In this document: piece by piece, positions 1 through 64,000 of the stretch
Numbering within the stretch: the stretch's first letter is position 1
Layout of the letters: every line of letters begins with the position of its first letter
Source of the DNA: Hymenobacter nivis
Lineage (GTDB): Bacteria > Bacteroidota > Bacteroidia > Cytophagales > Hymenobacteraceae
Assembly (NCBI RefSeq): GCF_003149515.1
Contig: NZ_CP029145.1
Coordinates: forward strand, 434,001-498,000
Direction of reading: 5' to 3'
DNA length: 64,000 nt
Program-made: the position numbers and the translations under genes
The notes under the pieces: generated by a model
Databases searched by the model: none
Seen by the model: only the letters and a program-made list of their open reading frames with translations
What the model was told of the DNA's origin: nothing

Positions 1-760
1 TCACGTCTTTACCATCTTTTTGGAGCGTGGCCACCGGAATGCTCAGCGCGATAGAGTGGCAGTTCTTGTGGCTTAAGCCGTCGGCGGCGCCGCTGGGCCG
101 TAGGTTCGCCAGGTCAAAAATGGCACCTAAGTCAGCAAAAAACGGGTCGTCGGACGGGCCACAGAAAACTTGCTCGCCGCTGGTGGCCATGGTCACCGTG
201 CTCTGGCGCAGGTCGGTATAGGAAGGCTGGTTCAAGCCTACGGTCTTGTCATTGATAGACCGGGGCCCAATGTTGTTGGGAGCCACTACGCCGTTGGTCA
301 CGATTGTGGTGAAAGCCCCGCCGCCCACGCTTTTCTCGCAAGTGTAGGTGGTCTTGAGGTTCTGCTTGGCCAGCCGGATGTTGAAAAACGTGCTGGGGTC
401 CTCATTCACTCGCTTAAACGTGAAGCGGTAGGTAATGTCGTCGCCGTTCGTGGTGCTTTTGTTTTTCACGTGCACCTCGTAGCGCACATTCTCACCAAAC
501 GTCGAGTAGTTGGGCCCTCCCTGGGGCAGTTCGAACGGAATGTAGTTGGCAATGACGACGATTTTGCTCGCGTCGTTGGGGTCTTTGAATGCGTAGAGGT
601 CGGTATTGTCCGCCACCGGGTCGTCGGCGATGAGGGGCGCTTCGCGGTGGCTACTGGCTTCGAGGGGGGTGTGGGCCGTGCTCCACACCGAGAGCCCGAC
701 CGCTGCCGCTGCTGCCACGGCGGGTAGCAACAGTAACTTAGGTATAAATTTAGAATTCAT
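1..760 (-). CDS. DUF4331 family secreted protein, 3' end outside window
   Basis: The reading frame starts at the ATG at 760-758 and stays open to the window edge, so about 253 N-terminal residues are present and the C-terminus is missing. It begins with a hydrophobic signal peptide and then carries the family hallmark SSHREAPLIADDP, followed by a segment very close to the neighbouring gene at 794-2596 (QGGPNYSTFGEN, FCGPSDDPFFADLGAIFDLA). The two are tandem paralogues separated by 33 bases, so they are probably co-transcribed and arose by duplication. DUF4331 has no established biochemical role that I know of; export to the periplasm or surface is inferred from the signal peptide. Confidence 0.88.
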   Translation of the reverse strand, partial: MNSKFIPKLLLLPAVAAAAAVGLSVWSTAHTPLEASSHREAPLIADDPVADNTDLYAFKDPNDASKIVVIANYIPFELPQGGPNYSTFGENVRYEVHVKNKSTTNGDDITYRFTFKRVNEDPSTFFNIRLAKQNLKTTYTCEKSVGGGAFTTIVTNGVVAPNNIGPRSINDKTVGLNQPSYTDLRQSTVTMATSGEQVFCGPSDDPFFADLGAIFDLANLRPSGAADGLSHKNCHSIALSIPVATLQKDGKDV

Positions 761-793
761 TAGGTTCGGACGAGTCAATGTTGAGAAAATGCG

Positions 794-2596
794 TTAGCGG
801 CGGATGCGGTAACCCTGCCATGGCGTCTGCACATAAGGGAAGGCTGCGCGGAAAGTCGTGTCGTTCTTCTCCACGCCCGTGGCGAAGTTCAGGACCCCTT
901 TCAACTGGGGCGTCACCGGCGAAGGGCTGGTGGGCGTGTAGTCGTCGTACCACAGGCCGATGGCGGCCAAAGCCGCGCCGCTGACGGCTTGCAACTCAAT
1001 CTTTACTACTTCATCTTCCAAGCGGCGGCCGTTGGGGAAACCGTCCATATTGGGAATGTTCTGGATAGCGGTGCTACCGTTGAAGCGCGCATCGGTGAGG
1101 CCGAGTACGGCGGCGGCCAGCAGCCCCTGGTTGCTGAAATCGGGCGAGTTGCGTGGCGTGGCGGGCACAGCCATGTTCAGGCGCAACATATCGCCACCTG
1201 GGTTACCGCTGATGTTGGCGCCTAGGGGCAGGAAATTGTTAACGAACGGCTTACCAAGTGCCAGAGGGTTTCCTTTTTTGCCCGTGGCGAGCTGGTAGGG
1301 TGGTAGGTTGGGTACGCCAGTGTGGAAAATGGGCTTGATGTCAACTGAGCGCGGGCTGTTAGCCACGAGCAGGTATTTGCCGAATAGGGCGTCATCCAGG
1401 GCTGTGCCTTTCACTAACGCGCTGCCCTTCAGCGGGTATAGACCTGACATATTGTTGCCGAAGTCGAAACCGCTGGAAAATGGGGCGGGGAGGAAGCCCG
1501 CCAGCGACGTTTTTTGGATGCGTAATGCTGCCAAGGCCGGCACGGCCCCGCCAAACTGGCGGCTGTCCATGTATAGGCCGAGCTCAGGGTTGGACAGGTA
1601 GCCGTCCGTGCTGGCTGCCTCGGCGTAGGGTGTAGTGCGGTTCCAAGCGTCCTTGTCCCCGATGGGATTAATAGCTTCATTGAGCAACGGCATGCCCAGG
1701 CGCGAAACCTGCACGTAGGTAGCATTGTCGGTAGTGGGGGCTCCCACACCGCTCAGGGTTCGCATCGAGGGGCGGCTGGCCGAGGCCCACACGCCAATCA
1801 CGTAGTCGCCGTCGAGAATACTGCTAGCAGATGAAACCGGCTTTTTGTCCTTTTGCAGCGTGGCAATGGGGATGCTCAGTGCGATGGAGTGCACATTGTA
1901 CCGTGCCAGCCCGTCGCGGGCCCCCATGTTGATGCGTACTCCAGCCAAGTCGAATATGGCTCCGAGGTCCGCAAAGAAGGGATCGTCGGAGGATCCACAG
2001 AATACCTGTTCGCCGCCGCCGCCGGTGGCCGGGGTCACGGCGCTCTGGCGCAGGTCGGTGTAGGAGAGCTTGCTGCCCAGGCCTACGCCCGTGTTGATGG
2101 AGTTCGGCCCGACGTTGTAGGGTGGTACTACGCCGTTGGAAACGATTGTTGCAAACGCCCCGCCATTCACACTCTTCTCGCAAGTGTATGTGGCTTTCAG
2201 GTTCTGCTTGCCCAGTCGGATGTTGAAAAACGTGCTGGGGTCCTCATTGAGGCGAGTGAAGGTGAAGCGATACGTAATGTCGTCGCCGGCCGTGCCACTG
2301 TTGTTCTTCACGTGCACCTCGTAGCGAATGTTCTCGCCAAACGTTGAGTAGTTCGGGCCCCCTTGCGGCAGCTGAAACGGGATGTAGTCGGCAATCAGCA
2401 CCACGCGGTCCTTGTCATTGGGGTCCACGAAGGCATACACGTCGGTGTTGTCGGCCAGCGGGTCGTCGGCAATTAGCGGCGCTTCGCGGTGGCTACTGGC
2501 TTCCAAGGGCGTGTGCCGGACGGTGCTCCACATGGAGAGCGCTGTAACGGCCCCGACCCCAACCAACCACTGGAGAGGTTTAGTAAAACTTTTCAT
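794..2596 (-). CDS. DUF4331 family secreted protein (second paralogue)
   Basis: A 600-residue protein starting at ATG 2596. An N-terminal hydrophobic segment (about residues 10-25) reads as a signal peptide. The SSHREAP block lies at about residues 34-40 and the domain fills the rest of the chain, with conserved patches such as GGPNYSTFGEN, FCGSSDDPFFADLG and AIFDLAG. It is the complete version of the truncated gene at 1-760. Upstream lies an AT-rich leader of about 450 bases after the terminator of the TonB receptor gene, which suggests its own promoter. The neighbourhood (TonB receptor, HupE-like protein, TPR protein) hints at nutrient or metal handling, but no catalytic motif can be named. 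Confidence 0.9.
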   Translation of the reverse strand: MKSFTKPLQWLVGVGAVTALSMWSTVRHTPLEASSHREAPLIADDPLADNTDVYAFVDPNDKDRVVLIADYIPFQLPQGGPNYSTFGENIRYEVHVKNNSGTAGDDITYRFTFTRLNEDPSTFFNIRLGKQNLKATYTCEKSVNGGAFATIVSNGVVPPYNVGPNSINTGVGLGSKLSYTDLRQSAVTPATGGGGEQVFCGSSDDPFFADLGAIFDLAGVRINMGARDGLARYNVHSIALSIPIATLQKDKKPVSSASSILDGDYVIGVWASASRPSMRTLSGVGAPTTDNATYVQVSRLGMPLLNEAINPIGDKDAWNRTTPYAEAASTDGYLSNPELGLYMDSRQFGGAVPALAALRIQKTSLAGFLPAPFSSGFDFGNNMSGLYPLKGSALVKGTALDDALFGKYLLVANSPRSVDIKPIFHTGVPNLPPYQLATGKKGNPLALGKPFVNNFLPLGANISGNPGGDMLRLNMAVPATPRNSPDFSNQGLLAAAVLGLTDARFNGSTAIQNIPNMDGFPNGRRLEDEVVKIELQAVSGAALAAIGLWYDDYTPTSPSPVTPQLKGVLNFATGVEKNDTTFRAAFPYVQTPWQGYRIRR

Positions 2597-3056
2597 AGGA
2601 AAACGAAGAGTGAAAAAAGTGAAAAACCAACAACAATAAAAAATTAAATAATTGTATGACAGTTAGTTAATAATAAATGTGGGCACGGAGTAGCCGGCAC
2701 TGGCTTTTGCCAGCGGGTGAAGTGCAGCGGTGTTGGATAGAAACGGCTGCCGGGTGGAGGCCGGCAATGGAACTGATGGCAGCGAAACAGCAGCGGCGGC
2801 ACCGGAAAAAAGGCGCTGGGCCCCCTGTCCGGGAAAGCGAAAAACCAGGCAAAACGGCACTTACCGTGGCTCAGCCCAGCGAAGCAATAAGAGCTATTGG
2901 CTCAATAGCATGTAATAATTTATATCTCCGCAGAGAGGTACGACGCCGGACCCGTTTTGGACTTACCAACGGGAACTTATTTTCAAAAAATATTGGATAA
3001 ATTCAAAATGCCTGGCCCGGCCGCGCTGCTAAGTAGCACAGGGCCCCGGCCAGGCG
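2597..3056. other. Gene-free leader of the DUF4331 pair
   Basis: No coding sequence is supported here. The 100 bases next to the DUF4331 start are very AT-rich on a GC-rich background, as expected for a promoter and untranslated leader on the minus strand, but I could not fix a convincing TTTG / TAnnTTTG pair. Short frames on both strands lack protein-like composition. Confidence 0.5.
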
Positions 3057-3109
3057 GTTCGTTTACAAAAAAAACCGGCCCACTACGGCCGGTTTTTTTG
3101 TAAACGAAC
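3057..3109. terminator. Bidirectional intrinsic terminator with long palindrome
   Basis: A 23-24 bp arm on each side of a six-base loop (CACTAC). The GC core AACCGGCC/GGCCGGTT is flanked by A and T tracts on both sides, then by an extension GTTCGTTTAC/GTAAACGAAC. The T tract follows the hairpin in either direction, so it can stop transcription both ways. It sits behind the TonB receptor gene and separates it from the DUF4331 genes. Confidence 0.85.
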
Positions 3110-3141
3110 ACTTTAAATGTCAGCGCAACGCCCGGGCACGG

Positions 3142-3183
3142 GCCCGCCGCCGCGCAAACGGTCAAGTTCGCGCGGCGGCGGGC
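3142..3183 (-). terminator. GC-rich hairpin behind the TonB receptor gene
   Basis: Arms GCCCGCCGCCGCGC (3142-3155) and its exact complement (3170-3183) enclose a 14-base loop, starting 29 bases after the receptor stop codon. There is no T tract directly behind it, so it may be a processing or mRNA-stabilising stem working with the terminator at 3057-3109. Confidence 0.55.
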
Positions 3184-3211
3184 CGGGCGGCGAACCGCTT
3201 CGGATAATGTA

Positions 3212-5536
3212 TTAGAAGAAGATGCTGGCATTGGCCCGTAAGTTGAAGGGAGTGCCCGGCGTAAAGGTCCGCTCGGTGACCGGGGCGGATTCACCGCGCA
3301 GCTGGGTTTCGGTAGCGTACTGAGCCTCGTTCCACTCCACGTTGAGCAGATTCTGCACCGTGAGACCGAACTGGTAGCGCGGCCGGGTGTAGACCAGCAC
3401 CGCATCAACCACGAAATAGGGCAGGGCCCGTACGGTGTTGTCCTCGTTGGCCGGGCGGCCGCCGAGGTAGCGGTAGCGTAGACTGGCGCTCAGCCCGTTG
3501 GCCTGCCTGTAAGTCAGGCCGGCGATGCTGGTAAAGACGGGGCCCAGGGGCAAGTAGTTTTTTCCTTCCGGTGCGCCGAGTAGGCGGGCGTGGCTGTAGT
3601 TGCCGTCAAAATCCAGGAACAGGCGGCGGGTGAGTTGGTAGCGGGCCGACAGGTCGAAGCCGAACCGCTGGGTGGCCCCTACGCTCACGGTGGTGCCCTC
3701 GTCGCCGCCATACACCAACTCGTCCTGCAAGTGCAGGTACCAGAAGGCCGTATTCACTACCAGGTCTGACACCGGCTTGAAGGTGCTGCCCACCTCGGCC
3801 CCCGTGGCGCGGGGTAGCGCTTGGGCGGGACGGGTGCCCCGGACCACGGCGCGCACATCGTTGGAGTGAAAGCCCATTCCCGAGCGTAGAAACAGCTGCA
3901 CCGCCGGCGACGCCTGGTAGTAGAAATTGAGCTTGGGCGAAACGCGGGCGGCATTTACGCGTCCGCTCAGCGGCCCAAACGCGCCGGTCGAGTCGGCAAT
4001 CTGCCCGCGAAAGTCAAAGACGAACAGGTCGGTACGCACGGCGGCGTTCATACTCAGGCGGTCGGTCAGTTCCAACGTCGCGTCGAGGTAGGCGTTCAGG
4101 TTCTGCTCATGTAGGCGGCCTACGTCAACGGTATCGGTGATGACGCGCTTGGTAGCGTGACGTAGCCCCAGGGCCGACTCGTCGAGGCGGGTGCCCACGC
4201 CCAACGTGGTGTGCAGGTTCCGGCTACCGAGGCGGTTGTCGCGCTCGTAAGTGCCCGTGTAGCCGTAGAGGTTGCGGCCCGTGTCGGTGTGGTTGATTTC
4301 GTCGCCGCCCACCGGGTTGTTCTTAAAAAACGTAAAGTTGGAGAACAGGCTGAAGTTGTAGCGGGTGTAGTAGACCTGCTGGCGCAGCACCGCGTCGTGG
4401 GGCAGGGCGGTGGTTAGGATGGCGTAGGCATTGGCCCGGTTAGTGTTGCCGCCCTCGCTGGGGTCGATGCTGCCGAAGCGGGTGATGGTGCCATCGGCTA
4501 CGGCCCGGCTGGGGATTTCGCCGCTGGCGTTCCAGTTCGAGGTAAAATACGAGCCGAATAGCGTGAGCGAAGTCTTGTCGGTAAGCTGCCCCGTGTACTT
4601 GCCCATGCCATTGAAGCGTTTGAAGCGCTGATTATTAACGAAGGGCGAAGCGCTGTAGTAATATTCGCTGGCCACATAGGCACTTTCCGTCTTTTTGCTC
4701 AGTAGGTGGTGCGTGCCCAACAAATCGAGCATCACCAGCGCCCGGTACGTGTTGTACGAGCCGGCCTCCACCTTCACCTGGTTGTGGTCGAGGCCGGTTT
4801 TGGTAAAAAACTCACCCGCGCCGGCCGTGGCGAAATCGCCAAAGCGGGCCGTGTAGGGCCCTTTGTACACCTTGAGTTGTTCCACCGTTTCGGGAATGAC
4901 GAAGTGGAAATCGGCGTAGCCCTGGCCGTGGCCCTGGCTGACCATGTTCACCGGCATGCCGTCCACGCTGATGGCAAAGTCGGTGCCGTGGTCGGCATCA
5001 AAGCCGCGCAGAAAAATCTGTTCGGCCTTGCCGCCGCCCGCATGCTGGGCAATGAACAGCCCCGGCACCAGCCGCAGCAAATCCTGGCCCGAATTGATGG
5101 GCCGTAGGGTCTGGTCGATGTGGGTGATGGCGGCCAGGCTTTGGTTGGGGTCACGGGGCTGGCTTACGGTCACTTCGGCTAGGTTGAGCGAAGCGGTGGC
5201 CAGCGCCACTTCCACGCCCCGCACCTCGCCGGCCACCAGTGTTACCGGCTGGCTGGCTGCCCGGTAGCCCAGGGCCCCCACCCGCAAGCTGTAAGGGCCG
5301 GCCGGTAGGTTGGCCAAGCGGAACTGGCCCAGCGCATCGGTGGCCGTGCTGCCAGGCTGGCCTACCAAGCCAACGCTGGCCCCCGCCAGCGGCTGGCCCG
5401 AAAGCGAATCGGTGACGGTGCCGCGCAGCGCGGCGGGGCGTTGAGCCTGGGCGGTTCCGGCCCATAGTAGGATTGCACACAGGAGTGCCGTCGACCGTCG
5501 GGCCGCCCAAAAATTTTGTAAATAGTAAAAAAACAT
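3212..5536 (-). CDS. TonB-dependent outer membrane receptor
   Basis: A 774-residue SusC/FepA-type receptor that imports a ligand across the outer membrane using TonB energy. I chose the ATG at 5536, which gives a clean signal peptide ending at about residue 32 (ALLCAILLWAGTAQAQ); the frame is open further upstream but that part overlaps the leader. Next come a carboxypeptidase-regulatory-like domain (about 35-115, GTVTDSLSGQPLAGASV), a plug domain (about 125-235, with FLRGFDADHGTDFAISVDG and VYKGPYTARFGDFATAGAG) and a 22-strand barrel ending in the terminal aromatic pair FF. The ligand is unknown. Its co-directional neighbours are a small Cys-rich protein and a HupE/UreJ-like membrane protein, so a metal ligand is possible but only inferred. 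Confidence 0.9.
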   Translation of the reverse strand: MFFYYLQNFWAARRSTALLCAILLWAGTAQAQRPAALRGTVTDSLSGQPLAGASVGLVGQPGSTATDALGQFRLANLPAGPYSLRVGALGYRAASQPVTLVAGEVRGVEVALATASLNLAEVTVSQPRDPNQSLAAITHIDQTLRPINSGQDLLRLVPGLFIAQHAGGGKAEQIFLRGFDADHGTDFAISVDGMPVNMVSQGHGQGYADFHFVIPETVEQLKVYKGPYTARFGDFATAGAGEFFTKTGLDHNQVKVEAGSYNTYRALVMLDLLGTHHLLSKKTESAYVASEYYYSASPFVNNQRFKRFNGMGKYTGQLTDKTSLTLFGSYFTSNWNASGEIPSRAVADGTITRFGSIDPSEGGNTNRANAYAILTTALPHDAVLRQQVYYTRYNFSLFSNFTFFKNNPVGGDEINHTDTGRNLYGYTGTYERDNRLGSRNLHTTLGVGTRLDESALGLRHATKRVITDTVDVGRLHEQNLNAYLDATLELTDRLSMNAAVRTDLFVFDFRGQIADSTGAFGPLSGRVNAARVSPKLNFYYQASPAVQLFLRSGMGFHSNDVRAVVRGTRPAQALPRATGAEVGSTFKPVSDLVVNTAFWYLHLQDELVYGGDEGTTVSVGATQRFGFDLSARYQLTRRLFLDFDGNYSHARLLGAPEGKNYLPLGPVFTSIAGLTYRQANGLSASLRYRYLGGRPANEDNTVRALPYFVVDAVLVYTRPRYQFGLTVQNLLNVEWNEAQYATETQLRGESAPVTERTFTPGTPFNLRANASIFF

Positions 5537-5668
5537 AACGCCGGAGAAATGACGCCGGCCGGGCGCAAATAGCCCGTCGGGCGGCGTCGAGTGAGGGAAA
5601 AGTAAGGGTAGGGCCCCAGCGTACCGCTGGGGCCCCGGTGCGTCCGCGGGCGGACGCACGTTTCCTCC

Positions 5669-6064
5669 TTATCCCGCACAGGGCGGCTCGTATGCCCGGC
5701 GCTCAAACCCGGCCGCCTCCGCTCCGGGGCCCCCAATGGCTCTTCGCGCCGGGCCGGGCCGGGCCGGGCGCTGGCTTGCCACCAGCCCTTCCCCGAAGGC
5801 ACAGTGCGCATCGAGTCCTTTCAGCTGGGCCAGGAAGTGCAGGCCGGTGCCGACGGGCAGCCCGTCTTTAGTAGCGGCCTGCTCGCCGTTGCAGTGCTCG
5901 AAGCAGTCGAGGCGCAGGTAGTTGCGCTGCTGGCACGCCGGGCTATGCACGTAAGGATGCGCCGTTGAGAAGCGCGGCGGTTCCGGCCTGCTTACGCCAA
6001 GCCCTGCCCCCACCACCAGGAGGTAGTTGGCCAGCAGCAGTACGGCGAGGAGGGAGCGGCGCAT
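5669..6064 (-). CDS. Small Cys-containing secreted or membrane-anchored protein
   Basis: A 131-residue protein starting at ATG 6064 with a strong N-terminal hydrophobic segment (residues 4-24) that acts as signal peptide or anchor. The mature part contains HPYVHSPACQQRNYLRLDC followed by HC, so at least three Cys and three His lie within 25 residues, a pattern that fits metal or haem binding or disulfides. The C-terminal 40 residues are Pro/Arg/Ala-rich and low-complexity, and the underlying DNA has tandem GGGCC units near 5750. It lies between the receptor and the HupE-like gene in the same direction. I do not recognise a named family. Confidence 0.65.
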   Translation of the reverse strand: MRRSLLAVLLLANYLLVVGAGLGVSRPEPPRFSTAHPYVHSPACQQRNYLRLDCFEHCNGEQAATKDGLPVGTGLHFLAQLKGLDAHCAFGEGLVASQRPARPGPARRAIGGPGAEAAGFERRAYEPPCAG

Positions 6065-6074
6065 GAGGAATGTA

Positions 6075-6228
6075 GGACTCGGGTATTGGTAATTTTAAGC
6101 TTTGGTAATTAAGCCGTTATGATGAGTGGAGTGAAGTGTCTCTACCGCTGACTAATTTTAATGACTGCCGTGGTAGAGATGCTTCACTCCGTTCAGCATG
6201 ACGGCCTAGGACTTAAAAAGAACGGGCG
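6075..6228. repeat. MITE-like palindromic repeat, copy 1
   Basis: The core 6113-6205 is an inverted repeat whose arms carry the words CATGATGAG..GAAG..TCTCTACCGC and their complement, the same core seen at 12076, 27549, 30745 and 63063. The outer limits are estimated from TA dinucleotides at 6073-6074 and 6229-6230. The terminal parts have diverged, so the limits are uncertain. It starts within 3 bases of the HupE-like gene's stop codon. Confidence 0.6.
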
Positions 6229-6231
6229 TAA

Positions 6232-6912
6232 TCAAGCAAAAAACACCCGTTGCACCGTCCAGAAGGCCGCCACCAGGCCGATGGCGGCCGACACTGGCAC
6301 CACCACCCGGGCGTGGTACCAGGGCTTGCCGGCGGCCCAGCGCCCGATGAGGGCCCAGGCCAGTAAAATGACCGTTACCTGGCCCAGCTCCACGCCCACG
6401 TTGAAGGAAATGAGCGAGCCGAAGTAGGCGTTGCGCGGCAGCCCCAGCCCGGTGAGGGCGCTGGCAAAGCCCAGCCCGTGCACCAGCCCAAACCCAAACA
6501 CTACCGCCAGCCGCCACGGGTTCAGCCGGCGGCTGACGATGTTTTCGATGGCCACAAACAGAATGGACAGCGCAATGACCGGCTCCACGATGCTCGACGG
6601 TGGCCGCACGAAGCCATACATGGCCAGGCCCAGCGTGATGGAGTGCGCCACCGTGAAGGCCGTGGCCTGCCAGAGCACCGGCCGCAGCCGCGGCTCCAGG
6701 ATGTAGAGGCTGAGCACGAACAATATATGGTCGGCCCCGAGCGGCAGAATGTGGGTGTAGCCGAGCTGCAAATACGTCCAGAATACCTCTGTGCGCGAGA
6801 GTTTGCTTAGGTCGGCATCGATGACGTGGGCTGCGGCAGGCAGGGCCCCCAGCACCAGCACTAGCAGCGGCACGGCAGCAATTAGCAGCAGGCGGGTGGG
6901 CGGGCGGCGCAT
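6232..6912 (-). CDS. HupE/UreJ-family membrane protein
   Basis: A 226-residue integral membrane protein. After an N-terminal cleavable or anchoring hydrophobic segment (7-28, ending in AHV) it has six further hydrophobic stretches. The family's polar motifs inside membrane segments are visible: GYTHILPLGADHILF (51-65), TAFTVAHS (84-91), FGLVHGLGFA (141-150) and SFNVGVELGQ (169-178). In characterised HupE/UreJ proteins such His/Asp residues are linked to nickel or cobalt movement; the long HupE_UreJ_2-type members like this one are not well characterised. It is 11 bases from the TPR gene upstream, so the two are an operon. Transport of a transition metal is inferred, not shown. Confidence 0.85.
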   Translation of the reverse strand: MRRPPTRLLLIAAVPLLVLVLGALPAAAHVIDADLSKLSRTEVFWTYLQLGYTHILPLGADHILFVLSLYILEPRLRPVLWQATAFTVAHSITLGLAMYGFVRPPSSIVEPVIALSILFVAIENIVSRRLNPWRLAVVFGFGLVHGLGFASALTGLGLPRNAYFGSLISFNVGVELGQVTVILLAWALIGRWAAGKPWYHARVVVPVSAAIGLVAAFWTVQRVFFA

Positions 6913-6923
6913 GGTGCGGGGCC

Positions 6924-8252
6924 CTAGCGCTGGGCCAGCAAGGCCGTGCCCTCGGCGCTCACCTCGGGGTTGAGGTAGGGCGCGGTTTTGAGGGATTTTT
7001 CGAGCAGCGCGTGGCCCTCGGCGGCCTGGCCGGTTTTTAGCAGGATGAGGCCGGCGCGGGCCAGCAGCACGGGGTTTTGGGAGCCAGTGCGGCGGGCTAC
7101 TTGCATGTACTTAGCGGCCTCGGCGTAGGCCCCGCGCTTGTAGTACACCCAGGCCAAAGTCTCGTTCACGTCGATGTTGTCGGGCCGGCGCTTGTACTCA
7201 ATCTGGGCGTGCTCCAAGGCCTTGTCCAACTCGTTAGTCTTGAGGTAGGCGTAGGCCAGCTCGCGGTCGGCGTAGTGGCCCATGTCCTCGTTGTCGTTGG
7301 CCTGCTTGGCTGCGCTAGCCAGCATGGCAATGGATTCGCGGGCCATTTTATCGGCCTCGTCCGGCTGGTGGTTTAGGCGGTACAGGTCCACCAGCTCGTC
7401 GGTGAAGGCGTAGTCCTTCACTTCGGCCCGCGCCTGGCGGAAATTTTGGATGGCGGTGGCGTAGTCGTGGTGAGCGGCCGCCACCCGGCCCAGGCCGGCC
7501 AGGGCGTAAGCGTAGCCGGGGCGGTCGGCCAGGGCGTGCTGGTAGCAGGCTGCGGCGTGGGGCAAGTCGCCGCTCACCTCGTATAAGTGGCCCAGCGCCA
7601 CGCGGGTCCACTCGGTTTGCTCCAGGCCGTCGAGGCCCGCCTTCACGGCCATGTCCATCGCCTGGATGGCCCCGGGCACGTCGCCCCGAATCTCGCGCAG
7701 GTAGCTTATGCGGGCGTAGGCCCCTAGGTCGGGGCGCACCTGGTTCATGCGGTCAGCCGTCCGCACGGCCTCGTCGTAGCGGCCCAGTTCCACATTGGCG
7801 TCGGTCAACAGGCCGTACACGAAGCCGCTGTTGGGGTTGATTTCCTGCGCCTGCTGGGCTAGCGCCAGGCCCTGCGAAAAGTGGTGCTGCGTGAGGCTGA
7901 TGGACGCCTTACAGGCCAGGGCCTCAAAGTTGTCGGGCTCGGCGGCCAGCACGTCGTCGAGCAGCTGCACGGCGGCGGCGTCGTAATACGGGTGGTCGCC
8001 GGTCACGCGGCCTTCCTGCATGTAGGCCTGGGCCAGCAGCAGGCGGCTTTTCTGGTCCTTGGGGTCTTGGCGCAGCTTGGCCTGCAGGCCCTGGATGGCA
8101 TTTTTCGTATTCACCCACTCGCCGCCCAGGGCCAGGCTGCCATGCCGTTCCCGCAGTTCGGGAGCGTGCAAGTCGGGCTTTTTGAACACGTATATGGCCG
8201 CCACGAGCGCGCCAAATACCAGCAGTAATACGGGGTAGAGGTATTTTCTCAA
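6924..8252 (-). CDS. Membrane-anchored tetratricopeptide-repeat protein
   Basis: A 442-residue protein with one N-terminal membrane segment (residues 5-24) and then TPR-type helical hairpins across roughly residues 60-430, for example LLLAQAYMQEGR, ALAGLGRVAAAHHDYATAI and ETLAWVYYKRGAYAEAAKYM. It probably acts as a protein-protein scaffold on the periplasmic face of the membrane. It is the first gene of the leftward cluster and sits 11 bases ahead of the HupE-like gene. No enzymatic domain is visible. A GC-rich inverted region (8290-8335) lies just upstream and may be part of its leader. Confidence 0.85.
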   Translation of the reverse strand: MRKYLYPVLLLVFGALVAAIYVFKKPDLHAPELRERHGSLALGGEWVNTKNAIQGLQAKLRQDPKDQKSRLLLAQAYMQEGRVTGDHPYYDAAAVQLLDDVLAAEPDNFEALACKASISLTQHHFSQGLALAQQAQEINPNSGFVYGLLTDANVELGRYDEAVRTADRMNQVRPDLGAYARISYLREIRGDVPGAIQAMDMAVKAGLDGLEQTEWTRVALGHLYEVSGDLPHAAACYQHALADRPGYAYALAGLGRVAAAHHDYATAIQNFRQARAEVKDYAFTDELVDLYRLNHQPDEADKMARESIAMLASAAKQANDNEDMGHYADRELAYAYLKTNELDKALEHAQIEYKRRPDNIDVNETLAWVYYKRGAYAEAAKYMQVARRTGSQNPVLLARAGLILLKTGQAAEGHALLEKSLKTAPYLNPEVSAEGTALLAQR

Positions 8253-8501
8253 GGCGCAAAAGGGAAAAGGGTGGGAGGCGAAGTAATGGCAGGGGCCCCG
8301 GGGCCCGCGCCCGGTTGGGGCGCTGGGGGCCCCAACAATGGAGTCTTCAAACTTTGCAGGGCTAGCAATGTACGGGGCAACTCCTTGATTGGCTTTAGGT
8401 TTTGCCAGTATTTTTTTGTGCCCTAAAAAGCCAGGTTCTGGGGCCCCGGGGGCATGGGCCCCGGGCCAGCGGCAGGCTACATTTTGGTTTTCATCTTGCT
8501 C

Positions 8502-8654
8502 TTATTTGCCAGCTTGTTTCGCTTTTTCGCCGCGCGCTTGGCCTGCGCAGCGCACGGCGATGGCGAACCCTTCTTTCTGTTTGCTTTTAGTCGGCCCTGC
8601 TTCGGAAGGTTTGCCGCCCGCCGCTGGCCGGGCCCCGATGATCTTCGCTGGCAT
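8502..8654 (-). CDS. Possible small basic protein
   Basis: A 50-residue frame from ATG 8654 encodes a Lys/Ala/Gly-rich basic peptide (MPAKIIGARPAAGGKPSEAG...). A second frame on the same strand (8477-8671) gives a 64-residue, even more basic peptide. Only one can be real; I favour the first because its amino-acid mix is more balanced. The gap between the TPR gene and 8761 holds nothing else I can support. Confidence 0.35.
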   Translation of the reverse strand: MPAKIIGARPAAGGKPSEAGPTKSKQKEGFAIAVRCAGQARGEKAKQAGK

Positions 8655-8760
8655 GGCCCATTCTGCGCCATGCTGAACGCGGTAATCCTGCTGGGGCTGG
8701 CGTACTAGGCCGCGCGCGGCGCGGGCTGGTGTCGCGGCACGCGCGCAGCCAGTGCCGTGC

Positions 8761-9039
8761 CTAGGCCAGGTTCTGAAACACTTGCAGCTCGAACGGGGCC
8801 GGCGCACTTGCCAGCCAGTCGAGGCTGGCGAACCAGGGCCCCCGCAGCGCGGTGTTGTTGTTGAGCAGCAGCTGGCATGGCCGCTGGGCGGCGCGGTGCA
8901 GATAGGCGGCGGCACCGCGCATGGCCTCGTCTTCGTCGATGTAACCGATCCTGGTGCCTTGCAGCCAGCGTTCGGCTTCGTCGTAAGACAAGAGGCAGGA
9001 GCTGCCGTCGTACAGGTCGAGGTTGGCGTTGAGAAGCAC
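8761..9039 (-). CDS. Hypothetical small protein, divergent from sigma factor
   Basis: About 92 residues if the GTG at 9039 is the start (VLLNANLDLYDGSSC...). The frame is open further upstream to 9201, but that part runs through an AT-rich promoter-like stretch and translates to non-protein-like sequence. The body has acidic and Leu-rich segments (LLSYDEAERWL, YIDEDEAMRGAAAYL, ASLDWLASAPAPFELQVFQNLA) suggesting a small alpha/beta cytosolic fold. I do not recognise the family. It diverges from the sigma factor gene with about 180 bases between, which may hold promoters for both. Confidence 0.55.
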   Translation of the reverse strand: MLLNANLDLYDGSSCLLSYDEAERWLQGTRIGYIDEDEAMRGAAAYLHRAAQRPCQLLLNNNTALRGPWFASLDWLASAPAPFELQVFQNLA

Positions 9040-9221
9040 GGGACGGGGAGCAAGGGGGGTACTACCAAACCATATGATAATTTTTGGATTACGAAGGAAA
9101 ATTATTCCTTGAATAAACCCTCCTCTCGAGCCTCGTAGGCTGGGCGGGGCGCGCCGGGCAATCCGGGTCGGGGCCCGGCGGCGTAGGTAAGGCCTCACCA
9201 CTGGCGCCCCGCGTCCGCTTG

Positions 9222-9755
9222 ATGCCTGAGGACGAAACCCAACTAGTGCAGCTGCTCCGCGCCGGCGACGGGGCCGCTATGGCCCGTTTCTACGAGCGCT
9301 ACCGCGGGGCCCTGCTGACCCAGGTGCGCCGGCTGGTGCGCGACCCGCAAAGCGCCGAGGACGTGCTGCAAGAGGGCCTGCTGAAGGTATGGTTGGCCGT
9401 GGCCACCTACGACCCCGCCCGCGGCCGGTTCTATACCTGGGCGGCACGCATCTGCGTCAACGCCGCCGTGGACTACCTGCGCAGCCGCGCCGTGCGCCAG
9501 GGCCAGCGCACGGCGTCCATCGCCACGCTGGCGCTGACCGGGGCTGAGCCCGCCGCCCCGGTCGTGTTCTGGCCCGAACACATCGGCTTGGCCGACCTGC
9601 TAAACCACTTGCGGCCCGAGCACCGCCGCACGCTGGAGTTGCTCTATTTCGGCGGCTACACCTACTCCGAGGTTGCCGAAGAACTGGCCGTGCCCCTGAG
9701 CACCGTGAAAACGTGGGCCAGCGCCGCCAAGCGCCGCCTGGCCCGGTGGCTCTGA
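9222..9755 (+). CDS. ECF-type RNA polymerase sigma factor
   Basis: A 177-residue sigma-70 family protein starting at ATG 9222. Region 2 spans about residues 20-90 (YERYRGALLTQVRRLV, AEDVLQEGLLKVWLA, FYTWAARICVNAAVDYLRSR) and binds the -10 element and core polymerase. Region 4 spans about 125-177 (LELLYFGGYTYSEVAEEL, STVKTWASAAKRRLARWL) and carries the helix-turn-helix for the -35 element. The short linker and absence of regions 1 and 3 mark it as extracytoplasmic-function type. No anti-sigma gene follows; the next gene is a PAP2 phosphatase 487 bases away. Confidence 0.9.
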   Translation: MPEDETQLVQLLRAGDGAAMARFYERYRGALLTQVRRLVRDPQSAEDVLQEGLLKVWLAVATYDPARGRFYTWAARICVNAAVDYLRSRAVRQGQRTASIATLALTGAEPAAPVVFWPEHIGLADLLNHLRPEHRRTLELLYFGGYTYSEVAEELAVPLSTVKTWASAAKRRLARWL

Positions 9756-9883
9756 GTGCCCCCGCGCGCCTATCGGCCCGGCGCGATTTCCGGGGTGGGG
9801 TTTGGTCGTGCCTGCCCCCAACGGGCCAAGAAGCGCCGCTGCTTAGAACCGGTTTGACTTAATTTTTTGGCCTCTGGAACGGG

Positions 9884-9965
9884 GTAGAAACGTATCCTGG
9901 CGTCTCCGATTTGAACGGTGTCCGGACAAGTCGTTCAAGCCGGAGACGCCAGGATGCGTCTTTAC
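9884..9965. repeat. Large imperfect inverted repeat in the sigma factor/PAP2 gap
   Basis: Arms of about 34 bases around a short loop near 9928: GTAGAAACGTATCCTGGCG and the complement of GCCAGGATGCGTCTTTAC, both including a GTCTCCG stretch. It resembles the hairpin class at 28180-28212 (GTAGAGATGC type). It may end sigma-factor transcription. The rest of 9756-10241 holds no gene that I can support. Confidence 0.65.
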
Positions 9966-10241
9966 AGTGTTCTGACGTTCACTCAAACAGCTGCTTAAGC
10001 ACCGGCTTGAGCAGCGAAGCTTCTTAGCGGTAAGGATTGGGTAAACTTCCCGCCAAACTTACCGGCCGCTTTGGGGATTATCCCAGTCGGAAGCCGGGGG
10101 CCAGCAGTTGCGGGTCTACGCGGCATTTTGGCCAGGAACACTTCAGATTTACTCTAGAATTATTTAGCAAGTTTGCCCCTGCCAACCCGCTTGGCCGCCG
10201 GGGCCCGGCGGCGCTGTTTGCCTTTTATCACTACCCGCCCC

Positions 10242-11060
10242 ATGCCATACGCTTTTCTTTCGAGGCTGAAAATTTTACTGCTACTTACAGGATTGGCGGC
10301 GCCGGCCCTGGCCCAGGTGCCCCTCACACCGGCCCCGCTCGCGGCGGCCGACACCACACACAAGTACGAAAACCCCAGCGGCGTATCCTCGGCGGTGCGG
10401 AAGCCGTTTTTCCAGCGCAAGCTGGTGCGCGCCAGCATCGTGCCGGCCATTCTGATTGGCTACGGGGCGTACACCTTCAACGGGGGGGGCTTCTACACCA
10501 ACCAGGACGCCAACCGCGACATCCACCGCCTGTTTCCCACCTACCGCACCCACCTCGACAACTACCTGCAATTCGCGCCCTACCTGGAGCTGGGAGCCGT
10601 GGTGCTGGCCGGCGTTGCCTCGCGCAACGACCGCATAAACCTGGGGTTGGTCGTTCTCAAAAGCGAGCTGCTAATGCTCACGAGCGTGTACGTGGTCAAG
10701 ACCCTGAGCCACGAGGAGCGGCCCGACGGCTCGGATAACCTCTCGTTTCCGTCGGGGCACACGGCGCAGGCGTTTCTGGCGGCCAGCATCGTGCACACCG
10801 AGCTGCGCGACCAAAGCCCGTGGTACGGCATCGGGGCCTACACCATCGCCACCGGCGTGGGGGTGCTGCGCATGGTCAACACCAAGCACTGGCAGAGCGA
10901 CGTGGTGGCCGGGGCGGGGTTCGGGATCCTCTCGGCCCACCTGGCCTACCTGACGCACCGCAACCGCTGGGGCCGCAAGGCCATCGGGCGCGACGTGGGC
11001 CTGGTGCCCAGCTACTACGGCGGCGCGCCCGGCCTGTGCCTCACCTGGCGCCCCAGGTAG
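10242..11060 (+). CDS. PAP2-family membrane phosphatase
   Basis: A 272-residue protein starting at ATG 10242, which places a signal peptide right at the start (LLLLTGLAAPALAQ). The acid-phosphatase/PAP2 motifs are present in order: C1 KTLSHEERP, C2 PSGH (in NLSFPSGHTAQAF) and C3 with the catalytic His in MVNTKHWQSDVVAG. Such enzymes remove phosphate from lipid phosphates such as phosphatidate or undecaprenyl diphosphate outside the inner membrane; the exact substrate cannot be read from sequence. It stands alone on the plus strand, with decayed DNA downstream. Confidence 0.88.
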   Translation: MPYAFLSRLKILLLLTGLAAPALAQVPLTPAPLAAADTTHKYENPSGVSSAVRKPFFQRKLVRASIVPAILIGYGAYTFNGGGFYTNQDANRDIHRLFPTYRTHLDNYLQFAPYLELGAVVLAGVASRNDRINLGLVVLKSELLMLTSVYVVKTLSHEERPDGSDNLSFPSGHTAQAFLAASIVHTELRDQSPWYGIGAYTIATGVGVLRMVNTKHWQSDVVAGAGFGILSAHLAYLTHRNRWGRKAIGRDVGLVPSYYGGAPGLCLTWRPR

Positions 11061-11903
11061 CTGGGCCCCATCGGCCGGGTGCCGGGTTTCCCCACCACTC
11101 GTTGTCTTTACCGTGGAAAAGATACCCGGGGAATTACGCTATTGTGCTGGGCGATGAAAACCTGCGCCACCGCCCTGGGCAAAACCGGCGGCGACCCGTT
11201 AGCCCAAACCCCGCAAGGGCGTGGAGGCTGCCAAAGAACAGGTACGTGCCGTTGAGCGCCGAGCTGCCATCGGTGTACCGCACCACGCGCTGTAAGCAAC
11301 CCTGGCAGCTTCATCGTGGGCGGTACCCAGAGAGGTGCAGAATATCTGGTTGAATCCCCAGCGCTTGGAGTGGTCGGTTACGCGCTGGCAATTGCCCAAG
11401 CGACGTTGGCCGCGGCCCGCACCGGCGTGACGCTGGGTAAGCTGGGCAAGACCAGCCACGCCCAGGGCGCCACCAGCACCGGCGTGGCCTTTTCGCCCAC
11501 AGGCCAGTGCTGCGAATGACCGGCAGGAGCGCAGGCGCCAACGGCAGCTTGCAGGACGACAGCGGCTGCACCATCGGCTGCGTAGGATACAAGGAATGAG
11601 TAAATGATTCTAAAGTAGCAGCTGGCCGACCTGCAGGTGGCAGCCGTGGTGCCGTGGCTGGAGGCGCGCCGGGTGCGGGGCTTCGTCGATGGGGCCCCCA
11701 CCACCGGCAGCGGCGCGGCCCTGCCCGTGGCTGTGGCCCACCACCGACGGCGAGAGGCTCTGCGCCGTAATGGCCCAGTTGCTCGACGAAACCAAGAGTA
11801 TGAATGACCACCTGGCCGACCTCAAAACATGGTAACAAAACCTGCAGATGAACCTGAACCTGTGCAATACGCAGGTCGGCCTCAACGTGAACAAGCAGGT
11901 GCG
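11061..11903. other. Decayed, unassignable DNA
   Basis: This stretch has no intact gene. Fragments with protein-like composition appear on the plus strand in changing frames, for example a piece around 11316-11519 (GVVGYALAIAQATLAAARTG), one around 11615-11700 (QLADLQVAAVVPWLEARRV) and one around 11770-11905 (LLDETKSMNDHLADLKTW, then a stop, then NLQMNLNLCNTQVGLNVN). This looks like one rightward gene ruined by stops and frameshifts, but I cannot name it. Confidence 0.4.
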
Positions 11904-12587
11904 TTAAAACTCGGCCCTGGAGCGGTTTCCAAATCCCTGTACATGATATCCACAATGGTCAAACCAGTTTTTGGCATCCTGTTCGGTTATCCACCCGGCG
12001 GCGGCCCGGATGGCTTCCTCCAACAGGTCGCGGGTGCGGGCCTCGGCGGTGCGCAGCCACGTCTTGAGTTTGCTAAGTGCTCGTTCGGAATTAAAAGAAT
12101 TATTAGGCCGTCATGCTGAGCGCAGTCGAAGCATCTCTACCGCTTCGTTAAACGATTAATTTAGTGTGCGGTAGAGATGCTTCGACTGCGCTCAGCATGA
12201 CCGTATGATTATCTGTTTAAATAAGAACGAGCACTTAAAAGTCAGTTCAATGGGATTAAAATCGAGCGAATAAGGCGGTAGGTAGCGCAGGCAGGTCCCG
12301 TAGCTTTTCACGATTTCGTCCAGGCCTTCCATCTTATGCACCGATAGGTTGTCGAGCACCACCACGTCGCCCGGCCGCAGGGTGGGGCCAAGCACCTGGT
12401 CGAGGCAGGCGGCAAATACATCGCCGTTGACGGCCCCGTTGACGCTGAGCAACGCCCCGAGCTCGTCCGGGGTCAGGGCGACGATGAGCGTCCCGTTCGG
12501 GCCGCTGTGCAACGGCACGGCTTGGTCCAGGCGCTGGCTAGCCTGGGCACGGCCGTAGCGGCGGCAGTAGGGGAGGGTCGTGCTCGT
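11904..12587 (-). pseudogene. IS630-family transposase relic, split by a MITE
   Basis: The minus strand encodes the catalytic half of an IS630-type (Tc1/mariner superfamily) DDE transposase: RRYGRAQASQRLDQAVPLHS, then VVLDNLSVHK with the second Asp, LPPYSLDFNPIEL with the third acidic residue, and after the MITE SKLKTWLRTAEARTRD and WFDHCGY to a stop at 11904-11906. Removing the MITE at 12076-12235 and one TA rejoins the two halves in frame (NPIELTF-SKLKTW). The N-terminal part is missing because the IS4-type relic begins at about 12588. It is therefore non-functional. Confidence 0.85.
12076..12235. mobile_element. MITE, copy 2, 160 bp with TA target duplication
   Basis: The ends are 11-bp perfect inverted repeats AGTGCTCGTTC, and the element is flanked by TA on both sides (12074-12075 and 12236-12237). 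The interior is a near-perfect palindrome with arms containing CATGCTGAGCGCAGTCGAAG and GCATCTCTACCGC. It has no coding capacity. The TA duplication is the signature of IS630/Tc1-mariner transposition, and it sits inside an IS630 transposase gene whose frame is restored when it is removed. Confidence 0.9.
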
Positions 12588-13858
12588 CTACTCTAACCTA
12601 CCCTACTAAAATTCGGGGCATAAAAACGGGGCGGTCCGATCTTTGAGGTTTTTTACACCGAAAAAGCCCGTCCTGCCCCGTGAAGCAAGGCGTCATCACC
12701 AAAATTACAACGGTTTTACAGCACCTGCCCATGGTGCGCAACCTGGCCCATCAAAAGTTTGGCAGCCAGTTTATTATTACGTTGGTAAGAAGCTGCAACG
12801 GGCAATTTTGTAAAGTGGCGCAGCACCTGAACGATGCCGTTAAACCAGCCTCGAACGAAACCCGGGTTCAGGATTTCTTCCGCGAGACGGACCTGCACTC
12901 CCTGGTGCTGGCGCAGTCAGTGCTGGGCCTGCTGCCGGCGCGGGGCAAGTTGCGCCTGTGCCTGTGCCTGGACCGCACGGAAGGGGACTTCGGCCAGGGT
13001 CAGGTCAATGCCCTGCTCCTTACCGTGGGTCAGGGCGCGTTTCAGGTGTCGCGCTACTGGGAACTGCTCGACCATTGCCGCGGCAATTCCAACGCCGCCC
13101 AGCGCATCGCCGTGCGTCAGGTCTGCGTGCGGGTGCTGGGCAAAGACCGCATCGGCGGGGCGCTGGGCGACCGCGAATTCGCGGGTCATTCCTGATTTAA
13201 GTAGCTAAAAGGCAATGGGTTGGGCTTTATCCTGCGGTTGCCCCGCCACCACCTGCTGCCCTGTTCGAGTGGGCGCCGGCAAGCCATTGCCGACCTGGGC
13301 CTGGCCGTCGGCCAGGTCCGGCGCGTGGCCCACTGCCAGGTGGACGGCGTCTGGGGACAGGCGTGGGTCAAAGCGCTGGTCGACGGGAATTTTCTCTTTC
13401 GCTTCGGCAACGTGGGCGGGGCTTACCTGGGGCAGCGCTAAGCGAAGCGGTGGACGATTGAGCAGTATTTCAGAACCTCAAAGGCGGGGGCTTCAACTGG
13501 GAAGCCAGCCCCTTGCGCTGCCATAAAAAACTACGCAAACGCGTTGCTTTGGTGAGCCTGGCCTACGCCTTTTGCCTAAGCATGGGGACACGAGCCGACG
13601 GGAAAAGACCCATTACCCGTAAAAACCACGGCTACCGGGCCACCAGCCTGAGCCGACACGGCTTGAATGTGCTGCGCCAAATCAGCTGCGCCAAATCAGC
13701 TGCGCCAAATCAGCTGCGCCAAATCAGCTGCGCCAAATCAGCTGCGCCGGCGCAAAACCGGACGGGGAACTTGCCGAGATGGTGGGCACGCTACTGCGCT
13801 GGTTTTATTGGCAAATCACTCGTTGTCAAACCACTATAAAAATAGTAGGGTAGAGTAG
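12588..13858 (+). mobile_element. Decayed IS4-family element
   Basis: The ends CTACTCTA and their complement match the inverted repeats of the intact copy at 40251-41513. The transposase reads from GTG 12680 (KQGVITKITTVLQHLP) and parallels the intact protein along its length, but has in-frame stops near 13194, 13206 and 13439, a one-base frameshift near 13473 and a repeat expansion at 13672-13748. The catalytic blocks LDRTEGDFG, GDREFAGH and KRWTIEQYF are still recognisable. It is non-functional and interrupts the N-terminal side of the IS630 relic. Confidence 0.85.
13672..13748. repeat. Five tandem 14-bp repeats
   Basis: The unit CTGCGCCAAATCAG is repeated five times without change, followed by a partial sixth copy (CTGCGCC). 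It lies in the 3' part of the decayed IS4 transposase. The corresponding position of the intact element has a single copy, so this is a slippage expansion after inactivation. Confidence 0.9.
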
Positions 13859-13997
13859 AGCACCCCCTACAACTGTCAGCCCTAGCGTCGGTGCCACGAA
13901 CATGCCAGGGGTTAGATTCTTCATTGGGAGTTGCAGTAGCTGGTAGGTGTATTGGATAACTGCTGGCGCGCATCTACGACGCGCGCCAACTCTAACT

Positions 13998-16508
13998 TTA
14001 AAACCGCAGGTTCAGGCCGCCGCCGCCACCGAAGCGGTTGTCGTAGCTACCCATCAGCGAGAAGTTGCGCGAGAGCAGGTATTCGGCCCCGGTACGCCAG
14101 ACGACTTCTTTCTCAAAGCGGCGGTTATTGTCCAGCGTATTCACCCACCCAAAGTCGGCCTGGTATTCATAATAGCCAGATACGAGTAGCCGCGGAAACA
14201 CCATAATTCTCCGGCCCAGGCTCAGGCGGGGGCGCAGCTGGTTATCGATGCGGGCATCGAGGCTGAACAGATAGGGCGTCAGGAAGCGGACCCCGACCAC
14301 GGCCTTGGCATCGGTTTTGGTTACCATCCGGCCCGCTGTTCCCAGCTCGGTGAGCGGGGCGGGCAGCCGCTGCCGGAAGTTCTCCACGTTCACGCCCCCG
14401 AACACGCGGAAGTAGTCGTAGAGGTAGCGCTCGTAGGTAACCTCCGATTCCATGTTGCGGTTCCAACCGTTCTCCACGCTCAGGTTGAACTGATTGCGGA
14501 TGTTGGACGACACCAGGTTCAGCGAGCTCATGTGCGAGGCCACGCCGAGGCGACCCCAGGTGTAATACCTGTCGGTTTCGTGCACCAGCGTGCTCACCGG
14601 GTAGCCTTTCAGACGCGGGTCGCGGGGCGTATCGTAGCTCACAACGCGGCCCATCCCGCTCACCAGGTGGTAGAGGACGTGGCAGTGCAGAAACCAGTCG
14701 CCCGACTCGTTGCCCAGCACCTCGATAACGACCTGCTTCATGGGCGGCACGTCCACCGTGTGCTTCAGGGGCGAGTATTCGCCGTTGGCGTTGATGACCC
14801 GAAAAAAGTGCCCGTGCAGATGCATAGGGTGGTGCATCATCGTCAGGTTGTTGTAGGTGATGCGCGTAATCTGGTTGACCCGAATGGGGATTTCATCCGC
14901 CTCCGACAGGGGCACGCCGTTCATGCTCCAGATGTAGCGCTGCATGTTGCCGGTGAGATTAAGCAGGACATTACGCACGGGCAGGGTGTCGGCGTAGGCC
15001 GTTTTCTGCGTAGCCCGCAAGTAATCGTAGTTGTACTCGGCGAACATATCCATGCCGCCCATCTTCATCCCGGCCATCGGCTTATCGGCGCCCATTTTCA
15101 TACCGGCCATTGGCTTATCGGCTCCCATTTTCATACCGCTCATCGGCATATCGGGCCCGGCATGGGCCGTGTCGGCGGGCATTTTCATGCCATCCATCTT
15201 CATGCCATCCATCTTCTTCATACCGTCCATCTTCATGCCGGCCATGGCTGGCTTGGGTTGCGCGGGCTGGTCGTTCATCTTCTTGCCACCCATCTTGTCG
15301 CTGCCGCCCATGTCCATCCCGGCCATCGGCTTATCGCCACCCATTTTCATACCGCCCATTTTTCCATCTTTCCCCGACTTACCCATCTGCATCCCCCAGT
15401 TGGCTTTTATCTGCTCGGGGTCGACGTGGTGGGGGCGAAACCTGAGCGCGGGCGCGCCCATGCGCATGTCCATTTTGGCCATCTGCTGCATGAGCGCGAT
15501 TTTGTCAGGCCGGAGCAGCACCGGAGCGGCCAATACTAGTCCCGTGCCCAGGTAAGCCGAAGTAGTGCCGGAGCCGTCCTGCGCCGTGGCCCGAAGCTCG
15601 AGCTTGCCGGTGGGCGGAATTGTGACCAGGTAATCGTAGGTTTCGGCCACGGCAATGAAGGTTTTGTTGTGCTTCACCGGCACCACTTCCTGCCCGTCGG
15701 CCGCCACCAGCAGCGGGTCTTCGCCCCCGAACGTCATCCAGAACTGCGTCGACGTCGCCCCGTTGATGATGCGCAGGCGTACCTTCTCACCCGGCTTAAA
15801 GTCCGGGTACTGTTGCACCGGCTGGCCGTTCACCAGGAAGGCGTCGTAGTACACGTCAGCGATGCCGAAGCTCTCCATGCGCTGCTTCCAGAAGTTGAGC
15901 TGCGCCCCGAAGGCCCCGCGGGCAATCACGCGGTTGAGCGGCGTGGCCGTCCCTTTGCGGATGTTGTACCACGGGGTGCCCCGCTTAAGGAAGCGCAGGA
16001 CGGTGGCCGGCTTCTGGTTCGTCCAGTCCGAGAGCACGAGCACCAGGTCCTTGTCGTAGGTGAGGCGCTCGTGCTTGGGCTCGATAACGATGGAGCCGTA
16101 CACGCCGCTCTGCTCCTGCAGCAGGGTGTGCGAGTGATACCAGTAGGTGCCGGACTGCTTGAGCGGAAACGCATACTTCTGCACCTGCCCCGGCTCGATG
16201 GGCGGCGTATTGAGGTAGGGTACGCCATCGTAAAAGTTAGGTGCCAGGACCCCGTGCCAGTGCACCGACGTTGCCACGTTCATTTCATTCTTGACGTAAA
16301 TGATGGCGTAGTCGCCCTCTTTGAACCGAATAGTAGGCCCGGGAATACCGCCGTTGACGGTCATGCCCAGCACAGTTTTACCGGCCTTCACCACCGGCTC
16401 CTGCCGCAGAGTCAGGTGATAAATGGTCGTATCCGTCTGGGCCCAGGCCGGCCGCACCGTGAGCAGCAGAATTAGTAGCGGAAAAAAGAATAATGTATTA
16501 ACTCTCAT
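13998..16508 (-). CDS. copA: Multicopper oxidase fused to a CopB-like outer membrane barrel
   Basis: An 836-residue protein with a signal peptide (1-23). Residues 25-330 and 500-640 form a CopA/CueO-type multicopper oxidase: copper ligands are visible as HWHG (83-86), WYHSH (123-127), HPMHLHGHFF (560-569) and HCHVLYHLVSGM (608-619). Residues 342-488 are a Met-rich insert with repeats of MAGMKMGADKP type, typical of Cu(I)-binding periplasmic oxidases. Residues about 645-836 continue as a beta-barrel-like region resembling CopB (YYTWGRLGVASHMSSLN, ending GGGGGLNLRF), normally a separate protein. It should oxidise Cu(I) in the periplasm while anchored in the outer membrane. 'copA' here means the Pseudomonas-type oxidase, not the ATPase. 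Confidence 0.88.
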   Translation of the reverse strand: MRVNTLFFFPLLILLLTVRPAWAQTDTTIYHLTLRQEPVVKAGKTVLGMTVNGGIPGPTIRFKEGDYAIIYVKNEMNVATSVHWHGVLAPNFYDGVPYLNTPPIEPGQVQKYAFPLKQSGTYWYHSHTLLQEQSGVYGSIVIEPKHERLTYDKDLVLVLSDWTNQKPATVLRFLKRGTPWYNIRKGTATPLNRVIARGAFGAQLNFWKQRMESFGIADVYYDAFLVNGQPVQQYPDFKPGEKVRLRIINGATSTQFWMTFGGEDPLLVAADGQEVVPVKHNKTFIAVAETYDYLVTIPPTGKLELRATAQDGSGTTSAYLGTGLVLAAPVLLRPDKIALMQQMAKMDMRMGAPALRFRPHHVDPEQIKANWGMQMGKSGKDGKMGGMKMGGDKPMAGMDMGGSDKMGGKKMNDQPAQPKPAMAGMKMDGMKKMDGMKMDGMKMPADTAHAGPDMPMSGMKMGADKPMAGMKMGADKPMAGMKMGGMDMFAEYNYDYLRATQKTAYADTLPVRNVLLNLTGNMQRYIWSMNGVPLSEADEIPIRVNQITRITYNNLTMMHHPMHLHGHFFRVINANGEYSPLKHTVDVPPMKQVVIEVLGNESGDWFLHCHVLYHLVSGMGRVVSYDTPRDPRLKGYPVSTLVHETDRYYTWGRLGVASHMSSLNLVSSNIRNQFNLSVENGWNRNMESEVTYERYLYDYFRVFGGVNVENFRQRLPAPLTELGTAGRMVTKTDAKAVVGVRFLTPYLFSLDARIDNQLRPRLSLGRRIMVFPRLLVSGYYEYQADFGWVNTLDNNRRFEKEVVWRTGAEYLLSRNFSLMGSYDNRFGGGGGLNLRF

Positions 16509-16526
16509 GTCGGGGTTGTTGAAGTG

Positions 16527-16549
16527 CCCACTTTCCGGCAGGAAGTGGG
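16527..16549. promoter_or_regulatory. Inverted repeat in the oxidase leader
   Basis: CCCACTTTCC GGCA GGAAGTGGG forms a 9-10 bp stem only about 18 bases upstream of the oxidase ATG. It could be an operator or an mRNA stem controlling translation; sequence alone cannot decide. Confidence 0.4.
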
Positions 16550-17040
16550 TAGGCCTGAATTGAATTTAGCTGGCGTTTACTTAAGAAAATATGCTGGTTT
16601 TTAGGCTATTGAGGGTTTTGGCCGTGCCTCCTGCGGAGCTAGCCGAAGCGAAACGTGCCGCATCTTCGGCGCGGGAATAGTCGGGGCGGGGCTTCGATTG
16701 CATGACAGGCCAACGGGTAGCGGATGGGCTGGAACACCAGCCCGCCACAAAGGTCCCCGTCGCTCGCTGCCTTCCCCATGACAAAAACCACCGCGTTGCC
16801 TGACTTTTGTCAAAAGGCAGCCCCCGGCCGAACCATTTACCGGGCCGGTGCGAACAGCCCGCGGCGAATTAACTCGCCGCATTACAATGAGAACCTCAAC
16901 AAACCCCTAATCAGGAAAATCACGCAGTTGTGCCGCCGGTTCGGAGGTGTTCCCCTATCTGTTTAACAACCACCTCATTGCCACGGGCAGGTAGTTTTGA
17001 GCCACCCTGTAAAACGCAAACGAGCTTTTGGCCATACCTC
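16550..17040. other. Gene-free stretch between oxidase and cupin genes
   Basis: No frame here has convincing coding character on either strand. It separates the oxidase gene from the broken cupin gene and probably holds the oxidase promoter. Nothing else can be named. Confidence 0.5.
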
Positions 17041-17772
17041 CTACTTCTGGGCAGCGGGGTTGGCCATTGTGAGCAGAAATACCGATTCCTGCCGGGCCAC
17101 CACGTTGTGCGGAAGGTTGGATTGCAGTGTCAGCAGCTTTCCGGGTTTCAACTCCGCCGTCTGCCCCTCCGCCTAAAAGCCGAGGTGGCCTTCCAACACC
17201 TGCACACTGATAATGCCGGGGGCAGTGTGCGTTTTCATCTCCGCGCCTTCGTGCAGAGCTATCAGCACCAGGCGCATCCCATCGGCCTGAAGCAGCGTCA
17301 GGGCATTCCGGTCGCTGCGGTGCCAGGCCGGCTCCTGCTTGATTTGCGCCTGGGCCTGGGGCAGGTCAAGCACGAGCAGAGGCGTATTCAGCGGGCGGGT
17401 GCCGGCCGGGCGCTGCGGCGTGGCCTCGTTCGCTTTTTCTACCGAGTCTGCGACTTCATCGTGCGCGGCGGAGGAATCAGGGTTCTCTTGCAGGGCTTTC
17501 ACCATCTCCGCGCTCAGGGCCTCGCTGGAAATCCCGTAGCCGTTCACCAGGGTGCCTTTCACGTCGTGCCGGGCCGAGGAAATGGCGTACACCACCGCCT
17601 CGTCGCCGGGGTCTGACATACCTTCAAAGCGATAGTGCTTATCCACTTGAAAATCATTCGGGTGCAGTCGGAGAGCGTCGCCGGGGCCCATTAGGCAGTT
17701 GTCCCGCAAGTTGAAGTCGACGGTGTAGCCCTCCTTATTCAACTGGTCCAACACCTGGGAAACAGTGGTCAT
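17041..17772 (-). pseudogene. Two-domain gene (phosphoribosylpyrophosphate-synthetase-like N-part + cupin) with in-frame stop
   Basis: From ATG 17772 the first ~100 residues (TTVSQVLDQLNKEGYTVDFN, DAVVYAISS-type segment) resemble the small Bacteroidota proteins usually labelled phosphoribosylpyrophosphate synthetase, although they lack the PRPP-synthetase fold. A linker leads to a cupin (LIALHEGAEMKTHTAPG, VQVLEGHLGF). The frame meets TAG at 17173-17175 inside the cupin, but the same frame continues with AEGQTAELKPGKLLTLQSN, LPHNVVA and ends at 17041 (MANPAAQK). One base change (probably a Gln codon CAG to TAG) would explain it. The N-terminal domain may still be made. It lies in the copper island between Csp and the oxidase. 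Confidence 0.75.
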
Positions 17773-17959
17773 GGGTATCATAGTTACCGGGCAGAAAGGG
17801 TGAAACTAGGCAAGGCTGGCACGCCGGCGGCCCCGGCGGCTTAGCTCCTCGGGCATTTGCCAGCGGTGGCATCCGCAGTACGAGTGGTCAACCGTAAACG
17901 GAGTCGCCGTTGGCAAGGCGCTTGCGTTAGTCGCTCAGAAGATTCTATTCGCCATTGGA

Positions 17960-18292
17960 TTAGGCAGCCAGACCTGCCCGGCAGGCTTCTTCGCAGCGGC
18001 GGCAGGCCGCGGCGCACTCCTGGCAGTGCTGCATGTGGGTATGCTGGGCGCACTCGTCGCCGCAGGCTTTGCAGATTTCGGCACACTCTTTCAGCAGATG
18101 CGCAGCGTGCGCAGAGCCGCGAGCTACGAAGCGGGCTGTGAGGGCACAGATGTCGGCACAGTCCCGGTCGAGGCTGATGCAGCCAACCATCATTTTTACA
18201 TCGTTTTCTTGCAAGCAGGCGGTGGCGCAATGTTCGCAGGCGGCAACGCAGGCGTTGAGGGCGTCGAGCAGGGATTGATTTTGGGTAGGCAT
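17960..18292 (-). CDS. csp: Four-helix bundle copper-storage protein (Csp/DUF326 type)
   Basis: A 110-residue protein with 16 cysteines, spaced as CxxxC and CxxC along predicted helices (ACVAACEHCATAC, CAEICKACGDEC, CQECAAACRRCEEAC). This is the pattern of Csp proteins, which hold many Cu(I) ions inside a tetrameric four-helix bundle. No signal peptide is visible, so it resembles the cytosolic Csp3 branch and should buffer cytoplasmic copper. The gene lies 77 bases downstream of the HMA-AraC regulator and points the same way, inside the copper island. Confidence 0.9.
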   Translation of the reverse strand: MPTQNQSLLDALNACVAACEHCATACLQENDVKMMVGCISLDRDCADICALTARFVARGSAHAAHLLKECAEICKACGDECAQHTHMQHCQECAAACRRCEEACRAGLAA

Positions 18293-18369
18293 GGGAAGAG
18301 AAGTTAGCGGTTGATAGTTGCTTCTAGTATACCTGCCCCCTACCCACCCGGTTCTACGTTATTTGTCCG

Positions 18370-18996
18370 TCAGCTTGCACTATTTGGTAACTCCGCATCC
18401 AGAGCGGCCGCTTCAGCGGTGGAAAGTAGCTGCTGCCGATAAGCGGACGGGGCGCACTGCGCAAACCGCCGAAACTGCCCGGAAAAGTGCGCCAGGCTAC
18501 CGTAGCCCAGTAGCCGAGCAAGACGGCCGATGCCCAGCGGGGAAGTTCCCAGCAGCTCCTGCGCGTAAGTCAGCCGCTGGTGCGTGATGTAACTGAGTAG
18601 GCTCTCGTGGCCAGGCAGCCGGGCGAACAGGCTGTGCAACTGGCGCGTACTTACGCCCACCTCCTGCGCCAGCGTGGAGATAAAGTCGTGGTGCCGGAGC
18701 GTATCGGGGCGACGCAGTAACTCGTTGACCAGCTGCTTCACCTGCGCGGCCAGCACGTACTGCGGGTTTTCCAGCAGGGCAAAGCCAGCCGCCGCCAGCC
18801 CGGCCCGGATGCGCACCCAATCCAGCGCCTGGGCCGGGCCAGCTACGGTAGCCGCCCCCAGGCGCACGGCGAGTACCCGCAGCCCCAGGCTTTCTAATTC
18901 ACGCCGCACGACGCGAATACCGCGCGAGCAAACCATGTGCTTAATGTATAGCACACAGCGGCCACTGTCGGGCGTGAGGGAATAGTCAAAAGACAT
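18370..18996 (-). CDS. HMA-like domain fused to AraC-type DNA-binding domain (degenerate metal motif)
   Basis: A 208-residue protein. Residues about 13-80 resemble the ferredoxin-like HMA metal-binding fold (LYIKHMVC at 16-23, IRVVRRELESLGL, then GLAAAGFALLEN), and residues about 100-195 are an AraC/XylS helix-turn-helix pair (LTYAQELLGTSPLGIGRLAR, LLGYGSLAHFSGQFRRF). The related protein at 22853-23488 has CPQC in the metal loop; here it reads CSRG, so the second Cys is lost and Cu(I) binding should be weak or absent. It probably regulates the adjacent csp or copper genes; that role is inferred from position. Confidence 0.8.
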   Translation of the reverse strand: MSFDYSLTPDSGRCVLYIKHMVCSRGIRVVRRELESLGLRVLAVRLGAATVAGPAQALDWVRIRAGLAAAGFALLENPQYVLAAQVKQLVNELLRRPDTLRHHDFISTLAQEVGVSTRQLHSLFARLPGHESLLSYITHQRLTYAQELLGTSPLGIGRLARLLGYGSLAHFSGQFRRFAQCAPSAYRQQLLSTAEAAALDAELPNSAS

Positions 18997-19053
18997 AATT
19001 GATTTTTAGGGGAGAGCGGCACCGGATTCCGGCCGGCGGGGAGGCATCGAGGC

Positions 19054-19260
19054 TTACTTCACCGCAGCCGCGCGGGCATTGGGCGGTAAAAACAGCGCCT
19101 GCCATGGCTGCCCGATCATGAAGCCTACGGCGACAGCCAACGCGGCGTAGCGCAGGCCTGACAGCGCTTCCTTGTTGGGGAGGGAAAACCCAGAAAGTGT
19201 GAGGAAGTGGGCGTGGTCAGGCCACGTCAATGAGCAAACGAAAAAGCCCGCCCCGGCCAT
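19054..19260 (-). CDS. Possible small membrane protein
   Basis: A 68-residue frame with one hydrophobic segment (LRYAALAVAVGFMIGQPWQALFL) and a short basic tail. It lies between the HMA-AraC regulator and the His/Cys-rich secreted protein, in the same direction. The start is uncertain and the first 25 residues look less protein-like. No family recognised. Confidence 0.4.
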   Translation of the reverse strand: MAGAGFFVCSLTWPDHAHFLTLSGFSLPNKEALSGLRYAALAVAVGFMIGQPWQALFLPPNARAAAVK

Positions 19261-19301
19261 AGCGTAGCTATGCCGGCGCGAGCCTTAGCGCGTCAGAAAA
19301 A

Positions 19302-19778
19302 TCAGACAGTCAGCGACTGAACGAAAATGCGGATGTCGGGTATTTTAGGCTTTAAGCGCCGGGGTGGCACTAACGTAACCGCCTGGGTAAGGTCCCACTG
19401 GCCGGCCTGGGGACGGAAGTAAAACGCAACAGACGCCGGCAACATAGCTGGGGTAGGCACAATCAACTGCTTCTGCACCGGCGAAGTCAGCGACGAAAGC
19501 AACGAGGCCGACTTGTCCTTGCAGCAGTCGTGGCTGGTGGTCGACCTCGATGAATGGCCCTTACGCTTGCCGGGGTGTTCCGCCTGGTCTCCGTGACCGT
19601 GACAGCCCGGATGCGCAGGCATTTCGGCGGCTTCATGGTGCGCCAGGCCCGCCGCGTACGGGGCCACCACCACCGGGTTTACCGTGGCGCACCAGCACTG
19701 CCCCACGAACACGTTGACGAAGACGAGCAGGAAGCTCGTCGCCAGCAAACGGCGAAAGGGGAACAGGATACGGAACAT
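19302..19778 (-). CDS. His/Cys-rich secreted protein of the copper island
   Basis: About 158 residues from ATG 19778, with a signal peptide (LLATSFLLVFVNVFVGQCWC). The mature chain has clustered potential metal ligands: HHEAAEMPAHPGCHGHGDQAEH and HDCCKDK, then PP and a C-terminal KIPDIRIFVQSL. This pattern resembles the small Bacteroidota family described by HYC, CC and PP motifs, which often accompanies heavy-metal genes; I assign that with moderate confidence. It diverges from copA (ATPase), about 420 bases away, so both promoters lie in this gap. A role in periplasmic copper binding is inferred. Confidence 0.65.
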   Translation of the reverse strand: MFRILFPFRRLLATSFLLVFVNVFVGQCWCATVNPVVVAPYAAGLAHHEAAEMPAHPGCHGHGDQAEHPGKRKGHSSRSTTSHDCCKDKSASLLSSLTSPVQKQLIVPTPAMLPASVAFYFRPQAGQWDLTQAVTLVPPRRLKPKIPDIRIFVQSLTV

Positions 19779-19974
19779 AACGGGCACTAAGCAACCGCGA
19801 AAACAGACTTATCCCCGGTAAGGAGTGGGACTGATCAGTTAACTGCAAAGCCTGCAAAGGGTTTACGCCCTGCCCCCGGAGGAAACCAGCCGCAGGAAAA
19901 TACGGCACTGAGTAGCATTTCAGGCTGTTCCGCAAGTGCAATGGGCTGTTACCAAAAACTATTCGTTGTCGGGG

Positions 19975-20008
19975 TTTTGTAAGTACGAAGCCAGATTTTA
20001 TAAACTTG
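19975..20008 (+). promoter_or_regulatory. Candidate Bacteroidota promoter for the copA ATPase operon
   Basis: TTTTG (19975-19979) and TATAAACTTG (19999-20008) are spaced 19 bases apart and resemble the -33 TTTG and -7 TAnnTTTG boxes of Bacteroidota housekeeping sigma factor. It would leave a leader of about 180 bases before the ATPase start. The rest of the 19788-20198 gap holds no gene. Confidence 0.4.
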
Positions 20009-20198
20009 TATGAGCGGGCAACGGTAAACAAACCGGAATTTAATTGGCCTCGAACGGCGGTATTGTCCGTCAAATTATGCAATTCTGCGGCGGTATTCAG
20101 TACCAATTTCGCTGGGCGAGCGTCGTTTCTTTGTAGAGTGGCTGCGGGCTTCCTCTTCTGAGTAGCCGTGCCCGGCAACCACATAGTAACCTGCTGTA

Positions 20199-22463
20199 AT
20201 GGAACCAACTACCAAAACCGAAACCCTCGACATCGAAGGCATGACCTGCGCCTCGTGCGCGGCGGCCGTGGAAAAGTCGCTGAGCCGGGCCCCGGGCGTA
20301 CAGAGTGCGCTGGTTAATTTCGCCACCGAAAAAGCCACCGTACAGTACCTGCCCGGCCAGGCCAGCCCGGCCACCCTGAAGGAGGCCGTCGTCAATGCTG
20401 GCTACAGCGTGACCGAGCGCCCCCCCGATACCAGCGCGGCCGAGCGTAGCGCCGAAACCGACCGCCAGAAAGCCCTGGCCTACCAGAAGCTCAAGCGCCG
20501 CTTCTGGGTGGCCGTGGGCCTGGTCGTTGTCATCATGCCGCTGAGCATGCTGATGCTCTGGCCCGCAATGATGCAGCGTGTGAATGTGCAGTGGCTCAAC
20601 TACCTGCTGCTGCTGCTGACGCTACCCGTGCTGGGCTACAGCGGGCGCGAATTCTACGTGTCGGCCTGGAATGGCTTCAAGCACCGATCGGCTAACATGG
20701 ACACGCTCATTGCCGTAGGCACCGGCGCAGCGTTTTTCTACAGCCTGGCGGCCACCGTGGTGCCCGGCTTTTTCACTAGCCGGGGCCTGATGCCCGAGGT
20801 GTATTACGACACCACGGCCACAATCATTGCCCTGATTCTGCTGGGCAAGGTGATGGAACTGCGCGCCAAAACCCAGACTTCGGCCGCCATGCGCAGCCTC
20901 ATCGGCTTGCAAGCCAAAACGGCCCGCGTGGTGCGCCCCGGTGGTGCGGAAGTCGATGTGCCCATTGAGCAGGTGCAGCTTGGCGACATCGTGGTGGTGC
21001 GCCCCGGCGAAAAGGTGGCCACCGACGGCCGCATCACCGAAGGCCAGTCGTCGCTCAACGAAGCCATGCTCACCGGCGAAAGCCTACCCGTGGAGAAGCA
21101 AACCGGTGACTCAGTGTTCGGGGCTACCCTCAATAAAACCGGCTCATTCCGCTTCGAAGTAACCAAAGTGGGAGCCGACACCATGCTGTCCCAGATTGTG
21201 AAGCTGGTGGAAGACGCCCAGGGCAGCCGCGCCCCCATTCAGCGGCTGGCCGACAAAGTCAGCGCCATCTTCGTGCCCACGGTGGTGGTCATTGCCATTC
21301 TGACGTTCGTACTCTGGTTTGATTTGGCCCCGGTGGATACGCGTTTGCCACTGGCCCTAGTCAACTTTGTGGCCGTGCTCATCATTGCCTGTCCCTGCGC
21401 GCTGGGGCTGGCCACGCCCACGGCCATCATGGTTAGCACCGGCAAGGGTGCCGAGCACGGGGTGCTGATTCGCAACGCCGAAGCGCTCGAAAAAGCCTAC
21501 CAGGTAAACACCGTGCTGCTGGACAAAACCGGCACCATTACCAAAGGCGAACCGGCCGTAACGGACTTCGTGGCCCCCGGCCAGGACGGCCCGCGCCTGT
21601 TACAACTAGTGGCCGCCGTGGAGCGGCAAAGCGAGCACCCGCTGGCCGAGGCCGTGGTGCGCCATGCCGACGACCAGGGCGCAGATAAGCTGACGGCCAC
21701 CGGCTTCCGGGCCGTGGAGGGCAAGGGCGCGGCGGCCACCGTGGACGGTCAGGCCGTACTCATCGGCAACCGCCGCCTGCTCACCGACGAGGGCGTTACC
21801 CTATCGCCCGAGCTGACAGCCCAAGCCGAGCAGCTGCTGAGCCAGGCCAAAACCTTGCTCTACGTGGCTGTAGCCGGGCAGGCCGTGGGCCTGGTGGGCG
21901 TTGCCGACACGGTGCGCGATACCTCGGTTGCTGCTATTAAAAAGCTGCAGGCCCTGGGCATTGAAGTGGTGATGATGACGGGTGACAACCCCCAGACCGC
22001 CGCCCAGGTGGCGGGCCAGGTGGGCATCACGCGCTACTTTGCCGAGGTGCTCCCGGCCGACAAGGCCGGCAAGGTGAAGGAGCTACAAGGTGAGGGCCGC
22101 ATCGTGGCGATGGTCGGCGACGGTATTAACGATGCGCCCGCGCTGGCCCAGGCCGACATTGGCCTGGCCATTGGCTCGGGTACCGACGTGGCGATGGAAG
22201 CGGCCGGCATCACGCTCATGCGCTCCGACCTGAACGGGGTGGTAACGGCCATTGAGCTGAGCCGCCAAACCATCCGCACCATCAAACAGAACCTGTTTTT
22301 TGCCTTCGTCTACAACACCCTGGGCATTCCCATCGCGGCCGGTTTGCTCTACCCGTTCTTTGGCATCCTGCTCTCGCCCATGTTAGCGGCCGGAGCCATG
22401 GCCCTCAGCTCGGTATCGGTGCTGACCAACTCGCTGCGCCTGCGCTCTTTCGACAACCACTAA
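20199..22463 (+). CDS. copA: Copper-exporting P1B-type ATPase
   Basis: A 754-residue Cu(I) pump that moves copper from cytoplasm to periplasm. It has one N-terminal HMA domain with MTCASC (Cys17 and Cys20), eight membrane segments, the actuator motif TGES, the membrane copper site CPC (Cys398-Cys400), the phosphorylation site DKTGTIT (Asp442), the HPLAEA nucleotide-domain motif and [10 protein letters not shown]. All key residues are intact and length is normal. It is the first gene of a plus-strand operon with the cupredoxin (12 bases later) and the HMA-AraC regulator. Confidence 0.96.
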
Positions 22464-22475
22464 TCGTTGCTACCC

Positions 22476-22853
22476 ATGGATACGACCGCCATCATTGTTA
22501 CCATAGTCGGCCTGGGCCTGGTTGCCTTCGTGCTGTGGTACTTCTTCTTTTCGGCCCGCCAGGCGGCCAGCGCCGTTTCCTCCTCAAGCGGCGTGCAGGA
22601 AGTAGCCATCACTGTGAAGGGAGGCTACTCGCCCGACATCATCGAAGTAGAAAAAGGCAAGCCCGTACAACTGAGCTTTTACCGCAACGAGGAAAACAGC
22701 TGCTCGGAGGAGTTGCTCATGCCCGATTTCAGCATCCGCCGCGACCTGCCAGCCTTCAAAACGACGCTGGTAGAGCTGCTGCCCGAAAAGGCCGGCACTT
22801 TCCCGTTCACCTGCGGCATGGGCATGCTACGGGGTAGTTTGGTGGTGAAATAA
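22476..22853 (+). CDS. Membrane-anchored cupredoxin-domain protein
   Basis: A 125-residue protein starting at ATG 22476, 12 bases after copA. One N-terminal membrane helix (residues 4-25) is followed by a cupredoxin-type beta-sandwich (VQEVAITVKGGYSPDIIEVEKG, FYRNEENSCSEELLMPDF, FPFTCGMGMLRGSLVVK). Candidate copper ligands are Cys in NSCSEE and Cys/Met in FTCGMGM. It probably receives or holds copper on the periplasmic side next to CopA. Its stop codon overlaps the next start (TAATG). Confidence 0.85.
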   Translation: MDTTAIIVTIVGLGLVAFVLWYFFFSARQAASAVSSSSGVQEVAITVKGGYSPDIIEVEKGKPVQLSFYRNEENSCSEELLMPDFSIRRDLPAFKTTLVELLPEKAGTFPFTCGMGMLRGSLVVK

Positions 22854-23488
22854 TGACGCATCCCATGAAAGCCGACGTCAGCATTGCCCACGTCCTGCCG
22901 CCGCCGGGCTCGCACCGGCTGCTGGTTAAGAACATGGTCTGCCCCCAGTGCATCCGGGTGGTGGGCGAAGACCTTGCGGCCCTGGGCCTGCAGGTGCACC
23001 GCGTAGCGCTGGGCGAGGCCGACGTATCGACGCCCGACGGCGCAGCCCCCGACTGGGCCGCCATCCGCAGCCGCTTGCAGGGTGCTGGTTTTGAACTGCT
23101 GGAAGACGCGCGCGACCAGCTGGTGGACCGCATCAAAACCCTGCTGGTCGCGCTGATTCACTACCCCCCGCCCGGCCCGCGCCTGCTCAACTACTCCGAT
23201 TATCTGGTTGAGCACCTGGAGAAGGACTACCACTACCTCTCCCACTTGTTCTCCGCTTCCGAAGGCCTGACGATTGAAAAGTTCATCATTCGCCAGAAGG
23301 TGGAGCGCGCCAAGGAGTTGATTGGCTACGACGAGTTACCCATTGCTGGCGTGGCCGAACTACTGGGCTACAGCAGCCCGGCCCACCTCTCGCGGCAGTT
23401 CCGGCAGGTGACGGGCCTCACCCCGACCGAGTTTCAGCGCCTGGGGCCCGCCAGCAACGCCCGCCGCAGTCTGGATTCGCTGATTTGA
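22853..23488 (+). CDS. HMA-like domain fused to AraC-type regulator (intact CxxC)
   Basis: A 211-residue protein that overlaps the cupredoxin gene by one base. Residues about 20-90 look like an HMA domain with MVCPQC at 28-33, then IRVVGEDLAALGLQV and LQGAGFELLED. Residues about 125-205 form an AraC helix-turn-helix pair (IIRQKVERAKELIGY, LPIAGVAELLGYSSPAHLSRQFRQVTG). The layout suggests a one-component sensor in which Cu(I) binding to CxxC changes DNA binding of the AraC domain. Its place at the end of the copA operon supports autoregulation. Both sensing and target are inference. Confidence 0.85.
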   Translation: MTHPMKADVSIAHVLPPPGSHRLLVKNMVCPQCIRVVGEDLAALGLQVHRVALGEADVSTPDGAAPDWAAIRSRLQGAGFELLEDARDQLVDRIKTLLVALIHYPPPGPRLLNYSDYLVEHLEKDYHYLSHLFSASEGLTIEKFIIRQKVERAKELIGYDELPIAGVAELLGYSSPAHLSRQFRQVTGLTPTEFQRLGPASNARRSLDSLI

Positions 23489-23626
23489 GCCGGAAACTAT
23501 GCAAGCTGGGGCTTCATTGACATAAATCCTGAATGCAGGTAGTCCGTTTTAGCAATCAAAAAACCATCATCCCTACCTGATTTTATAAAAAAGCTATTCC
23601 GACTTCCCCTGCTGGCTCTGGCGCTA

Positions 23627-24435
23627 GAGCGTGAGGACAATTATCTTTACTAAAAAGAATGAAGACATTCACGCATCGCTACGCGGTAACGGACCGCCAG
23701 TGGGCCATCATCGCGCCGCTCTTGCCGGGCAAGGCGACAGACTGCGGCGTTACAGCAAAGGATAACCGCTTTTTTTCAACGCCGTAACGTGGATTTTGCG
23801 CACCGGGGCGCCCTGGGCGGATCTGCCCGAGCGCTTCGGCAAGTCCAATTCCGTGTGCCGCCGCTTTCGTCGCCTGGCCCAAAAAGGCGTGTGGGAGGCC
23901 GTGTTCGAGGCGTTGAAAGCGCCCGATTTGCAGTGGGTGATGCTCGATTCGACCGTGGTGCGGGCCCACCAACACGCCGCCGGCCAAAAAAAAGCGACCC
24001 GGCAACCGAGTGCCTGGGCCGCAGCCGGGGCGGGATGAGCACCAAAATCCACGCCTGTACCGACGCGCTGGGCAACGGCGTCTGCCTGCGGGCCACCGGC
24101 GGCCAAGCCGGCGACTGCCCCCACCTGCCGGCCTTGCTCGAAGGCCTCGCGCCGGGCCAGGTCATTGCCGACACGAGCTACGACAGCGATAAAAACCGCG
24201 CCTATTGCGCCGAAAAGAACATCGACGTCGTAATTCCGAATCGGCCCAATCGCACCGCGCCGGCCCCTTTCGACGAAGAACAATACGAAGACCGCAATAA
24301 AATCGAGCGGTTTTTCAACCGCATGAAACGCCACCGCCGCTTGGCCACGCGCTACGAAAAAACCGTCGTTTCTTTTCTGGCCTTCTGGCATGTAGCGGCC
24401 GCCCTAGATTGGTTGCGATGATTGTCCTCACGCTC
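23627..24435 (+). mobile_element. IS5-family (IS427-group) insertion sequence
   Basis: Inverted repeats GAGCGTGAGGACAAT stand at both ends, with a TA duplication at 23625-23626 and 24436-24437. The element is 809 bp and has one transposase region on the plus strand. It inserted into an IS630-type transposase gene. Confidence 0.9.
23659..24421 (+). pseudogene. IS5-family transposase in three frame segments
   Basis: The first segment starts at ATG 23659 (MKTFTHRYAVTDRQWAIIAP). The frame breaks at a run of seven T (near 23770) and again at a run of eight A (near 23986); in both places a -1 shift restores the family sequence. The second segment carries ILRTGAPWADLPERFGKSNS and VMLDSTVVRAHQHAAG with the first Asp; the third carries RGGMSTKIHACTD, VIADTSYDSDKN and the RNKIERFFNRMKRHRRLATRYEK block. 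IS427-group elements often use a programmed -1 frameshift on an A run, so the second break may be natural; the first may be a mutation or a sequencing error. Confidence 0.8.
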
Positions 24436-24989
24436 TAGCCCAAACTCCGGGAGTCGGTCGAAAAAGCCGAGCACAGCTGTGCGAAATGGGTCCTTGGTGC
24501 GGCAAAAGGTGGTGTTGATAATCTTCTGGCGCAGGAATTTCCAGAACCGCTCAATTAGGTTCAGATTGGGCGAATAGGGCGGTAAAAACACCTGGCAAAT
24601 CGGCTTATCGGCCAGGCAGGCCCGCAATTCCTTGTTTTTGTAGTGGCGGGCGTTGTCACAGATGACGTAGATGCGGGTGTTGTGGGCCGCATCGGCGTAG
24701 TAGAGTACCGCCTCTCCCCGCTCGACGTGGGCTCCGAGCACCGCCAACTCGTCCAGGAAACCGGCTTGCGCCGCGGCATCGGCCTGACAGGGCACGGGCA
24801 TGGTCAACTTGTAGGTGAAGCTCAGGCGGTGGAGCAGGTCCGTCAGGCCGGAAAGCGAATAGGCCACGCGACAGGTGCGCAGCAGCCAGGCCTGGAGAGC
24901 TTTGCTATCCATATAAAGCGTCGCATTGAGTTCGCGGCAAAGGTGGGCGAGTTGGGCGCTGGTCAGCAAGCTGTACAGTCCCGGTGGAT

Positions 24990-25932
24990 AGGGGGGTAGG
25001 TCGAGCGTCGGGTCGGGTCGAGAGACAGTAGGATTTTTACGCCATTCGGCGCAGATAAATTCGCACGGGGTCGGGCCCTTTAACCACTGGAGTCATTTGG
25101 CGTAGTTGCGGGCCGCTAAGAAGCTCTGCAGGTAGGTGTTAAGCTCCGCCTTCGTCTCGTGATGGAACCGCTTAATTATCGCCTCCTTCACCATGCGGTT
25201 CACCCGCTCGACCTGGCCGTTCGTCTAGGGGTGCGTGGGCTTGGTAAAGCGCTGCTCAATGCCCTGCCCGTCGCAGAACTGGCCGACCGGGTGGTGGCCT
25301 ACCCGCGTATGGTGGGGCAAGCAGTAAAACTGGATACTGTTGTAAGTCAGTAGCTTATGTACTTTTTAGGGAATCTGAGGCACTAGCCAGCACAGGAGGT
25401 TCACCGCGAGGGCCTGTGTGGCCTGCGGGTGCAGTTCGGCAAAGGCCAGCTGGCTGGTGCGGTCGATGGCCGTAAACAAGTACTGTTTGCCCTCTTCGGT
25501 CTGGATTTCGGCAAAATCGAGGCGCAGGTAGCCGAGCGGATAGGCCTTGAAGTTCGCCTTTTTCGCCCCGTCAGCCGACGCGTCGGCGGGCGGTAGCCGG
25601 CTGCTGTCGTGGCGCTGAAAACAGCGGTGCAAAGCCGAGCGACGCAGGTGGAGAATCGATTCCTGCAGGGCGTAGAGGCAGTCATCCGGGGGCAACAGGG
25701 TCTGCTGGCGGAAGAGGACGATCGCCGCTTCTTCGGCCGGGCTCAGGACCGTGGAAGCCGGTCTGGGGCCGCGCACGGCCTCTTCGGTGCCGGTGCGCCG
25801 GTGCCACTTGTGCGCCGTTTTGGGGTTGAGGCCCGAGCGGGTAGCTAGCGTTTGTACGCCTGCTGCACTTTGCTGGATAAGGCGCCGAGTTGCCGGCGTT
25901 GTCGTGGCGCAGCCGTGCGGTATTTCCCCCAT
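24990..25932 (-). pseudogene. IS481-family transposase relic
   Basis: The intact part (25932-25366, 188 residues) has the N-terminal helix-turn-helix (GVQTLATRSGLNPKTAHKWH) and the first catalytic block YLRLDFAEIQTEEGKQYLFT. It stops at 25366, but the same strand goes on with further family sequence in shifted frames: PVGQFCDGQGIEQRF, a stop, TNGQVERVNRMVKEA with the catalytic Glu, a stop, and KGPTPCEFICAEWRKNP. It is a pseudogene with one frameshift and at least two nonsense codons, abutting the IS630 relic. Confidence 0.8.
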
Positions 25933-26153
25933 AAGTTTGCCTGAAAACTACGACTCAAAATTCCTTCCCCATCCTCCGAGACCATACAGCTACCCCGATT
26001 TATTCTTGAAGCGGTTTCAGGTTTAGTGCCCGGTCCGCCGGCTTTTTCAGCCGTCCGACCGGTGGCAACGCTCCAAACCTTGCAACAACCTGGAAACCGC
26101 GCTCGACATGATGTTCTTTTAAATTCCCAACCCCGCCCTTACTGCCCCACCTT

Positions 26154-26954
26154 ATGCCCGATTCTTGGCCGTGCCGCCAGCTGCGCCTGCTGCTAACGGC
26201 CGTGATGTTTTACACGCGGCTGCCCGTGCCGCCCTGGGTGGGGCACTCCGACGACCAGCTCAACCGGGCCACGGTGTACTTTCCGCTCATCGGCTGGCTG
26301 GTGGGCGGAGTGGCGGCGGGCGTGTACTGGGGCGCGGCGCAGCTCTGGCCGCCGCTGGTGGCCGTGCTGCTGAGCACCGGCGCAGGCGTGCTGCTCACCG
26401 GCGCGTTTCACGAAGACGGGCTGGCCGACACCTGCGACGGCTTCGGCGGGGGCTGGACGCGGGAGCGCATCCTCACCATTATGAAGGACAGCCGCGTGGG
26501 CACCTACGGCGTAGTGGGCCTGGGCCTGGTGCTGGCCACCAAAGTGGCGGCGCTGGCCGGGGCCCCCGGGCCGCGCGCCGGGGCCCTATCGGTGCCTGTG
26601 CTGCTGCTGGTGGCGCACCCACTGAGCCGGTTGGTGGCCGCCAGCTTCGTGCGCACCCTGCCCTACGCCCGCGCCGACCTGGCCGACGGCAAGGCCAAAC
26701 CCATCGCCCAAAGCCTGCCTCCCGGCCGGCTGGCCGCGGCTGCGCTGCTGGGGCTGCTGCCGCTGCTAGCGGTGGCGCTGTGGCAGCGGCGGCCGGGGCT
26801 GCTCCTGGTGCTGGGGCCCCTGGCAGTGCTGCAAGTGGTGCTGGGCCGCTGGTTCAAAAAATGGCTGGGCGGCTACACCGGCGACTGCCTGGGGGCCGCG
26901 CAGCAGCTGGCCGAAGCCCTGATTTATTTGTTCTTAACCGCCCACTTGGTATGA
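26154..26954 (+). CDS. cobS: Adenosylcobinamide-GDP ribazoletransferase
   Basis: A 266-residue membrane enzyme that joins adenosylcobinamide-GDP with alpha-ribazole (or its phosphate) in the last steps of adenosylcobalamin synthesis. The family motif HEDGLADTCDGFGGGW is at about residues 84-99, followed by KDSRVGTYG and five to six hydrophobic segments. The stop codon overlaps the cobC start (ATGA), so they are translationally coupled. No cobalamin riboswitch is visible in the 220-base gap upstream, which follows an insertion-sequence graveyard; the rest of the nucleotide-loop pathway is not in this window. Confidence 0.93.
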   Translation: MPDSWPCRQLRLLLTAVMFYTRLPVPPWVGHSDDQLNRATVYFPLIGWLVGGVAAGVYWGAAQLWPPLVAVLLSTGAGVLLTGAFHEDGLADTCDGFGGGWTRERILTIMKDSRVGTYGVVGLGLVLATKVAALAGAPGPRAGALSVPVLLLVAHPLSRLVAASFVRTLPYARADLADGKAKPIAQSLPPGRLAAAALLGLLPLLAVALWQRRPGLLLVLGPLAVLQVVLGRWFKKWLGGYTGDCLGAAQQLAEALIYLFLTAHLV

Positions 26955-27526
26955 CTATCCACCTCATTCGCCACACCGCCGTGCAGGCGCCCGGCATTTG
27001 CTACGGCCACCACGACGTGCCCCTGGCCGACACCTTCGCCGCCGAAGCCACCGCGCTGCTAGCCAAGCTGCCGCCCGCGCCGGCTGGCGGCTACCGCGCC
27101 TTCAGCAGCCCCGCCGCCCGCTGCCGGGCCCTGGCCGACGTCGTGACGAGCGACTACGCGCTTGACGAGCGCCTGCGCGAAATGCACTTCGGGGCCTGGG
27201 AAAACCGTCCCTGGACCGACCTGCCCCGCGCCGAAACCGAGCCCTGGATGGCCGACTACGTGGCCCTGGCGCCGCCTGCCGGCGAAACCTTCGGAGCTCT
27301 GCAACGGCGCGCTGCCGCCTTCCTCGCCGAGCTGGCCGCCGTGGCCGACGGCGCCCCGGGGGCACCCGTGCTGGTGTTTACCCACGGCGGCACCATCCGG
27401 GCGCTGCTCTGCCACTGCCTCGAAATACCGCTGCGTAACGCTTTCCAGCTGCGGATTGATTACGCTTCCGTCACCAAAATCGAGCAGCAGCACGGCAAAT
27501 GGAACGTGCTGACCATGAATGGATAA
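26951..27526 (+). CDS. cobC: Alpha-ribazole phosphatase (histidine phosphatase family)
   Basis: A 191-residue histidine phosphatase starting at ATG 26951 within the cobS stop codon. The phosphohistidine motif is LIRHT (5-9), followed by SSPAARCRALAD, the catalytic Glu in REMHFGAWENR and the second His in FTHGGTIRALL. In this position it should remove phosphate from alpha-ribazole-5'-phosphate or adenosylcobalamin phosphate. The substrate is inferred from the coupling with cobS, because the superfamily is broad. Confidence 0.88.
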   Translation: MTIHLIRHTAVQAPGICYGHHDVPLADTFAAEATALLAKLPPAPAGGYRAFSSPAARCRALADVVTSDYALDERLREMHFGAWENRPWTDLPRAETEPWMADYVALAPPAGETFGALQRRAAAFLAELAAVADGAPGAPVLVFTHGGTIRALLCHCLEIPLRNAFQLRIDYASVTKIEQQHGKWNVLTMNG

Positions 27527-27548
27527 GCGGGCAACTTGCCCTGGAATA

Positions 27549-27719
27549 TGGTTGTCGATTCTATTTGGAAAACCGCCAGAAATAATTAAAACGTCATGCT
27601 GAGCTTATCGAAGCATCTCTACCGCGCAACTAATCAATTTTAGTGCTGCGGTAGAGATGCTCCGACAAACTCGGCATGACAGCCTGTTTTTACAAGGTTT
27701 CTAATTTTAGGAACAAGTG
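27549..27719. repeat. MITE-like palindromic repeat, copy 3
   Basis: The core around 27594-27680 has arms with CATGCTGAGC.TATCGAAG and GCATCTCTACCGC plus complement. TA dinucleotides at 27547-27548 and 27720-27721 bound ends that still resemble each other (GGTTGTCGATTCTATTTGG against CACTTGTTCCTAAAATTAG). It begins about 20 bases behind the cobC stop codon. Confidence 0.65.
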
Positions 27720-27796
27720 TATTATATAAACATCAACATATTTATGCTTTACTTGCCGCGCGCAGTCATTTTCTAACGCTTGCTTCCGCCGCCGTC

Positions 27797-28153
27797 ATGC
27801 AGATTTTGCCGCCTTCCGAATTGGAAACCCGCCAGTGGGCCACGTTTTTGCACCTGTCGCTGCTGGCGGGCCTACTGGTGCCGGGCGCGGGGTTTATCCT
27901 ACCCATTATCCTGTGGCAAGTGAAGAAAGAGGAACTGCCTGGCATCGACGCCCACGGCAAAGTGGTGGCCAACTGGATTGTCAGCGCCCTTATTTATGGC
28001 GCGGTCGCCGGGGGCCTTTGCTTCGTACTGGTGGGCTTTCCGCTGCTGGGGCTCCTGGCACTACTGGCTTTCGTGTTTCCCATCATCGGGGCCCTGAAGG
28101 CCAGCGACGGCGTGGTGTGGGCGTACCCGCTCGTCATTCGCTTTTTCTCCTAA
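27797..28153 (+). CDS. DUF4870 family membrane protein
   Basis: A 118-residue protein with three to four membrane helices. The N-terminus RQWATFLHLSLLAGLLVPGAG, then PIILWQVKKEE, and HGKVVANWIVSALIY are the typical DUF4870 (Tic20-like) blocks. Function is unknown. It stands alone between a MITE and a small hairpin. Confidence 0.85.
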   Translation: MQILPPSELETRQWATFLHLSLLAGLLVPGAGFILPIILWQVKKEELPGIDAHGKVVANWIVSALIYGAVAGGLCFVLVGFPLLGLLALLAFVFPIIGALKASDGVVWAYPLVIRFFS

Positions 28154-28179
28154 TAAACTGTTTGCGTTAATGCCAACTC

Positions 28180-28212
28180 GCTGTAGAGATGCAAGTATGC
28201 GTCTCTGCAGCG
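28180..28212. repeat. Short hairpin repeat of the GTAGAGATGC class
   Basis: GCTGTAGAGATGCA, loop AGTA, TGCGTCTCTGCAGC form a 14-bp stem 27 bases behind the DUF4870 gene. It shares its words with the repeat at 9884-9965 and may act as a terminator. The rest of 28154-28374 holds nothing else I can name. Confidence 0.6.
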
Positions 28213-28374
28213 CTTTAAGAGCCAAAAAATTAAGTTGAACAGCTTCTAAGCAACAGCAGTAAATGGCCGGCTGATGGCGGATAATTCTTGAGCCGGAGGG
28301 GCTGGATGCGGCGCGGCCGCGGCATTCTGTGAATACCTTGCGGCCCCAATAATTCTGAGCTTCTGGTCAACCCT

Positions 28375-30711
28375 ATGCATAAGTATTTACTGGCTTTCAC
28401 CGCGGCGGCGGTTGCCATGGCTACGGCGGCTTCGGCCCAGCAATTGCCCGCCCTTACGGCCGACGACTACGCCCGGGCCGAGCGCTTCCTGAGCTACAAC
28501 ACCCAGCCGCTGGTGGATGGCACCGCCGGCGAGCCCCACTGGCTGCCCAACGACCGGTTATGGTACCAGGCGTCAACGGCGCAGGGCAGCGAGTTCATCT
28601 TGGTGGACCCGGCCCGCAAAGCCCGCACCGCGGCCTTCGACCAGACACGGCTGGCCGCGGCGCTGTCGGCGGCCAGCGGTCAGCAATACACCGGGGCCCG
28701 ACTGCCGTTCCGCAGCTTCACGTTTTCACCCGATGAGAAGAAGGTTTCCTTCACGGTGCAAGGCAAGGACTGGCAATACGACCTGGCCAGCGGGCAGGTG
28801 CGGCCCGCAGCCGCCGAGGGCCCCAGCGATAGCCCCAACGCGGCCAACGAAATTGAGTCGCCCGACGGTCGCCTGGCCGCCTACATCAAGGACAACAACC
28901 TGTGGGTGCGCGACACGAAAACCAATCAGCAAACCCAGCTCACCACCGACGGGGCCCCTAATTACGGCTACGCTACCGACAACGCCGGCTGGACCCACAG
29001 CGACCGACCGATCCTGCAATGGTCGCCCGATTCACGCAAAATCGCCACCTTCCAGCAGGACCAGCGCAAGGCCAGCGACATGTACCTGGTGACCACCAGC
29101 GTGGGCCGGCCAACCTTGAAAACGTGGAAGTACCCGCTGCCCGGCGATAAGGACATCGTCACCATCGAGCGGGTGATTGTGGAAGTGAGCCCGGCCAAAG
29201 TGGTGCGCCTGCAAGTGCCGCCCGACCCGCACCGCGGCTCGCTCTCCGACGATATTTCCAGCAGCGGCACTTTTGATGACGTGGACTGGGCCCCAGACGG
29301 CTCGCAGCTGGCGTTCGTATCCACCTCGCGCGACCACAAGCAGGAGAAATTCCGGGTGGCCGACGCCGCGACCGGTGCCGTACGCGAGGTATTCACGGAA
29401 ACCGTGCCCACGCAGTACGAGTCGGGCCAACACGCCATCAACTGGCGCTACCTACCCAAAACCAAGGAGGCCATCTGGTACTCGGAGCGCGACAATTGGG
29501 GCCACCTTTACCGCTACGACGCCGCCACCGGCCAGGTCAAAAACCTGATTACCAAGGGAGATTTTGTGGTGACGCAGCTTCTGCGCGTGGACGAGCAGAA
29601 GCGCCAACTCTACTTCGTGGCCGATGGCCGCGAGCCGGGCAACCCGTACTTCAGCCACTTTTACCGCGTCGGGCTGGACGGGAAGGGGCTGAAGCTGCTC
29701 ACGCCCGAAGCCGGCAACCACCGCATCGAGCTCTCGCCCTCGGGCCGCTACTTTGTGGATAGCTACTCGCAGCCCGACCGCCCCGGCGCCACCGTGCTGC
29801 GCGACTCGGACGGCAAGCTCGTGGCCACGCTGGAAAAAACCGACATCTCCCGCCTCACCGCCACCGGCTGGAAGGCGCCCACGCCCATCGCCGTGAAGGA
29901 CCAGGACGGGCGCGCCGACCTCTACGGCCTGATGTTCGTGCCCACCGCGCTGGACCCGGCCCGCAAGTACCCCATCATCAACTACATCTACCCGGGGCCC
30001 CAGGGCGGCGGTGTGGGCAACTGGTCGTTCGCGGCGGCGCGCAACGACAACCAGGCGCTAGCCGAGCTGGGCTTCGTGGTCGTTGTCATCGAAGGCAGCT
30101 GCAACCCGCTGCGTTCCAAGAGCTTCCACGACGCCTGCTACGGCCACATGGAAGCCAATACCCTCGCCGACCAGGTGGCCGGCATGCGGCAGCTGGCCCA
30201 GCGCTACCCCTACATCGACCTCGACCGGGCCGGCATCTGGGGGCACTCGGGCGGCGGCTACGCCACGGCGGCGGCCATGTTCCGCTACCCCGATTTCTTC
30301 AAGGTCGGCATCTCGGAATCGGGCAACCACGAGAACCGCAACTACGAGGACGACTGGGGCGAACGCTACATCGGCCTGCTCACCCCGAACCCCGACGGCA
30401 CCTCCAACTACGACGCCCAAGCCAACGCGCCCCTGGCCAAGAACCTCAAGGGCAAGCTAATGCTGGCCCACGGGCTGATGGACGATAACGTACCGTCCTC
30501 CAACACGATGCTGGTAGTTGAAGCCCTGATCAAGGCTAACAAGAGCTTCGACCTGGTAGTATTCCCCAACGCCGCCCACGGCTACGGCCTCTACTCGCCC
30601 TACATGATGCGCCGCCGCTGGGACTACTTCGTGCGCAACCTGGCCGGCGCTGAGCCACCCCACGACTACGAAATGCAGCCCCGGCCCGACCTGCGCAACG
30701 GGGGGCAATAG
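28375..30711 (+). CDS. S9 family prolyl peptidase (dipeptidyl-peptidase IV type)
   Basis: A 778-residue secreted enzyme with signal peptide (residues 1-22, ending ASAQ), an eight-bladed beta-propeller domain (about 60-520) and an alpha/beta-hydrolase catalytic domain (about 540-760). The catalytic triad is readable: Ser625 in WGHSGGGYA, Asp703 in LMDDNV and His735 in AHGYG. Such enzymes release dipeptides, usually X-Pro, from peptide N-termini in the periplasm. It appears to be a single-gene unit followed by a MITE copy. Confidence 0.92.
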   Translation: MHKYLLAFTAAAVAMATAASAQQLPALTADDYARAERFLSYNTQPLVDGTAGEPHWLPNDRLWYQASTAQGSEFILVDPARKARTAAFDQTRLAAALSAASGQQYTGARLPFRSFTFSPDEKKVSFTVQGKDWQYDLASGQVRPAAAEGPSDSPNAANEIESPDGRLAAYIKDNNLWVRDTKTNQQTQLTTDGAPNYGYATDNAGWTHSDRPILQWSPDSRKIATFQQDQRKASDMYLVTTSVGRPTLKTWKYPLPGDKDIVTIERVIVEVSPAKVVRLQVPPDPHRGSLSDDISSSGTFDDVDWAPDGSQLAFVSTSRDHKQEKFRVADAATGAVREVFTETVPTQYESGQHAINWRYLPKTKEAIWYSERDNWGHLYRYDAATGQVKNLITKGDFVVTQLLRVDEQKRQLYFVADGREPGNPYFSHFYRVGLDGKGLKLLTPEAGNHRIELSPSGRYFVDSYSQPDRPGATVLRDSDGKLVATLEKTDISRLTATGWKAPTPIAVKDQDGRADLYGLMFVPTALDPARKYPIINYIYPGPQGGGVGNWSFAAARNDNQALAELGFVVVVIEGSCNPLRSKSFHDACYGHMEANTLADQVAGMRQLAQRYPYIDLDRAGIWGHSGGGYATAAAMFRYPDFFKVGISESGNHENRNYEDDWGERYIGLLTPNPDGTSNYDAQANAPLAKNLKGKLMLAHGLMDDNVPSSNTMLVVEALIKANKSFDLVVFPNAAHGYGLYSPYMMRRRWDYFVRNLAGAEPPHDYEMQPRPDLRNGGQ

Positions 30712-30744
30712 GGGGCTGCTTGTAGATGAGCATGACCTAATAAA

Positions 30745-30842
30745 GCTGTCATGCTGAGCGCAGCCGAAGCATCTCTACCGCAGCAGTAACCATTATTACT
30801 GCCACAGTAGAGATGCTTCGGCTGCGCTCAGCATGACGGTCT
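30745..30842. repeat. MITE-like palindromic repeat, copy 4
   Basis: Arms with GTCATGCTGAGCGCAGCCGAAG and GCATCTCTACCGC and their near-perfect complement surround a short central spacer. It starts about 34 bases behind the stop codon of the S9 peptidase. Outer ends and a TA duplication are not clear. Confidence 0.75.
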
Positions 30843-30849
30843 TATTTTG

Positions 30850-30889
30850 GGGCCCTGAAGGTGCGAAACGTCGCATCTCCAGGGCCCCA
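30850..30889. terminator. Strong hairpin behind the S9 peptidase
   Basis: GGGGCCCTGAAGGTGCGA and TCGCATCTCCAGGGCCCC pair over 18 positions with two mismatches around an AACG loop. It directly follows the MITE. There is no T tract, so its role as terminator is tentative. Confidence 0.5.
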
Positions 30890-30906
30890 ATGTGTGCAAA
30901 CCTCCT

Positions 30907-31106
30907 TCAACTCACGCCGCCGCCCAGCAGCTTGTCCGGCGTAATCGGCAGCTCGCGCACCTACTTGCCGGTGGCGTGGAACCCAGCATTGGCCACAACG
31001 GTGTGAAGTCGATAAGGCCGATTTCGCCCAAGCCCTTGGCGGCGATGGGGTTGAGCACAGGGTCGAGCTCGCCGAGGAGGATAGCGTCGATGGCGGGCAC
31101 CAAATG
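30907..31106 (-). pseudogene. C-terminal relic of a xanthine/aldehyde dehydrogenase molybdenum subunit
   Basis: The minus strand reads MVPAIDAILLGELDPVLNPI, then AKGLGEIGLIDF, a signature of the molybdopterin-binding subunit of the xanthine dehydrogenase family (YagR/XdhA type). A frameshift follows, after which VVANAGFHATGK, a stop codon, and VRELPITPDKLLGGGVS lead to the normal C-terminus at 30907. Only about 65 of some 730 residues remain. The companion FAD and iron-sulfur subunits are not in the window. Confidence 0.75.
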
Positions 31107-31215
31107 CCCCCACCCCGGGCGGCCGCGCAGGCGGGCCGTTCAGGGTGGGGGCATTGGCAATTGTGCGGCGAACCAGCGGCCGAGCCCGGGCTGGGGGCCC
31201 CGGCGGGTGGCGCTA

Positions 31216-31815
31216 CTATTTCTTTTCCGCAACCGGGAATTTATCGAGGATGTCTTTGGCCACGCGGCTGAACTCGCTGCCCAGGCGGGCGGGGTCATCG
31301 ACGGGGTTGGCAATGGAGCCGCGCCACACCAGGTTCTTGGTGCGGGCGTCGATGAAGTCGATAATCAGCGTGCCCTCGTTGTACTGCTCGGTATGGGCCG
31401 TTTGGTAGTATCTGGGGGTGTACCAGTAGCCGTAGTTAATGGGCAGGAAACCACCGCGGTACGACACAGCATACGGGTAGGCATAGCCATAGCCGGGCTG
31501 GGTGTTGTACACAGTTCGCTCGGCCTGTTCCACGTAGGTGTGGGTGGTGACGAGTAGGTTGGGCCGTTTGTCGGCTTGGCGCAGGCCGCGCTTCACGAGT
31601 TCCTCGGTAATGGCTTGCTTGATTCTGTCCTGTGCGATGGGGCTGTGCAGCAGCGGGTTGTCGTTGCCGTTGGTCTTCACCTTCATGTCGGCAAAGTCGA
31701 AGGTTCGGTACTTACTGAAGTTGACGTTGGCGCGCTGCTCCACGTTCACGGTAGGTGCGCAGGCTGTAACGCCCAGCGTCAGGGCCACGGCTACCGCTAA
31801 AAATATCCTTTTCAT
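31216..31815 (-). CDS. DUF4136 lipoprotein
   Basis: A 199-residue protein starting at ATG 31815, which puts the lipobox LGVTACAP (Cys at about residue 18) right after the signal peptide. The DUF4136 pattern is visible: FSKYRTFDFADM, QAITEELVKRGLRQ, PNLLVTTHTYVEQ, GTLIIDFIDARTKNLVWRG. A Tyr/Gly/Pro-rich loop lies in the middle. It should be anchored to the outer membrane; function unknown. Confidence 0.88.
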   Translation of the reverse strand: MKRIFLAVAVALTLGVTACAPTVNVEQRANVNFSKYRTFDFADMKVKTNGNDNPLLHSPIAQDRIKQAITEELVKRGLRQADKRPNLLVTTHTYVEQAERTVYNTQPGYGYAYPYAVSYRGGFLPINYGYWYTPRYYQTAHTEQYNEGTLIIDFIDARTKNLVWRGSIANPVDDPARLGSEFSRVAKDILDKFPVAEKK

Positions 31816-31929
31816 GCAATAAAATCTGAAATGAATGATGCCATTCATACTGGTTCTGCCGCCGGCAGGTTTCCGAGGAGCTTACTTAAGCCCGCCTTTC
31901 CGAAGCGGCCCAGAACCAAACAAAGTACC

Positions 31930-31974
31930 GGGGCCCCGGCGGCGCGGCCAATAAAGCCGTGCCGCCGGGGCCCC
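31930..31974. terminator. GC-rich hairpin between deaminase and DUF4136 genes
   Basis: GGGGCCCCGGCGGCGCGGC pairs with GCCGTGCCGCCGGGGCCCC (one mismatch) around a seven-base loop (CAATAAA). It lies 25 bases behind the deaminase stop codon. No clear T tract follows. Confidence 0.55.
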
Positions 31975-31998
31975 CGTTTCCCGAACCAACCGGGCTGC

Positions 31999-32460
31999 CT
32001 ACAGCTCCATAATGTCCTCGTTCCAGAGCGTGGGTTCGGCTGCGATGAACTCATTCATCAGGTCCACGCACTCCTGCAAGTCGAGGATGACGACCTCTAC
32101 ACCGTGGCTCTCGAGGAATTCCTTCGACTCGCCGAACGTGCGCGACTCGCCCACCACGACCTTAGGAATCTTGAACTGCACGATGGTACCGGCGCACATG
32201 TAGCAGGGCATCAGCGTGGTATACAGCACGGTGTCGCGGTAGGTGCGCTGGCGGCCAGCGTTCATTAGCGCGTCCATTTCGCCGTGCTTGATGGCGTTGT
32301 TTTCCTGCACCCGCTTGTTGCGGCCGCGGCTCACGAGCTGGCCGTCGCGCACCAGCACCGAGCCGATGGGAATGCCGCCCTGCGCCCGCCCCATCCGGGC
32401 TTCGTCGATGGCGGCTTGCATGAATTCGTCTTTGGTAGCGGCGGTATTTTGGTCAGACAT
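31999..32460 (-). CDS. Nucleoside/cytosine deaminase (zinc-dependent)
   Basis: A 153-residue CDA-fold enzyme. The zinc site is complete: HGE at 59-61 (His ligand and catalytic Glu) and PCYMC at 85-89 (Cys86, Cys89). The segments IGSVLVRDGQLVSRGRNKR and KIPKVVVGESRTF resemble yeast-type cytosine deaminase more than bacterial tRNA adenosine deaminase, so cytosine or a modified base is the likely substrate; guanine deaminase is an alternative. It precedes the DUF4136 gene in the same direction. Confidence 0.87.
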   Translation of the reverse strand: MSDQNTAATKDEFMQAAIDEARMGRAQGGIPIGSVLVRDGQLVSRGRNKRVQENNAIKHGEMDALMNAGRQRTYRDTVLYTTLMPCYMCAGTIVQFKIPKVVVGESRTFGESKEFLESHGVEVVILDLQECVDLMNEFIAAEPTLWNEDIMEL

Positions 32461-32516
32461 GGGTAGTGAGGGGTGGGGGCCCCAAGATTACGGGTAGAAC
32501 GGATCAGAAATAAAAG

Positions 32517-35500
32517 CTACCGGGCGCAAATGCCGCGGTAGTCGCAAAACTCGCACTTAGCGAAGTCGTCGGTTTTGCGGATGGGCTCGGCGGGGTCGAG
32601 GATTTTGAGGATGATTTTCGTGATTAATTCTTCCGAAACCTTCACGAAATCCTGGCCCTCGCTGGTCAGAAACGATAAATCAGCCGAGAGCAGGCCGGCG
32701 TCGAGGTTGCGCATCGACACGATGGCGGTGTTGGCGGTTTCGCGCTTTTCGGTGCTGGCCAGCATAAAGCGGTAGAGCCAGAGCTGGCGCACCTTGTCGG
32801 CGCTGCTGCTGGCCTCGCCCACGAGGCGCTCGGTGGCTTCGGCGGGCGAGTAGCGGTTGCGGTAGCCGCTCAGGTTTAGCTCGTTGGCATCGACGAGGCC
32901 GGTTTTGTAGTCCACTACCCGCAGGCGGCCGTCGGGCAGCTGGTCCACGCGGTCGGCCATGCCGAAGAGGCGCACGGACAGGGGCCCCGAGCCGGGCACG
33001 TCCACGAACACGGTGGCGGCCAGGGGCTTTTCGAGGCTGAAGAGGCGCAGCGGCAGGCCCTCGCGGGTGGGCAGGCCCTGGAGGTAGCGGGCCACGAGGC
33101 GCGCGGCCACCTGGCCGTACACGTGGTTCAGGCCCTCGTCGGGGCGGGCGTAGCGTTCGGTGTCTTCCTGGCGCAGGGCCCTGGTCACTTCGGCGGGCAC
33201 CTGGGCCAGCAGGGCGGGTAGGTCGGCTTCGGTGAGGGGGCGGGCGTCCTGCTCGAAGGGGCGGAGCAGGTTTTCCAGCGCCGCGTGCACCATCGTGCCG
33301 AAGCTGCTGGCTTCCAGGGTTTCCTCCACAGCCTCGTTCTCGTGGAAACGGGCCACCTTGGAGAAGTAAAACCGTAGCGAGCAGGCCAGAAAGTCGTTCA
33401 GGCGCGAGGGCGAAATGTTGCGCTCCAGCACGCCGCGCAGGGCCCCCAGCAGCTCGTCGTCCTTCTCTAGCACGAAGTCGCCGGCGTAGCTGGCGGTGGC
33501 TTCGGCACTGTCGGGCACGGCCACGGTCAGGTCGTCCACGGTCAGCAGCGGGTTTTGGGGGCGCAGGTCGTTTTCGAGCTGCAACAAAAACCGGCTGCGC
33601 TCGCCGCTTTTGGTGCCCTCGGCGCCGGGTAGCACGTGCACCAGGTCCACGCGCTGGGCGCGCTGGAGCAGGCGCCAGAAGTTGTAGGCCGTGCCGGCCT
33701 CGGCGTCCACGTTGGTGGGCAGGCCGAACTCTTGGAGCACGTCGTACGGGAACAGCGACTGCTGGCGCTTGGGCGCGGGCAGCACGCCCTCGTTGCAGCT
33801 CAGGATGATGACGTGGTCGAAGTCCAGGGCCCGGGTTTCGAGCAGGCCCATCACCTGCACGTCGGCCAGCGGCTCGCCGGCGAAGGGCAGGCGCGTGCGG
33901 CCCATCTGCTCGTACAAAAACCGCCGGAACGAGGCCACTGACAGGCGCTGCTCGCGGCAGTCGAAGGCCGAATCGAGCTGCTTGACGAGCGTATAAAACA
34001 GGTACAGGTACTCGGCGCCGAGGGCCGGCTCGTGGTCGGGGCTGGGCTTTTCGGCGGCGTACACCTGGTGCAGCAGGTCAATCAGCGCGTAGCAGGCCTT
34101 GAGGATGTCGTCGCAGTTGTTCCAGGTTTGGAACAGGGCTTCGAGCAGCGGCTGGTGCTTGCCCAGGGCCAGCAAATCTGTGGCGGGCAGCAGCACAGCG
34201 TTCAGGCGCACGATTTCGCGGCACACGTGGTCCAATATGCCGTGGTACTGCTCGTCGGGCTGCTGGTTCAGCCAGAGCTGGTAGCGGCGCAAGAAGGGGT
34301 GGGCCAGCAGCTTGCTCACCGCCAGGTGGTGGTAGCGGGGCACGCCGTAGCCGGTTTCGGCGCTGCCCTCCCGAATGCCGGTGAGGTGCACCTCGAACAG
34401 TAAATCGACCAGGTTGAACAGCGGCGTGGCCTGGAAGCTCAGGCCCATTGTCACGTTGTAGGCGGGCACGGCATCGGGCGGCAGGCCGTGCAGCACCGGC
34501 AGCAGCAGGGTTTCGTCGGGCAGCACCACGGCCACGGTGGCGGTGGGGTAGTCGCGCCGGGCTTCGGCCAGGAGCTGGCCGGCCAGCTTGCCCTGCATGC
34601 TGGGGTTGGCCACGCCCAGCAGGCGCACGTGGTGGGCGTGGCCGCGCAGCCACTCGGTGCCGCCGCCCAGGGCTCCCGCCGGCAAACCCCACTTTTTGAC
34701 GTACAGGCGCAGGTGCTGGCCGGCGCGGTTGGGCGAGTCGGGGGCCAGGTAAAACGGGTCACCGTCGAAGCGCAGCTCGGCCCGCCCGGCCCGGTAGAGC
34801 AGGTGAATGAGCTTCTGCTCGGCCTTCGACAAATTGCCCAGGCCCACGAACACGTGGTGGGCTACGGCCGGGGCCCCCGGGTCGGCGTCCAGGGTATCCA
34901 GGCGCTTCTGCAACTTATTCACGGCCAGGCGGTAGGCCAGGCCGGGGTAGGCGAGGTGCTGGGCCAGCATACGGCGCTTCAACTCGCGGTACACCTTTTC
35001 AAGCTGGTCCCAGAAGCTGAATGCGCGGCCCGCCAGGTGGCTGCGCTCGGGCAGCGCCTCCAGCTTCCAGCGCTCCAGGGCCTTGGCCTGGCTGAGGTAC
35101 TCGAATACCTTGCGCGGCTGGGCCAGGCTCTGGTCGAGGTTGGAAAAGTCGTTGAGCAGCAGGCCCGACCAGCCCACGAACCGGTCGAAGTTCAGGCTGG
35201 TGTCGTAGCCTTTCAGGATGTCGTAGAGCAGCAATTGCAACGCAATGGGCTCCTCCACCTGCACGCCGGCCAGCTCTACCATGTAGTCTTCCATGGCCGC
35301 CACGCGCGGGGCCCACAGGGCCTGGCCGGGGGGCAGGGCCAGGGCCAGCTCGTTCTTTAAGTACACCACCGCGCGGCGCGTGGGCACCACCACCACCAGC
35401 TCCGATAGCTCGTCATCGGGGCCCGCGCCGTAGCGCTCCAGTAGGTGGCGGGCCGTGTCGGCCAGGAACGTGGGGGCGTGGTCGGGCGGGGCGAAGGAAG

Positions 35501-35528
35501 GCAGGGTAGCGGGCGCGGCGGCGGGCAT
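32517..35528 (-). CDS. AddB/RexB-like protein with PD-(D/E)XK nuclease domain
   Basis: About 1003 residues if the ATG at 35528 is used; the frame is open to 35630, but the extra 34 residues are Pro-rich and unlikely. The N-terminal half resembles an inactivated helicase of AddB type (VVVVPTRRAVVYLKNELAL, HLLYRAGRAELRFDGDPFYL). The C-terminal domain is a RecB-type nuclease: GMADRVDQLPDGRLRVVDYKTG has the Asp and Asp-x-Lys of the motif. Four Cys (ACSLRF and CEFCDYRGIC at the end) fit the iron-sulfur cluster of AddB. It should take part in double-strand break resection; the partner helicase AddA is not in the window. Confidence 0.88.
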   Translation of the reverse strand: MPAAAPATLPSFAPPDHAPTFLADTARHLLERYGAGPDDELSELVVVVPTRRAVVYLKNELALALPPGQALWAPRVAAMEDYMVELAGVQVEEPIALQLLLYDILKGYDTSLNFDRFVGWSGLLLNDFSNLDQSLAQPRKVFEYLSQAKALERWKLEALPERSHLAGRAFSFWDQLEKVYRELKRRMLAQHLAYPGLAYRLAVNKLQKRLDTLDADPGAPAVAHHVFVGLGNLSKAEQKLIHLLYRAGRAELRFDGDPFYLAPDSPNRAGQHLRLYVKKWGLPAGALGGGTEWLRGHAHHVRLLGVANPSMQGKLAGQLLAEARRDYPTATVAVVLPDETLLLPVLHGLPPDAVPAYNVTMGLSFQATPLFNLVDLLFEVHLTGIREGSAETGYGVPRYHHLAVSKLLAHPFLRRYQLWLNQQPDEQYHGILDHVCREIVRLNAVLLPATDLLALGKHQPLLEALFQTWNNCDDILKACYALIDLLHQVYAAEKPSPDHEPALGAEYLYLFYTLVKQLDSAFDCREQRLSVASFRRFLYEQMGRTRLPFAGEPLADVQVMGLLETRALDFDHVIILSCNEGVLPAPKRQQSLFPYDVLQEFGLPTNVDAEAGTAYNFWRLLQRAQRVDLVHVLPGAEGTKSGERSRFLLQLENDLRPQNPLLTVDDLTVAVPDSAEATASYAGDFVLEKDDELLGALRGVLERNISPSRLNDFLACSLRFYFSKVARFHENEAVEETLEASSFGTMVHAALENLLRPFEQDARPLTEADLPALLAQVPAEVTRALRQEDTERYARPDEGLNHVYGQVAARLVARYLQGLPTREGLPLRLFSLEKPLAATVFVDVPGSGPLSVRLFGMADRVDQLPDGRLRVVDYKTGLVDANELNLSGYRNRYSPAEATERLVGEASSSADKVRQLWLYRFMLASTEKRETANTAIVSMRNLDAGLLSADLSFLTSEGQDFVKVSEELITKIILKILDPAEPIRKTDDFAKCEFCDYRGICAR

Positions 35529-35985
35529 TGGGAGGGCAACTGGAAAGGGCCGGTAAGGTACGGCCGGGCGCGGCGGGTCCCCGGCAACTGGTCGGATTGC
35601 CGCGTCGGCCGCGCCGTGCGTTGGCTGCATTGTGGGCAGCAGGCCAGCATTTTAGGGCCCCCGAAAGTGCCGCCTGACATTGCCCGGCCCGCCGCCACCC
35701 ACCTCAACCTTGCCGCAATGGAAGAAATACCCAATCTGCTGGCTGAAGGCCGCGCCGCGCCGTGGGCAACGCCCCCGCCCCCCGCGCACGCCGCCGCCGC
35801 CACAATTACCTGATCAATAAAATCGCGGCCGTAGCGGCCGTTGTGGAATAGTTTTTAGAGATTAGGCTTGGGTTGAGTGCCCGGTACCAGGTAAGCACCC
35901 GGCAGGAGTGGGGCCCCGGCGCGGCCAGTAGTGGGTGAGGACTGTTACTTTAGCCCGGTATTTTGCCCTCCCTGTATTTCCGTTT
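35529..35985. other. Divergent intergenic region before the PAS kinase
   Basis: The gap separates the divergent nuclease and kinase genes and should carry both promoters. A short plus-strand frame at about 35718-35813 (MEEIPNLLAEGR...) turns into Pro/Ala low complexity and is not convincing. Nothing else is supported. Confidence 0.45.
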
Positions 35986-38900
35986 ATGTCCCTTGTCGAG
36001 GCCCCCACACCTGCCAACTTCTCCCCCGAGTTGCTGCCCGCCCTGCTCGACCTCTCGCTGACGGGCGTGGTGTTGTACGAGCCCGTGCGCGGTGCGGGCG
36101 GCGCGGTGGTGGACCTGGCCTTTGCCTACCTCAACCCCGCCGCCCAGCGGATGCTGCGCCTGCCGGCCCGGCCCGCGGCCACCTTCCTGGCGCAGTTTCC
36201 GGACGCCCGCACCAGCGGGAGCTTTACCTTTCACCGCGATACCTTGTTGGGCGATGCGCCGGGCCAGTTCGAGATTAATTACCAGGCCGATGGCTACGAC
36301 AACTACTTCCGGGTAGCGGCCCGGCGGGTGGGTGGCCAGCTGCTGGTGAGCTTCATCGACACCGCCGGCCAGCCCCGCACGCCCGTGGAAGAGGCCCTGC
36401 GCGCCAGCCAGGCCCGCGAGCAGGCTGCCGGTGCCAAGGCCGAGTGCCAGCGCCGCCAGCTCGACAACGTGCTGATGCAGGCCCCGGCCATGATTTGCGT
36501 ATTTGAGGGCCCTGGCCACCGCCTCCAGTTCGCGAGCGGGCCCTACCAGGCCCTGGTAGGCAGCCGCCCGCTGTTGGGCCGGCCCATTGCCGAGGCCGTG
36601 CCCGTGCTGGCTGGCCAGCCCATTATTGGCTTGCTCGACGTCGTATACCGCACCGGCGAGGCATTTTTTGCTGCCGAGAGGCTCGTGCGGCTCGACCTCG
36701 ACGGCCCGGGCCCCGCCGCGCTGGGGGAGCGCTACTACAACTTCACCTACCAGCCCCGCCGCGACTTGGCCGGGACCGTCGACGGCATCCTGGTGTTTGC
36801 CTACGACGTGACGGGCCAGGTGCAGGCCCGCCGCACAGTGGAAGCCAGTGCCTGGCCGGCGGCGGCGCTGAACGGCCAGCTGGATGTGCTCAACGAGGAG
36901 CTAGCCGCCACCAACGAGGAGCTAGCCGCCACCAACGAGGAGCTAGCCGCCACCAACGAGGAGCTAGCCGTCACCAACGAGGAGCTAGCCGTCACCAACG
37001 AGGAGCTAGCCGTCACCAACGAGGAGCTAGCCGTCACCAACGAGGAATCGCGGGTCACCAACGAAGAATCGCGGGTTACCAACGAGGAACTGCTGATCAC
37101 CAACGAGGAGTTGGGGCGCACCCAGCAGAAGCTGGAAGCCACCAACCGGGCCCTGGTGAACGCTGCCTGCCGTGCCGCCGACGCGCAAGCCGCCGCCGAA
37201 GCCGCGCGCGCCGAGCTGGCGCGGGTGCTGGAGGGGGCCCCGGTGGCTTTTTCCTTGTTTCGGGGGGCCACGCACGTCGTCGAGTTGGCCAACGCCGAAA
37301 TGACTGGCATTTGGGGCCAGCCGCCGGCCCAGGTGCTAGGCCGGCCCATCCTGGAAGTTCTGCCCGAAATCGTGGCCCAGGGCTTCGCGGACATTTTTGA
37401 CGACATTTTCCGCAACGGCACGCCCTACGATTTTCAGGAAGCTCCCGTAACCATCAACCGGCCCCACGCTGGCCGGCCTACGCTGGGCTACTTCAACATC
37501 GCCTACCGGCCCCAGTACGACGCGCAGGGATGCATTGGGGGCATCGTGACGCTGGCCACGGAGGTAACCGAGCAGGTGCTGGCCCGCCAGCAGGTGCAGG
37601 CGCTGAATGAGGAGCTGGCCGCCATCAACGAGGAGCTGCGGGCCAGCAACGAAGAGTTTTTGTCGTCCAATACGGCCCTGGCCGAGGCCCAGCAGGCGCT
37701 GGGGGCCCTCAACCAGGAGCTGGAGGCCCGCGTGGCGCGGCGCACCGAGGAGGTGCGCGCCGCCCTGGCCGCGGCCGAGCAGCAGCGCGAGCAGCTGCGG
37801 GTGCAGCAGGGCCTGCTGCGCCAGATACTGGGGCAGGTGCCGGCCGCCATTGCCACGCTCATGGGCCCCCAGCACCGCTATTCGTTCTTCAACGACCAGT
37901 ACCAGGGCCTGGTCACCGGCCGCGCCCGGTTGGATGCGGCCGTGGCCGAGGTGCTCCCCGAATTGGTGACGCAGGGTCTCGTCGATTTGCTGGACAAAGT
38001 GTACGCCACGGGCCAGCCCTGGGCGGGCGTCGAAACGCCTATCCTGTTCCACGACGTGCACACCGGCCAGCCCGTGCAGCGGTACCTGGACTTTGCGTAC
38101 CAGCCGCTGTTCGACGGGCAAGACCAGATTCAAGGTGTTCTGGCCTTCGTTGTGGACGCGACCGAAAAAGTGCTGGCCCGCCAGCAGCTCGACGCCCTGC
38201 AGGCCGAGCTGCTGGCCACTGCCCAGCACCGGGCTGAGGAGCGCGAGGCCCTCTACCTGGTGTTCGAGCAAACCCCGGCCGCCGTGCTGCTGCTGCGCGA
38301 GGCCGGGCACCGAATCGAATACTTCAACCCCGCCTACCAAGCCCTGTTTCCGGGCCGGTTGCTGCGGGGCCACCTCCTGGCCGATGTTCAGCTCGAAATC
38401 GTCGAGCAGGGTTTCGTGGCCTTGCTCGACGAGGTGTACCGCACGGGCCGGCCCTACATGGGCACCGAGGTCCCCATGCGCTTCGTGCCTGCCCCGGGCC
38501 AATCGGCCGAAACTGCCTACTTCAATTTTACCTACCAGCCCCACGTCGAGCAGGGCCAGGTGGTGGGTATTTCCGTGTTTGCCTACGAAGTAACCGAGCA
38601 AGTGAAGGCCCGCCAGCAGCGCGAGGCCCAGCAGGGCGAGTTGCAGCGGGTGTTCGAGCAGGCCCCGGTGGCCATCTGCGTGTTCCGGGGCCCCCACTAC
38701 ACGCTGGACGTCATCAACCCCTCCATGGCCCTGATACTGGGCCGCCCGCTGGCGCACTTGCTGGGCCAGCCCATTTTTGAGGTCCTGCCCGAGCTGCAAA
38801 CCCAGGGCTTGCCCGAGCTGCTGGCCGAGGTGTGGCGCACCGGGCAGCCATTTGTGGCCTTGGAGCGGCCGGTGCAGTTTGGCTACCACCCCCTGGGCGC

Positions 38901-39786
38901 GCCGGGCTACTTCAACTTCGTGTACGAGCCCTTGCGCGACGAGCAGGGCCAGGTGGTGGCCGTTATCAGCATGGCCGTGGAGGTGACGGACCAGGTGCTG
39001 GCCCAGGCCCAGGTGCAGGCGCTGAACGAGGAGCTGGCCGCCATCAACGAAGAATTGCGGGCTACCAACGAAGAGCTGGGCGACACTAACGACCGCCTCA
39101 GCCGCACCAACGCCGACCTGGACACGTTCGTGTACATGGCCTCGCACGACCTCAAGGCGCCCATTGCCAACATTGAGGGCCTGCTCGAAGCCCTGCGCGA
39201 GCAGCTGCCCCCGGCGGCCCTGCAAGCCGAGCTGGTGCCCCGCCTGCTGGCCATGATGCAGGGGGCCGTCGAGCGCTTCCAGCAAACGCTGGGGCACCTC
39301 ACCGATGTATCCAAGCTCCAGCTGTACCAGTCCCAGCCCCCCGAGCCCGTGGAGCTGACAACCCTGGTCGAGGCCATCCGCCTCGACCTGGCCCCGCTGC
39401 TGGCCGCCACCCGCGCCACCCTGGTGGTGGAGCTGGCAGCGGTGCCCACCGTCAATTTCTCGCCCAAAAACCTGCGTAGCATCCTCTACAACCTACTCAG
39501 CAACGCGGCCAAGTACCACGCGCCCGGCCGCCCGCCCGTGGTGGTCCTGCGCGGCCGCCGCGCCGCTGGCCGGGTGCTGCTCGAAGTAGAAGACAACGGC
39601 CTCGGCCTTAGCCCTGAGCAGCAGGAACGGCTGTTTGGCATGTTTCAGCGGTTGCATGACCACGTGGAGGGCTCGGGCGTGGGCCTGTACACGGTCAAGA
39701 AAATTGTGGAAAACGCCGGCGGCACCATCGCCGTGCACAGCCAGCTGGGCGTGGGTTCTACCTTCACCGTAACCTTGCCCGGCTAG
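35986..39786 (+). CDS. Six-PAS sensor histidine kinase with heptad-repeat coiled coil
   Basis: A 1266-residue protein from ATG 35986, with no membrane segment, so a cytosolic sensor. Six PAS domains can be recognised by recurrent blocks such as QAPAMICVFEGP, EVLPEIVAQGF, LLDEVYRTGRPY and YFNFTYQP, at roughly residues 10-130, 155-285, 400-530, 605-740, 745-875 and 885-1010. Between PAS2 and PAS3 lies a coiled coil of heptads NEELAVT/NEELAAT (about 304-380). The kinase core has the phospho-accepting His in YMASHDLKAP, the N box SILYNLLSNAAKYH and G boxes DNGLGL and GSGVGLYTVKK. It pairs with the response regulator 24 bases downstream. Ligands of the PAS domains are unknown. Confidence 0.92.
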   Translation: MSLVEAPTPANFSPELLPALLDLSLTGVVLYEPVRGAGGAVVDLAFAYLNPAAQRMLRLPARPAATFLAQFPDARTSGSFTFHRDTLLGDAPGQFEINYQADGYDNYFRVAARRVGGQLLVSFIDTAGQPRTPVEEALRASQAREQAAGAKAECQRRQLDNVLMQAPAMICVFEGPGHRLQFASGPYQALVGSRPLLGRPIAEAVPVLAGQPIIGLLDVVYRTGEAFFAAERLVRLDLDGPGPAALGERYYNFTYQPRRDLAGTVDGILVFAYDVTGQVQARRTVEASAWPAAALNGQLDVLNEELAATNEELAATNEELAATNEELAVTNEELAVTNEELAVTNEELAVTNEESRVTNEESRVTNEELLITNEELGRTQQKLEATNRALVNAACRAADAQAAAEAARAELARVLEGAPVAFSLFRGATHVVELANAEMTGIWGQPPAQVLGRPILEVLPEIVAQGFADIFDDIFRNGTPYDFQEAPVTINRPHAGRPTLGYFNIAYRPQYDAQGCIGGIVTLATEVTEQVLARQQVQALNEELAAINEELRASNEEFLSSNTALAEAQQALGALNQELEARVARRTEEVRAALAAAEQQREQLRVQQGLLRQILGQVPAAIATLMGPQHRYSFFNDQYQGLVTGRARLDAAVAEVLPELVTQGLVDLLDKVYATGQPWAGVETPILFHDVHTGQPVQRYLDFAYQPLFDGQDQIQGVLAFVVDATEKVLARQQLDALQAELLATAQHRAEEREALYLVFEQTPAAVLLLREAGHRIEYFNPAYQALFPGRLLRGHLLADVQLEIVEQGFVALLDEVYRTGRPYMGTEVPMRFVPAPGQSAETAYFNFTYQPHVEQGQVVGISVFAYEVTEQVKARQQREAQQGELQRVFEQAPVAICVFRGPHYTLDVINPSMALILGRPLAHLLGQPIFEVLPELQTQGLPELLAEVWRTGQPFVALERPVQFGYHPLGAPGYFNFVYEPLRDEQGQVVAVISMAVEVTDQVLAQAQVQALNEELAAINEELRATNEELGDTNDRLSRTNADLDTFVYMASHDLKAPIANIEGLLEALREQLPPAALQAELVPRLLAMMQGAVERFQQTLGHLTDVSKLQLYQSQPPEPVELTTLVEAIRLDLAPLLAATRATLVVELAAVPTVNFSPKNLRSILYNLLSNAAKYHAPGRPPVVVLRGRRAAGRVLLEVEDNGLGLSPEQQERLFGMFQRLHDHVEGSGVGLYTVKKIVENAGGTIAVHSQLGVGSTFTVTLPG
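36895..37125 (+). repeat. Eleven tandem 21-bp units inside the PAS kinase gene
   Basis: Units of 21 bp each encode one heptad (EELAATN, EELAVTN, EESRVTN, EELLITN). The first three and the next four are each nearly identical at DNA level, so this is a minisatellite prone to copy-number change in steps of exactly one heptad. Confidence 0.92.
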
Positions 39787-39809
39787 CTCCCGCCGGTTAT
39801 TCGTGCCCC

Positions 39810-40199
39810 ATGCCCCTGCTTTCCTGCGTGCTGCTCGTCGATGACGCCCCCACCACTAATTTTCTGAACCAGCTGCTGCTGAAGAATATGGCTGTGGCCA
39901 TCCGCTGCCTGGTAGCCGAAAACGGCGCCCAGGCCCTGGCCCTGCTCGACAGCGCCTGCGCGACGCCGGGCCCCGTCCTGGTACTGCTCGACGTGAACAT
40001 GCCCGTGCTCGGCGGCATTGCCTTTTTGGAAGCCTACCAGCAGTTGCTCGCGGCCCAGCGGGCGGCCGTGGTGGTGGTGCTCACCACTACCCCGCACCCC
40101 CACGACCTGGCCCGCCTCCAGGCGCTGCCCATCGCCGGGCTCGTCAGCAAGCCCCTCACCCGGCCCAAAATAGCCGAGTTGCTGGCGCTGCACTTTTGA
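39810..40199 (+). CDS. Single-domain response regulator
   Basis: A 129-residue CheY-like receiver. The acidic pocket is Asp11-Asp12, the phospho-acceptor is Asp61 in LLDVNMPV, the Thr is in VVLTTTPH and the Lys in LVSKPLT. There is no output domain, so it signals by protein contact. It follows the PAS kinase by 24 bases and is almost certainly its partner. Confidence 0.9.
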   Translation: MPLLSCVLLVDDAPTTNFLNQLLLKNMAVAIRCLVAENGAQALALLDSACATPGPVLVLLDVNMPVLGGIAFLEAYQQLLAAQRAAVVVVLTTTPHPHDLARLQALPIAGLVSKPLTRPKIAELLALHF

Positions 40200-40250
40200 G
40201 CGGATAGTTGCCAGTTGTTCATTGTCCGTTGTTCGCTTTTGACCGATGCC

Positions 40251-41513
40251 TACTCTACCCTACGATTTCCACAGGTATTTGATACAGAGTAATTTGCCTG
40301 ATTAGCCAATCGAATAGGGTTTCGACCATTCGGGCTACCTTGGTTGATGCATCCGTTTCGGGGCGGGTGAGTTGGCGAACGATATTCAAGCCGTGGCGGC
40401 TCAAACTCGTGGCGCGATAGCCGTGGTTTTTGTGCGCGAGTGGCTTGCGCCGGTCCGCCGCCTGTCCCACACTCAGGCAAAACGCGTAGGCCAGGCTGAC
40501 CAGGGCGACGAGTTTGCGCAGCTTGTCGTGGCAGCGCAAGTGGCTGTTTTCCAGGTTAAATCCCCTGCCTTTCAGGTTCTGAAAACACTGTTCGATGGTC
40601 CAGCGCTTCGCGTAGAATTGCCCCAGTGACGTCAGGCCGGACGTGCCAAAGAGAAAGAGGAACTCCCCGCCTTCGAGCGCTTTGACCCAGGCTTGCCCCC
40701 ACACGCCATCGACCTGCACCTGGGCGAAACGCCGGACCTGCCCCACGCTCAGGCCCAGGTCGGCAATGGCGCGACGGCTCCCGCTTTCAGCGGTCAGCAA
40801 GTGGTGCTTGGGCAGGCGCATGACAAAATTCAAGCCGTTGTCTTTGAGCCACTTCAGCCACATATGACCGACGAACTCGCGGTCCCCGAGCACCAGCCCG
40901 ATGCGTTCGCGGCCCAGCAGGGCCACGCAGGCTTCGAGCACGGCGATGCGCTGGGCGGCGTTGGAGTTGCCGCTGCGGTTGTCGAGCAATTCCCAGTAGA
41001 GCGGTACGTGCCACGCCCCGCAGCCCACGGTGACGAGCAGGATGTTGACCTGGCACCGGCCAAAGTCCCATTCGGTGCGGTCCAGGCACAGGCGCAGCTT
41101 GCCCGTGGCCGGTAATAAGGCGATTACCAGACGGGCCAGGGCCAGGTAGTCGGGTTGCACGGTGCGAAAGAAGTGCTGAATCCGGGTTTCGTTCGAGGCC
41201 GGTTTGACCGCGTCGTTCAGGTGCTGGGCGACTTCGCAGAAGTGCACGTTGCGGCTCTTTATCAGGCCGATAACGAACTGGGCGATGAACTTCTGCCGCG
41301 AGAGGTGGCCCACCAGGGGCACCAGCTGTAAAACGGTCGTAATTTTGGCGATGAGGCGTTGCTTCACGGGGCGGGAAGGGCTTTGTTGGCGTTGGAACCA
41401 CAAAGGTCGGCCCGCCCCGTTTAGCAAAAAAACCCTGCAAACACGCCGTAGAGGCTGTTATAAGGCCTCAAAAACCTGAATAGCAAATAGTTGAAAAATC
41501 GTAGGGTAGAGTA
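40251..41513 (-). mobile_element. Intact IS4-family insertion sequence, 1263 bp
   Basis: Inverted repeats TACTCTACCCTACGATTT stand at both ends. The flanks are a perfect 9-bp target duplication ACCGATGCC (40242-40250 and 41514-41522), so the insertion is recent. It has one transposase gene, whose stop codon lies inside the left inverted repeat. A decayed relative lies at 12588-13858. Confidence 0.93.
40255..41427 (-). CDS. IS4-family transposase
   Basis: A 390-residue DDE transposase. The acidic residues are in CLDRTEWDFG, LGDREFVGHM and the YREK-type block YAKRWTIEQCFQNLKGRGF. The frame is intact, so the element may be active. The first 20 residues may not be used: a GTG at 41367 (KQRLIAKITTV) matches the start of the related copy. 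The C-terminus ends in the inverted repeat. Confidence 0.9.
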   Translation of the reverse strand: MLNGAGRPLWFQRQQSPSRPVKQRLIAKITTVLQLVPLVGHLSRQKFIAQFVIGLIKSRNVHFCEVAQHLNDAVKPASNETRIQHFFRTVQPDYLALARLVIALLPATGKLRLCLDRTEWDFGRCQVNILLVTVGCGAWHVPLYWELLDNRSGNSNAAQRIAVLEACVALLGRERIGLVLGDREFVGHMWLKWLKDNGLNFVMRLPKHHLLTAESGSRRAIADLGLSVGQVRRFAQVQVDGVWGQAWVKALEGGEFLFLFGTSGLTSLGQFYAKRWTIEQCFQNLKGRGFNLENSHLRCHDKLRKLVALVSLAYAFCLSVGQAADRRKPLAHKNHGYRATSLSRHGLNIVRQLTRPETDASTKVARMVETLFDWLIRQITLYQIPVEIVG

Positions 41514-41558
41514 ACCGATGCCTTATCCCCTTACCGACAACTGACAACTAACGGGCTC

Positions 41559-42620
41559 CTACACTGTGTGCAGAATCACGTACAGCGAAACCGTGGAAAT
41601 AACTGCCCACAGCAGCATGCCCAGCACGTAGGGTTTGGCGCCCACCGAGCGTACCACCGCGGCCGACAGCCCCGCGCCGATGAAAAAAAGCGTCACCGTA
41701 AGGCCAATTTTGGCCAGGTGAACCATCGGGGCCCCCAAGGGCTGCACGGCGGGCACAAAGGTATTGAGGAGCATGGCCCCGATAAAGCCGAAGATGAAGT
41801 AGGGGATCTTAACTTTTACGTCTTTCTGTTTGAAGATCAATGAGGTGCCAATGGCAACGGGGATGATCCACAGGGCCCGGGCCAGCTTCACGGTGGTAGC
41901 TACTCCCAAGGCTTGGTTGCCGTAGGCGGCCGCCGCGCCCACCACCGAGCTGGTGTCGTGGATGGCAATGGCGCACCACAGGCCAAACTGGTTCTGGCTC
42001 ATGTGCAGGGCATGGCCGATGGGCGGAAAGGCAAACAGCGCCAGGGCATTCAGCACGAACACCGTGCCCAGGGCCACCGACATTTCCTCGTCTTTGGCCC
42101 GCAGCACCGGCCCGATGGCCGCAATGGCCGAGCCCCCGCAAATAGCAGTGCCGCACGAGATGAGGTGCACCACGCGCCGCCCCAGCCCCAGCCACCTGCC
42201 CACGAAGTAGCCCAGCGTGAGCGTGCCGAAAATGGAAACAACCGTGAACAGGATGCCTTCCTTGCCGGCCTGCACCGCGGCGTGGGCGTTCATGCCGAAG
42301 CCCAGCCCAATTACCGAAAATTGCAGCAGTTTGTGGGTGAGGGCCTTGGTGCGGGCCGGGAAGGGGTTGCCCACCGTTTGGGCTAGCACCAGGCCCAGCG
42401 CCAAGGCCACAGGCGGCGAGGCCCAGGGCGTGAGGCAGAACGCCAGGAATAGCCCAAACACCACCTGGCGCAGCGTAAATGCCCGCCCAAAAACCACGCG
42501 CGGCGTGTGCAGGTGGCGAAAGAAGCCCGTGGTTTCGTTGGGCGCAGGGGCCCCAGCAGTGGCCGGAACGGTAGCAGGGTCAGGCTGGGTGGTATGCGGT
42601 GAAGGAAACAAGGTCGACAC
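41559..42620 (-). CDS. yeiH: YeiH family putative sulfate exporter (UPF0324)
   Basis: A 353-residue membrane protein with about ten helices after a Pro/Ala-rich N-terminal tail of about 40 residues. The family blocks VIGLGFGMNAHAAVQAGKEG, SCGTAICGGSAIAAIGPV and IHDTSSVVGAAAAYG are all present. Members are annotated as sulfate or small organosulfonate exporters; transport has been little tested. The LysR regulator gene lies 219 bases upstream in the same direction, a common arrangement for yeiH. Confidence 0.88.
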   Translation of the reverse strand: MSTLFPSPHTTQPDPATVPATAGAPAPNETTGFFRHLHTPRVVFGRAFTLRQVVFGLFLAFCLTPWASPPVALALGLVLAQTVGNPFPARTKALTHKLLQFSVIGLGFGMNAHAAVQAGKEGILFTVVSIFGTLTLGYFVGRWLGLGRRVVHLISCGTAICGGSAIAAIGPVLRAKDEEMSVALGTVFVLNALALFAFPPIGHALHMSQNQFGLWCAIAIHDTSSVVGAAAAYGNQALGVATTVKLARALWIIPVAIGTSLIFKQKDVKVKIPYFIFGFIGAMLLNTFVPAVQPLGAPMVHLAKIGLTVTLFFIGAGLSAAVVRSVGAKPYVLGMLLWAVISTVSLYVILHTV

Positions 42621-42793
42621 AGCGCAGTGGGTTAAAAGCTGCCCAAAAGTACGACGTTGACTATCAGATAATTCATTCAGAAATGTTATTCTGAATAACC
42701 TCAGGTTATAATGGACCCCGGACTGCCGCGCCTGCCCTGCCTTGCCAGTCCCCGGGCGTGGGGAAAGGTTGAGGAAAACTAAAAAGAACGTCT

Positions 42794-42813
42794 GGCGGCC
42801 CCGCGAGGCCGCC
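42794..42813 (-). terminator. Terminator-like hairpin behind the LysR gene
   Basis: GGCGGCC and GGCCGCC pair around a six-base loop, 26 bases behind the LysR stop codon; read on the minus strand a T-rich stretch (GTTCTTTTTAG) follows about 5 bases later. Confidence 0.55.
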
Positions 42814-42839
42814 CGGCGAGCACAACCAAACGGCTTTGC

Positions 42840-43763
42840 CTACGTGCGCTCAGGCGCCCCGGGTTGGCACGCGCTTTGGGCAAAGCTTAAAAAGCGCTGC
42901 GCCGGCCGGGCCAGTGGCTGCCCTTGCACCCACACGGCCTCGAATTGCCGGGGCAGGCCCAGGCCCGCCACGGGCACAATTTCGAGCAGCCCCGCCGCCA
43001 GTTCGTGGTCCAGGGCCCGGCGCGACACGAAGCCCAGGGCCCCCGGCGCCGCCCCCAAGTAGCCCTTGATGGCCTCGGTACTATCCAGGTAAATAGCGAC
43101 GGTGAGGTCGCTGAGCTTGATTTTGGCCGCCCGCAGGGCAAATTCCAGGATTTCCAGCGTGCCCGAGCCGCGCTCGCGCAGCACCAGCGGGTGGGCCAGG
43201 GCCCCGGCCAGCGGCAATGGCTGGCCCGGCGGCCCGGCGGGCGTGGCCCGGCGTACGGCCACCAGCTCGTCGGGCAGCAGCAGCTCGTAGTGCAAATCGC
43301 GGCTCCGTGAGCGGCCTTCCACGAAGCCCAGGTCCAGCTCGCCGCGCAGCAGTGCGTCGGCAATATGCTCAGAATTCGCGCTCAGAAATGTGAGCTGCAC
43401 CTGCGGGTAGCGCGCCTGAAACGCGGGCAGCAGGCCCGGCAGCACGTACTGGCTGAGGGTGGTGCTGGCCCCCAGGCGCAGGCGGCCGGCGGCCTCGTCG
43501 GGGTTGCGCAGGGCCAGCAGCTGGTCGTCGAGCACCTGCTGGGCGGCGGCTACGGCCTCAGCGTGGGCCAGCAGCAGGCGGCCGGCTTCGGTGAGGGCTA
43601 CGCGGTTGCCGCGCCGCGCCAGCAGCCGCTGGCCGTACTGGGCCTCCAGCTCGCGGATGTGCTTGGTAACGGCCGGCTGGCTCACAAACAGCTCCTGGCC
43701 GGCTTTGGTAAAGCTCAGGTGCCGGGCCACGGCGGCAAACACGCGAAGGCGAAAATCGGACAT
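42840..43763 (-). CDS. LysR family transcriptional regulator
   Basis: A 307-residue regulator starting at ATG 43763. The N-terminal winged helix (residues 1-60, RLRVFAAVARHLSFTKAGQEL, QPAVTKHIRELEAQYG) is followed by the linker helix and a two-lobed ligand-binding domain (about 90-300). The downstream gene is yeiH on the same strand, so sulfur-compound control of yeiH is a reasonable inference. Confidence 0.9.
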   Translation of the reverse strand: MSDFRLRVFAAVARHLSFTKAGQELFVSQPAVTKHIRELEAQYGQRLLARRGNRVALTEAGRLLLAHAEAVAAAQQVLDDQLLALRNPDEAAGRLRLGASTTLSQYVLPGLLPAFQARYPQVQLTFLSANSEHIADALLRGELDLGFVEGRSRSRDLHYELLLPDELVAVRRATPAGPPGQPLPLAGALAHPLVLRERGSGTLEILEFALRAAKIKLSDLTVAIYLDSTEAIKGYLGAAPGALGFVSRRALDHELAAGLLEIVPVAGLGLPRQFEAVWVQGQPLARPAQRFLSFAQSACQPGAPERT

Positions 43764-43938
43764 GGTAGCAAAGTACGGGGCCCCGCGGTGGGGGGGGATG
43801 CCCTCCAAGGCCCTCGGCCACGCGGTGGGGGCCCTGGCCCTGGCACGGCGCTGGGCATAGCGGCGCGGAATTAGCCAAAAAGGAAAGGCGAGGAATGGTA
43901 AAATACTTTTCTTTGCAAGAACATCATGTCATCATTCT

Positions 43939-44874
43939 ATGAAAATACGCTATATACTTGCCCTATTAGCTCTAGCCGTTACGCCCGCCCTGGCCCAAAC
44001 CGCGCCGGGGGCCCTGCCCGCCGCGCCGCCGCCTGCCGCTGCACCCGCTACTGTGCCGCTGTGGCGCACCCAGGCCAAGGCCGGCCTCAACCTCAACGAG
44101 GCCACGCTGAGCAGCAACTGGCGCGGCGGTGGCGCCAATAGCCTGGGCCTGAGTGCGCTGGCCAACCTGCGGGCCGACCGCAAGCAGGGTATCCACAGCT
44201 TCGATAACGAGGCCGACTTACTGTTCGCCTTCTCCCAAACGGCCGGCCTCGGCTACCGCAAAACCCAGGACCGCCTCTACCTCGACACCAAGTACGGCCG
44301 GGGCCTGAGCGCGAAGTGGGACATGTTCCTGTCGCTGAACCTGCTTTCGCAGTTTGCCCCCGGCTACCGCTACGACGACAGCGGCGTGCAGCAGGTGTCG
44401 GACCTGTTCGCGCCCGCTTTTTTCACGGCTGCCTATGGCTTCGAATACCACCCCAATCCCACGTTTCACGTGCGCTTGTCGCCGTTTGCCCCGCGCCTCA
44501 CAGTGGTAGGCCGCGTCGAGCGGTTTGTGCCGGCGCTGGGGGCCACGCCCTACGGCGTGAACCCCGGCCACAGCACCCGTTGGGAGATTCTGGCCGCCCA
44601 GGTGCTGGCCGAGCTCGACCGCAACCTGGGCGCCAACATAAACCTGAAGGCGCGCTACGTGCTGTTTGCCAACTACGAAACCTTGGACCCCAAGCGCATC
44701 GACCACCGCCTCGACCTCACGCTCACAGCCAAGGTATCGCGCTTCGTCAACGTGTCGCTCAACGGCACGGCCCTCTACGATTACGACCAGGACAGCGCCA
44801 TTCAGTACAGCCAGGGCCTGACGCTGGGCGTGGCCTACGCCTTCCAGAACTTCGTCGATCCACCCAAGAAGTAG
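43939..44874 (+). CDS. DUF3078 family outer-membrane protein
   Basis: A 311-residue protein with signal peptide (ending ALAQ at 20), a short Ala/Pro linker and then beta-strand-rich sequence. The DUF3078 blocks are visible: AGLNLNEATLSSNWRGGGAN, FDNEADLLFAFSQT, RKTQDRLYLDTKYG, and late SLNGTALYDYDQD. It probably forms a small barrel; function unknown. It converges on the BLUF gene with only 12 bases between the stop codons. Confidence 0.88.
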   Translation: MKIRYILALLALAVTPALAQTAPGALPAAPPPAAAPATVPLWRTQAKAGLNLNEATLSSNWRGGGANSLGLSALANLRADRKQGIHSFDNEADLLFAFSQTAGLGYRKTQDRLYLDTKYGRGLSAKWDMFLSLNLLSQFAPGYRYDDSGVQQVSDLFAPAFFTAAYGFEYHPNPTFHVRLSPFAPRLTVVGRVERFVPALGATPYGVNPGHSTRWEILAAQVLAELDRNLGANINLKARYVLFANYETLDPKRIDHRLDLTLTAKVSRFVNVSLNGTALYDYDQDSAIQYSQGLTLGVAYAFQNFVDPPKK

Positions 44875-44886
44875 GCCGCACAGGGC

Positions 44887-45354
44887 CTAGTCCAGTGGCT
44901 CCTCACGTTCGGGCGTGCCGTCGTACTCGGCCACGAAGCGCAGCATCAGCAGCAGCATGTCGGCGGGTATATTGTGGGCGCGGGGCAGTAGGAAACGGCC
45001 ATTTTCAGTATCAAAATAACCAATAATTCGCTGTAGGTCAATGTCCTGTGCAGGACGGAAGCCCATGCCCCAGTCGGGGAAGCTGCGATGGTCGGTGGGG
45101 CCCTCGCCCAGCACTTCGCAGTCGTGGTGGCGCGGGTCGCGGGCAATTTTGTCGTAGTACAGGTGGCGCACTACTGCCTTTTCGCCCTCGATGACCTGCA
45201 TAAACTGGCCATTCGCGGTCGCGGTGTAGAGCAACATGCCCGTGATGCGCTTGGCGTGGTTGATAGGTCGCCAGCGTTGCAGCGACGCCGCTAGCTGGGC
45301 CGTGGTGAACAGGCGCTGCGTCTGGCTCCGATAAATCAGGTAGTACAAATTCAT
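44887..45354 (-). CDS. BLUF-domain blue-light photoreceptor
   Basis: A 155-residue single-domain FAD photosensor starting at ATG 45354. The photochemically essential residues sit at canonical spacing: Tyr8 (YYLIYRS), Asn32 (INHAKRITGMLLY), Gln50 (NGQFMQVIEGE), with Trp95 and Met97 in the DWGMGF loop. A C-terminal helical tail of about 45 residues probably mediates contact with a partner. No enzymatic output domain is attached, and no obvious partner is adjacent. Confidence 0.92.
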   Translation of the reverse strand: MNLYYLIYRSQTQRLFTTAQLAASLQRWRPINHAKRITGMLLYTATANGQFMQVIEGEKAVVRHLYYDKIARDPRHHDCEVLGEGPTDHRSFPDWGMGFRPAQDIDLQRIIGYFDTENGRFLLPRAHNIPADMLLLMLRFVAEYDGTPEREEPLD

Positions 45355-45533
45355 TAGGCTCTGATACGGGCGGCGGCCAAAAAAGTGTCGGGCCCCAACA
45401 ACTCGCGCAAAGTAGCCCCGTTTGCCGCGCCGCAACAAAAAAGAGCGGGCAGCCGGCCGGTGCCAACGGCCCGCCCCTGCGGGTACCGTCCCAGAAACAG
45501 GGTTGCTCCAGTAGCCGTGCAAAAGTACACGGG

Positions 45534-45590
45534 TTGCCAATTGCCCGTTGCCAATAAGCCATGGGTTTATTGCCGACGAGCAACCAATGC
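45534..45590. repeat. 7-bp-periodic palindrome centred on CCATGG
   Basis: The left arm is TTGCCAA, TTGCCCG, TTGCCAA, TAAGCCA and the right arm is a diverged complement (GTTGCTC, GTCGGCA, ATAAACC when read back). It lies directly behind the RND pump stop codon (45599). The gap 45355-45598 holds nothing else that I can name. Confidence 0.65.
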
Positions 45591-45598
45591 CTACGAAC

Positions 45599-48500
45599 TT
45601 AATGCGCCACCAGCTCGGCGGGGCCCTCGGCCAGGGGCACGTACTTGGTGTGCTCGGCGCGGTAGAAGCGCTCGAATACCAGCGGGAAGATGAACAGCGT
45701 GAGGACGGTGCCCGTGATGAGGCCCCCAATTACGACAATGGCCAGGGGCTTAGAGGTTTCCGAGCCGATGCCGGTGCTGATGGCGGCCGGCATCAGGCCG
45801 ATGGTAGCCATGAGGGCCGTCATTACCACGGGGCGCACGCGGCTGGCCACGCCCTCGCGGATGCTGTCGTCGAGCATCAGCTTGCGCACCAGGTTTTGCT
45901 TGAAGACGGAGATGAGAATCACGCCGTTCTGAATGCAAATACCAAACAGGGCGATGAAGCCGATGCCGGCTGAAATCGAGAAGTTGGTGTGCGTAATGAG
46001 CAGCGCCGCAATGCCGCCGATGATGGCAAACGGCACGTTGAGCAGCACTAAGCCGGCGTCTTTCAGGTTGCCAAACAGGATGAACAGGATGAAAAAGATG
46101 AGGGCCAGCGATACCGGCACCACTTGCGTGAGGCGCTGCTGGGCCCGTTTCTGGTTCTCGAAGTCGCCGGTCCAGCGCATGCTGTAGCCCTTGGGCAGGT
46201 GCACCACGGCGTCCACTTTGCGCTGGGCTTCCTCGATGGTGCTGCCCATGTCGCGGCCCCGGATGCTGAACTTCACGGCGGCGAAGCGCTTGTTGTCGTC
46301 GCGGTAAATTAGGCTGGGGCCCGTCACGCTGCTGATGGTGGCAATTTCGGTAATCGGAATGGTTTTGCCGCTCTGGGTGGGCACCATCAGGCGGGCAATT
46401 TCCTCGGGCGTCTGGCGGAAGTTCTCCTCATAGCGCACCCGAATCGGGAATTTGCGCTCGCCCTCGTACAGCTGCGAAGCCTCCTTGCCGCCGATGGCCG
46501 TTTCGAGCACCGACTGGGCGTCGGCCTTGCTCACGCCGTAGGCCGCCATGCGCTGCTCATCCAGCTCCACGTGCAGCTCGGGCTGGCCGATGTTGCGCAG
46601 CAGGCCCAGGTCGCCGATGCCGTCCACCTTCTTCAAAATGCCGTACACCTGGCGGGCGTTGGCCTCCAGCGTTTTCAGGTCGGGCCCGTAAATCTTCACG
46701 GCAATGCTGCCCTTCACGCCCGACGCGGCTTCCTCCACGTTGTCGGTAATGGGCTGCGAGAAGTTGAAGTCCACGCCCGGGAAGCGGTTCAGCTTCTCCT
46801 GCATGTGCTCAATCAGGGCCTCGCGGTTGGCCTTGCTCTTCATTTCCTTGTTCACCGCGTCGGTGTGCTTGAGCTGCACCAGGAACTCGTTGTTGTAGAA
46901 GCCCGTGGGGTCGGTGCCGTCGTTGGGGCGGCCGGTCTGGCTCACTACGTCGCCCACCTCGGGGAAGCTCAGAAACACGCGCCGCATCTCGTTGCACAGC
47001 TTGTTCGACTGCTGCAAGTTGATGCTCAACGGTAGTTGGGCACGCACGTAAATCGAGCCCTCGTTCAGCTCCGGCAGAAACTCCGAGCCCAGGAAGTGGA
47101 AGGACCCCAGGCCCAGCACCACCGCCACCGCGGCCACCAGCAGGCTCACGGTTTTGCGGGCGTAGGTGAAAGCCAGGAAGCGCTGGGCCCCGTTGTTGAT
47201 GCCGCGCACGAAGAAGTTGTCCTTCTCGCGCACATTCTTGTTGAGCAGCAGTGAGGCAAGCACCGGCACCAGCGTGAGCGTAAAGATCAGGGCCCCCAGC
47301 AGGGCGAAGCCCAGCGTCCAGGCCAGGGGCGAGAACACTTTGCCCTCCACCTTCTCGAAGGAGAAAATGGGTAGCAGCGCCGTAATGATAATGGCCTTGG
47401 CAAAGAAGATGGACTTGCCCATTTCGCGCCCGGTTTTCTTAATCAGGCCCAGCTTGGCGAGCTTGTTGAAGCGCTCCATGCCCACCTCGTGGGCCTTGTG
47501 GTCGAGGGCCACGAACAGCCCTTCCACCATCACCACGGCCCCGTCGATGATGATGCCGAAGTCGATGGCGCCCATGCTGAGCAGGTTGGCGCTCATGCCG
47601 CGCAGGCGCAGGCAGATGAAGGCAAAGAGCAGCGCCAGCGGGATGATGATGCTCACAATTACCGTGGTGCGCCAGTCGGCCATGAACACCAGCACGATGA
47701 GCGTTACCAGCACAATGCCCTCCATGAGGTTGTGAATCACGGTTTCCGTCGAGAAGTCAATCAGCTGCTGGCGGTCATAGAAGGTTTTGATGTGCACGCC
47801 GGGCGGCAAAATCTTGGTGTTCAGCTCCTCCACTTTGTCCTTGAGGCGGGCAATGACTTCCGAGGGGTTTTCGCCCTTGCGCATCACCACGATGCCTTCG
47901 AGCTTGTCGTTCTCGTAGTTGCGGCCCACCTGGCCCAGGCGTGGCAGCGCCGACTCGTGCACGATGGCCACGTCCTTGATGAGGATGGGCGTACCGTTCA
48001 CGTTCTTGATGACCGTATTGTTGATGTCGTTGATGTTGTTGAGCAGGCCAATGCCGCGCACCACGTAGTTCTGCTGGCCCGAGTTGATGACGTCGCCGCC
48101 CACGTTCACGTTCGAGCGCTGCACGGCCTGGTACACGTCGAGCGGCGTGATGCCGAAGTCCTGGAGCTGGCCCGGGTTCACGCTCACCTCGTATTCCTTG
48201 GCCTCGCCGCCGAAGCTGTTCACGTCGGCCACGCCGGGCACCGATTTCAGCTGGCGGTCGAGCACCCAGTCTTGCAGCGTTTTCAGCTGCCGGATGGTCT
48301 GGTCCTTGCCCTCCAGGGTGTAGCGGTAAATCTCGCCCGTGGGGCCGTAGGGCGGCTGCACGTCGGGCTGGATGCCGTCGGGCAGGTCCACCTCGCGCAG
48401 CAGGTTGTTCACCTGCGGGCGGGCAAAGGCGTCGTCCACGCCGTCGTCGAAAATGACCTTCACCACCGACAGCCCGAAGAGCGTGGTGGAGCGCACCGAC

Positions 48501-48748
48501 GCCTTTTTCTGCACCGGGTTGAGGGCAATTTCGATGGGCACCGTCACGAACTTCTCAATCTCCTCGGCCGAGCGGCCGGGCCATTGCGTAATGATGGTGA
48601 TTTCGGTGTTCGTCACGTCCGGAAACGCCTCAATCGGCGTGTTCCGGTAGCTAATGGCCCCCGCGACGACCGCCAGAATGGTCATCAGGAACACAAAGCC
48701 CCGATTTTTAAGTGAAAAGGCAATAATGCCCTGGATGAACTTATTCAC
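45599..48748 (-). CDS. czcA: CzcA/CusA-family RND efflux pump (first system)
   Basis: A 1049-residue HME-RND inner-membrane pump with 12 membrane helices. In helix 4 the motif AIDFGIIIDGAVVMVE has Asp396, Asp402 and Glu409, the spacing of the Asp402/Asp408/Glu415 triad needed by Cupriavidus CzcA, so divalent ions (Zn, Co, Cd or Ni) are more likely than Cu(I). It exports metal from the periplasm through the adaptor (48917-50011) and TolC channel (50124-51491). Gene order on the minus strand is TolC, adaptor, pump. A 7-bp-word palindrome fills the gap to the adaptor gene. Confidence 0.92.
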   Translation of the reverse strand: MNKFIQGIIAFSLKNRGFVFLMTILAVVAGAISYRNTPIEAFPDVTNTEITIITQWPGRSAEEIEKFVTVPIEIALNPVQKKASVRSTTLFGLSVVKVIFDDGVDDAFARPQVNNLLREVDLPDGIQPDVQPPYGPTGEIYRYTLEGKDQTIRQLKTLQDWVLDRQLKSVPGVADVNSFGGEAKEYEVSVNPGQLQDFGITPLDVYQAVQRSNVNVGGDVINSGQQNYVVRGIGLLNNINDINNTVIKNVNGTPILIKDVAIVHESALPRLGQVGRNYENDKLEGIVVMRKGENPSEVIARLKDKVEELNTKILPPGVHIKTFYDRQQLIDFSTETVIHNLMEGIVLVTLIVLVFMADWRTTVIVSIIIPLALLFAFICLRLRGMSANLLSMGAIDFGIIIDGAVVMVEGLFVALDHKAHEVGMERFNKLAKLGLIKKTGREMGKSIFFAKAIIITALLPIFSFEKVEGKVFSPLAWTLGFALLGALIFTLTLVPVLASLLLNKNVREKDNFFVRGINNGAQRFLAFTYARKTVSLLVAAVAVVLGLGSFHFLGSEFLPELNEGSIYVRAQLPLSINLQQSNKLCNEMRRVFLSFPEVGDVVSQTGRPNDGTDPTGFYNNEFLVQLKHTDAVNKEMKSKANREALIEHMQEKLNRFPGVDFNFSQPITDNVEEAASGVKGSIAVKIYGPDLKTLEANARQVYGILKKVDGIGDLGLLRNIGQPELHVELDEQRMAAYGVSKADAQSVLETAIGGKEASQLYEGERKFPIRVRYEENFRQTPEEIARLMVPTQSGKTIPITEIATISSVTGPSLIYRDDNKRFAAVKFSIRGRDMGSTIEEAQRKVDAVVHLPKGYSMRWTGDFENQKRAQQRLTQVVPVSLALIFFILFILFGNLKDAGLVLLNVPFAIIGGIAALLITHTNFSISAGIGFIALFGICIQNGVILISVFKQNLVRKLMLDDSIREGVASRVRPVVMTALMATIGLMPAAISTGIGSETSKPLAIVVIGGLITGTVLTLFIFPLVFERFYRAEHTKYVPLAEGPAELVAH

Positions 48749-48755
48749 TGCGGTT

Positions 48756-48911
48756 AATTATGAATTAGCAATTATGAATTATGAATTAGACAAAGCCTTA
48801 TTTATCAAAGGATTTGCAGTCGTTTCTAAACCGAATTATTAATTAGGAAATGCAAGGCTGGCACTCATTGCTGGGTTGCAATTCATAATTCATAATTACT
48901 AATTCATAATT
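48756..48911. repeat. 7-bp-periodic palindrome of AATTATG words
   Basis: The left arm has five heptamers AATTATG, AATTAGC, AATTATG, AATTATG, AATTAGA (48756-48790); the right arm (48877-48911), read in complement, has AATTATG, AATTAGT, AATTATG, AATTATG, AATTGCA. The order of words is the same in both arms. About 86 bases of ordinary sequence lie between. It fills the space between adaptor stop and pump start. Confidence 0.88.
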
Positions 48912-48916
48912 AAAAA

Positions 48917-50011
48917 CTAGTCGTTCAGCTCGTCGTAAATCAGTAGCTGGTTTTGGGAGATGAACCGCTCGCCAGCCTTCAGGCCCGCGGCCACGTAGCT
49001 GAAGTCGCCCACGGTGCTGGCAATTTTCACGGGGCGGGTTTCCACGTGGCTGCGGTCTTTGTACACCATCACAAACGTGCGGTCCTTGTCGAACACCACG
49101 GCGCTGGCGGGCACGGCCAGCATGGTGCCGCCGGCGGCATTCTGCACCTTAATCTGGGCGTACATCTCGGGTTTGAGCAGGTAGCCGGGGTTGCGCAGCT
49201 TCACGCGCACCTTCATCACCTTGCTGTCGGGGTCGAGGATGTTGAACACCTTGTCGACGTGGCCCGTGAAGTGGCGGCCGGGGTAGGCCAGCGTCGTCAC
49301 GTCGGCGGTGAAGCCGGGCTGCACCTTGGAGATGTCGGACTGGAACACGCTGGCCAGAATCCATACCTCATCCAAGTCACTCACCGTGAATAGGTTCTCC
49401 ACGTTGCTGTTGTTGAACTGCATCGAGGTGGTCACGTTCTTATCGGTGATGAAGCCCGAGATGGGCGACTTCAGCGAATACTTGCCGTCGGGCGTCACGC
49501 CGTAGATGGCGAGCTGCTTGCGGCTTTTGCCGGCCGTGCCCCGGGCCTTTTGCAGCTCGCTGCGGGCCAGCAGCACGTCGCGCTCCGAGCTCAGGCCAGC
49601 CTTGAACATGTCCTGGGCCACGGCCACGTTTTTCTGGGCAATGGCCAGGTCGGAGCCGGCGGCGGTGCCCTGGTTTTGCAGGTCGGCAATCTCGCCCGAG
49701 CGGATGATGGCCAGCTGCTGGCCCTGGCGCACATAGTCGCCCAGCTCCACGTTCACCTTTTCCACCACGCCGCCCACCAGCGGGAAAATCTTGGCCGTGT
49801 GGTCTTCGTCGGGCGTAATCTGGCCGGTCAGGCTCAGCTCGTTGAGCATGGGGCGCTCCTTCACCGTGTCGATGCGCAACTCCTTCATCACTTCGTCGGT
49901 GATGTGAAAGGCCGGGGCGGCGGCTGTTTCGGGGGCTTTCTTTTCGGCCGAGGAGCAGGCGCTCAGCGTGCCCAGCAGCAGGGCCGGGGCCAGCAGGGAA
50001 ATACGGGTCAT
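48917..50011 (-). CDS. czcB: RND periplasmic adaptor lipoprotein (first system)
   Basis: A 364-residue membrane-fusion protein with lipobox LLLGTLSACSS (Cys at about 19). It shows the barrel-sandwich hybrid halves (GGVVEKVNVELGDYVRQGQQ and SPISGFITDKNV), the alpha-hairpin between them (about 110-160) and beta-barrel and membrane-proximal domains. It joins the pump to the TolC channel. No N-terminal His-rich metal domain is visible. Confidence 0.92.
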   Translation of the reverse strand: MTRISLLAPALLLGTLSACSSAEKKAPETAAAPAFHITDEVMKELRIDTVKERPMLNELSLTGQITPDEDHTAKIFPLVGGVVEKVNVELGDYVRQGQQLAIIRSGEIADLQNQGTAAGSDLAIAQKNVAVAQDMFKAGLSSERDVLLARSELQKARGTAGKSRKQLAIYGVTPDGKYSLKSPISGFITDKNVTTSMQFNNSNVENLFTVSDLDEVWILASVFQSDISKVQPGFTADVTTLAYPGRHFTGHVDKVFNILDPDSKVMKVRVKLRNPGYLLKPEMYAQIKVQNAAGGTMLAVPASAVVFDKDRTFVMVYKDRSHVETRPVKIASTVGDFSYVAAGLKAGERFISQNQLLIYDELND

Positions 50012-50022
50012 TGGGATATCTA

Positions 50023-50109
50023 GGCTGTTGGCTAATAGCTATTAGCTGTTGCGAATCGAATTAAAAAGCGGCCGGTACAAAAAAGCCAGGAGCCAAAAGC
50101 CAGCAGCCA
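50023..50109. repeat. 7-bp-periodic palindrome of GGCT words
   Basis: The left arm (50023-50050) is GGCTGTT, GGCTAAT, AGCTATT, AGCTGTT; the right arm (50082-50109), read in complement, is TGGCTGC, TGGCTTT, TGGCTCC, TGGCTTT. It fills the gap between the TolC stop and the adaptor start. Confidence 0.82.
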
Positions 50110-50123
50110 ATGACTAAAAAAAT

Positions 50124-51491
50124 CTACTCGGCCCGGAACACCGGGCGGCCCACGGCGGCGTTCAGCTGCTCGAAGGCGCGCATGCGGCTGGCCCGCAGCT
50201 GGTTGAGCTGTACCAGGTTGTCGTTGTAAGACTGGTAGTAGTCCAGGAACTCCACCAGGCCGATCAGGCGCCGCGCGTAGGCCTGCTCAATACCGCCGAT
50301 GATGCGGTCGAAGGGCGTAGTGTCGCGGTCGGCCTCCCGGAACTGGGCATCAATCAGGCCCACGAGCTGGTAGTTCTGCTGCACCTCGTTCTGCACTACC
50401 AGGCGGGCTTGGCCAAGCTGGGCCTGGCCGCTCTGGATGAGGGCCTCGGCGGTGCGGATGTTGCCCTGGTTGCGGTTGAATACGGGCACGGCCACGCCCA
50501 GCGTCAGGGCGTTGTAGTTCTGGATGTAGGAGCCGGCGCGGTCGTAGGTGTAGCCTACCAGCAGGTCGGGGGCCACCAGGGCGCGCTGGTAGCGCAGGTT
50601 GTTGCCCTGCTGCTGCAAGTAGGCGGTGCGGGCCAGTAAGTCGCCGCGCAGCACATGGGCCGAGTCCACGAGCTGCTGCATGGCGTAGGGCCCCAGGCTC
50701 AGGTCGCGGGTGCGGGGCAGGTCCACCTGGGGCACGAGGTAGGCCCCCGAGGTGTCGCGCGTCAGTATCCGCAAGTCGCTCATGTTCGGGGCCATGTCCA
50801 CGAACAGCTGCTGGCGCTGGTTCTGGAGCACGAATAAAAACGCCTTGAGGCGGACGACCTCTTTCTGGGCGATGTTGCCCTTCTCGTACTGCTGCTGGTA
50901 GGCCGGAATGATGCGCTGGAACGACGTAATTTCCGTGTCGTACACGGCCAGCGTGCGCTGCTTGTAGTACAGGTCGTAGAAGGCGGTGCGCAGTTGGAAG
51001 CGCAGCGTGCGCAGTAGGTCCTGCAGGTTGTACTGCTCGACAAGGGCGGCTGCCTGGGCCACGTTGACGGCGGCGCGGCGGCGCCCGGCAATGACGATGA
51101 GCTGCTGCACCTGCAAGATGCTCTCACCGGTGCGGGTCACGTCGAAGGTGCGGCCCGTTTCAGGGTTGTGGATGTTCTGCTCCACGCTCACCACGGGGTT
51201 GTCCCACAGGCGGGCTTGCAAAATCTGGGCCTGGGCGGCCGTGATGTTGAAGCGCTGGGAAAGCAGCTGCAAGTTGCCCTGTACGAAGCGCTGCTCGGCC
51301 TGGGCCAGTGTCAGCTGCGCTGTATCCACGGCCAAGGCCCCGGGTAGGGGCGCCACCGGCCGGGGCGCCGGGGCTGGGGGCCCCACGCGGAGGGCGGGCG
51401 CCGGGGCCCCATTCTGGGCCCGGCCCGGCAGCGTGGCGCCTACTTCACAACATACCAGCCAGCCAACTAACAAGAAAAATGAGCGCAGCAT
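50124..51491 (-). CDS. czcC: TolC family outer membrane channel (first system)
   Basis: A 455-residue protein with a signal peptide, a Pro/Ala-rich stretch (about 25-55) and then the two-fold repeated TolC pattern (TLAQAEQRFVQGNLQLLSQR, ALTLGVAVPVFNRNQGNIR, LVEFLDYYQSYNDNLVQLNQ). It forms the trimeric exit duct of the pump. First gene of the operon; the 220-base region upstream (51492-51712) is AT-rich and should hold the promoter. Confidence 0.9.
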   Translation of the reverse strand: MLRSFFLLVGWLVCCEVGATLPGRAQNGAPAPALRVGPPAPAPRPVAPLPGALAVDTAQLTLAQAEQRFVQGNLQLLSQRFNITAAQAQILQARLWDNPVVSVEQNIHNPETGRTFDVTRTGESILQVQQLIVIAGRRRAAVNVAQAAALVEQYNLQDLLRTLRFQLRTAFYDLYYKQRTLAVYDTEITSFQRIIPAYQQQYEKGNIAQKEVVRLKAFLFVLQNQRQQLFVDMAPNMSDLRILTRDTSGAYLVPQVDLPRTRDLSLGPYAMQQLVDSAHVLRGDLLARTAYLQQQGNNLRYQRALVAPDLLVGYTYDRAGSYIQNYNALTLGVAVPVFNRNQGNIRTAEALIQSGQAQLGQARLVVQNEVQQNYQLVGLIDAQFREADRDTTPFDRIIGGIEQAYARRLIGLVEFLDYYQSYNDNLVQLNQLRASRMRAFEQLNAAVGRPVFRAE

Positions 51492-51712
51492 AAAACGTTA
51501 AATAGTGCCATTAAGCCCCATGTTATGTAATACACAAAACGCGGGAGGTTAAAGATCTAGCGTACGCAATGATTGCAAGATGAAGATACAAAGCGTTTTT
51601 TAGGAGATTTCACAAAAAACACAGTTCAAATATTTATTAAAATATTGATTAATAGCTAGTTTATTTGCTAATTATTTTGCCCAGTGCCCGGCCCTAAAGC
51701 GGGCGGGGCGGC
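51492..51712. promoter_or_regulatory. AT-rich promoter region of the first efflux operon
   Basis: The segment is sharply AT-rich against the GC-rich background and lies between the TolC start and the end of the DUF2279 gene. Several TTTG and TAnnnT words occur, and AATATTTATTAAAATATT is a small inverted repeat, but no single promoter stands out. The 11-bp ATTAGA repeats of the second operon are absent. Confidence 0.4.
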
Positions 51713-52684
51713 TTAGTCGGCGGCCGGGAGCAGCGGGTGGAAGCGCACGCCGTCGCGCGGGTTGAACTCAAGGGCCGGGGCCGGGAGCTTTATAAACTGG
51801 GAGGCCCCGAGCAGCATCCGGCCCGTGGAGCCGGCCGGCACGAGGCGGGCAAAGTCGGCGTCGGGCGAGAGGTAGAACTGGCGCACGCGCCGGAACTGCA
51901 CCGGCCGGCCGTCGGCGCCGTACAGCGGCGGGTTGGCGTGGCCGCCCGTCAGGCCGCTGCCGCTGTAGCCCAGGTCCAGGTTCAGCCAGCGCGGGAAGGA
52001 GGGCCCCACGGGCAGCACCGACGCCACGTTTACCGAGAGCCAGTACTGCTGGCCGTTGTAGTCCTTCAGCATTTGGGCCCCGCGGGTGCGGCCCAGCAGC
52101 TCGGGCCGGTACTTGGCGTACAGGCTGCCGCTGAAGCCGTAGCGCAGGCTGGCCCGCTGCTCGCCGAAGCCGTACTGCTGGCCCGCGAACAAGGCAATGC
52201 CGGCCGCGTTGGCCGCCATGTCGCCCTTCGAGAAGCCCCAGCCCTGCGAGTAGCCGTCGAATACCTCGATGGTGCTTTGGTAGAGCAGTGCGATGAGGCC
52301 CCCGGTGAGGACGGCCGTGCGGTCGGGCACGCCGCTCCAGCGAAACAGCTCGTACTCGCCCCGGCTGATGGCGTAGGCCGTGGTGGCGTGGCCCACCTTG
52401 TCCATTTGCAGCCACTCGCCGTTGTCGTCGAAGGTGTGGAAGGGCACGCGCTTGGTGTACCAGGTTTTGCCCAGCAAATACGAAGTGAGGGCGTACACCA
52501 CGGCCGTGCCCATCACCACGCCCACCAGCCGCCCGGTGTGTACGCCGCCGGCCGCCAGCGGGTCGGGCGGCAGTGGCGGGGGCGGGGTGGGCGGCAGGCC
52601 CTGGGCCACGGCCGGGGCCCCCAGCGCCGCGGCGGCCCACAGGGCACCGGTAAGCAGGCGCAGGGTACGGGGAATAACAAACAC
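51713..52684 (-). CDS. DUF2279 family protein
   Basis: A 323-residue protein with signal peptide and Pro-rich linker, followed by the DUF2279 (YfiM-like) core: FDDNGEWLQMDKVGHATTAYA, FDGYSQGWGFSKGDMAANAAG, and YRPELLGRTRGAQMLKDYNGQ. Several weakly hydrophobic segments suggest an outer-membrane-associated protein. Function unknown; it lies between the two efflux operons, in the same direction. Confidence 0.87.
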   Translation of the reverse strand: MFVIPRTLRLLTGALWAAAALGAPAVAQGLPPTPPPPLPPDPLAAGGVHTGRLVGVVMGTAVVYALTSYLLGKTWYTKRVPFHTFDDNGEWLQMDKVGHATTAYAISRGEYELFRWSGVPDRTAVLTGGLIALLYQSTIEVFDGYSQGWGFSKGDMAANAAGIALFAGQQYGFGEQRASLRYGFSGSLYAKYRPELLGRTRGAQMLKDYNGQQYWLSVNVASVLPVGPSFPRWLNLDLGYSGSGLTGGHANPPLYGADGRPVQFRRVRQFYLSPDADFARLVPAGSTGRMLLGASQFIKLPAPALEFNPRDGVRFHPLLPAAD

Positions 52685-52782
52685 AGGCAGCGGCAGAAAA
52701 AAAACCAGCCGCCGGGGCCCCGGCGACGGCCGAAACTACGGCCCCCGGCGGGGTTTGGCTGCGGCCTGGGGCCCAAAACGCA

Positions 52783-52814
52783 AAAAGCGCCAGCCCCACC
52801 GGGCCGGCGCTTTT
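52783..52814 (-). terminator. Intrinsic terminator of the XRE regulator transcript
   Basis: AAAAGCGCC and GGCGCTTTT pair with an inner GGC/GCC extension around a small loop; on the minus strand a T run follows. It lies 34 bases behind the XRE gene (52849). Confidence 0.75.
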
Positions 52815-52848
52815 CTACTTTCGGCGGCTACGGGCCGCATCCCGGTAC

Positions 52849-53148
52849 TTACGCGCCGGTGGGGCGGGGCTGCCCGGGGGCAACTGCCGCAGCCGGCACA
52901 CGGGGCCCGCTGGCCGCGGCGCGGGCCTTGCGGTAGCGGCTGACGTGCGGCAGGTCCACGTGGCGCAGCTCGTCAGGGGTGGCCCCCAGCGCGTAGGCCA
53001 GCCGTTCCAGCATTTCCGCGCCGGGGGTGGCATGGCCCTGCTCGTAGCGGCTGAGGCCGTTGGCGGACAGGCCCACGTGCTGGGCCAGCGCCGCTTGGGA
53101 GAGCCGGGCCCGCCGCCGCAGGTAACGCAGGTTTTTGGCGATATGCAT
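52849..53148 (-). CDS. XRE-family helix-turn-helix regulator
   Basis: A 99-residue protein from ATG 53148. The helix-turn-helix is LRRRARLSQAALAQHVGLSANGLSRYEQG (shown in two parts: recognition helix LSANGLSRYEQG, residues about 26-37), then EMLERLAYALGATPDELRHV. The C-terminal 30 residues are Ala/Pro/Arg-rich. It lies 25 bases behind the second pump gene in the same direction, so it may be the last gene of that operon and its repressor; that is inference. Confidence 0.85.
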   Translation of the reverse strand: MHIAKNLRYLRRRARLSQAALAQHVGLSANGLSRYEQGHATPGAEMLERLAYALGATPDELRHVDLPHVSRYRKARAAASGPRVPAAAVAPGQPRPTGA

Positions 53149-53173
53149 GGTTGGCGGGGGCCCTGGGGCGAGG

Positions 53174-56100
53174 TTATTTCTGCTTGCGGGCGCGCTCCAG
53201 CTTGCTGCTGTACACCCACTCGTACACGGTGGGCAGCACCAGCAGCGAGAGCACGGTGGCCGTAATGAGGCCCCCGATGACGACGATGGCCAGCGGCTTC
53301 TGGGTTTCGGAGCCAATGCCGTGGCTGAGGGCGGCGGGCAGCAAGCCCAGCGAGGCCATCAGGGCCGTCATCACCACCGGGCGCAGGCGGGTGCGGGCCC
53401 CGTCCTTGATGGCGGGTACCAGGTCCATCTTCTCGCGCAGGTTCTGGCGGAACTTGTTCACCAGAATCACACCGTCCTGCGTGGCCACCCCGAACAGGGC
53501 GATGAAGCCCACCCCGGCCGAGATGCTGAAGTTGGTGTGCGTGATGAGCAGCGCCGCGATGCCGCCGATGAGGGCAAACGGCACGTTGAGCAGCACCAGC
53601 GTCGAGTCCAGGGCGTTGCCAAACGAGATGAACAGGATGAAGAAGATGGCCAAAATGCTGATGGGCACCACGATGGCGAGCTGCTTCTGGGCGCGCTCCT
53701 GGTTCTCAAACTCGCCGTTCCACTGGGTGTGGTAGCCCTGAGGCAGGGCCACGTTTTTGGTCACCAGGGCCTGGGCCTCGGCAATGGTGCTGCCCAGGTC
53801 GCGGCCCCGCACCGAGAACTTCACGGCGATGAAGCGCGTGTTGTCTTCGCGGTAGATGAAGGCCGGGCCCGACACGTTCTGGATGGTGGCGATTTCACCG
53901 AGCTTGATTTTGCCGCCGTTCAGCGTGGGCACCGTCAGGTTGCCGATGGCGTCCATGTTCGAGCGGTACGACTGGTCGTAGCGCAGGCGCAGGTCGAACT
54001 TGCGCTCGCCCTCGTACACGGCGCTCACGGCCTTGCCCCCGATGGCCAGCTCAATCACGGCGTTGGCGTCGGCGGCGGCCACCCCGTACTGGGCCATCTT
54101 GTCGGGGTCGAGGGTGATGCGCAGCTCGGGCTGGCCCAGGTTGCGGAACACGCCCAGGTCCTCGATGCCCTTCACCTTCTTGAGCTGGTCGTACACTTGG
54201 GTGGCTCTCTTATCCAGAATGTCGAGGTCGGCGCCCGTAATTTTCACCGCAATGCTGCCCTTCACGCCCGACACGGCTTCCTCCACATTGTCGGAAATCG
54301 GCTGCGAGAAGTTAAAGTCCACGCCGCGGTATTGGGCCAGGGCCCCCTGCATCTCGGCAATCAGCTGGTCCTTTGTGATGTGGCGCTTCCACTCGTCGGC
54401 CGGGTACAGGTCCACGAAAAACTCCTGGTTGAAGAAGCCCGTGGCGTCGGTGCCGTCGTTGGGCCGTCCGGTTTGCGAAATTACGCCCCGCACCTCGGGG
54501 TACTTCTCAAACACCTGGCGGAACTTCTCGGTGTACTGGTAGCTGTCTTCCAGCGCGATGGAGAGCGGCATGGAGGCCCGCACGTAGATGGAGCCCTCGT
54601 TGAGGTGGGGCAGAAACTCAGTGCCCACGAAGTGGAACGAGCCCACGCCCACCACCAGCGCCAGCACGGCCACCGACATGGTGCGGCGCGGGTAGGCCAT
54701 CACCTTGTCGAGCAGCGGCAGGTACGCTTTGTTGAGGCCCTCCAAGATGGGGTTGTGGCGCTCGCGCACGTTCTTTTTCAGCAGGATGGACGAGAGCACC
54801 GGCACCAGCGTGAGGGCCAGTAGCAGGGCCCCCAGCAGGGCAAAGCCCAGCGTGTAGGCCAGTGGCGAGAACAGCTTGCCCTCCACTTTCTGGAACGAGA
54901 AAATCGGAATTAACGCCGTGACGATGATGAGCTTGGAGGTGAAGATGGACTTGCCCATCTCGGTGCCCGTGTGCAAAATCCGGCTCAGCTTGGCGCGCTT
55001 GTTGAAGTTTTCCATGCCCTCGTGCTCGGCCCAGTGGGCCAGCATCACGAACAGGCCCTCCACCATTACCACGGCCCCGTCGATGATGATGCCGAAGTCA
55101 ATAGCCCCGATGCTGAGGAGGTTGGCGCTCATCCCCTTGAGGCGCATCAGGATGAAGGCGAACAGCAGGGCCAGCGGAATAATCAGCGCCACGGTTACGG
55201 TCGTGCGCCAGTCGGCCAAAAAAAGTAGCAGGATGATGGTCACCAGCAAAATACCCATCGCCACGTTTTCGCCCACCGTGTGCAGCGTGTGGTTGTTCAG
55301 CTCCGAGCGGTCGTAGAACACCTTGATGCGCACGTCGCCGGGCAGCACCGTTTTGTTGAGGTAAGCGACCTTGGCCTCCAGCAAGGGCAGCACGGCGCCG
55401 GGGTTTTCGCCCTTGCGCATCAGCACGATGCCCTCCACCACGTCGTCGTCGTTGTCGCGCCCCACAATGCCCAGCGGGGGCAGAAACGAGGTTTGCACCG
55501 TGCCGATGTTGCGCACCAGCACCGGCACGCCGTTCACGTTCTTGATGATGATTTTCTCAATGTCGGGCACGTTTTTCACAATGCCGATGCCGCGCACCAC
55601 AAACGCCTGCTGCCCCTCGCGCAAAATGTCGCCGCCCACGTTCACGTTGGCGCGTTGCAGGGCCTGGTACACGTCGAGGGCCGTCAGGCCGTACTTGTTG
55701 AGCAGGGCCGGGTTGGCGGCCACCTCAAAGGTGCGCACCTTGCCGCCGAAGCTCACCACGTCGGCCACGCCGGGCACGGCGCGCAGGTTTTTCTCAATCA
55801 CCCAGTCCTCCAGCGTTTTAAGGTCGGTCACCGACTTCTGCTTCGAGGTGAGGGTGTAGCGGTAAATTTCGCCGGTGGGGCCCGTGGGGGGCTGCACGCC
55901 GGCCGTCACGCCGTCGGGCAGGTTCACGTTGGCCAGCTTCTGGGCCGTTTCCATGCGGGCGTTGAAGCCGTCGGTGCCGTCCTCGAACACAATTTTGATG
56001 AACGAGAGCCCGAACAGGTTGATGCTGCGGATGACCGTTTTGTGGGTCACCGAGTTCATCTCGGTTTCGATGGGGATGGAGATGAAGCGCTCCACTTCCT

Positions 56101-56284
56101 CGGCCGAGCGGCCCGGCCACTGGGTGATGATGACCACCTCGGTATTGGTCACGTCGGGGTAGGCCTCGACGGGGGTGTAGTAGAAGCTGATGGCCCCGGC
56201 AATGGCCACCAGCCCCGTCACGAAGAACACGACGTAGGGGTGGCGCAGCGAGAAGCCAATCAGGCCCTTGATGAATTTATTCAT
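53174..56284 (-). CDS. czcA: CzcA/CusA-family RND efflux pump (second system)
   Basis: A 1036-residue pump from ATG 56284 (MNKFIKGLIGFSL); the open frame upstream runs through a repeat and is not used. Helix 4 again reads AIDFGIIIDGAVVMVE, with the Asp, Asp, Glu triad of divalent-metal pumps. It resembles the first pump over its length but is clearly a separate paralogue. Order on the minus strand is TolC, adaptor, pump, XRE regulator. The gap to the adaptor gene holds a nested-hairpin repeat. Confidence 0.92.
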   Translation of the reverse strand: MNKFIKGLIGFSLRHPYVVFFVTGLVAIAGAISFYYTPVEAYPDVTNTEVVIITQWPGRSAEEVERFISIPIETEMNSVTHKTVIRSINLFGLSFIKIVFEDGTDGFNARMETAQKLANVNLPDGVTAGVQPPTGPTGEIYRYTLTSKQKSVTDLKTLEDWVIEKNLRAVPGVADVVSFGGKVRTFEVAANPALLNKYGLTALDVYQALQRANVNVGGDILREGQQAFVVRGIGIVKNVPDIEKIIIKNVNGVPVLVRNIGTVQTSFLPPLGIVGRDNDDDVVEGIVLMRKGENPGAVLPLLEAKVAYLNKTVLPGDVRIKVFYDRSELNNHTLHTVGENVAMGILLVTIILLLFLADWRTTVTVALIIPLALLFAFILMRLKGMSANLLSIGAIDFGIIIDGAVVMVEGLFVMLAHWAEHEGMENFNKRAKLSRILHTGTEMGKSIFTSKLIIVTALIPIFSFQKVEGKLFSPLAYTLGFALLGALLLALTLVPVLSSILLKKNVRERHNPILEGLNKAYLPLLDKVMAYPRRTMSVAVLALVVGVGSFHFVGTEFLPHLNEGSIYVRASMPLSIALEDSYQYTEKFRQVFEKYPEVRGVISQTGRPNDGTDATGFFNQEFFVDLYPADEWKRHITKDQLIAEMQGALAQYRGVDFNFSQPISDNVEEAVSGVKGSIAVKITGADLDILDKRATQVYDQLKKVKGIEDLGVFRNLGQPELRITLDPDKMAQYGVAAADANAVIELAIGGKAVSAVYEGERKFDLRLRYDQSYRSNMDAIGNLTVPTLNGGKIKLGEIATIQNVSGPAFIYREDNTRFIAVKFSVRGRDLGSTIAEAQALVTKNVALPQGYHTQWNGEFENQERAQKQLAIVVPISILAIFFILFISFGNALDSTLVLLNVPFALIGGIAALLITHTNFSISAGVGFIALFGVATQDGVILVNKFRQNLREKMDLVPAIKDGARTRLRPVVMTALMASLGLLPAALSHGIGSETQKPLAIVVIGGLITATVLSLLVLPTVYEWVYSSKLERARKQK

Positions 56285-56310
56285 GGCAAACAAGAAGGCA
56301 AAGGGAGGGA

Positions 56311-56417
56311 GGGCAGGCGGCTGGCTTTTCGCCGGCTGCCCGCTAATCGTGGAGGCGGGGGAGCACCCTGGGGGCCCTGGCAATTACCGGGCAGCCGGCG
56401 AAAAGCCAGCCGCCCGG
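56311..56417. repeat. Nested-hairpin (BIME-like) element, copy 1
   Basis: Two arms of about 33 bases are complementary to each other (GGCGGCTGGCTTTTCGCCGG with the complement at 56386-56417), and each arm can also fold on itself around GAAAA (GGCAGCCGGC GAAAA GCC...). The inner ends read CTAAT and ATTAC. A second copy lies at 57637-57756. Both lie in gaps of the same operon. Confidence 0.8.
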
Positions 56418-56435
56418 GCCGGGCCGTAGGGTTCC

Positions 56436-57572
56436 CTAGTTAGCGCTTAAGTCGTTGAATAACAATAAGCTGCCCTGAGTTACCACTTGGTCGTTGGCGT
56501 GCAGGCTGCCGGTCACGTAGGTGTAGCGGCTGGTGTTGCGTAGCACCTTCACGGGCACCAGCTCGTAGGATTTGCTGGCGTCGTCGCCCGACTTTAGCTC
56601 GGGCGTGCCCGGCCGGCGGCGGACGACGAAGTAGCGGTCGTTGCTGAAAATCACCGCCTTGGGGTTTACGGCCAGGGCCTGGCCGGGGCGCTGCAAGTTG
56701 AGGGTGATGCTGCAAAACATGTCGGGCTTGAGCAGGCCCCCCGGGTTGGGCAGTTCCACGCGGGCCTGGAGCACCTTGGTGTCGGCGTCCACTACGTTGC
56801 TGATGTTAGTGATGGTGCCCTTAAACGTGCGGTCGGGGTAGGCCAAAGCCGTGATGCTCACCGGCTGGCCCACCTTCACGGCGGCCACGTCGCTCTCGTA
56901 CACGTTGAGCAGCACCCAGACGCGGCTCAGGTCTGAGATGGTGAAGAGCGGGGTGTTGTTGTCGGGCCGCAGCTGCATCCCGGCGTTGATATTGCGCTCC
57001 ACGACGAAGCCGCTGGCGGGGGCCCGCACCACGTAGGTGGGCAGGGCCCCGCCGGTGCCCTGGGCGTTGCCGCCGTAAATTTTGAGTACCTGCGACGTGC
57101 GGTTCAGGGCCGAGCGGGTTTTTTCGAGCTGGGCTCGGGCGGCAATCAGGTCGTTCTGCGAGGCGAAGTTGGACTTGTAGAGCTGCTCGGTGTTGGCGGC
57201 GTTGCGCTCGGCCACGGCGTAGTCGGAGCGGGCCCCGTTGTAGTCGTTCTGGTAGCCGCTCACGTCGGCGCTTTGCACGCGGGCCAGGGCCTGGCCCTGC
57301 TGCACCTGCTGGCCCAGGGCGGCCGTCACGTCGAGCACGTTGCCGCTCACCACCGGAAACACCCGGTCCACGCGCCGCTGGTCGTAGCTCACCTTGCCGG
57401 TGAAGCGCAGCTCCTGGTCGGGGCTGCGCAGCAGCACCGTGTCGGTGCGGTAGCCCGAGCCCAGGTCTTTGGTATTAACGGGAAGCTTCTCTTCCGTTTT
57501 GCTTTGGCAACCAGATAAATAACCGGCCGCGCCCACAACCAGGAGCACGGGCAACAAATGGGAAATGCGCAT
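56436..57572 (-). CDS. czcB: RND periplasmic adaptor lipoprotein (second system)
   Basis: A 378-residue membrane-fusion protein with lipobox AAGYLSGCQSK (Cys at about 22). The hybrid-domain halves are SGNVLDVTAALGQQVQQGQ and RAPASGFVVERNINAGMQL, with the alpha-hairpin at about 115-175 and the beta-barrel behind. It couples the pump at 53174-56284 to the TolC channel at 57766-59346. Confidence 0.92.
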   Translation of the reverse strand: MRISHLLPVLLVVGAAGYLSGCQSKTEEKLPVNTKDLGSGYRTDTVLLRSPDQELRFTGKVSYDQRRVDRVFPVVSGNVLDVTAALGQQVQQGQALARVQSADVSGYQNDYNGARSDYAVAERNAANTEQLYKSNFASQNDLIAARAQLEKTRSALNRTSQVLKIYGGNAQGTGGALPTYVVRAPASGFVVERNINAGMQLRPDNNTPLFTISDLSRVWVLLNVYESDVAAVKVGQPVSITALAYPDRTFKGTITNISNVVDADTKVLQARVELPNPGGLLKPDMFCSITLNLQRPGQALAVNPKAVIFSNDRYFVVRRRPGTPELKSGDDASKSYELVPVKVLRNTSRYTYVTGSLHANDQVVTQGSLLLFNDLSAN

Positions 57573-57636
57573 TACAAGGAAAAAAGTAGCAGTTGCAAAA
57601 GGGGAGGATGGAGCCGCGCCGCGGGCCCCCAGGGGC

Positions 57637-57756
57637 GGGCAGCCGGCGAAAAGCTGGCTGCCCGCTAATCGTTGCAGCGGCTTGAACCGCAGCTTAGGGC
57701 CCCTGGGAAGTAGTCCAGCGATTACCGGGCAGCCGGCGAAAAGCCGGCAGCCCGGG
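57637..57756. repeat. Nested-hairpin (BIME-like) element, copy 2
   Basis: Left arm GGGCAGCCGGCGAAAAGCTG continuing to CTGCCCGCTAATCG and right arm CGATTACCGGGCAGCCGGCG continuing to CCGGCAGCCCGGG. Each arm is a hairpin with loop GAAAA, and the two arms pair with each other around a 47-base centre. It fills the gap between TolC stop and adaptor start. Confidence 0.8.
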
Positions 57757-57765
57757 ATGGGGCCC

Positions 57766-59346
57766 CTAGTCTTTGAAGACGGGGGTATTGGTTACGAAAT
57801 TGACTTGCTGCTTGGCCTGCTCCAGGCGGTTGCCGATGTCAATCAGGTTGAGCTGGGCGGCGTTGTAGGCCCGGAACTTGTCGATGAAGCTCACCAGATC
57901 AATCAGCCGGCGCTTGTAGTCGGCGGCGGCGTTGCGGCTCACGTCGGCGATGGTGGCCACGTATTCGGGCGTCACGCTGCTGCGCAGCTCGGTGGCGCGC
58001 TGCACCTGCTCCACGGCGGCGGCTACGTCCTGCTCCACCTGCAACTTATTCTGGTTCAGGCCCTGGGCGCTCTGCTGGATGCCCACCTGCGCCGCCTGAA
58101 TGTTGCCCTGGTTGCGGTTGGCCACGGGCAGGTCGATGGCGGTTTGCAGGCCGTAGTAGTGGGCGTAGGCGTTGCCGTAGCTGGCGTAGTCGGCCCCGAT
58201 GGTGAGCTTGGGCACGGCCAGCGCGTGCTGCAAGCGTAGGTTTTGCTCGGCGTAAGTGGTTTGCTTGGTGGCGGCGCGCAGGTCGGGCCGGTACTGGTAG
58301 GCCAGGGCCGTGAGGTCGGCCAGGGTGGGCAGGGTGGCGGGCGGCGCGGGCAGCAGGTCCTGGCCGATGGGGTCCACAAACGTGGTGCCCGGCAGCGCCA
58401 GAAACACGCGCAGCGCGGCCTCGTCCTGTCCGAGCTGGGTGAGCTGATCGGAGCGGTCCTTTTCCAGGCTCTGGCGCTCCAGCTCCAGGCGCGTCACCTC
58501 GAAGCCGGCCACCGTGCCCAGCCGCAGCTGCTCGCGGAAGCCCACCAGCAGGCGCGCCAACTGGTCGCGCTGGTCGCGCAGCAAGTCCAGCTTGCGCCGC
58601 TCGGCCACCACGTTAAAAAACGTTTGCGAAAGCTGGAAGCGCGAGTTGCGCAGCAAATCCTCAAAGGCGGCCTGCTGCACCTCGGCGTTGGTGCTGCTGA
58701 GCTGCACCAGCTTGGCGCGGCTGCCCGAAAGGTTGAGGAGCTGCTGCAATTGCAGTATTACCGTGTTGCCGGTGGGGTTGTTAGGATCGAGGGCTTTATC
58801 GGCGCCAAACGGGAAAAACTGCCGCGTGCTGGGGTTGTAAGCGTTGACTTCGGCCGATAGGTTGGGGTTGTCGCGCAGGGCCGACTGCACTACTGTGGCC
58901 TGCGCCAGGTTCACATTGAAGCGCTGGGCCAGCAACTGGAAGTTGGTTTGCACGAACTGCTGCTGCGCTTCTGGTAGCGTGAGGCGCAGCGTGTCGGCGG
59001 TTCCCAGCGCCGCCCGGATGGGCACGCCGGCGGGCATGCCCGGCACCACGGGGTACTGGCCGTAGCCGGGGCTGCCGGCCACCGGCGCGGGGCCGGCCTG
59101 GCCGGGCTGGGCCAGCTGGTTGCTGGGCAGGGCCCCGGCGGCGGGCGTTTGGCCGGGGGCCTGGGCCGGGCGGCCGGTGGGCTGGCCCGGGGTGGCCGGT
59201 AGGGCATTAGGGGTGCCGGCCTGGGGGCGCGACATGCTCGACTGGGGCCGGGGGGTGGCCATGCGCTGGGCCCGGCCCAGGCCCGGCAGCAGCCCCAGCC
59301 CGCCAGCTACAGCCAGGGTTTGGAAAAAACGTGCGTTCAATCGCAT
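57766..59346 (-). CDS. czcC: TolC family outer membrane channel (second system)
   Basis: A 526-residue protein from ATG 59346, with signal peptide (ending GLGRAQ) and an unusually long Pro/Ala/Gly-rich stretch (about 28-110) before the TolC repeats (LPEAQQQFVQTNFQLLAQR, AIDLPVANRNQGNIQAAQ, LIDLVSFIDKFRAYNAAQL). It is the exit duct of the second efflux system and the first gene of its operon, preceded by a phased direct-repeat operator. Confidence 0.9.
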   Translation of the reverse strand: MRLNARFFQTLAVAGGLGLLPGLGRAQRMATPRPQSSMSRPQAGTPNALPATPGQPTGRPAQAPGQTPAAGALPSNQLAQPGQAGPAPVAGSPGYGQYPVVPGMPAGVPIRAALGTADTLRLTLPEAQQQFVQTNFQLLAQRFNVNLAQATVVQSALRDNPNLSAEVNAYNPSTRQFFPFGADKALDPNNPTGNTVILQLQQLLNLSGSRAKLVQLSSTNAEVQQAAFEDLLRNSRFQLSQTFFNVVAERRKLDLLRDQRDQLARLLVGFREQLRLGTVAGFEVTRLELERQSLEKDRSDQLTQLGQDEAALRVFLALPGTTFVDPIGQDLLPAPPATLPTLADLTALAYQYRPDLRAATKQTTYAEQNLRLQHALAVPKLTIGADYASYGNAYAHYYGLQTAIDLPVANRNQGNIQAAQVGIQQSAQGLNQNKLQVEQDVAAAVEQVQRATELRSSVTPEYVATIADVSRNAAADYKRRLIDLVSFIDKFRAYNAAQLNLIDIGNRLEQAKQQVNFVTNTPVFKD

Positions 59347-59400
59347 AAAAACACGCCGGCCCAACGGCCGGCCAGCAACAAGAAAGGGGTGAAGGGGCTC

Positions 59401-59418
59401 CGGGGCAGCGCTGCCCCG
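59401..59418. promoter_or_regulatory. Palindrome in the leader of the second efflux operon
   Basis: CGGGGCAGCGCTGCCCCG is a perfect 18-bp palindrome 55 bases upstream of the TolC start. A second stem, GCCGGCC..GGCCGGC, lies at about 59354-59371. They may structure the leader RNA or serve as a repressor site. Confidence 0.5.
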
Positions 59419-59446
59419 AAGACTTACACAAAATTCCTGTGGCCGT

Positions 59447-59485
59447 ATTAGACCGGGATTAGAGGCACATTAGAGGCGGATTAGA
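59447..59485 (-). promoter_or_regulatory. Four 11-bp direct repeats, probable OmpR/PhoB-type operator
   Basis: On the minus strand the word TCTAAT occurs four times at exactly 11-bp spacing (plus-strand ATTAGA at 59447, 59458, 59469 and 59480), with GC-rich bases between. They lie 101-139 bases upstream of the TolC start. Tandem 11-bp direct repeats are the known binding layout of OmpR/PhoB-family response regulators, and one is encoded at 63250-63936. The link to that regulator is inference. Confidence 0.65.
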
Positions 59486-59504
59486 ATTCATCTTTTTTGC
59501 AAAA

Positions 59505-59530
59505 AAAAGAGGGCCCCGGGGCCCTCTTTT
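59505..59530. terminator. Intrinsic terminator of the SulP gene
   Basis: AAAAGAGGGCCCC and GGGGCCCTCTTTT form a perfect 26-bp palindrome; eight T follow on the minus strand. It lies 119 bases behind the SulP stop codon and insulates the efflux operon's control region. Confidence 0.85.
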
Positions 59531-59648
59531 GATTTTATTGCTCTGCTGGCTGCAAATCTGTGCTGCAAGCCTGTGCTTGTCGTCCTCGGGGAACCTCACG
59601 GGACCCCAAGCGCAAGTCCAAGCGCAGCTTAGCGGCACAGTAAATCGT

Positions 59649-61193
59649 TTAGTACATCACGTTGGCCCCAGATACGGTGTAGAGCGGGTCTTCCTCGATG
59701 TTGACGTCGACTAGGGGCCCGGCCTGGCCCAGCAGGCGCCGCGAGTCGGGGCTGAGGTGGCGCAGGCGCACGGTTTTGCCCAGGCGCTGGTAGCGCTCGG
59801 TGAGCTTGTGCAACGCGTCGATGGCCGACATATCCGCCACCCGGCTCTCTTTGAAGTCGATGATGACCTCGGCGGGGTCGTCGGCTACGTCGAACTTCTC
59901 GCCGAAAGCCTGCGCCGAGCCGAAGAACAGGGGCCCGAAGATTTCGTAGTGCCGCACGCCGGCCGCGTCCACGTGCTTGCGGGCCCGGATGCGCCTGGCG
60001 TTTTCCCAGGCAAAGGCCAGGGCCGACACCACCACGCCCAGCAGTACGGCCAGCGCCAGGTTCTGCGACACGGCTGTGACGATGGTTACGAGTAGCATCA
60101 CCAGCACGTCGGTGCGGGGCATGCGGCGCAAAATGCGCAGGCTAGCCCACTCAAACGTGCCGATGACGACCATGAACATCACGCCCACCAGCGCCGCCAG
60201 CGGCAGCCGCTCGATGAGCCCCGCGCCTGCCACCACAAACAGCGCCAGGGCCCCCGCCGCCACCACGCCCGAGAGCCGCCCGCGCCCGCGCGACTCCAGG
60301 TTGACCATCGTTTGGCCAATCATAGCGCAGCCGCCCATGCCGCCGGTCAGGCCCGAGGCCACGTTGGCCAGGCCCTGGGCTACGCAATCCTGGTTGCCGC
60401 GGCCGCGGGTGTCGGTCATCTCATCCACCACCGTCAGCGTCAGCAGGCTTTCGGTGAGGCCCACCAGTGCCATAATGAAGGCGTAGGGCCCCACCAGCGC
60501 TAGCGTGGCCCACGTGAAGGGCACCTGCGGCACGTGCAACGTGGGCAGCCCGCCAGCAATGGAGGCAATATCGCCCACCGATTTCGTGTGCAGCCCGCCC
60601 AAAATCACGAGCGCCGACACGACGACAATGGCCACTAGCGAAGGAGGCACAGCCTTCGTCAGCCGGGGCAGGAAGTATATAATAGCCATGGTAAGGGCCA
60701 CCAGCCCCGCCATCAGCAGTAGCGGGGCCCCCACCAGCCAGTGCTCGGCGCCGGCCGTGTCGCGCACCTTGAACTGCTCCAGTTGCGCCATGAAGATGAT
60801 GACCGCCAAGCCGTTGACGAAGCCGTACACCACCGGCTGCGGCACCAGCCGGATGAACTTGCCCAGCCGCAGCAGCCCGATGCCGATTTGAATGAGGCCC
60901 ATCAGCACCACGGCCACGAACAGGTATTCGATGCCGTGCTGCGCCACCAGGGCCACAATAACGACGGCCACCGAACCGGCCGCGCCCGATATCATGCCCG
61001 GCCTCCCACCGAATACGCTGGTGATTAAACAAATAACGAAGGCCGAGCCGATGCCCACCAGCGGGCTAATGTGGGCTAGCAGCGCAAACGCCACCACCTC
61101 GGGCACCAGGGCGAGGGCGGTGGTCAGGCCCGCCAGCACTTCATTTTTAGCGTTGTGTTTGTACTGGGTGAAATACGAAAGTTGCAATTGCAT
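59649..61193 (-). CDS. SulP family anion transporter with STAS domain
   Basis: A 514-residue protein from ATG 61193. The membrane part (about 15-390) has the SulP blocks GLTTALALVPEVVAFALLAH, GGRPGMISGAAGSVAVVIVA and GMGGCAMIGQTMVNLESRGRG. The C-terminal STAS domain (about 415-505) includes EVIIDFKESRVADMSAIDALHK. It may carry sulfate, bicarbonate or another anion; the substrate cannot be told. It lies between the second efflux operon and the two-component system. Confidence 0.9.
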   Translation of the reverse strand: MQLQLSYFTQYKHNAKNEVLAGLTTALALVPEVVAFALLAHISPLVGIGSAFVICLITSVFGGRPGMISGAAGSVAVVIVALVAQHGIEYLFVAVVLMGLIQIGIGLLRLGKFIRLVPQPVVYGFVNGLAVIIFMAQLEQFKVRDTAGAEHWLVGAPLLLMAGLVALTMAIIYFLPRLTKAVPPSLVAIVVVSALVILGGLHTKSVGDIASIAGGLPTLHVPQVPFTWATLALVGPYAFIMALVGLTESLLTLTVVDEMTDTRGRGNQDCVAQGLANVASGLTGGMGGCAMIGQTMVNLESRGRGRLSGVVAAGALALFVVAGAGLIERLPLAALVGVMFMVVIGTFEWASLRILRRMPRTDVLVMLLVTIVTAVSQNLALAVLLGVVVSALAFAWENARRIRARKHVDAAGVRHYEIFGPLFFGSAQAFGEKFDVADDPAEVIIDFKESRVADMSAIDALHKLTERYQRLGKTVRLRHLSPDSRRLLGQAGPLVDVNIEEDPLYTVSGANVMY

Positions 61194-61351
61194 ACAAAGG
61201 GTAAAGAACGGCCACAAGAAAAGCCGCACGCTCCCGGCAGGAAGCGGCGGCCGGAGGATTCCAAACCGATTTTCAGGGCGGCGTGAGCCAAAAAATTAAC
61301 GAAAGTGCGAAGGGCATAAAAGAGGAATGCGCACAAAAGTACGGCGGTGCT

Positions 61352-61395
61352 TTGGCCGGGCCCCCAGCTGAAGCACCGCTGGGGGGGCCGGCCAA
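61352..61395. terminator. Strong hairpin between sensor kinase and SulP genes
   Basis: TTGGCCGGGCCCCCAG and CTGGGGGGGCCGGCCAA pair almost perfectly around an 11-base loop, about 160 bases behind the kinase stop codon. No T tract is adjacent. The remaining sequence of 61194-61552 shows no gene. Confidence 0.5.
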
Positions 61396-61552
61396 GGCAA
61401 GCCAAATGCGAGGCGGCACTCCGCGCAAATCGTACCGGGTAACGCAGTGTGGCTTAAATTAGAACGAGTTGGCCAGCGTCAGGGTTGGCCGCGGCAGCTT
61501 AGCGAACCTTGTTGTACGGGATTGCATTTCCGCTGGCCTGGCCCAGGGGCCC

Positions 61553-62920
61553 CTAGGCCGGTAGCCACACCTCGGCCACGGTGCCCCGGCCGGGGTCCGA
61601 TTGCAGGGCCAGGGTGCCGCTGTGCAGCTCCACGATGCGGCGAGCCAGTGGCAGGCCCACGCCGTGGCCCACCACGCCCCGCGCATCGGCGGCCCGGAAG
61701 AATGGCTGGAACACGTTGGCCAAGTCATCGGGGGCGATGCCGGGGCCTGCGTCGGCCACTTCCAGGCGAAAGCCACCCGCCTGGCAGCGCAAGCGCAGGT
61801 CTACGGCGGCGGCGGCTGGCGAGTACTTCAGGGCGTTGTCGACGAGGTTGCCCACAGCCCGGGCCAGCAGGGCCCGGTGCCCGACGATTTCCAGCGCGGC
61901 CGGGTCGTCGGGCAGGGGCCCCAGGTCGACGCGCACGCGCCCGCGCTGGGCCGGCGGCAGGGCCCCGCGCACCTCCCACAGCAGCTCGTCAAGGCGCACT
62001 TCCTCGGTAAGGGCCCCGGCGGCGTCGGCCTGGGCCATGTCCAGTAAGTTGTTGATGAGGGTTTTGAGCTGCTGTAATTCGGCTAGCACCGAGGCGGCGC
62101 CCTCGCGGTAGGCAGCCGGCTCGCGCGCGCGCGCAAGCAGCACCTGCAGCTCGCCGATGCTGGCCGTGAGCGGCGTGCGCAGCTCGTGCGAGGCGTTGCG
62201 CACGAAGGTGCGCTGGCCCTCAAAGCTGGTCTCGAGCCGGGCCAGCAGGCGGTTGAAGGTGCGGGCGAGGCGCGTCAGCTCGTCGCGCTCGGAGGTGCGC
62301 AGCGGGGTTTCGTCCACGCGCCGGTGCAGGTCCTGGGCCGTAATGCGGTCTACTTGGTCGTTGAGGGCCGCGATGGGGGCCAGCGCCCGCCCCGCAAACC
62401 CCCGCCCGGTCAGGTAAATCATCAGCAGGCTCACCACAAATACCACCCCCATGATGCTGGCCAGGTACTCCAGGCGCTGGTCCCCGTACGTGTTTTCGGC
62501 CGCGGCCACAATGATATAGTCGCCCTGGTTGTCGCGGTAAAAGATGCCCACTGCCTGCCGGGGCCCCAGCGTAAAGTACAATTCCTTGGAGGCCACAATG
62601 CGCGCCAGTATGGCGTCGGAGAGTTGCACCCGGTGGTCGGCGGCTACGAAGCGCACCCGCATCTGGTCGTCGTACACCTGCAAAATCTCGTTGTTGAGGG
62701 ATTGCAGGTACTTCTTTTCGAAGTCGCGGAAGGCCTCGGCGCGCATCTCATCTTTTTTCAGGTAGATGTAGCCCGTCACCTGGGCCCGCTCGCGCAGCCG
62801 CTGCCGGAACTCGCGCCGCGTGTAGCTCTCCTGCAAGGCAAACACGCCCGCTAGCACGGCCAGCAGCAGCACCGCCACCACGCCCAGAAACAGCCACGTC
62901 AGCCGGTTGCGAATGGTCAT
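61553..62920 (-). CDS. Two-component sensor histidine kinase
   Basis: A 455-residue membrane kinase: helix 1 (about 8-29), a periplasmic loop (30-154), helix 2 (155-171), a HAMP linker (about 172-232), the dimerisation domain with His245 in RNASHELRTPL and a complete ATPase domain (NLVDNALKYSP, DAGPGIAP, GHGVGLPLARRIVELH). The layout is that of CusS/heavy-metal kinases. The regulator gene lies upstream in the same direction but is separated from it by 329 bases containing a MITE, which is unusual for such pairs. Confidence 0.92.
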   Translation of the reverse strand: MTIRNRLTWLFLGVVAVLLLAVLAGVFALQESYTRREFRQRLRERAQVTGYIYLKKDEMRAEAFRDFEKKYLQSLNNEILQVYDDQMRVRFVAADHRVQLSDAILARIVASKELYFTLGPRQAVGIFYRDNQGDYIIVAAAENTYGDQRLEYLASIMGVVFVVSLLMIYLTGRGFAGRALAPIAALNDQVDRITAQDLHRRVDETPLRTSERDELTRLARTFNRLLARLETSFEGQRTFVRNASHELRTPLTASIGELQVLLARAREPAAYREGAASVLAELQQLKTLINNLLDMAQADAAGALTEEVRLDELLWEVRGALPPAQRGRVRVDLGPLPDDPAALEIVGHRALLARAVGNLVDNALKYSPAAAAVDLRLRCQAGGFRLEVADAGPGIAPDDLANVFQPFFRAADARGVVGHGVGLPLARRIVELHSGTLALQSDPGRGTVAEVWLPA

Positions 62921-63062
62921 TCTTTGATAATATGAAAAATATGAAAATGTACTGAATATGAAAGATGTACTTACCGGTTAATTTGGCAAATACGAAAAGG
63001 CAAAAATCATTGCCCTTGCTTGGTTACAAAGGCATTTTCACATTCAGCACATCTACTAAGTA

Positions 63063-63222
63063 CCTGTTGGTAAATAGTTTATGTTAAAACAAACGGCTAT
63101 GCTGAGCTTGTTTAAGCATATATCCACGTAACTAACTCTAAATGTTGTAGTTATTCCCGAATGAGAGATGCTTCGACTGCGCTTAGCATGACGTTCTTTA
63201 CATCAAACTAATTAGCAACGGG
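63063..63222. mobile_element. MITE-like repeat, copy 5, 160 bp with TA flanks
   Basis: Ends CCTGTTGGTAAATAGTTT and CCCGTTGCTAATTAGTTT (complement of the right end) match at most positions, with TA at 63061-63062 and 63223-63224. The core has ATGCTGAGC and GAGATGCTTCGACTGCGC parts of the common palindrome, the left arm being more eroded. It has the same length as copy 2 and separates regulator and kinase genes. Confidence 0.8.
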
Positions 63223-63249
63223 TACTTACATCTACCACATTGTAAAGAA

Positions 63250-63936
63250 TTATTCTTCCCGCATCACGTATCCCATGCCCACTACGGTGTGAATCAACTT
63301 CTTATTGAAGCCTTTGTCCACTTTGTTGCGCAGGTAGTTCACGTACACGTCAATCACATTCGAGCCCGTGTCGAACGACTCTTCCCAGGTGTGCTCAGCA
63401 ATTTCGCCCCGGCTCAGCACGCGGCCCTGGTGGCGCAGCAGCAGCTCCAGCAGGTTGAATTCGCGGGCGGTGAGCTTGACGGGCTGGCCGGCCCGCACCA
63501 CGGTTTTAGCGGCCGTGTCCATGGTTAGGTCGGCCAAGTGCAGCTGGTTGCCCTTGGCCCCGGGGCCCTGGCCGCGGCGGCGCGTGAGGGCCCGCACCCG
63601 GGCCAGCAGTTCCACAAAGTCGAAGGGCTTCACCAGGTAGTCGTCGGCCCCACCGTCGAAGCCCAGCAGCTTGTCCTCGGTGGTGCCCAGGGCCGTGAGC
63701 ATGAGGATGGGCAGGTTTTGGTCTTGGGCGCGCACGGCCCGCAGCACCTCCAGCCCGCTCTGGCCGGGCAGAATCACGTCCAGAATCAGCAGGTCAAATT
63801 CCTGGTCTAGGGCCAGGCGCTGGCCGTAGGGCCCGTCGTAGGCCACGGCCACGTCGTAGCCCTCCTCCTCCAGCCCGCGCCGGATGAAGGCCGACACCTT
63901 GGGTTCGTCTTCGACCAGCAGAATCTTCGTTGCCAT
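63250..63936 (-). CDS. OmpR/PhoB-family response regulator
   Basis: A 228-residue regulator from ATG 63936. The receiver has the acidic pair Glu9-Asp10, phospho-acceptor Asp53 in LILDVILPG, and Lys in DDYLVKPFDF. The C-terminal winged helix (about 130-225) includes LTAREFNLLELLLRHQGRVL, FDTGSNVIDVYVNYLRNKVD and VVGMGYVMR. This is the CusR/heavy-metal regulator layout. It probably works with the kinase at 61553-62920 and may bind the 11-bp repeats at 59447-59485. Confidence 0.93.
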   Translation of the reverse strand: MATKILLVEDEPKVSAFIRRGLEEEGYDVAVAYDGPYGQRLALDQEFDLLILDVILPGQSGLEVLRAVRAQDQNLPILMLTALGTTEDKLLGFDGGADDYLVKPFDFVELLARVRALTRRRGQGPGAKGNQLHLADLTMDTAAKTVVRAGQPVKLTAREFNLLELLLRHQGRVLSRGEIAEHTWEESFDTGSNVIDVYVNYLRNKVDKGFNKKLIHTVVGMGYVMREE

Positions 63937-64000
63937 GGCCCGCAAAGAAAGCGCCCGGCCGTCCATGCGGCCCGCCCCGGGGCCCAAAAAAGTCCCGGCC

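Follow-up and report, generated by a model that had tools for sequence, protein, structure and literature searches.

In the window analysed here, i.e., the whole stretch of 64,000 nucleotides, a copper island encodes two regulators that join an N-terminal HMA metal-binding domain to a C-terminal AraC-type DNA-binding domain. One of them, regulator 1, is probably a cytosolic one-component Cu(I)-responsive class II activator of the copA operon, of which it is itself the third gene. Its domain build, its homology to HMA domains, its operon position, the association of its family with P1B ATPases, and the sequence of the predicted operator with its fixed spacing to the −7 box are established. The two regulators and their domains and motifs are the following:

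22853..23488, plus strand: regulator 1, an HMA-AraC protein of 211 residues, third gene of the copA-cupredoxin-regulator operon (alternative start, ATG at 22865)

22910..23107, plus strand: HMA domain of regulator 1 (residues 20-85), beta-alpha-beta-beta-alpha(-beta), from hhalign, PDB profile matches, and AlphaFold2/Foldseek

22940..22951, plus strand: CPQC metal-binding motif of regulator 1 (residues 30-33), from the sequence

23192..23443, plus strand: AraC-type DNA-binding domain of regulator 1 (residues 114-197), from Pfam HTH_18, AlphaFold2 helices, and Foldseek matches to AraC DNA-binding domains

18370..18996, minus strand: regulator 2, an HMA-AraC paralogue of 208 residues, from the ORF, Pfam, alignment to regulator 1, and the model

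18919..18930, minus strand: CSRG in place of CxxC in regulator 2, the second cysteine being gone, from the sequence

Both regulator ORFs are full length at these coordinates. A preliminary description of this DNA had placed the second gene at 18370-18996 without giving a strand; the coordinates stand, and the strand is minus, the plus strand there being full of stops. The two proteins share 36% identity across 196 residues (pairwise alignment, E 3e-24). In both, HTH_18 exceeds the curated Pfam cut-off (E 7e-16 and 2e-15), as does HTH_AraC. The earlier statement that they are unlike CueR, CsoR, CopY, and CusR is borne out, as only AraC-type HTH families rise above the Pfam cut-off and no receiver domain is found in the regulators by Pfam or in the AlphaFold2 model. 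A third full-length HMA-AraC paralogue, with the loop NMVCPRC, is present in the same genome (G000:C1:2976389-2976958; L069 9995-10564), its gene being convergent with another Csp-like gene.

The N-terminal domain of the regulators is homologous to HMA metal-binding domains. The profile-profile comparison that the preliminary description had proposed aligns it with CopA/CopZ-type HMA domains of related genomes over 67 columns, with the CxxC motifs aligned (hhalign, E 3e-8). A deeper alignment gives E 5e-7, and the negative controls (reversed, 20 column-shuffled, and C-domain) fall at E 0.04-0.8. Searched against PDB sequences, the family profile matches the ATP7B HMA (E 7.5e-13), CopZ (about 1e-5), and also CopA, and its top matches are HMA and AraC-type proteins only. 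The AlphaFold2 model of regulator 1 (pLDDT 89.6, pTM 0.84) is matched by Foldseek to CopZ structures at its N-terminal end and to AraC-type domains at its C-terminal end. Regulator 2 gives a similar model and similar structure matches, and in both proteins the C-terminal double helix-turn-helix corresponds to the AraC, MarA, and SoxS domains. The two-part architecture first read from the letters is thus upheld for both proteins by Pfam, hhalign, PDB profile matches, and structure comparison. Among the PDB matches listed for the regulator 1 model, no structure combines HMA and AraC. PF00403, the Pfam HMA profile, stays below threshold in both regulators and in the whole-genome search; since this profile misses the domain, its silence is not counted against HMA identity.

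The metal loop distinguishes the two paralogues. In regulator 1 it reads MVCPQC and conforms to MxCxxC, and this is the CPQC that had earlier been reported for one of the two proteins. In regulator 2 it reads MVCSRG and departs from that pattern. CxxG occurs also in related Hymenobacter copies. Regulator 2 and its near orthologues (L055, L056, L059) have in common a cysteine nine residues ahead of the remaining motif cysteine, which the CxxG copies of L034 and L036 lack. Lacking the second cysteine, regulator 2 may be a metal-blind or altered paralogue, and its metal response has probably been lost or changed.

The genes of known type around the regulators are as follows:

20199..22463, plus strand: copA, a P1B-1 Cu(+)-ATPase (HMA, CPC, MxxSS), first gene of the operon, from NCBIfam TIGR01511 (637.7 bits vs a cut-off of 397) and motifs

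22476..22853, plus strand: cupredoxin gene, middle gene of the operon, from Pfam Cupredoxin_1 (E 2e-19), with its start as in the RefSeq orthologue

17960..18292, minus strand: Csp/DUF326 copper-storage-like gene, a likely target, from Pfam DUF326 (E 1.6e-14) and the NCBIfam Csp1 family (E 8e-10, below cut-off)

19302..19787, minus strand: gene of a copL-like small protein, divergent from copA, from NCBIfam CopL_fam (E 2e-4, below cut-off)

13998..16508, minus strand: multicopper oxidase with a Met-rich insert, from Pfam and NCBIfam

The ATG of regulator 1 at 22853 shares one base with the stop of the cupredoxin gene (TAATG), so that the overlap noted previously is present. The RefSeq start of the orthologue in H. 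aerilatus is an ATG 12 nt downstream of the position equivalent to 22853, and for this reason the real start of regulator 1 may be 22865; the gene order is not affected. The closest Hymenobacter relatives keep the order copA-cupredoxin-regulator, and the copL-like gene is syntenic in most of the Hymenobacter islands compared. Many Hymenobacter strains carry the copA-cupredoxin-regulator island on a plasmid (NZ_CP010057, NZ_CP095054, NZ_CP032319, and others), and the copy in the window lies on a single 5-Mb contig with transposase-like ORFs nearby. In the multicopper oxidase, the insert at 14900-15250 on the minus strand is a long Met-rich repeat of the MKMGGDKPMAGMKM type, which probably adds copper-binding capacity. 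An intact CsoR gene was not found in this genome; its one CsoR-family match is a fragment with a stop and without a matching ORF, and was rejected.

The family extends far beyond the window. Regulator matches occur in 150 of 150 Hymenobacteraceae genomes sampled, some of which may cover the AraC part only, and full-length HMA-AraC copies are widespread in Hymenobacteraceae. Relatives are found across Bacteroidota and in MAGs labelled Ignavibacteria, Neomarinimicrobiota, Chlorobi, and Acidobacteria, labels that may be wrong. The search patterns for the family were drawn from a narrower alignment, the wider query A1 being too diverse. A phylum sample in which the motif was not a selection criterion yielded 114 full-length members, 87 with CxxC and 27 without. 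A P1B ATPase lies within 7 kb of 65 of the 87 CxxC members and of 0 of the 27 others, and a Cu(+)-type ATPase within 7 kb of 48 and 0, respectively; these figures do not stand for many independent observations, because Cys loss in the tree is mostly confined to a single side clade, where a few CxxC members, these too lacking ATPase neighbours, are also placed. In a tree-based test of Cys loss and ATPase linkage by independent pairs, the independent events were too few for significance. P1B ATPases are absent within 7 kb of some CxxC members. Where present, the ATPase is nearly always encoded downstream of the regulator and in the same orientation; in many cases a small HMA (CopZ-like) gene separates the two. 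With the HMA homology upheld and this linkage reaching beyond a single island, the proposal of a little-described HMA-AraC class is supported, its Cu(I) sensing being a prediction.

HMA domains dock onto HMA domains, and the N-terminal domain might therefore be a docking module that senses, by contact, how much copper CopZ or the CopA HMA carries, its own copper not being the signal. The small HMA genes often found between regulator and copA would suit this reading. However, both cysteines are invariant in the alignment of 83 CxxC sequences (A3), the CxHC variant of the loop goes with another class of ATPase, and the island genes that were examined in the window do not include a separate one for CopZ. 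The invariant cysteines and the switch of ATPase class point to direct metal coordination, and docking as the source of the signal is considered fairly unlikely.

The CxHC variant itself forms a well-supported clade (NMVCSHC, NMVCEHC; loci L228, L229, L326, L328, L331, L333-L336, L339, L343, L345), in which ATPases of the Zn/Cd type, with the signature SCPCGLVI, or of the SPC type adjoin 11 of 12 members. The CxHC loop possibly reflects a change of metal choice. Elsewhere, some members of the family stand by CPH-type ATPases, HMA-MauE fusions, or ArsP-HMA permeases. These neighbourhoods would agree with a domain that responds to more than one metal, to a thiophilic metal other than copper, or to the oxidation of thiols, with copper genes as no more than its most frequent neighbours. 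For regulator 1 this is unlikely: the neighbours with recognisable function in the window and in the closest orthologues are copper genes, namely those of the P1B-1 ATPase, cupredoxin, Csp-like protein, CopL-like protein, and multicopper oxidase. We infer Cu(I) to be the ligand of regulator 1 and transcription under its control to be copper-dependent.

The DNA sites that the regulators would occupy were first recognisable in aligned Hymenobacter copA promoters, which have in common a block around AAATTATGCAA...ATTnnGTAC that amounts to a direct repeat with a 21-bp period; many of these promoter loci carry two copies of the repeat. The sites in the window are these:

20071..20103, plus strand: putative proximal copA operator, with half-sites AATTATGCAA (20073-20082) and TATTCAGTAC (20094-20103), 21 bp apart

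20126..20133, plus strand: copA −7 promoter box TTTCTTTG (consensus TAnnTTTG)

19971..20003, plus strand: distal operator-like repeat in the region that separates copA from the divergent copL-like gene, with no −7 box at the standard distance

18354..18386, minus strand: putative operator of the Csp-like gene (AATAGTGCAA ... AATAACGTAG), overlapping the 3′ end of regulator 2

18324..18331, minus strand: −7-like box TATACTAG of degenerate sequence, whose distance to the Csp operator is the standard one

The half-site AATNNTRYAA was examined on 125 loci, non-redundant and separate from the discovery set. The form of the half-site had been sharpened from PWM matches in part of these loci, and such matches carry the 21-bp period by construction. 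This same half-site was compared at all spacings from 10 to 40 with at most 1 mismatch, giving 105 pairs at 21 bp vs 2-15 at each of the 30 other spacings. Nearly all of the 21-bp pairs (99/105) are intergenic, at a median of 71 bp ahead of an ORF that is often a P1B ATPase or small HMA gene. The promoter had no part in the selection of these repeats. TTTG, the core of the Bacteroidota −7 box, begins exactly 26 nt past the second half-site in 53 of the 99 held-out sites, and TAnnTTTG is found at offset 22 in 27 of the 99. In 148 whole genomes, repeat plus −7 box gives 83 matches vs 4 for the reversed pattern, present in 29 of 66 genomes with the family vs 4 of 82 without it (p 1e-8). A PWM scan of distant loci exceeds shuffled sequence only modestly, with 24 of 189 loci scoring above the 95% null. 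A raw test of repeat spacing upstream of the regulators was set aside: 21 came out on top and other multiples of three were also raised, since upstream coding sequence contaminates it, and the half-site test was used instead. Judged from these sequence patterns, AATNNTRYAA repeated at exactly 21 bp is the probable operator of the HMA-AraC family, and the regulators are presumed to bind it.

The copA promoter follows the family geometry to the base, with TTTG at 20130, exactly 26 nt past the second half-site. That half-site makes three departures from the family consensus yet is conserved among Hymenobacter, and the proximal operator as a whole is conserved in the Hymenobacter copA promoters compared. 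The Csp operator is the third best operator match in the 64-kb window and is kept in the orthologous loci L054 and L055. The 5-Mb genome holds four exact pattern matches, among them the copA and Csp sites; at one mismatch there are 12, near the control of 7. A weak operator-like repeat also lies directly 3′ of regulator 1 (23493-23525, plus strand), and weak matches occupy the same place in L034 and L036. As a transposase-like region begins at about 23679, a former target gene behind regulator 1 may have been displaced.

CopY and CsoR, which are one-component copper sensors, act as repressors. An apo-protein that blocks the promoter until Cu(I) releases it would follow their example, and the sites do lie near the promoter. 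The half-sites, however, fall at roughly −66 to −36 of the inferred start, beside the −7 box and not over it. A repeat that ends 26 nt before TTTG and adjoins the box occupies the position of an AraC-type class II activator. Direct repeats with a 21-bp period likewise favour activation, as at araI1-I2, where direct-repeat half-sites 21 bp apart stand beside the promoter. Repression is thus quite unlikely. Because the half-site position matches AraC-type class II activation, Cu(I)-dependent activation of the copA operon and the Csp-like gene is favoured, and we infer that regulator 1 activates.

The Cys-less members of the family (SxxC, NxxC, or no motif; L244, L245, L246, L306, L318, L320, L325, L327, L330, L351, with SxxC loci including L226, L230, L236, and L286) keep the same kind of 21-bp repeats, in several copies at some loci. 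Among the genes behind these repeats are those of Dps-type ferritin, BON, cupin, MlaE, and ice-binding-like proteins, which suggests a different regulon under the same type of regulator. With a like operator ahead of non-metal genes, the repeat marks the family and not copper alone. In the CxHC clade, a site of this type was found in 0 of 12 loci, and that clade probably uses another sequence. That the HMA domain is vestigial, the AraC domain answering something unrelated to metal, would be in keeping with the non-metal neighbours of the Cys-less sister clade and with the CSRG of regulator 2, but it is highly improbable given that MVCxxC is among the most conserved parts of the CxxC members and that P1B ATPases are linked to these and not to the Cys-less members.

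In the activation mechanism proposed for regulator 1, the HMA domain would take Cu(I) at the MVCPQC loop, either directly or passed on from another HMA domain, and binding would alter the coupling of this domain to the C-terminal AraC domain. The latter would occupy the pair of half-sites, with its 21-bp spacing, immediately ahead of the promoter and recruit RNA polymerase to the copA-cupredoxin-regulator operon, providing both class II activation and autoregulation. Regulator 1 would also recruit RNA polymerase to the Csp-like gene, and regulator 2 may use the same kind of operator.

Several known systems share parts of this design. AraC/XylS proteins (AraC, MarA/SoxS-type) likewise have a two-HTH domain, and the HMA-AraC regulators would share with them 21-bp direct-repeat half-sites by the promoter, as at araI1-I2, and class II activation; they differ in that an N-terminal cupin stands where the HMA-AraC regulators have the HMA fold, and the promoter of the predicted HMA-AraC targets, unlike theirs, is of the Bacteroidota TAnnTTTG type. 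The HMA domains of CopZ, Atx1, CopA, and ATP7B have the same ferredoxin-like fold with an MxCxxC loop. Compared with HMA metallochaperones and the N-domains of P1B-ATPases, the HMA-AraC domain is fused to a DNA-binding domain and bears the signature NMVCxRC, has GF instead of GY in the last strand, and lies below Pfam HMA detection. CueR, of the MerR family, would be the functional analogue as a one-component Cu(I)-responsive copA activator, but its DNA-binding and sensor domains are unrelated. CsoR and CopY, as is predicted for regulator 1, are cytosolic copper sensors over copA, but they are repressors of other folds. CusRS/CopRS similarly provide copper-responsive control of resistance genes, but they need a membrane kinase and a receiver domain, and HMA-AraC proteins have neither. 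The linkage to Cu(I) export genes expected of a one-component copper sensor is found in the copA/cupredoxin operon of the window and in its orthologues.

A 2023 survey of marine bacteria reported no one-component copper sensors in its Bacteroidota, the copper-system homologues there being two-component and ECF only (PMC10141476), and the HMA-AraC class fits this reported gap. In the flavobacterium Bizionia argentinensis, a genome study from 2024 described CueR and CopY homologues without copper sites and did not mention AraC (PMC11213822). No description of an HMA-AraC copper regulator was found in the open-licence literature searched, and the fusion apparently represents a large undescribed family. 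The one-component copper sensor is a kind already known; the HMA-AraC domain build would be new, as far as that literature goes.

HMA-AraC proteins may well be the main class of cytosolic metal sensors in Bacteroidota and related phyla, one so far unrecognised, in the place that CueR, CsoR, or CopY has elsewhere, with a conserved operator-promoter geometry and with CxRC/CxQC copper, CxHC zinc/cadmium, and Cys-less non-metal branches. A copA-linked family for which both a sensor site and an operator are predicted would fill, in a testable manner, the copper-sensor gap of the Bacteroidota. With the split between CxRC and CxHC, nature offers a test of how this metal-binding loop determines which metal is chosen. 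From the exact distance to TAnnTTTG, one can predict the way in which a class II activator would work with the Bacteroidota promoter.
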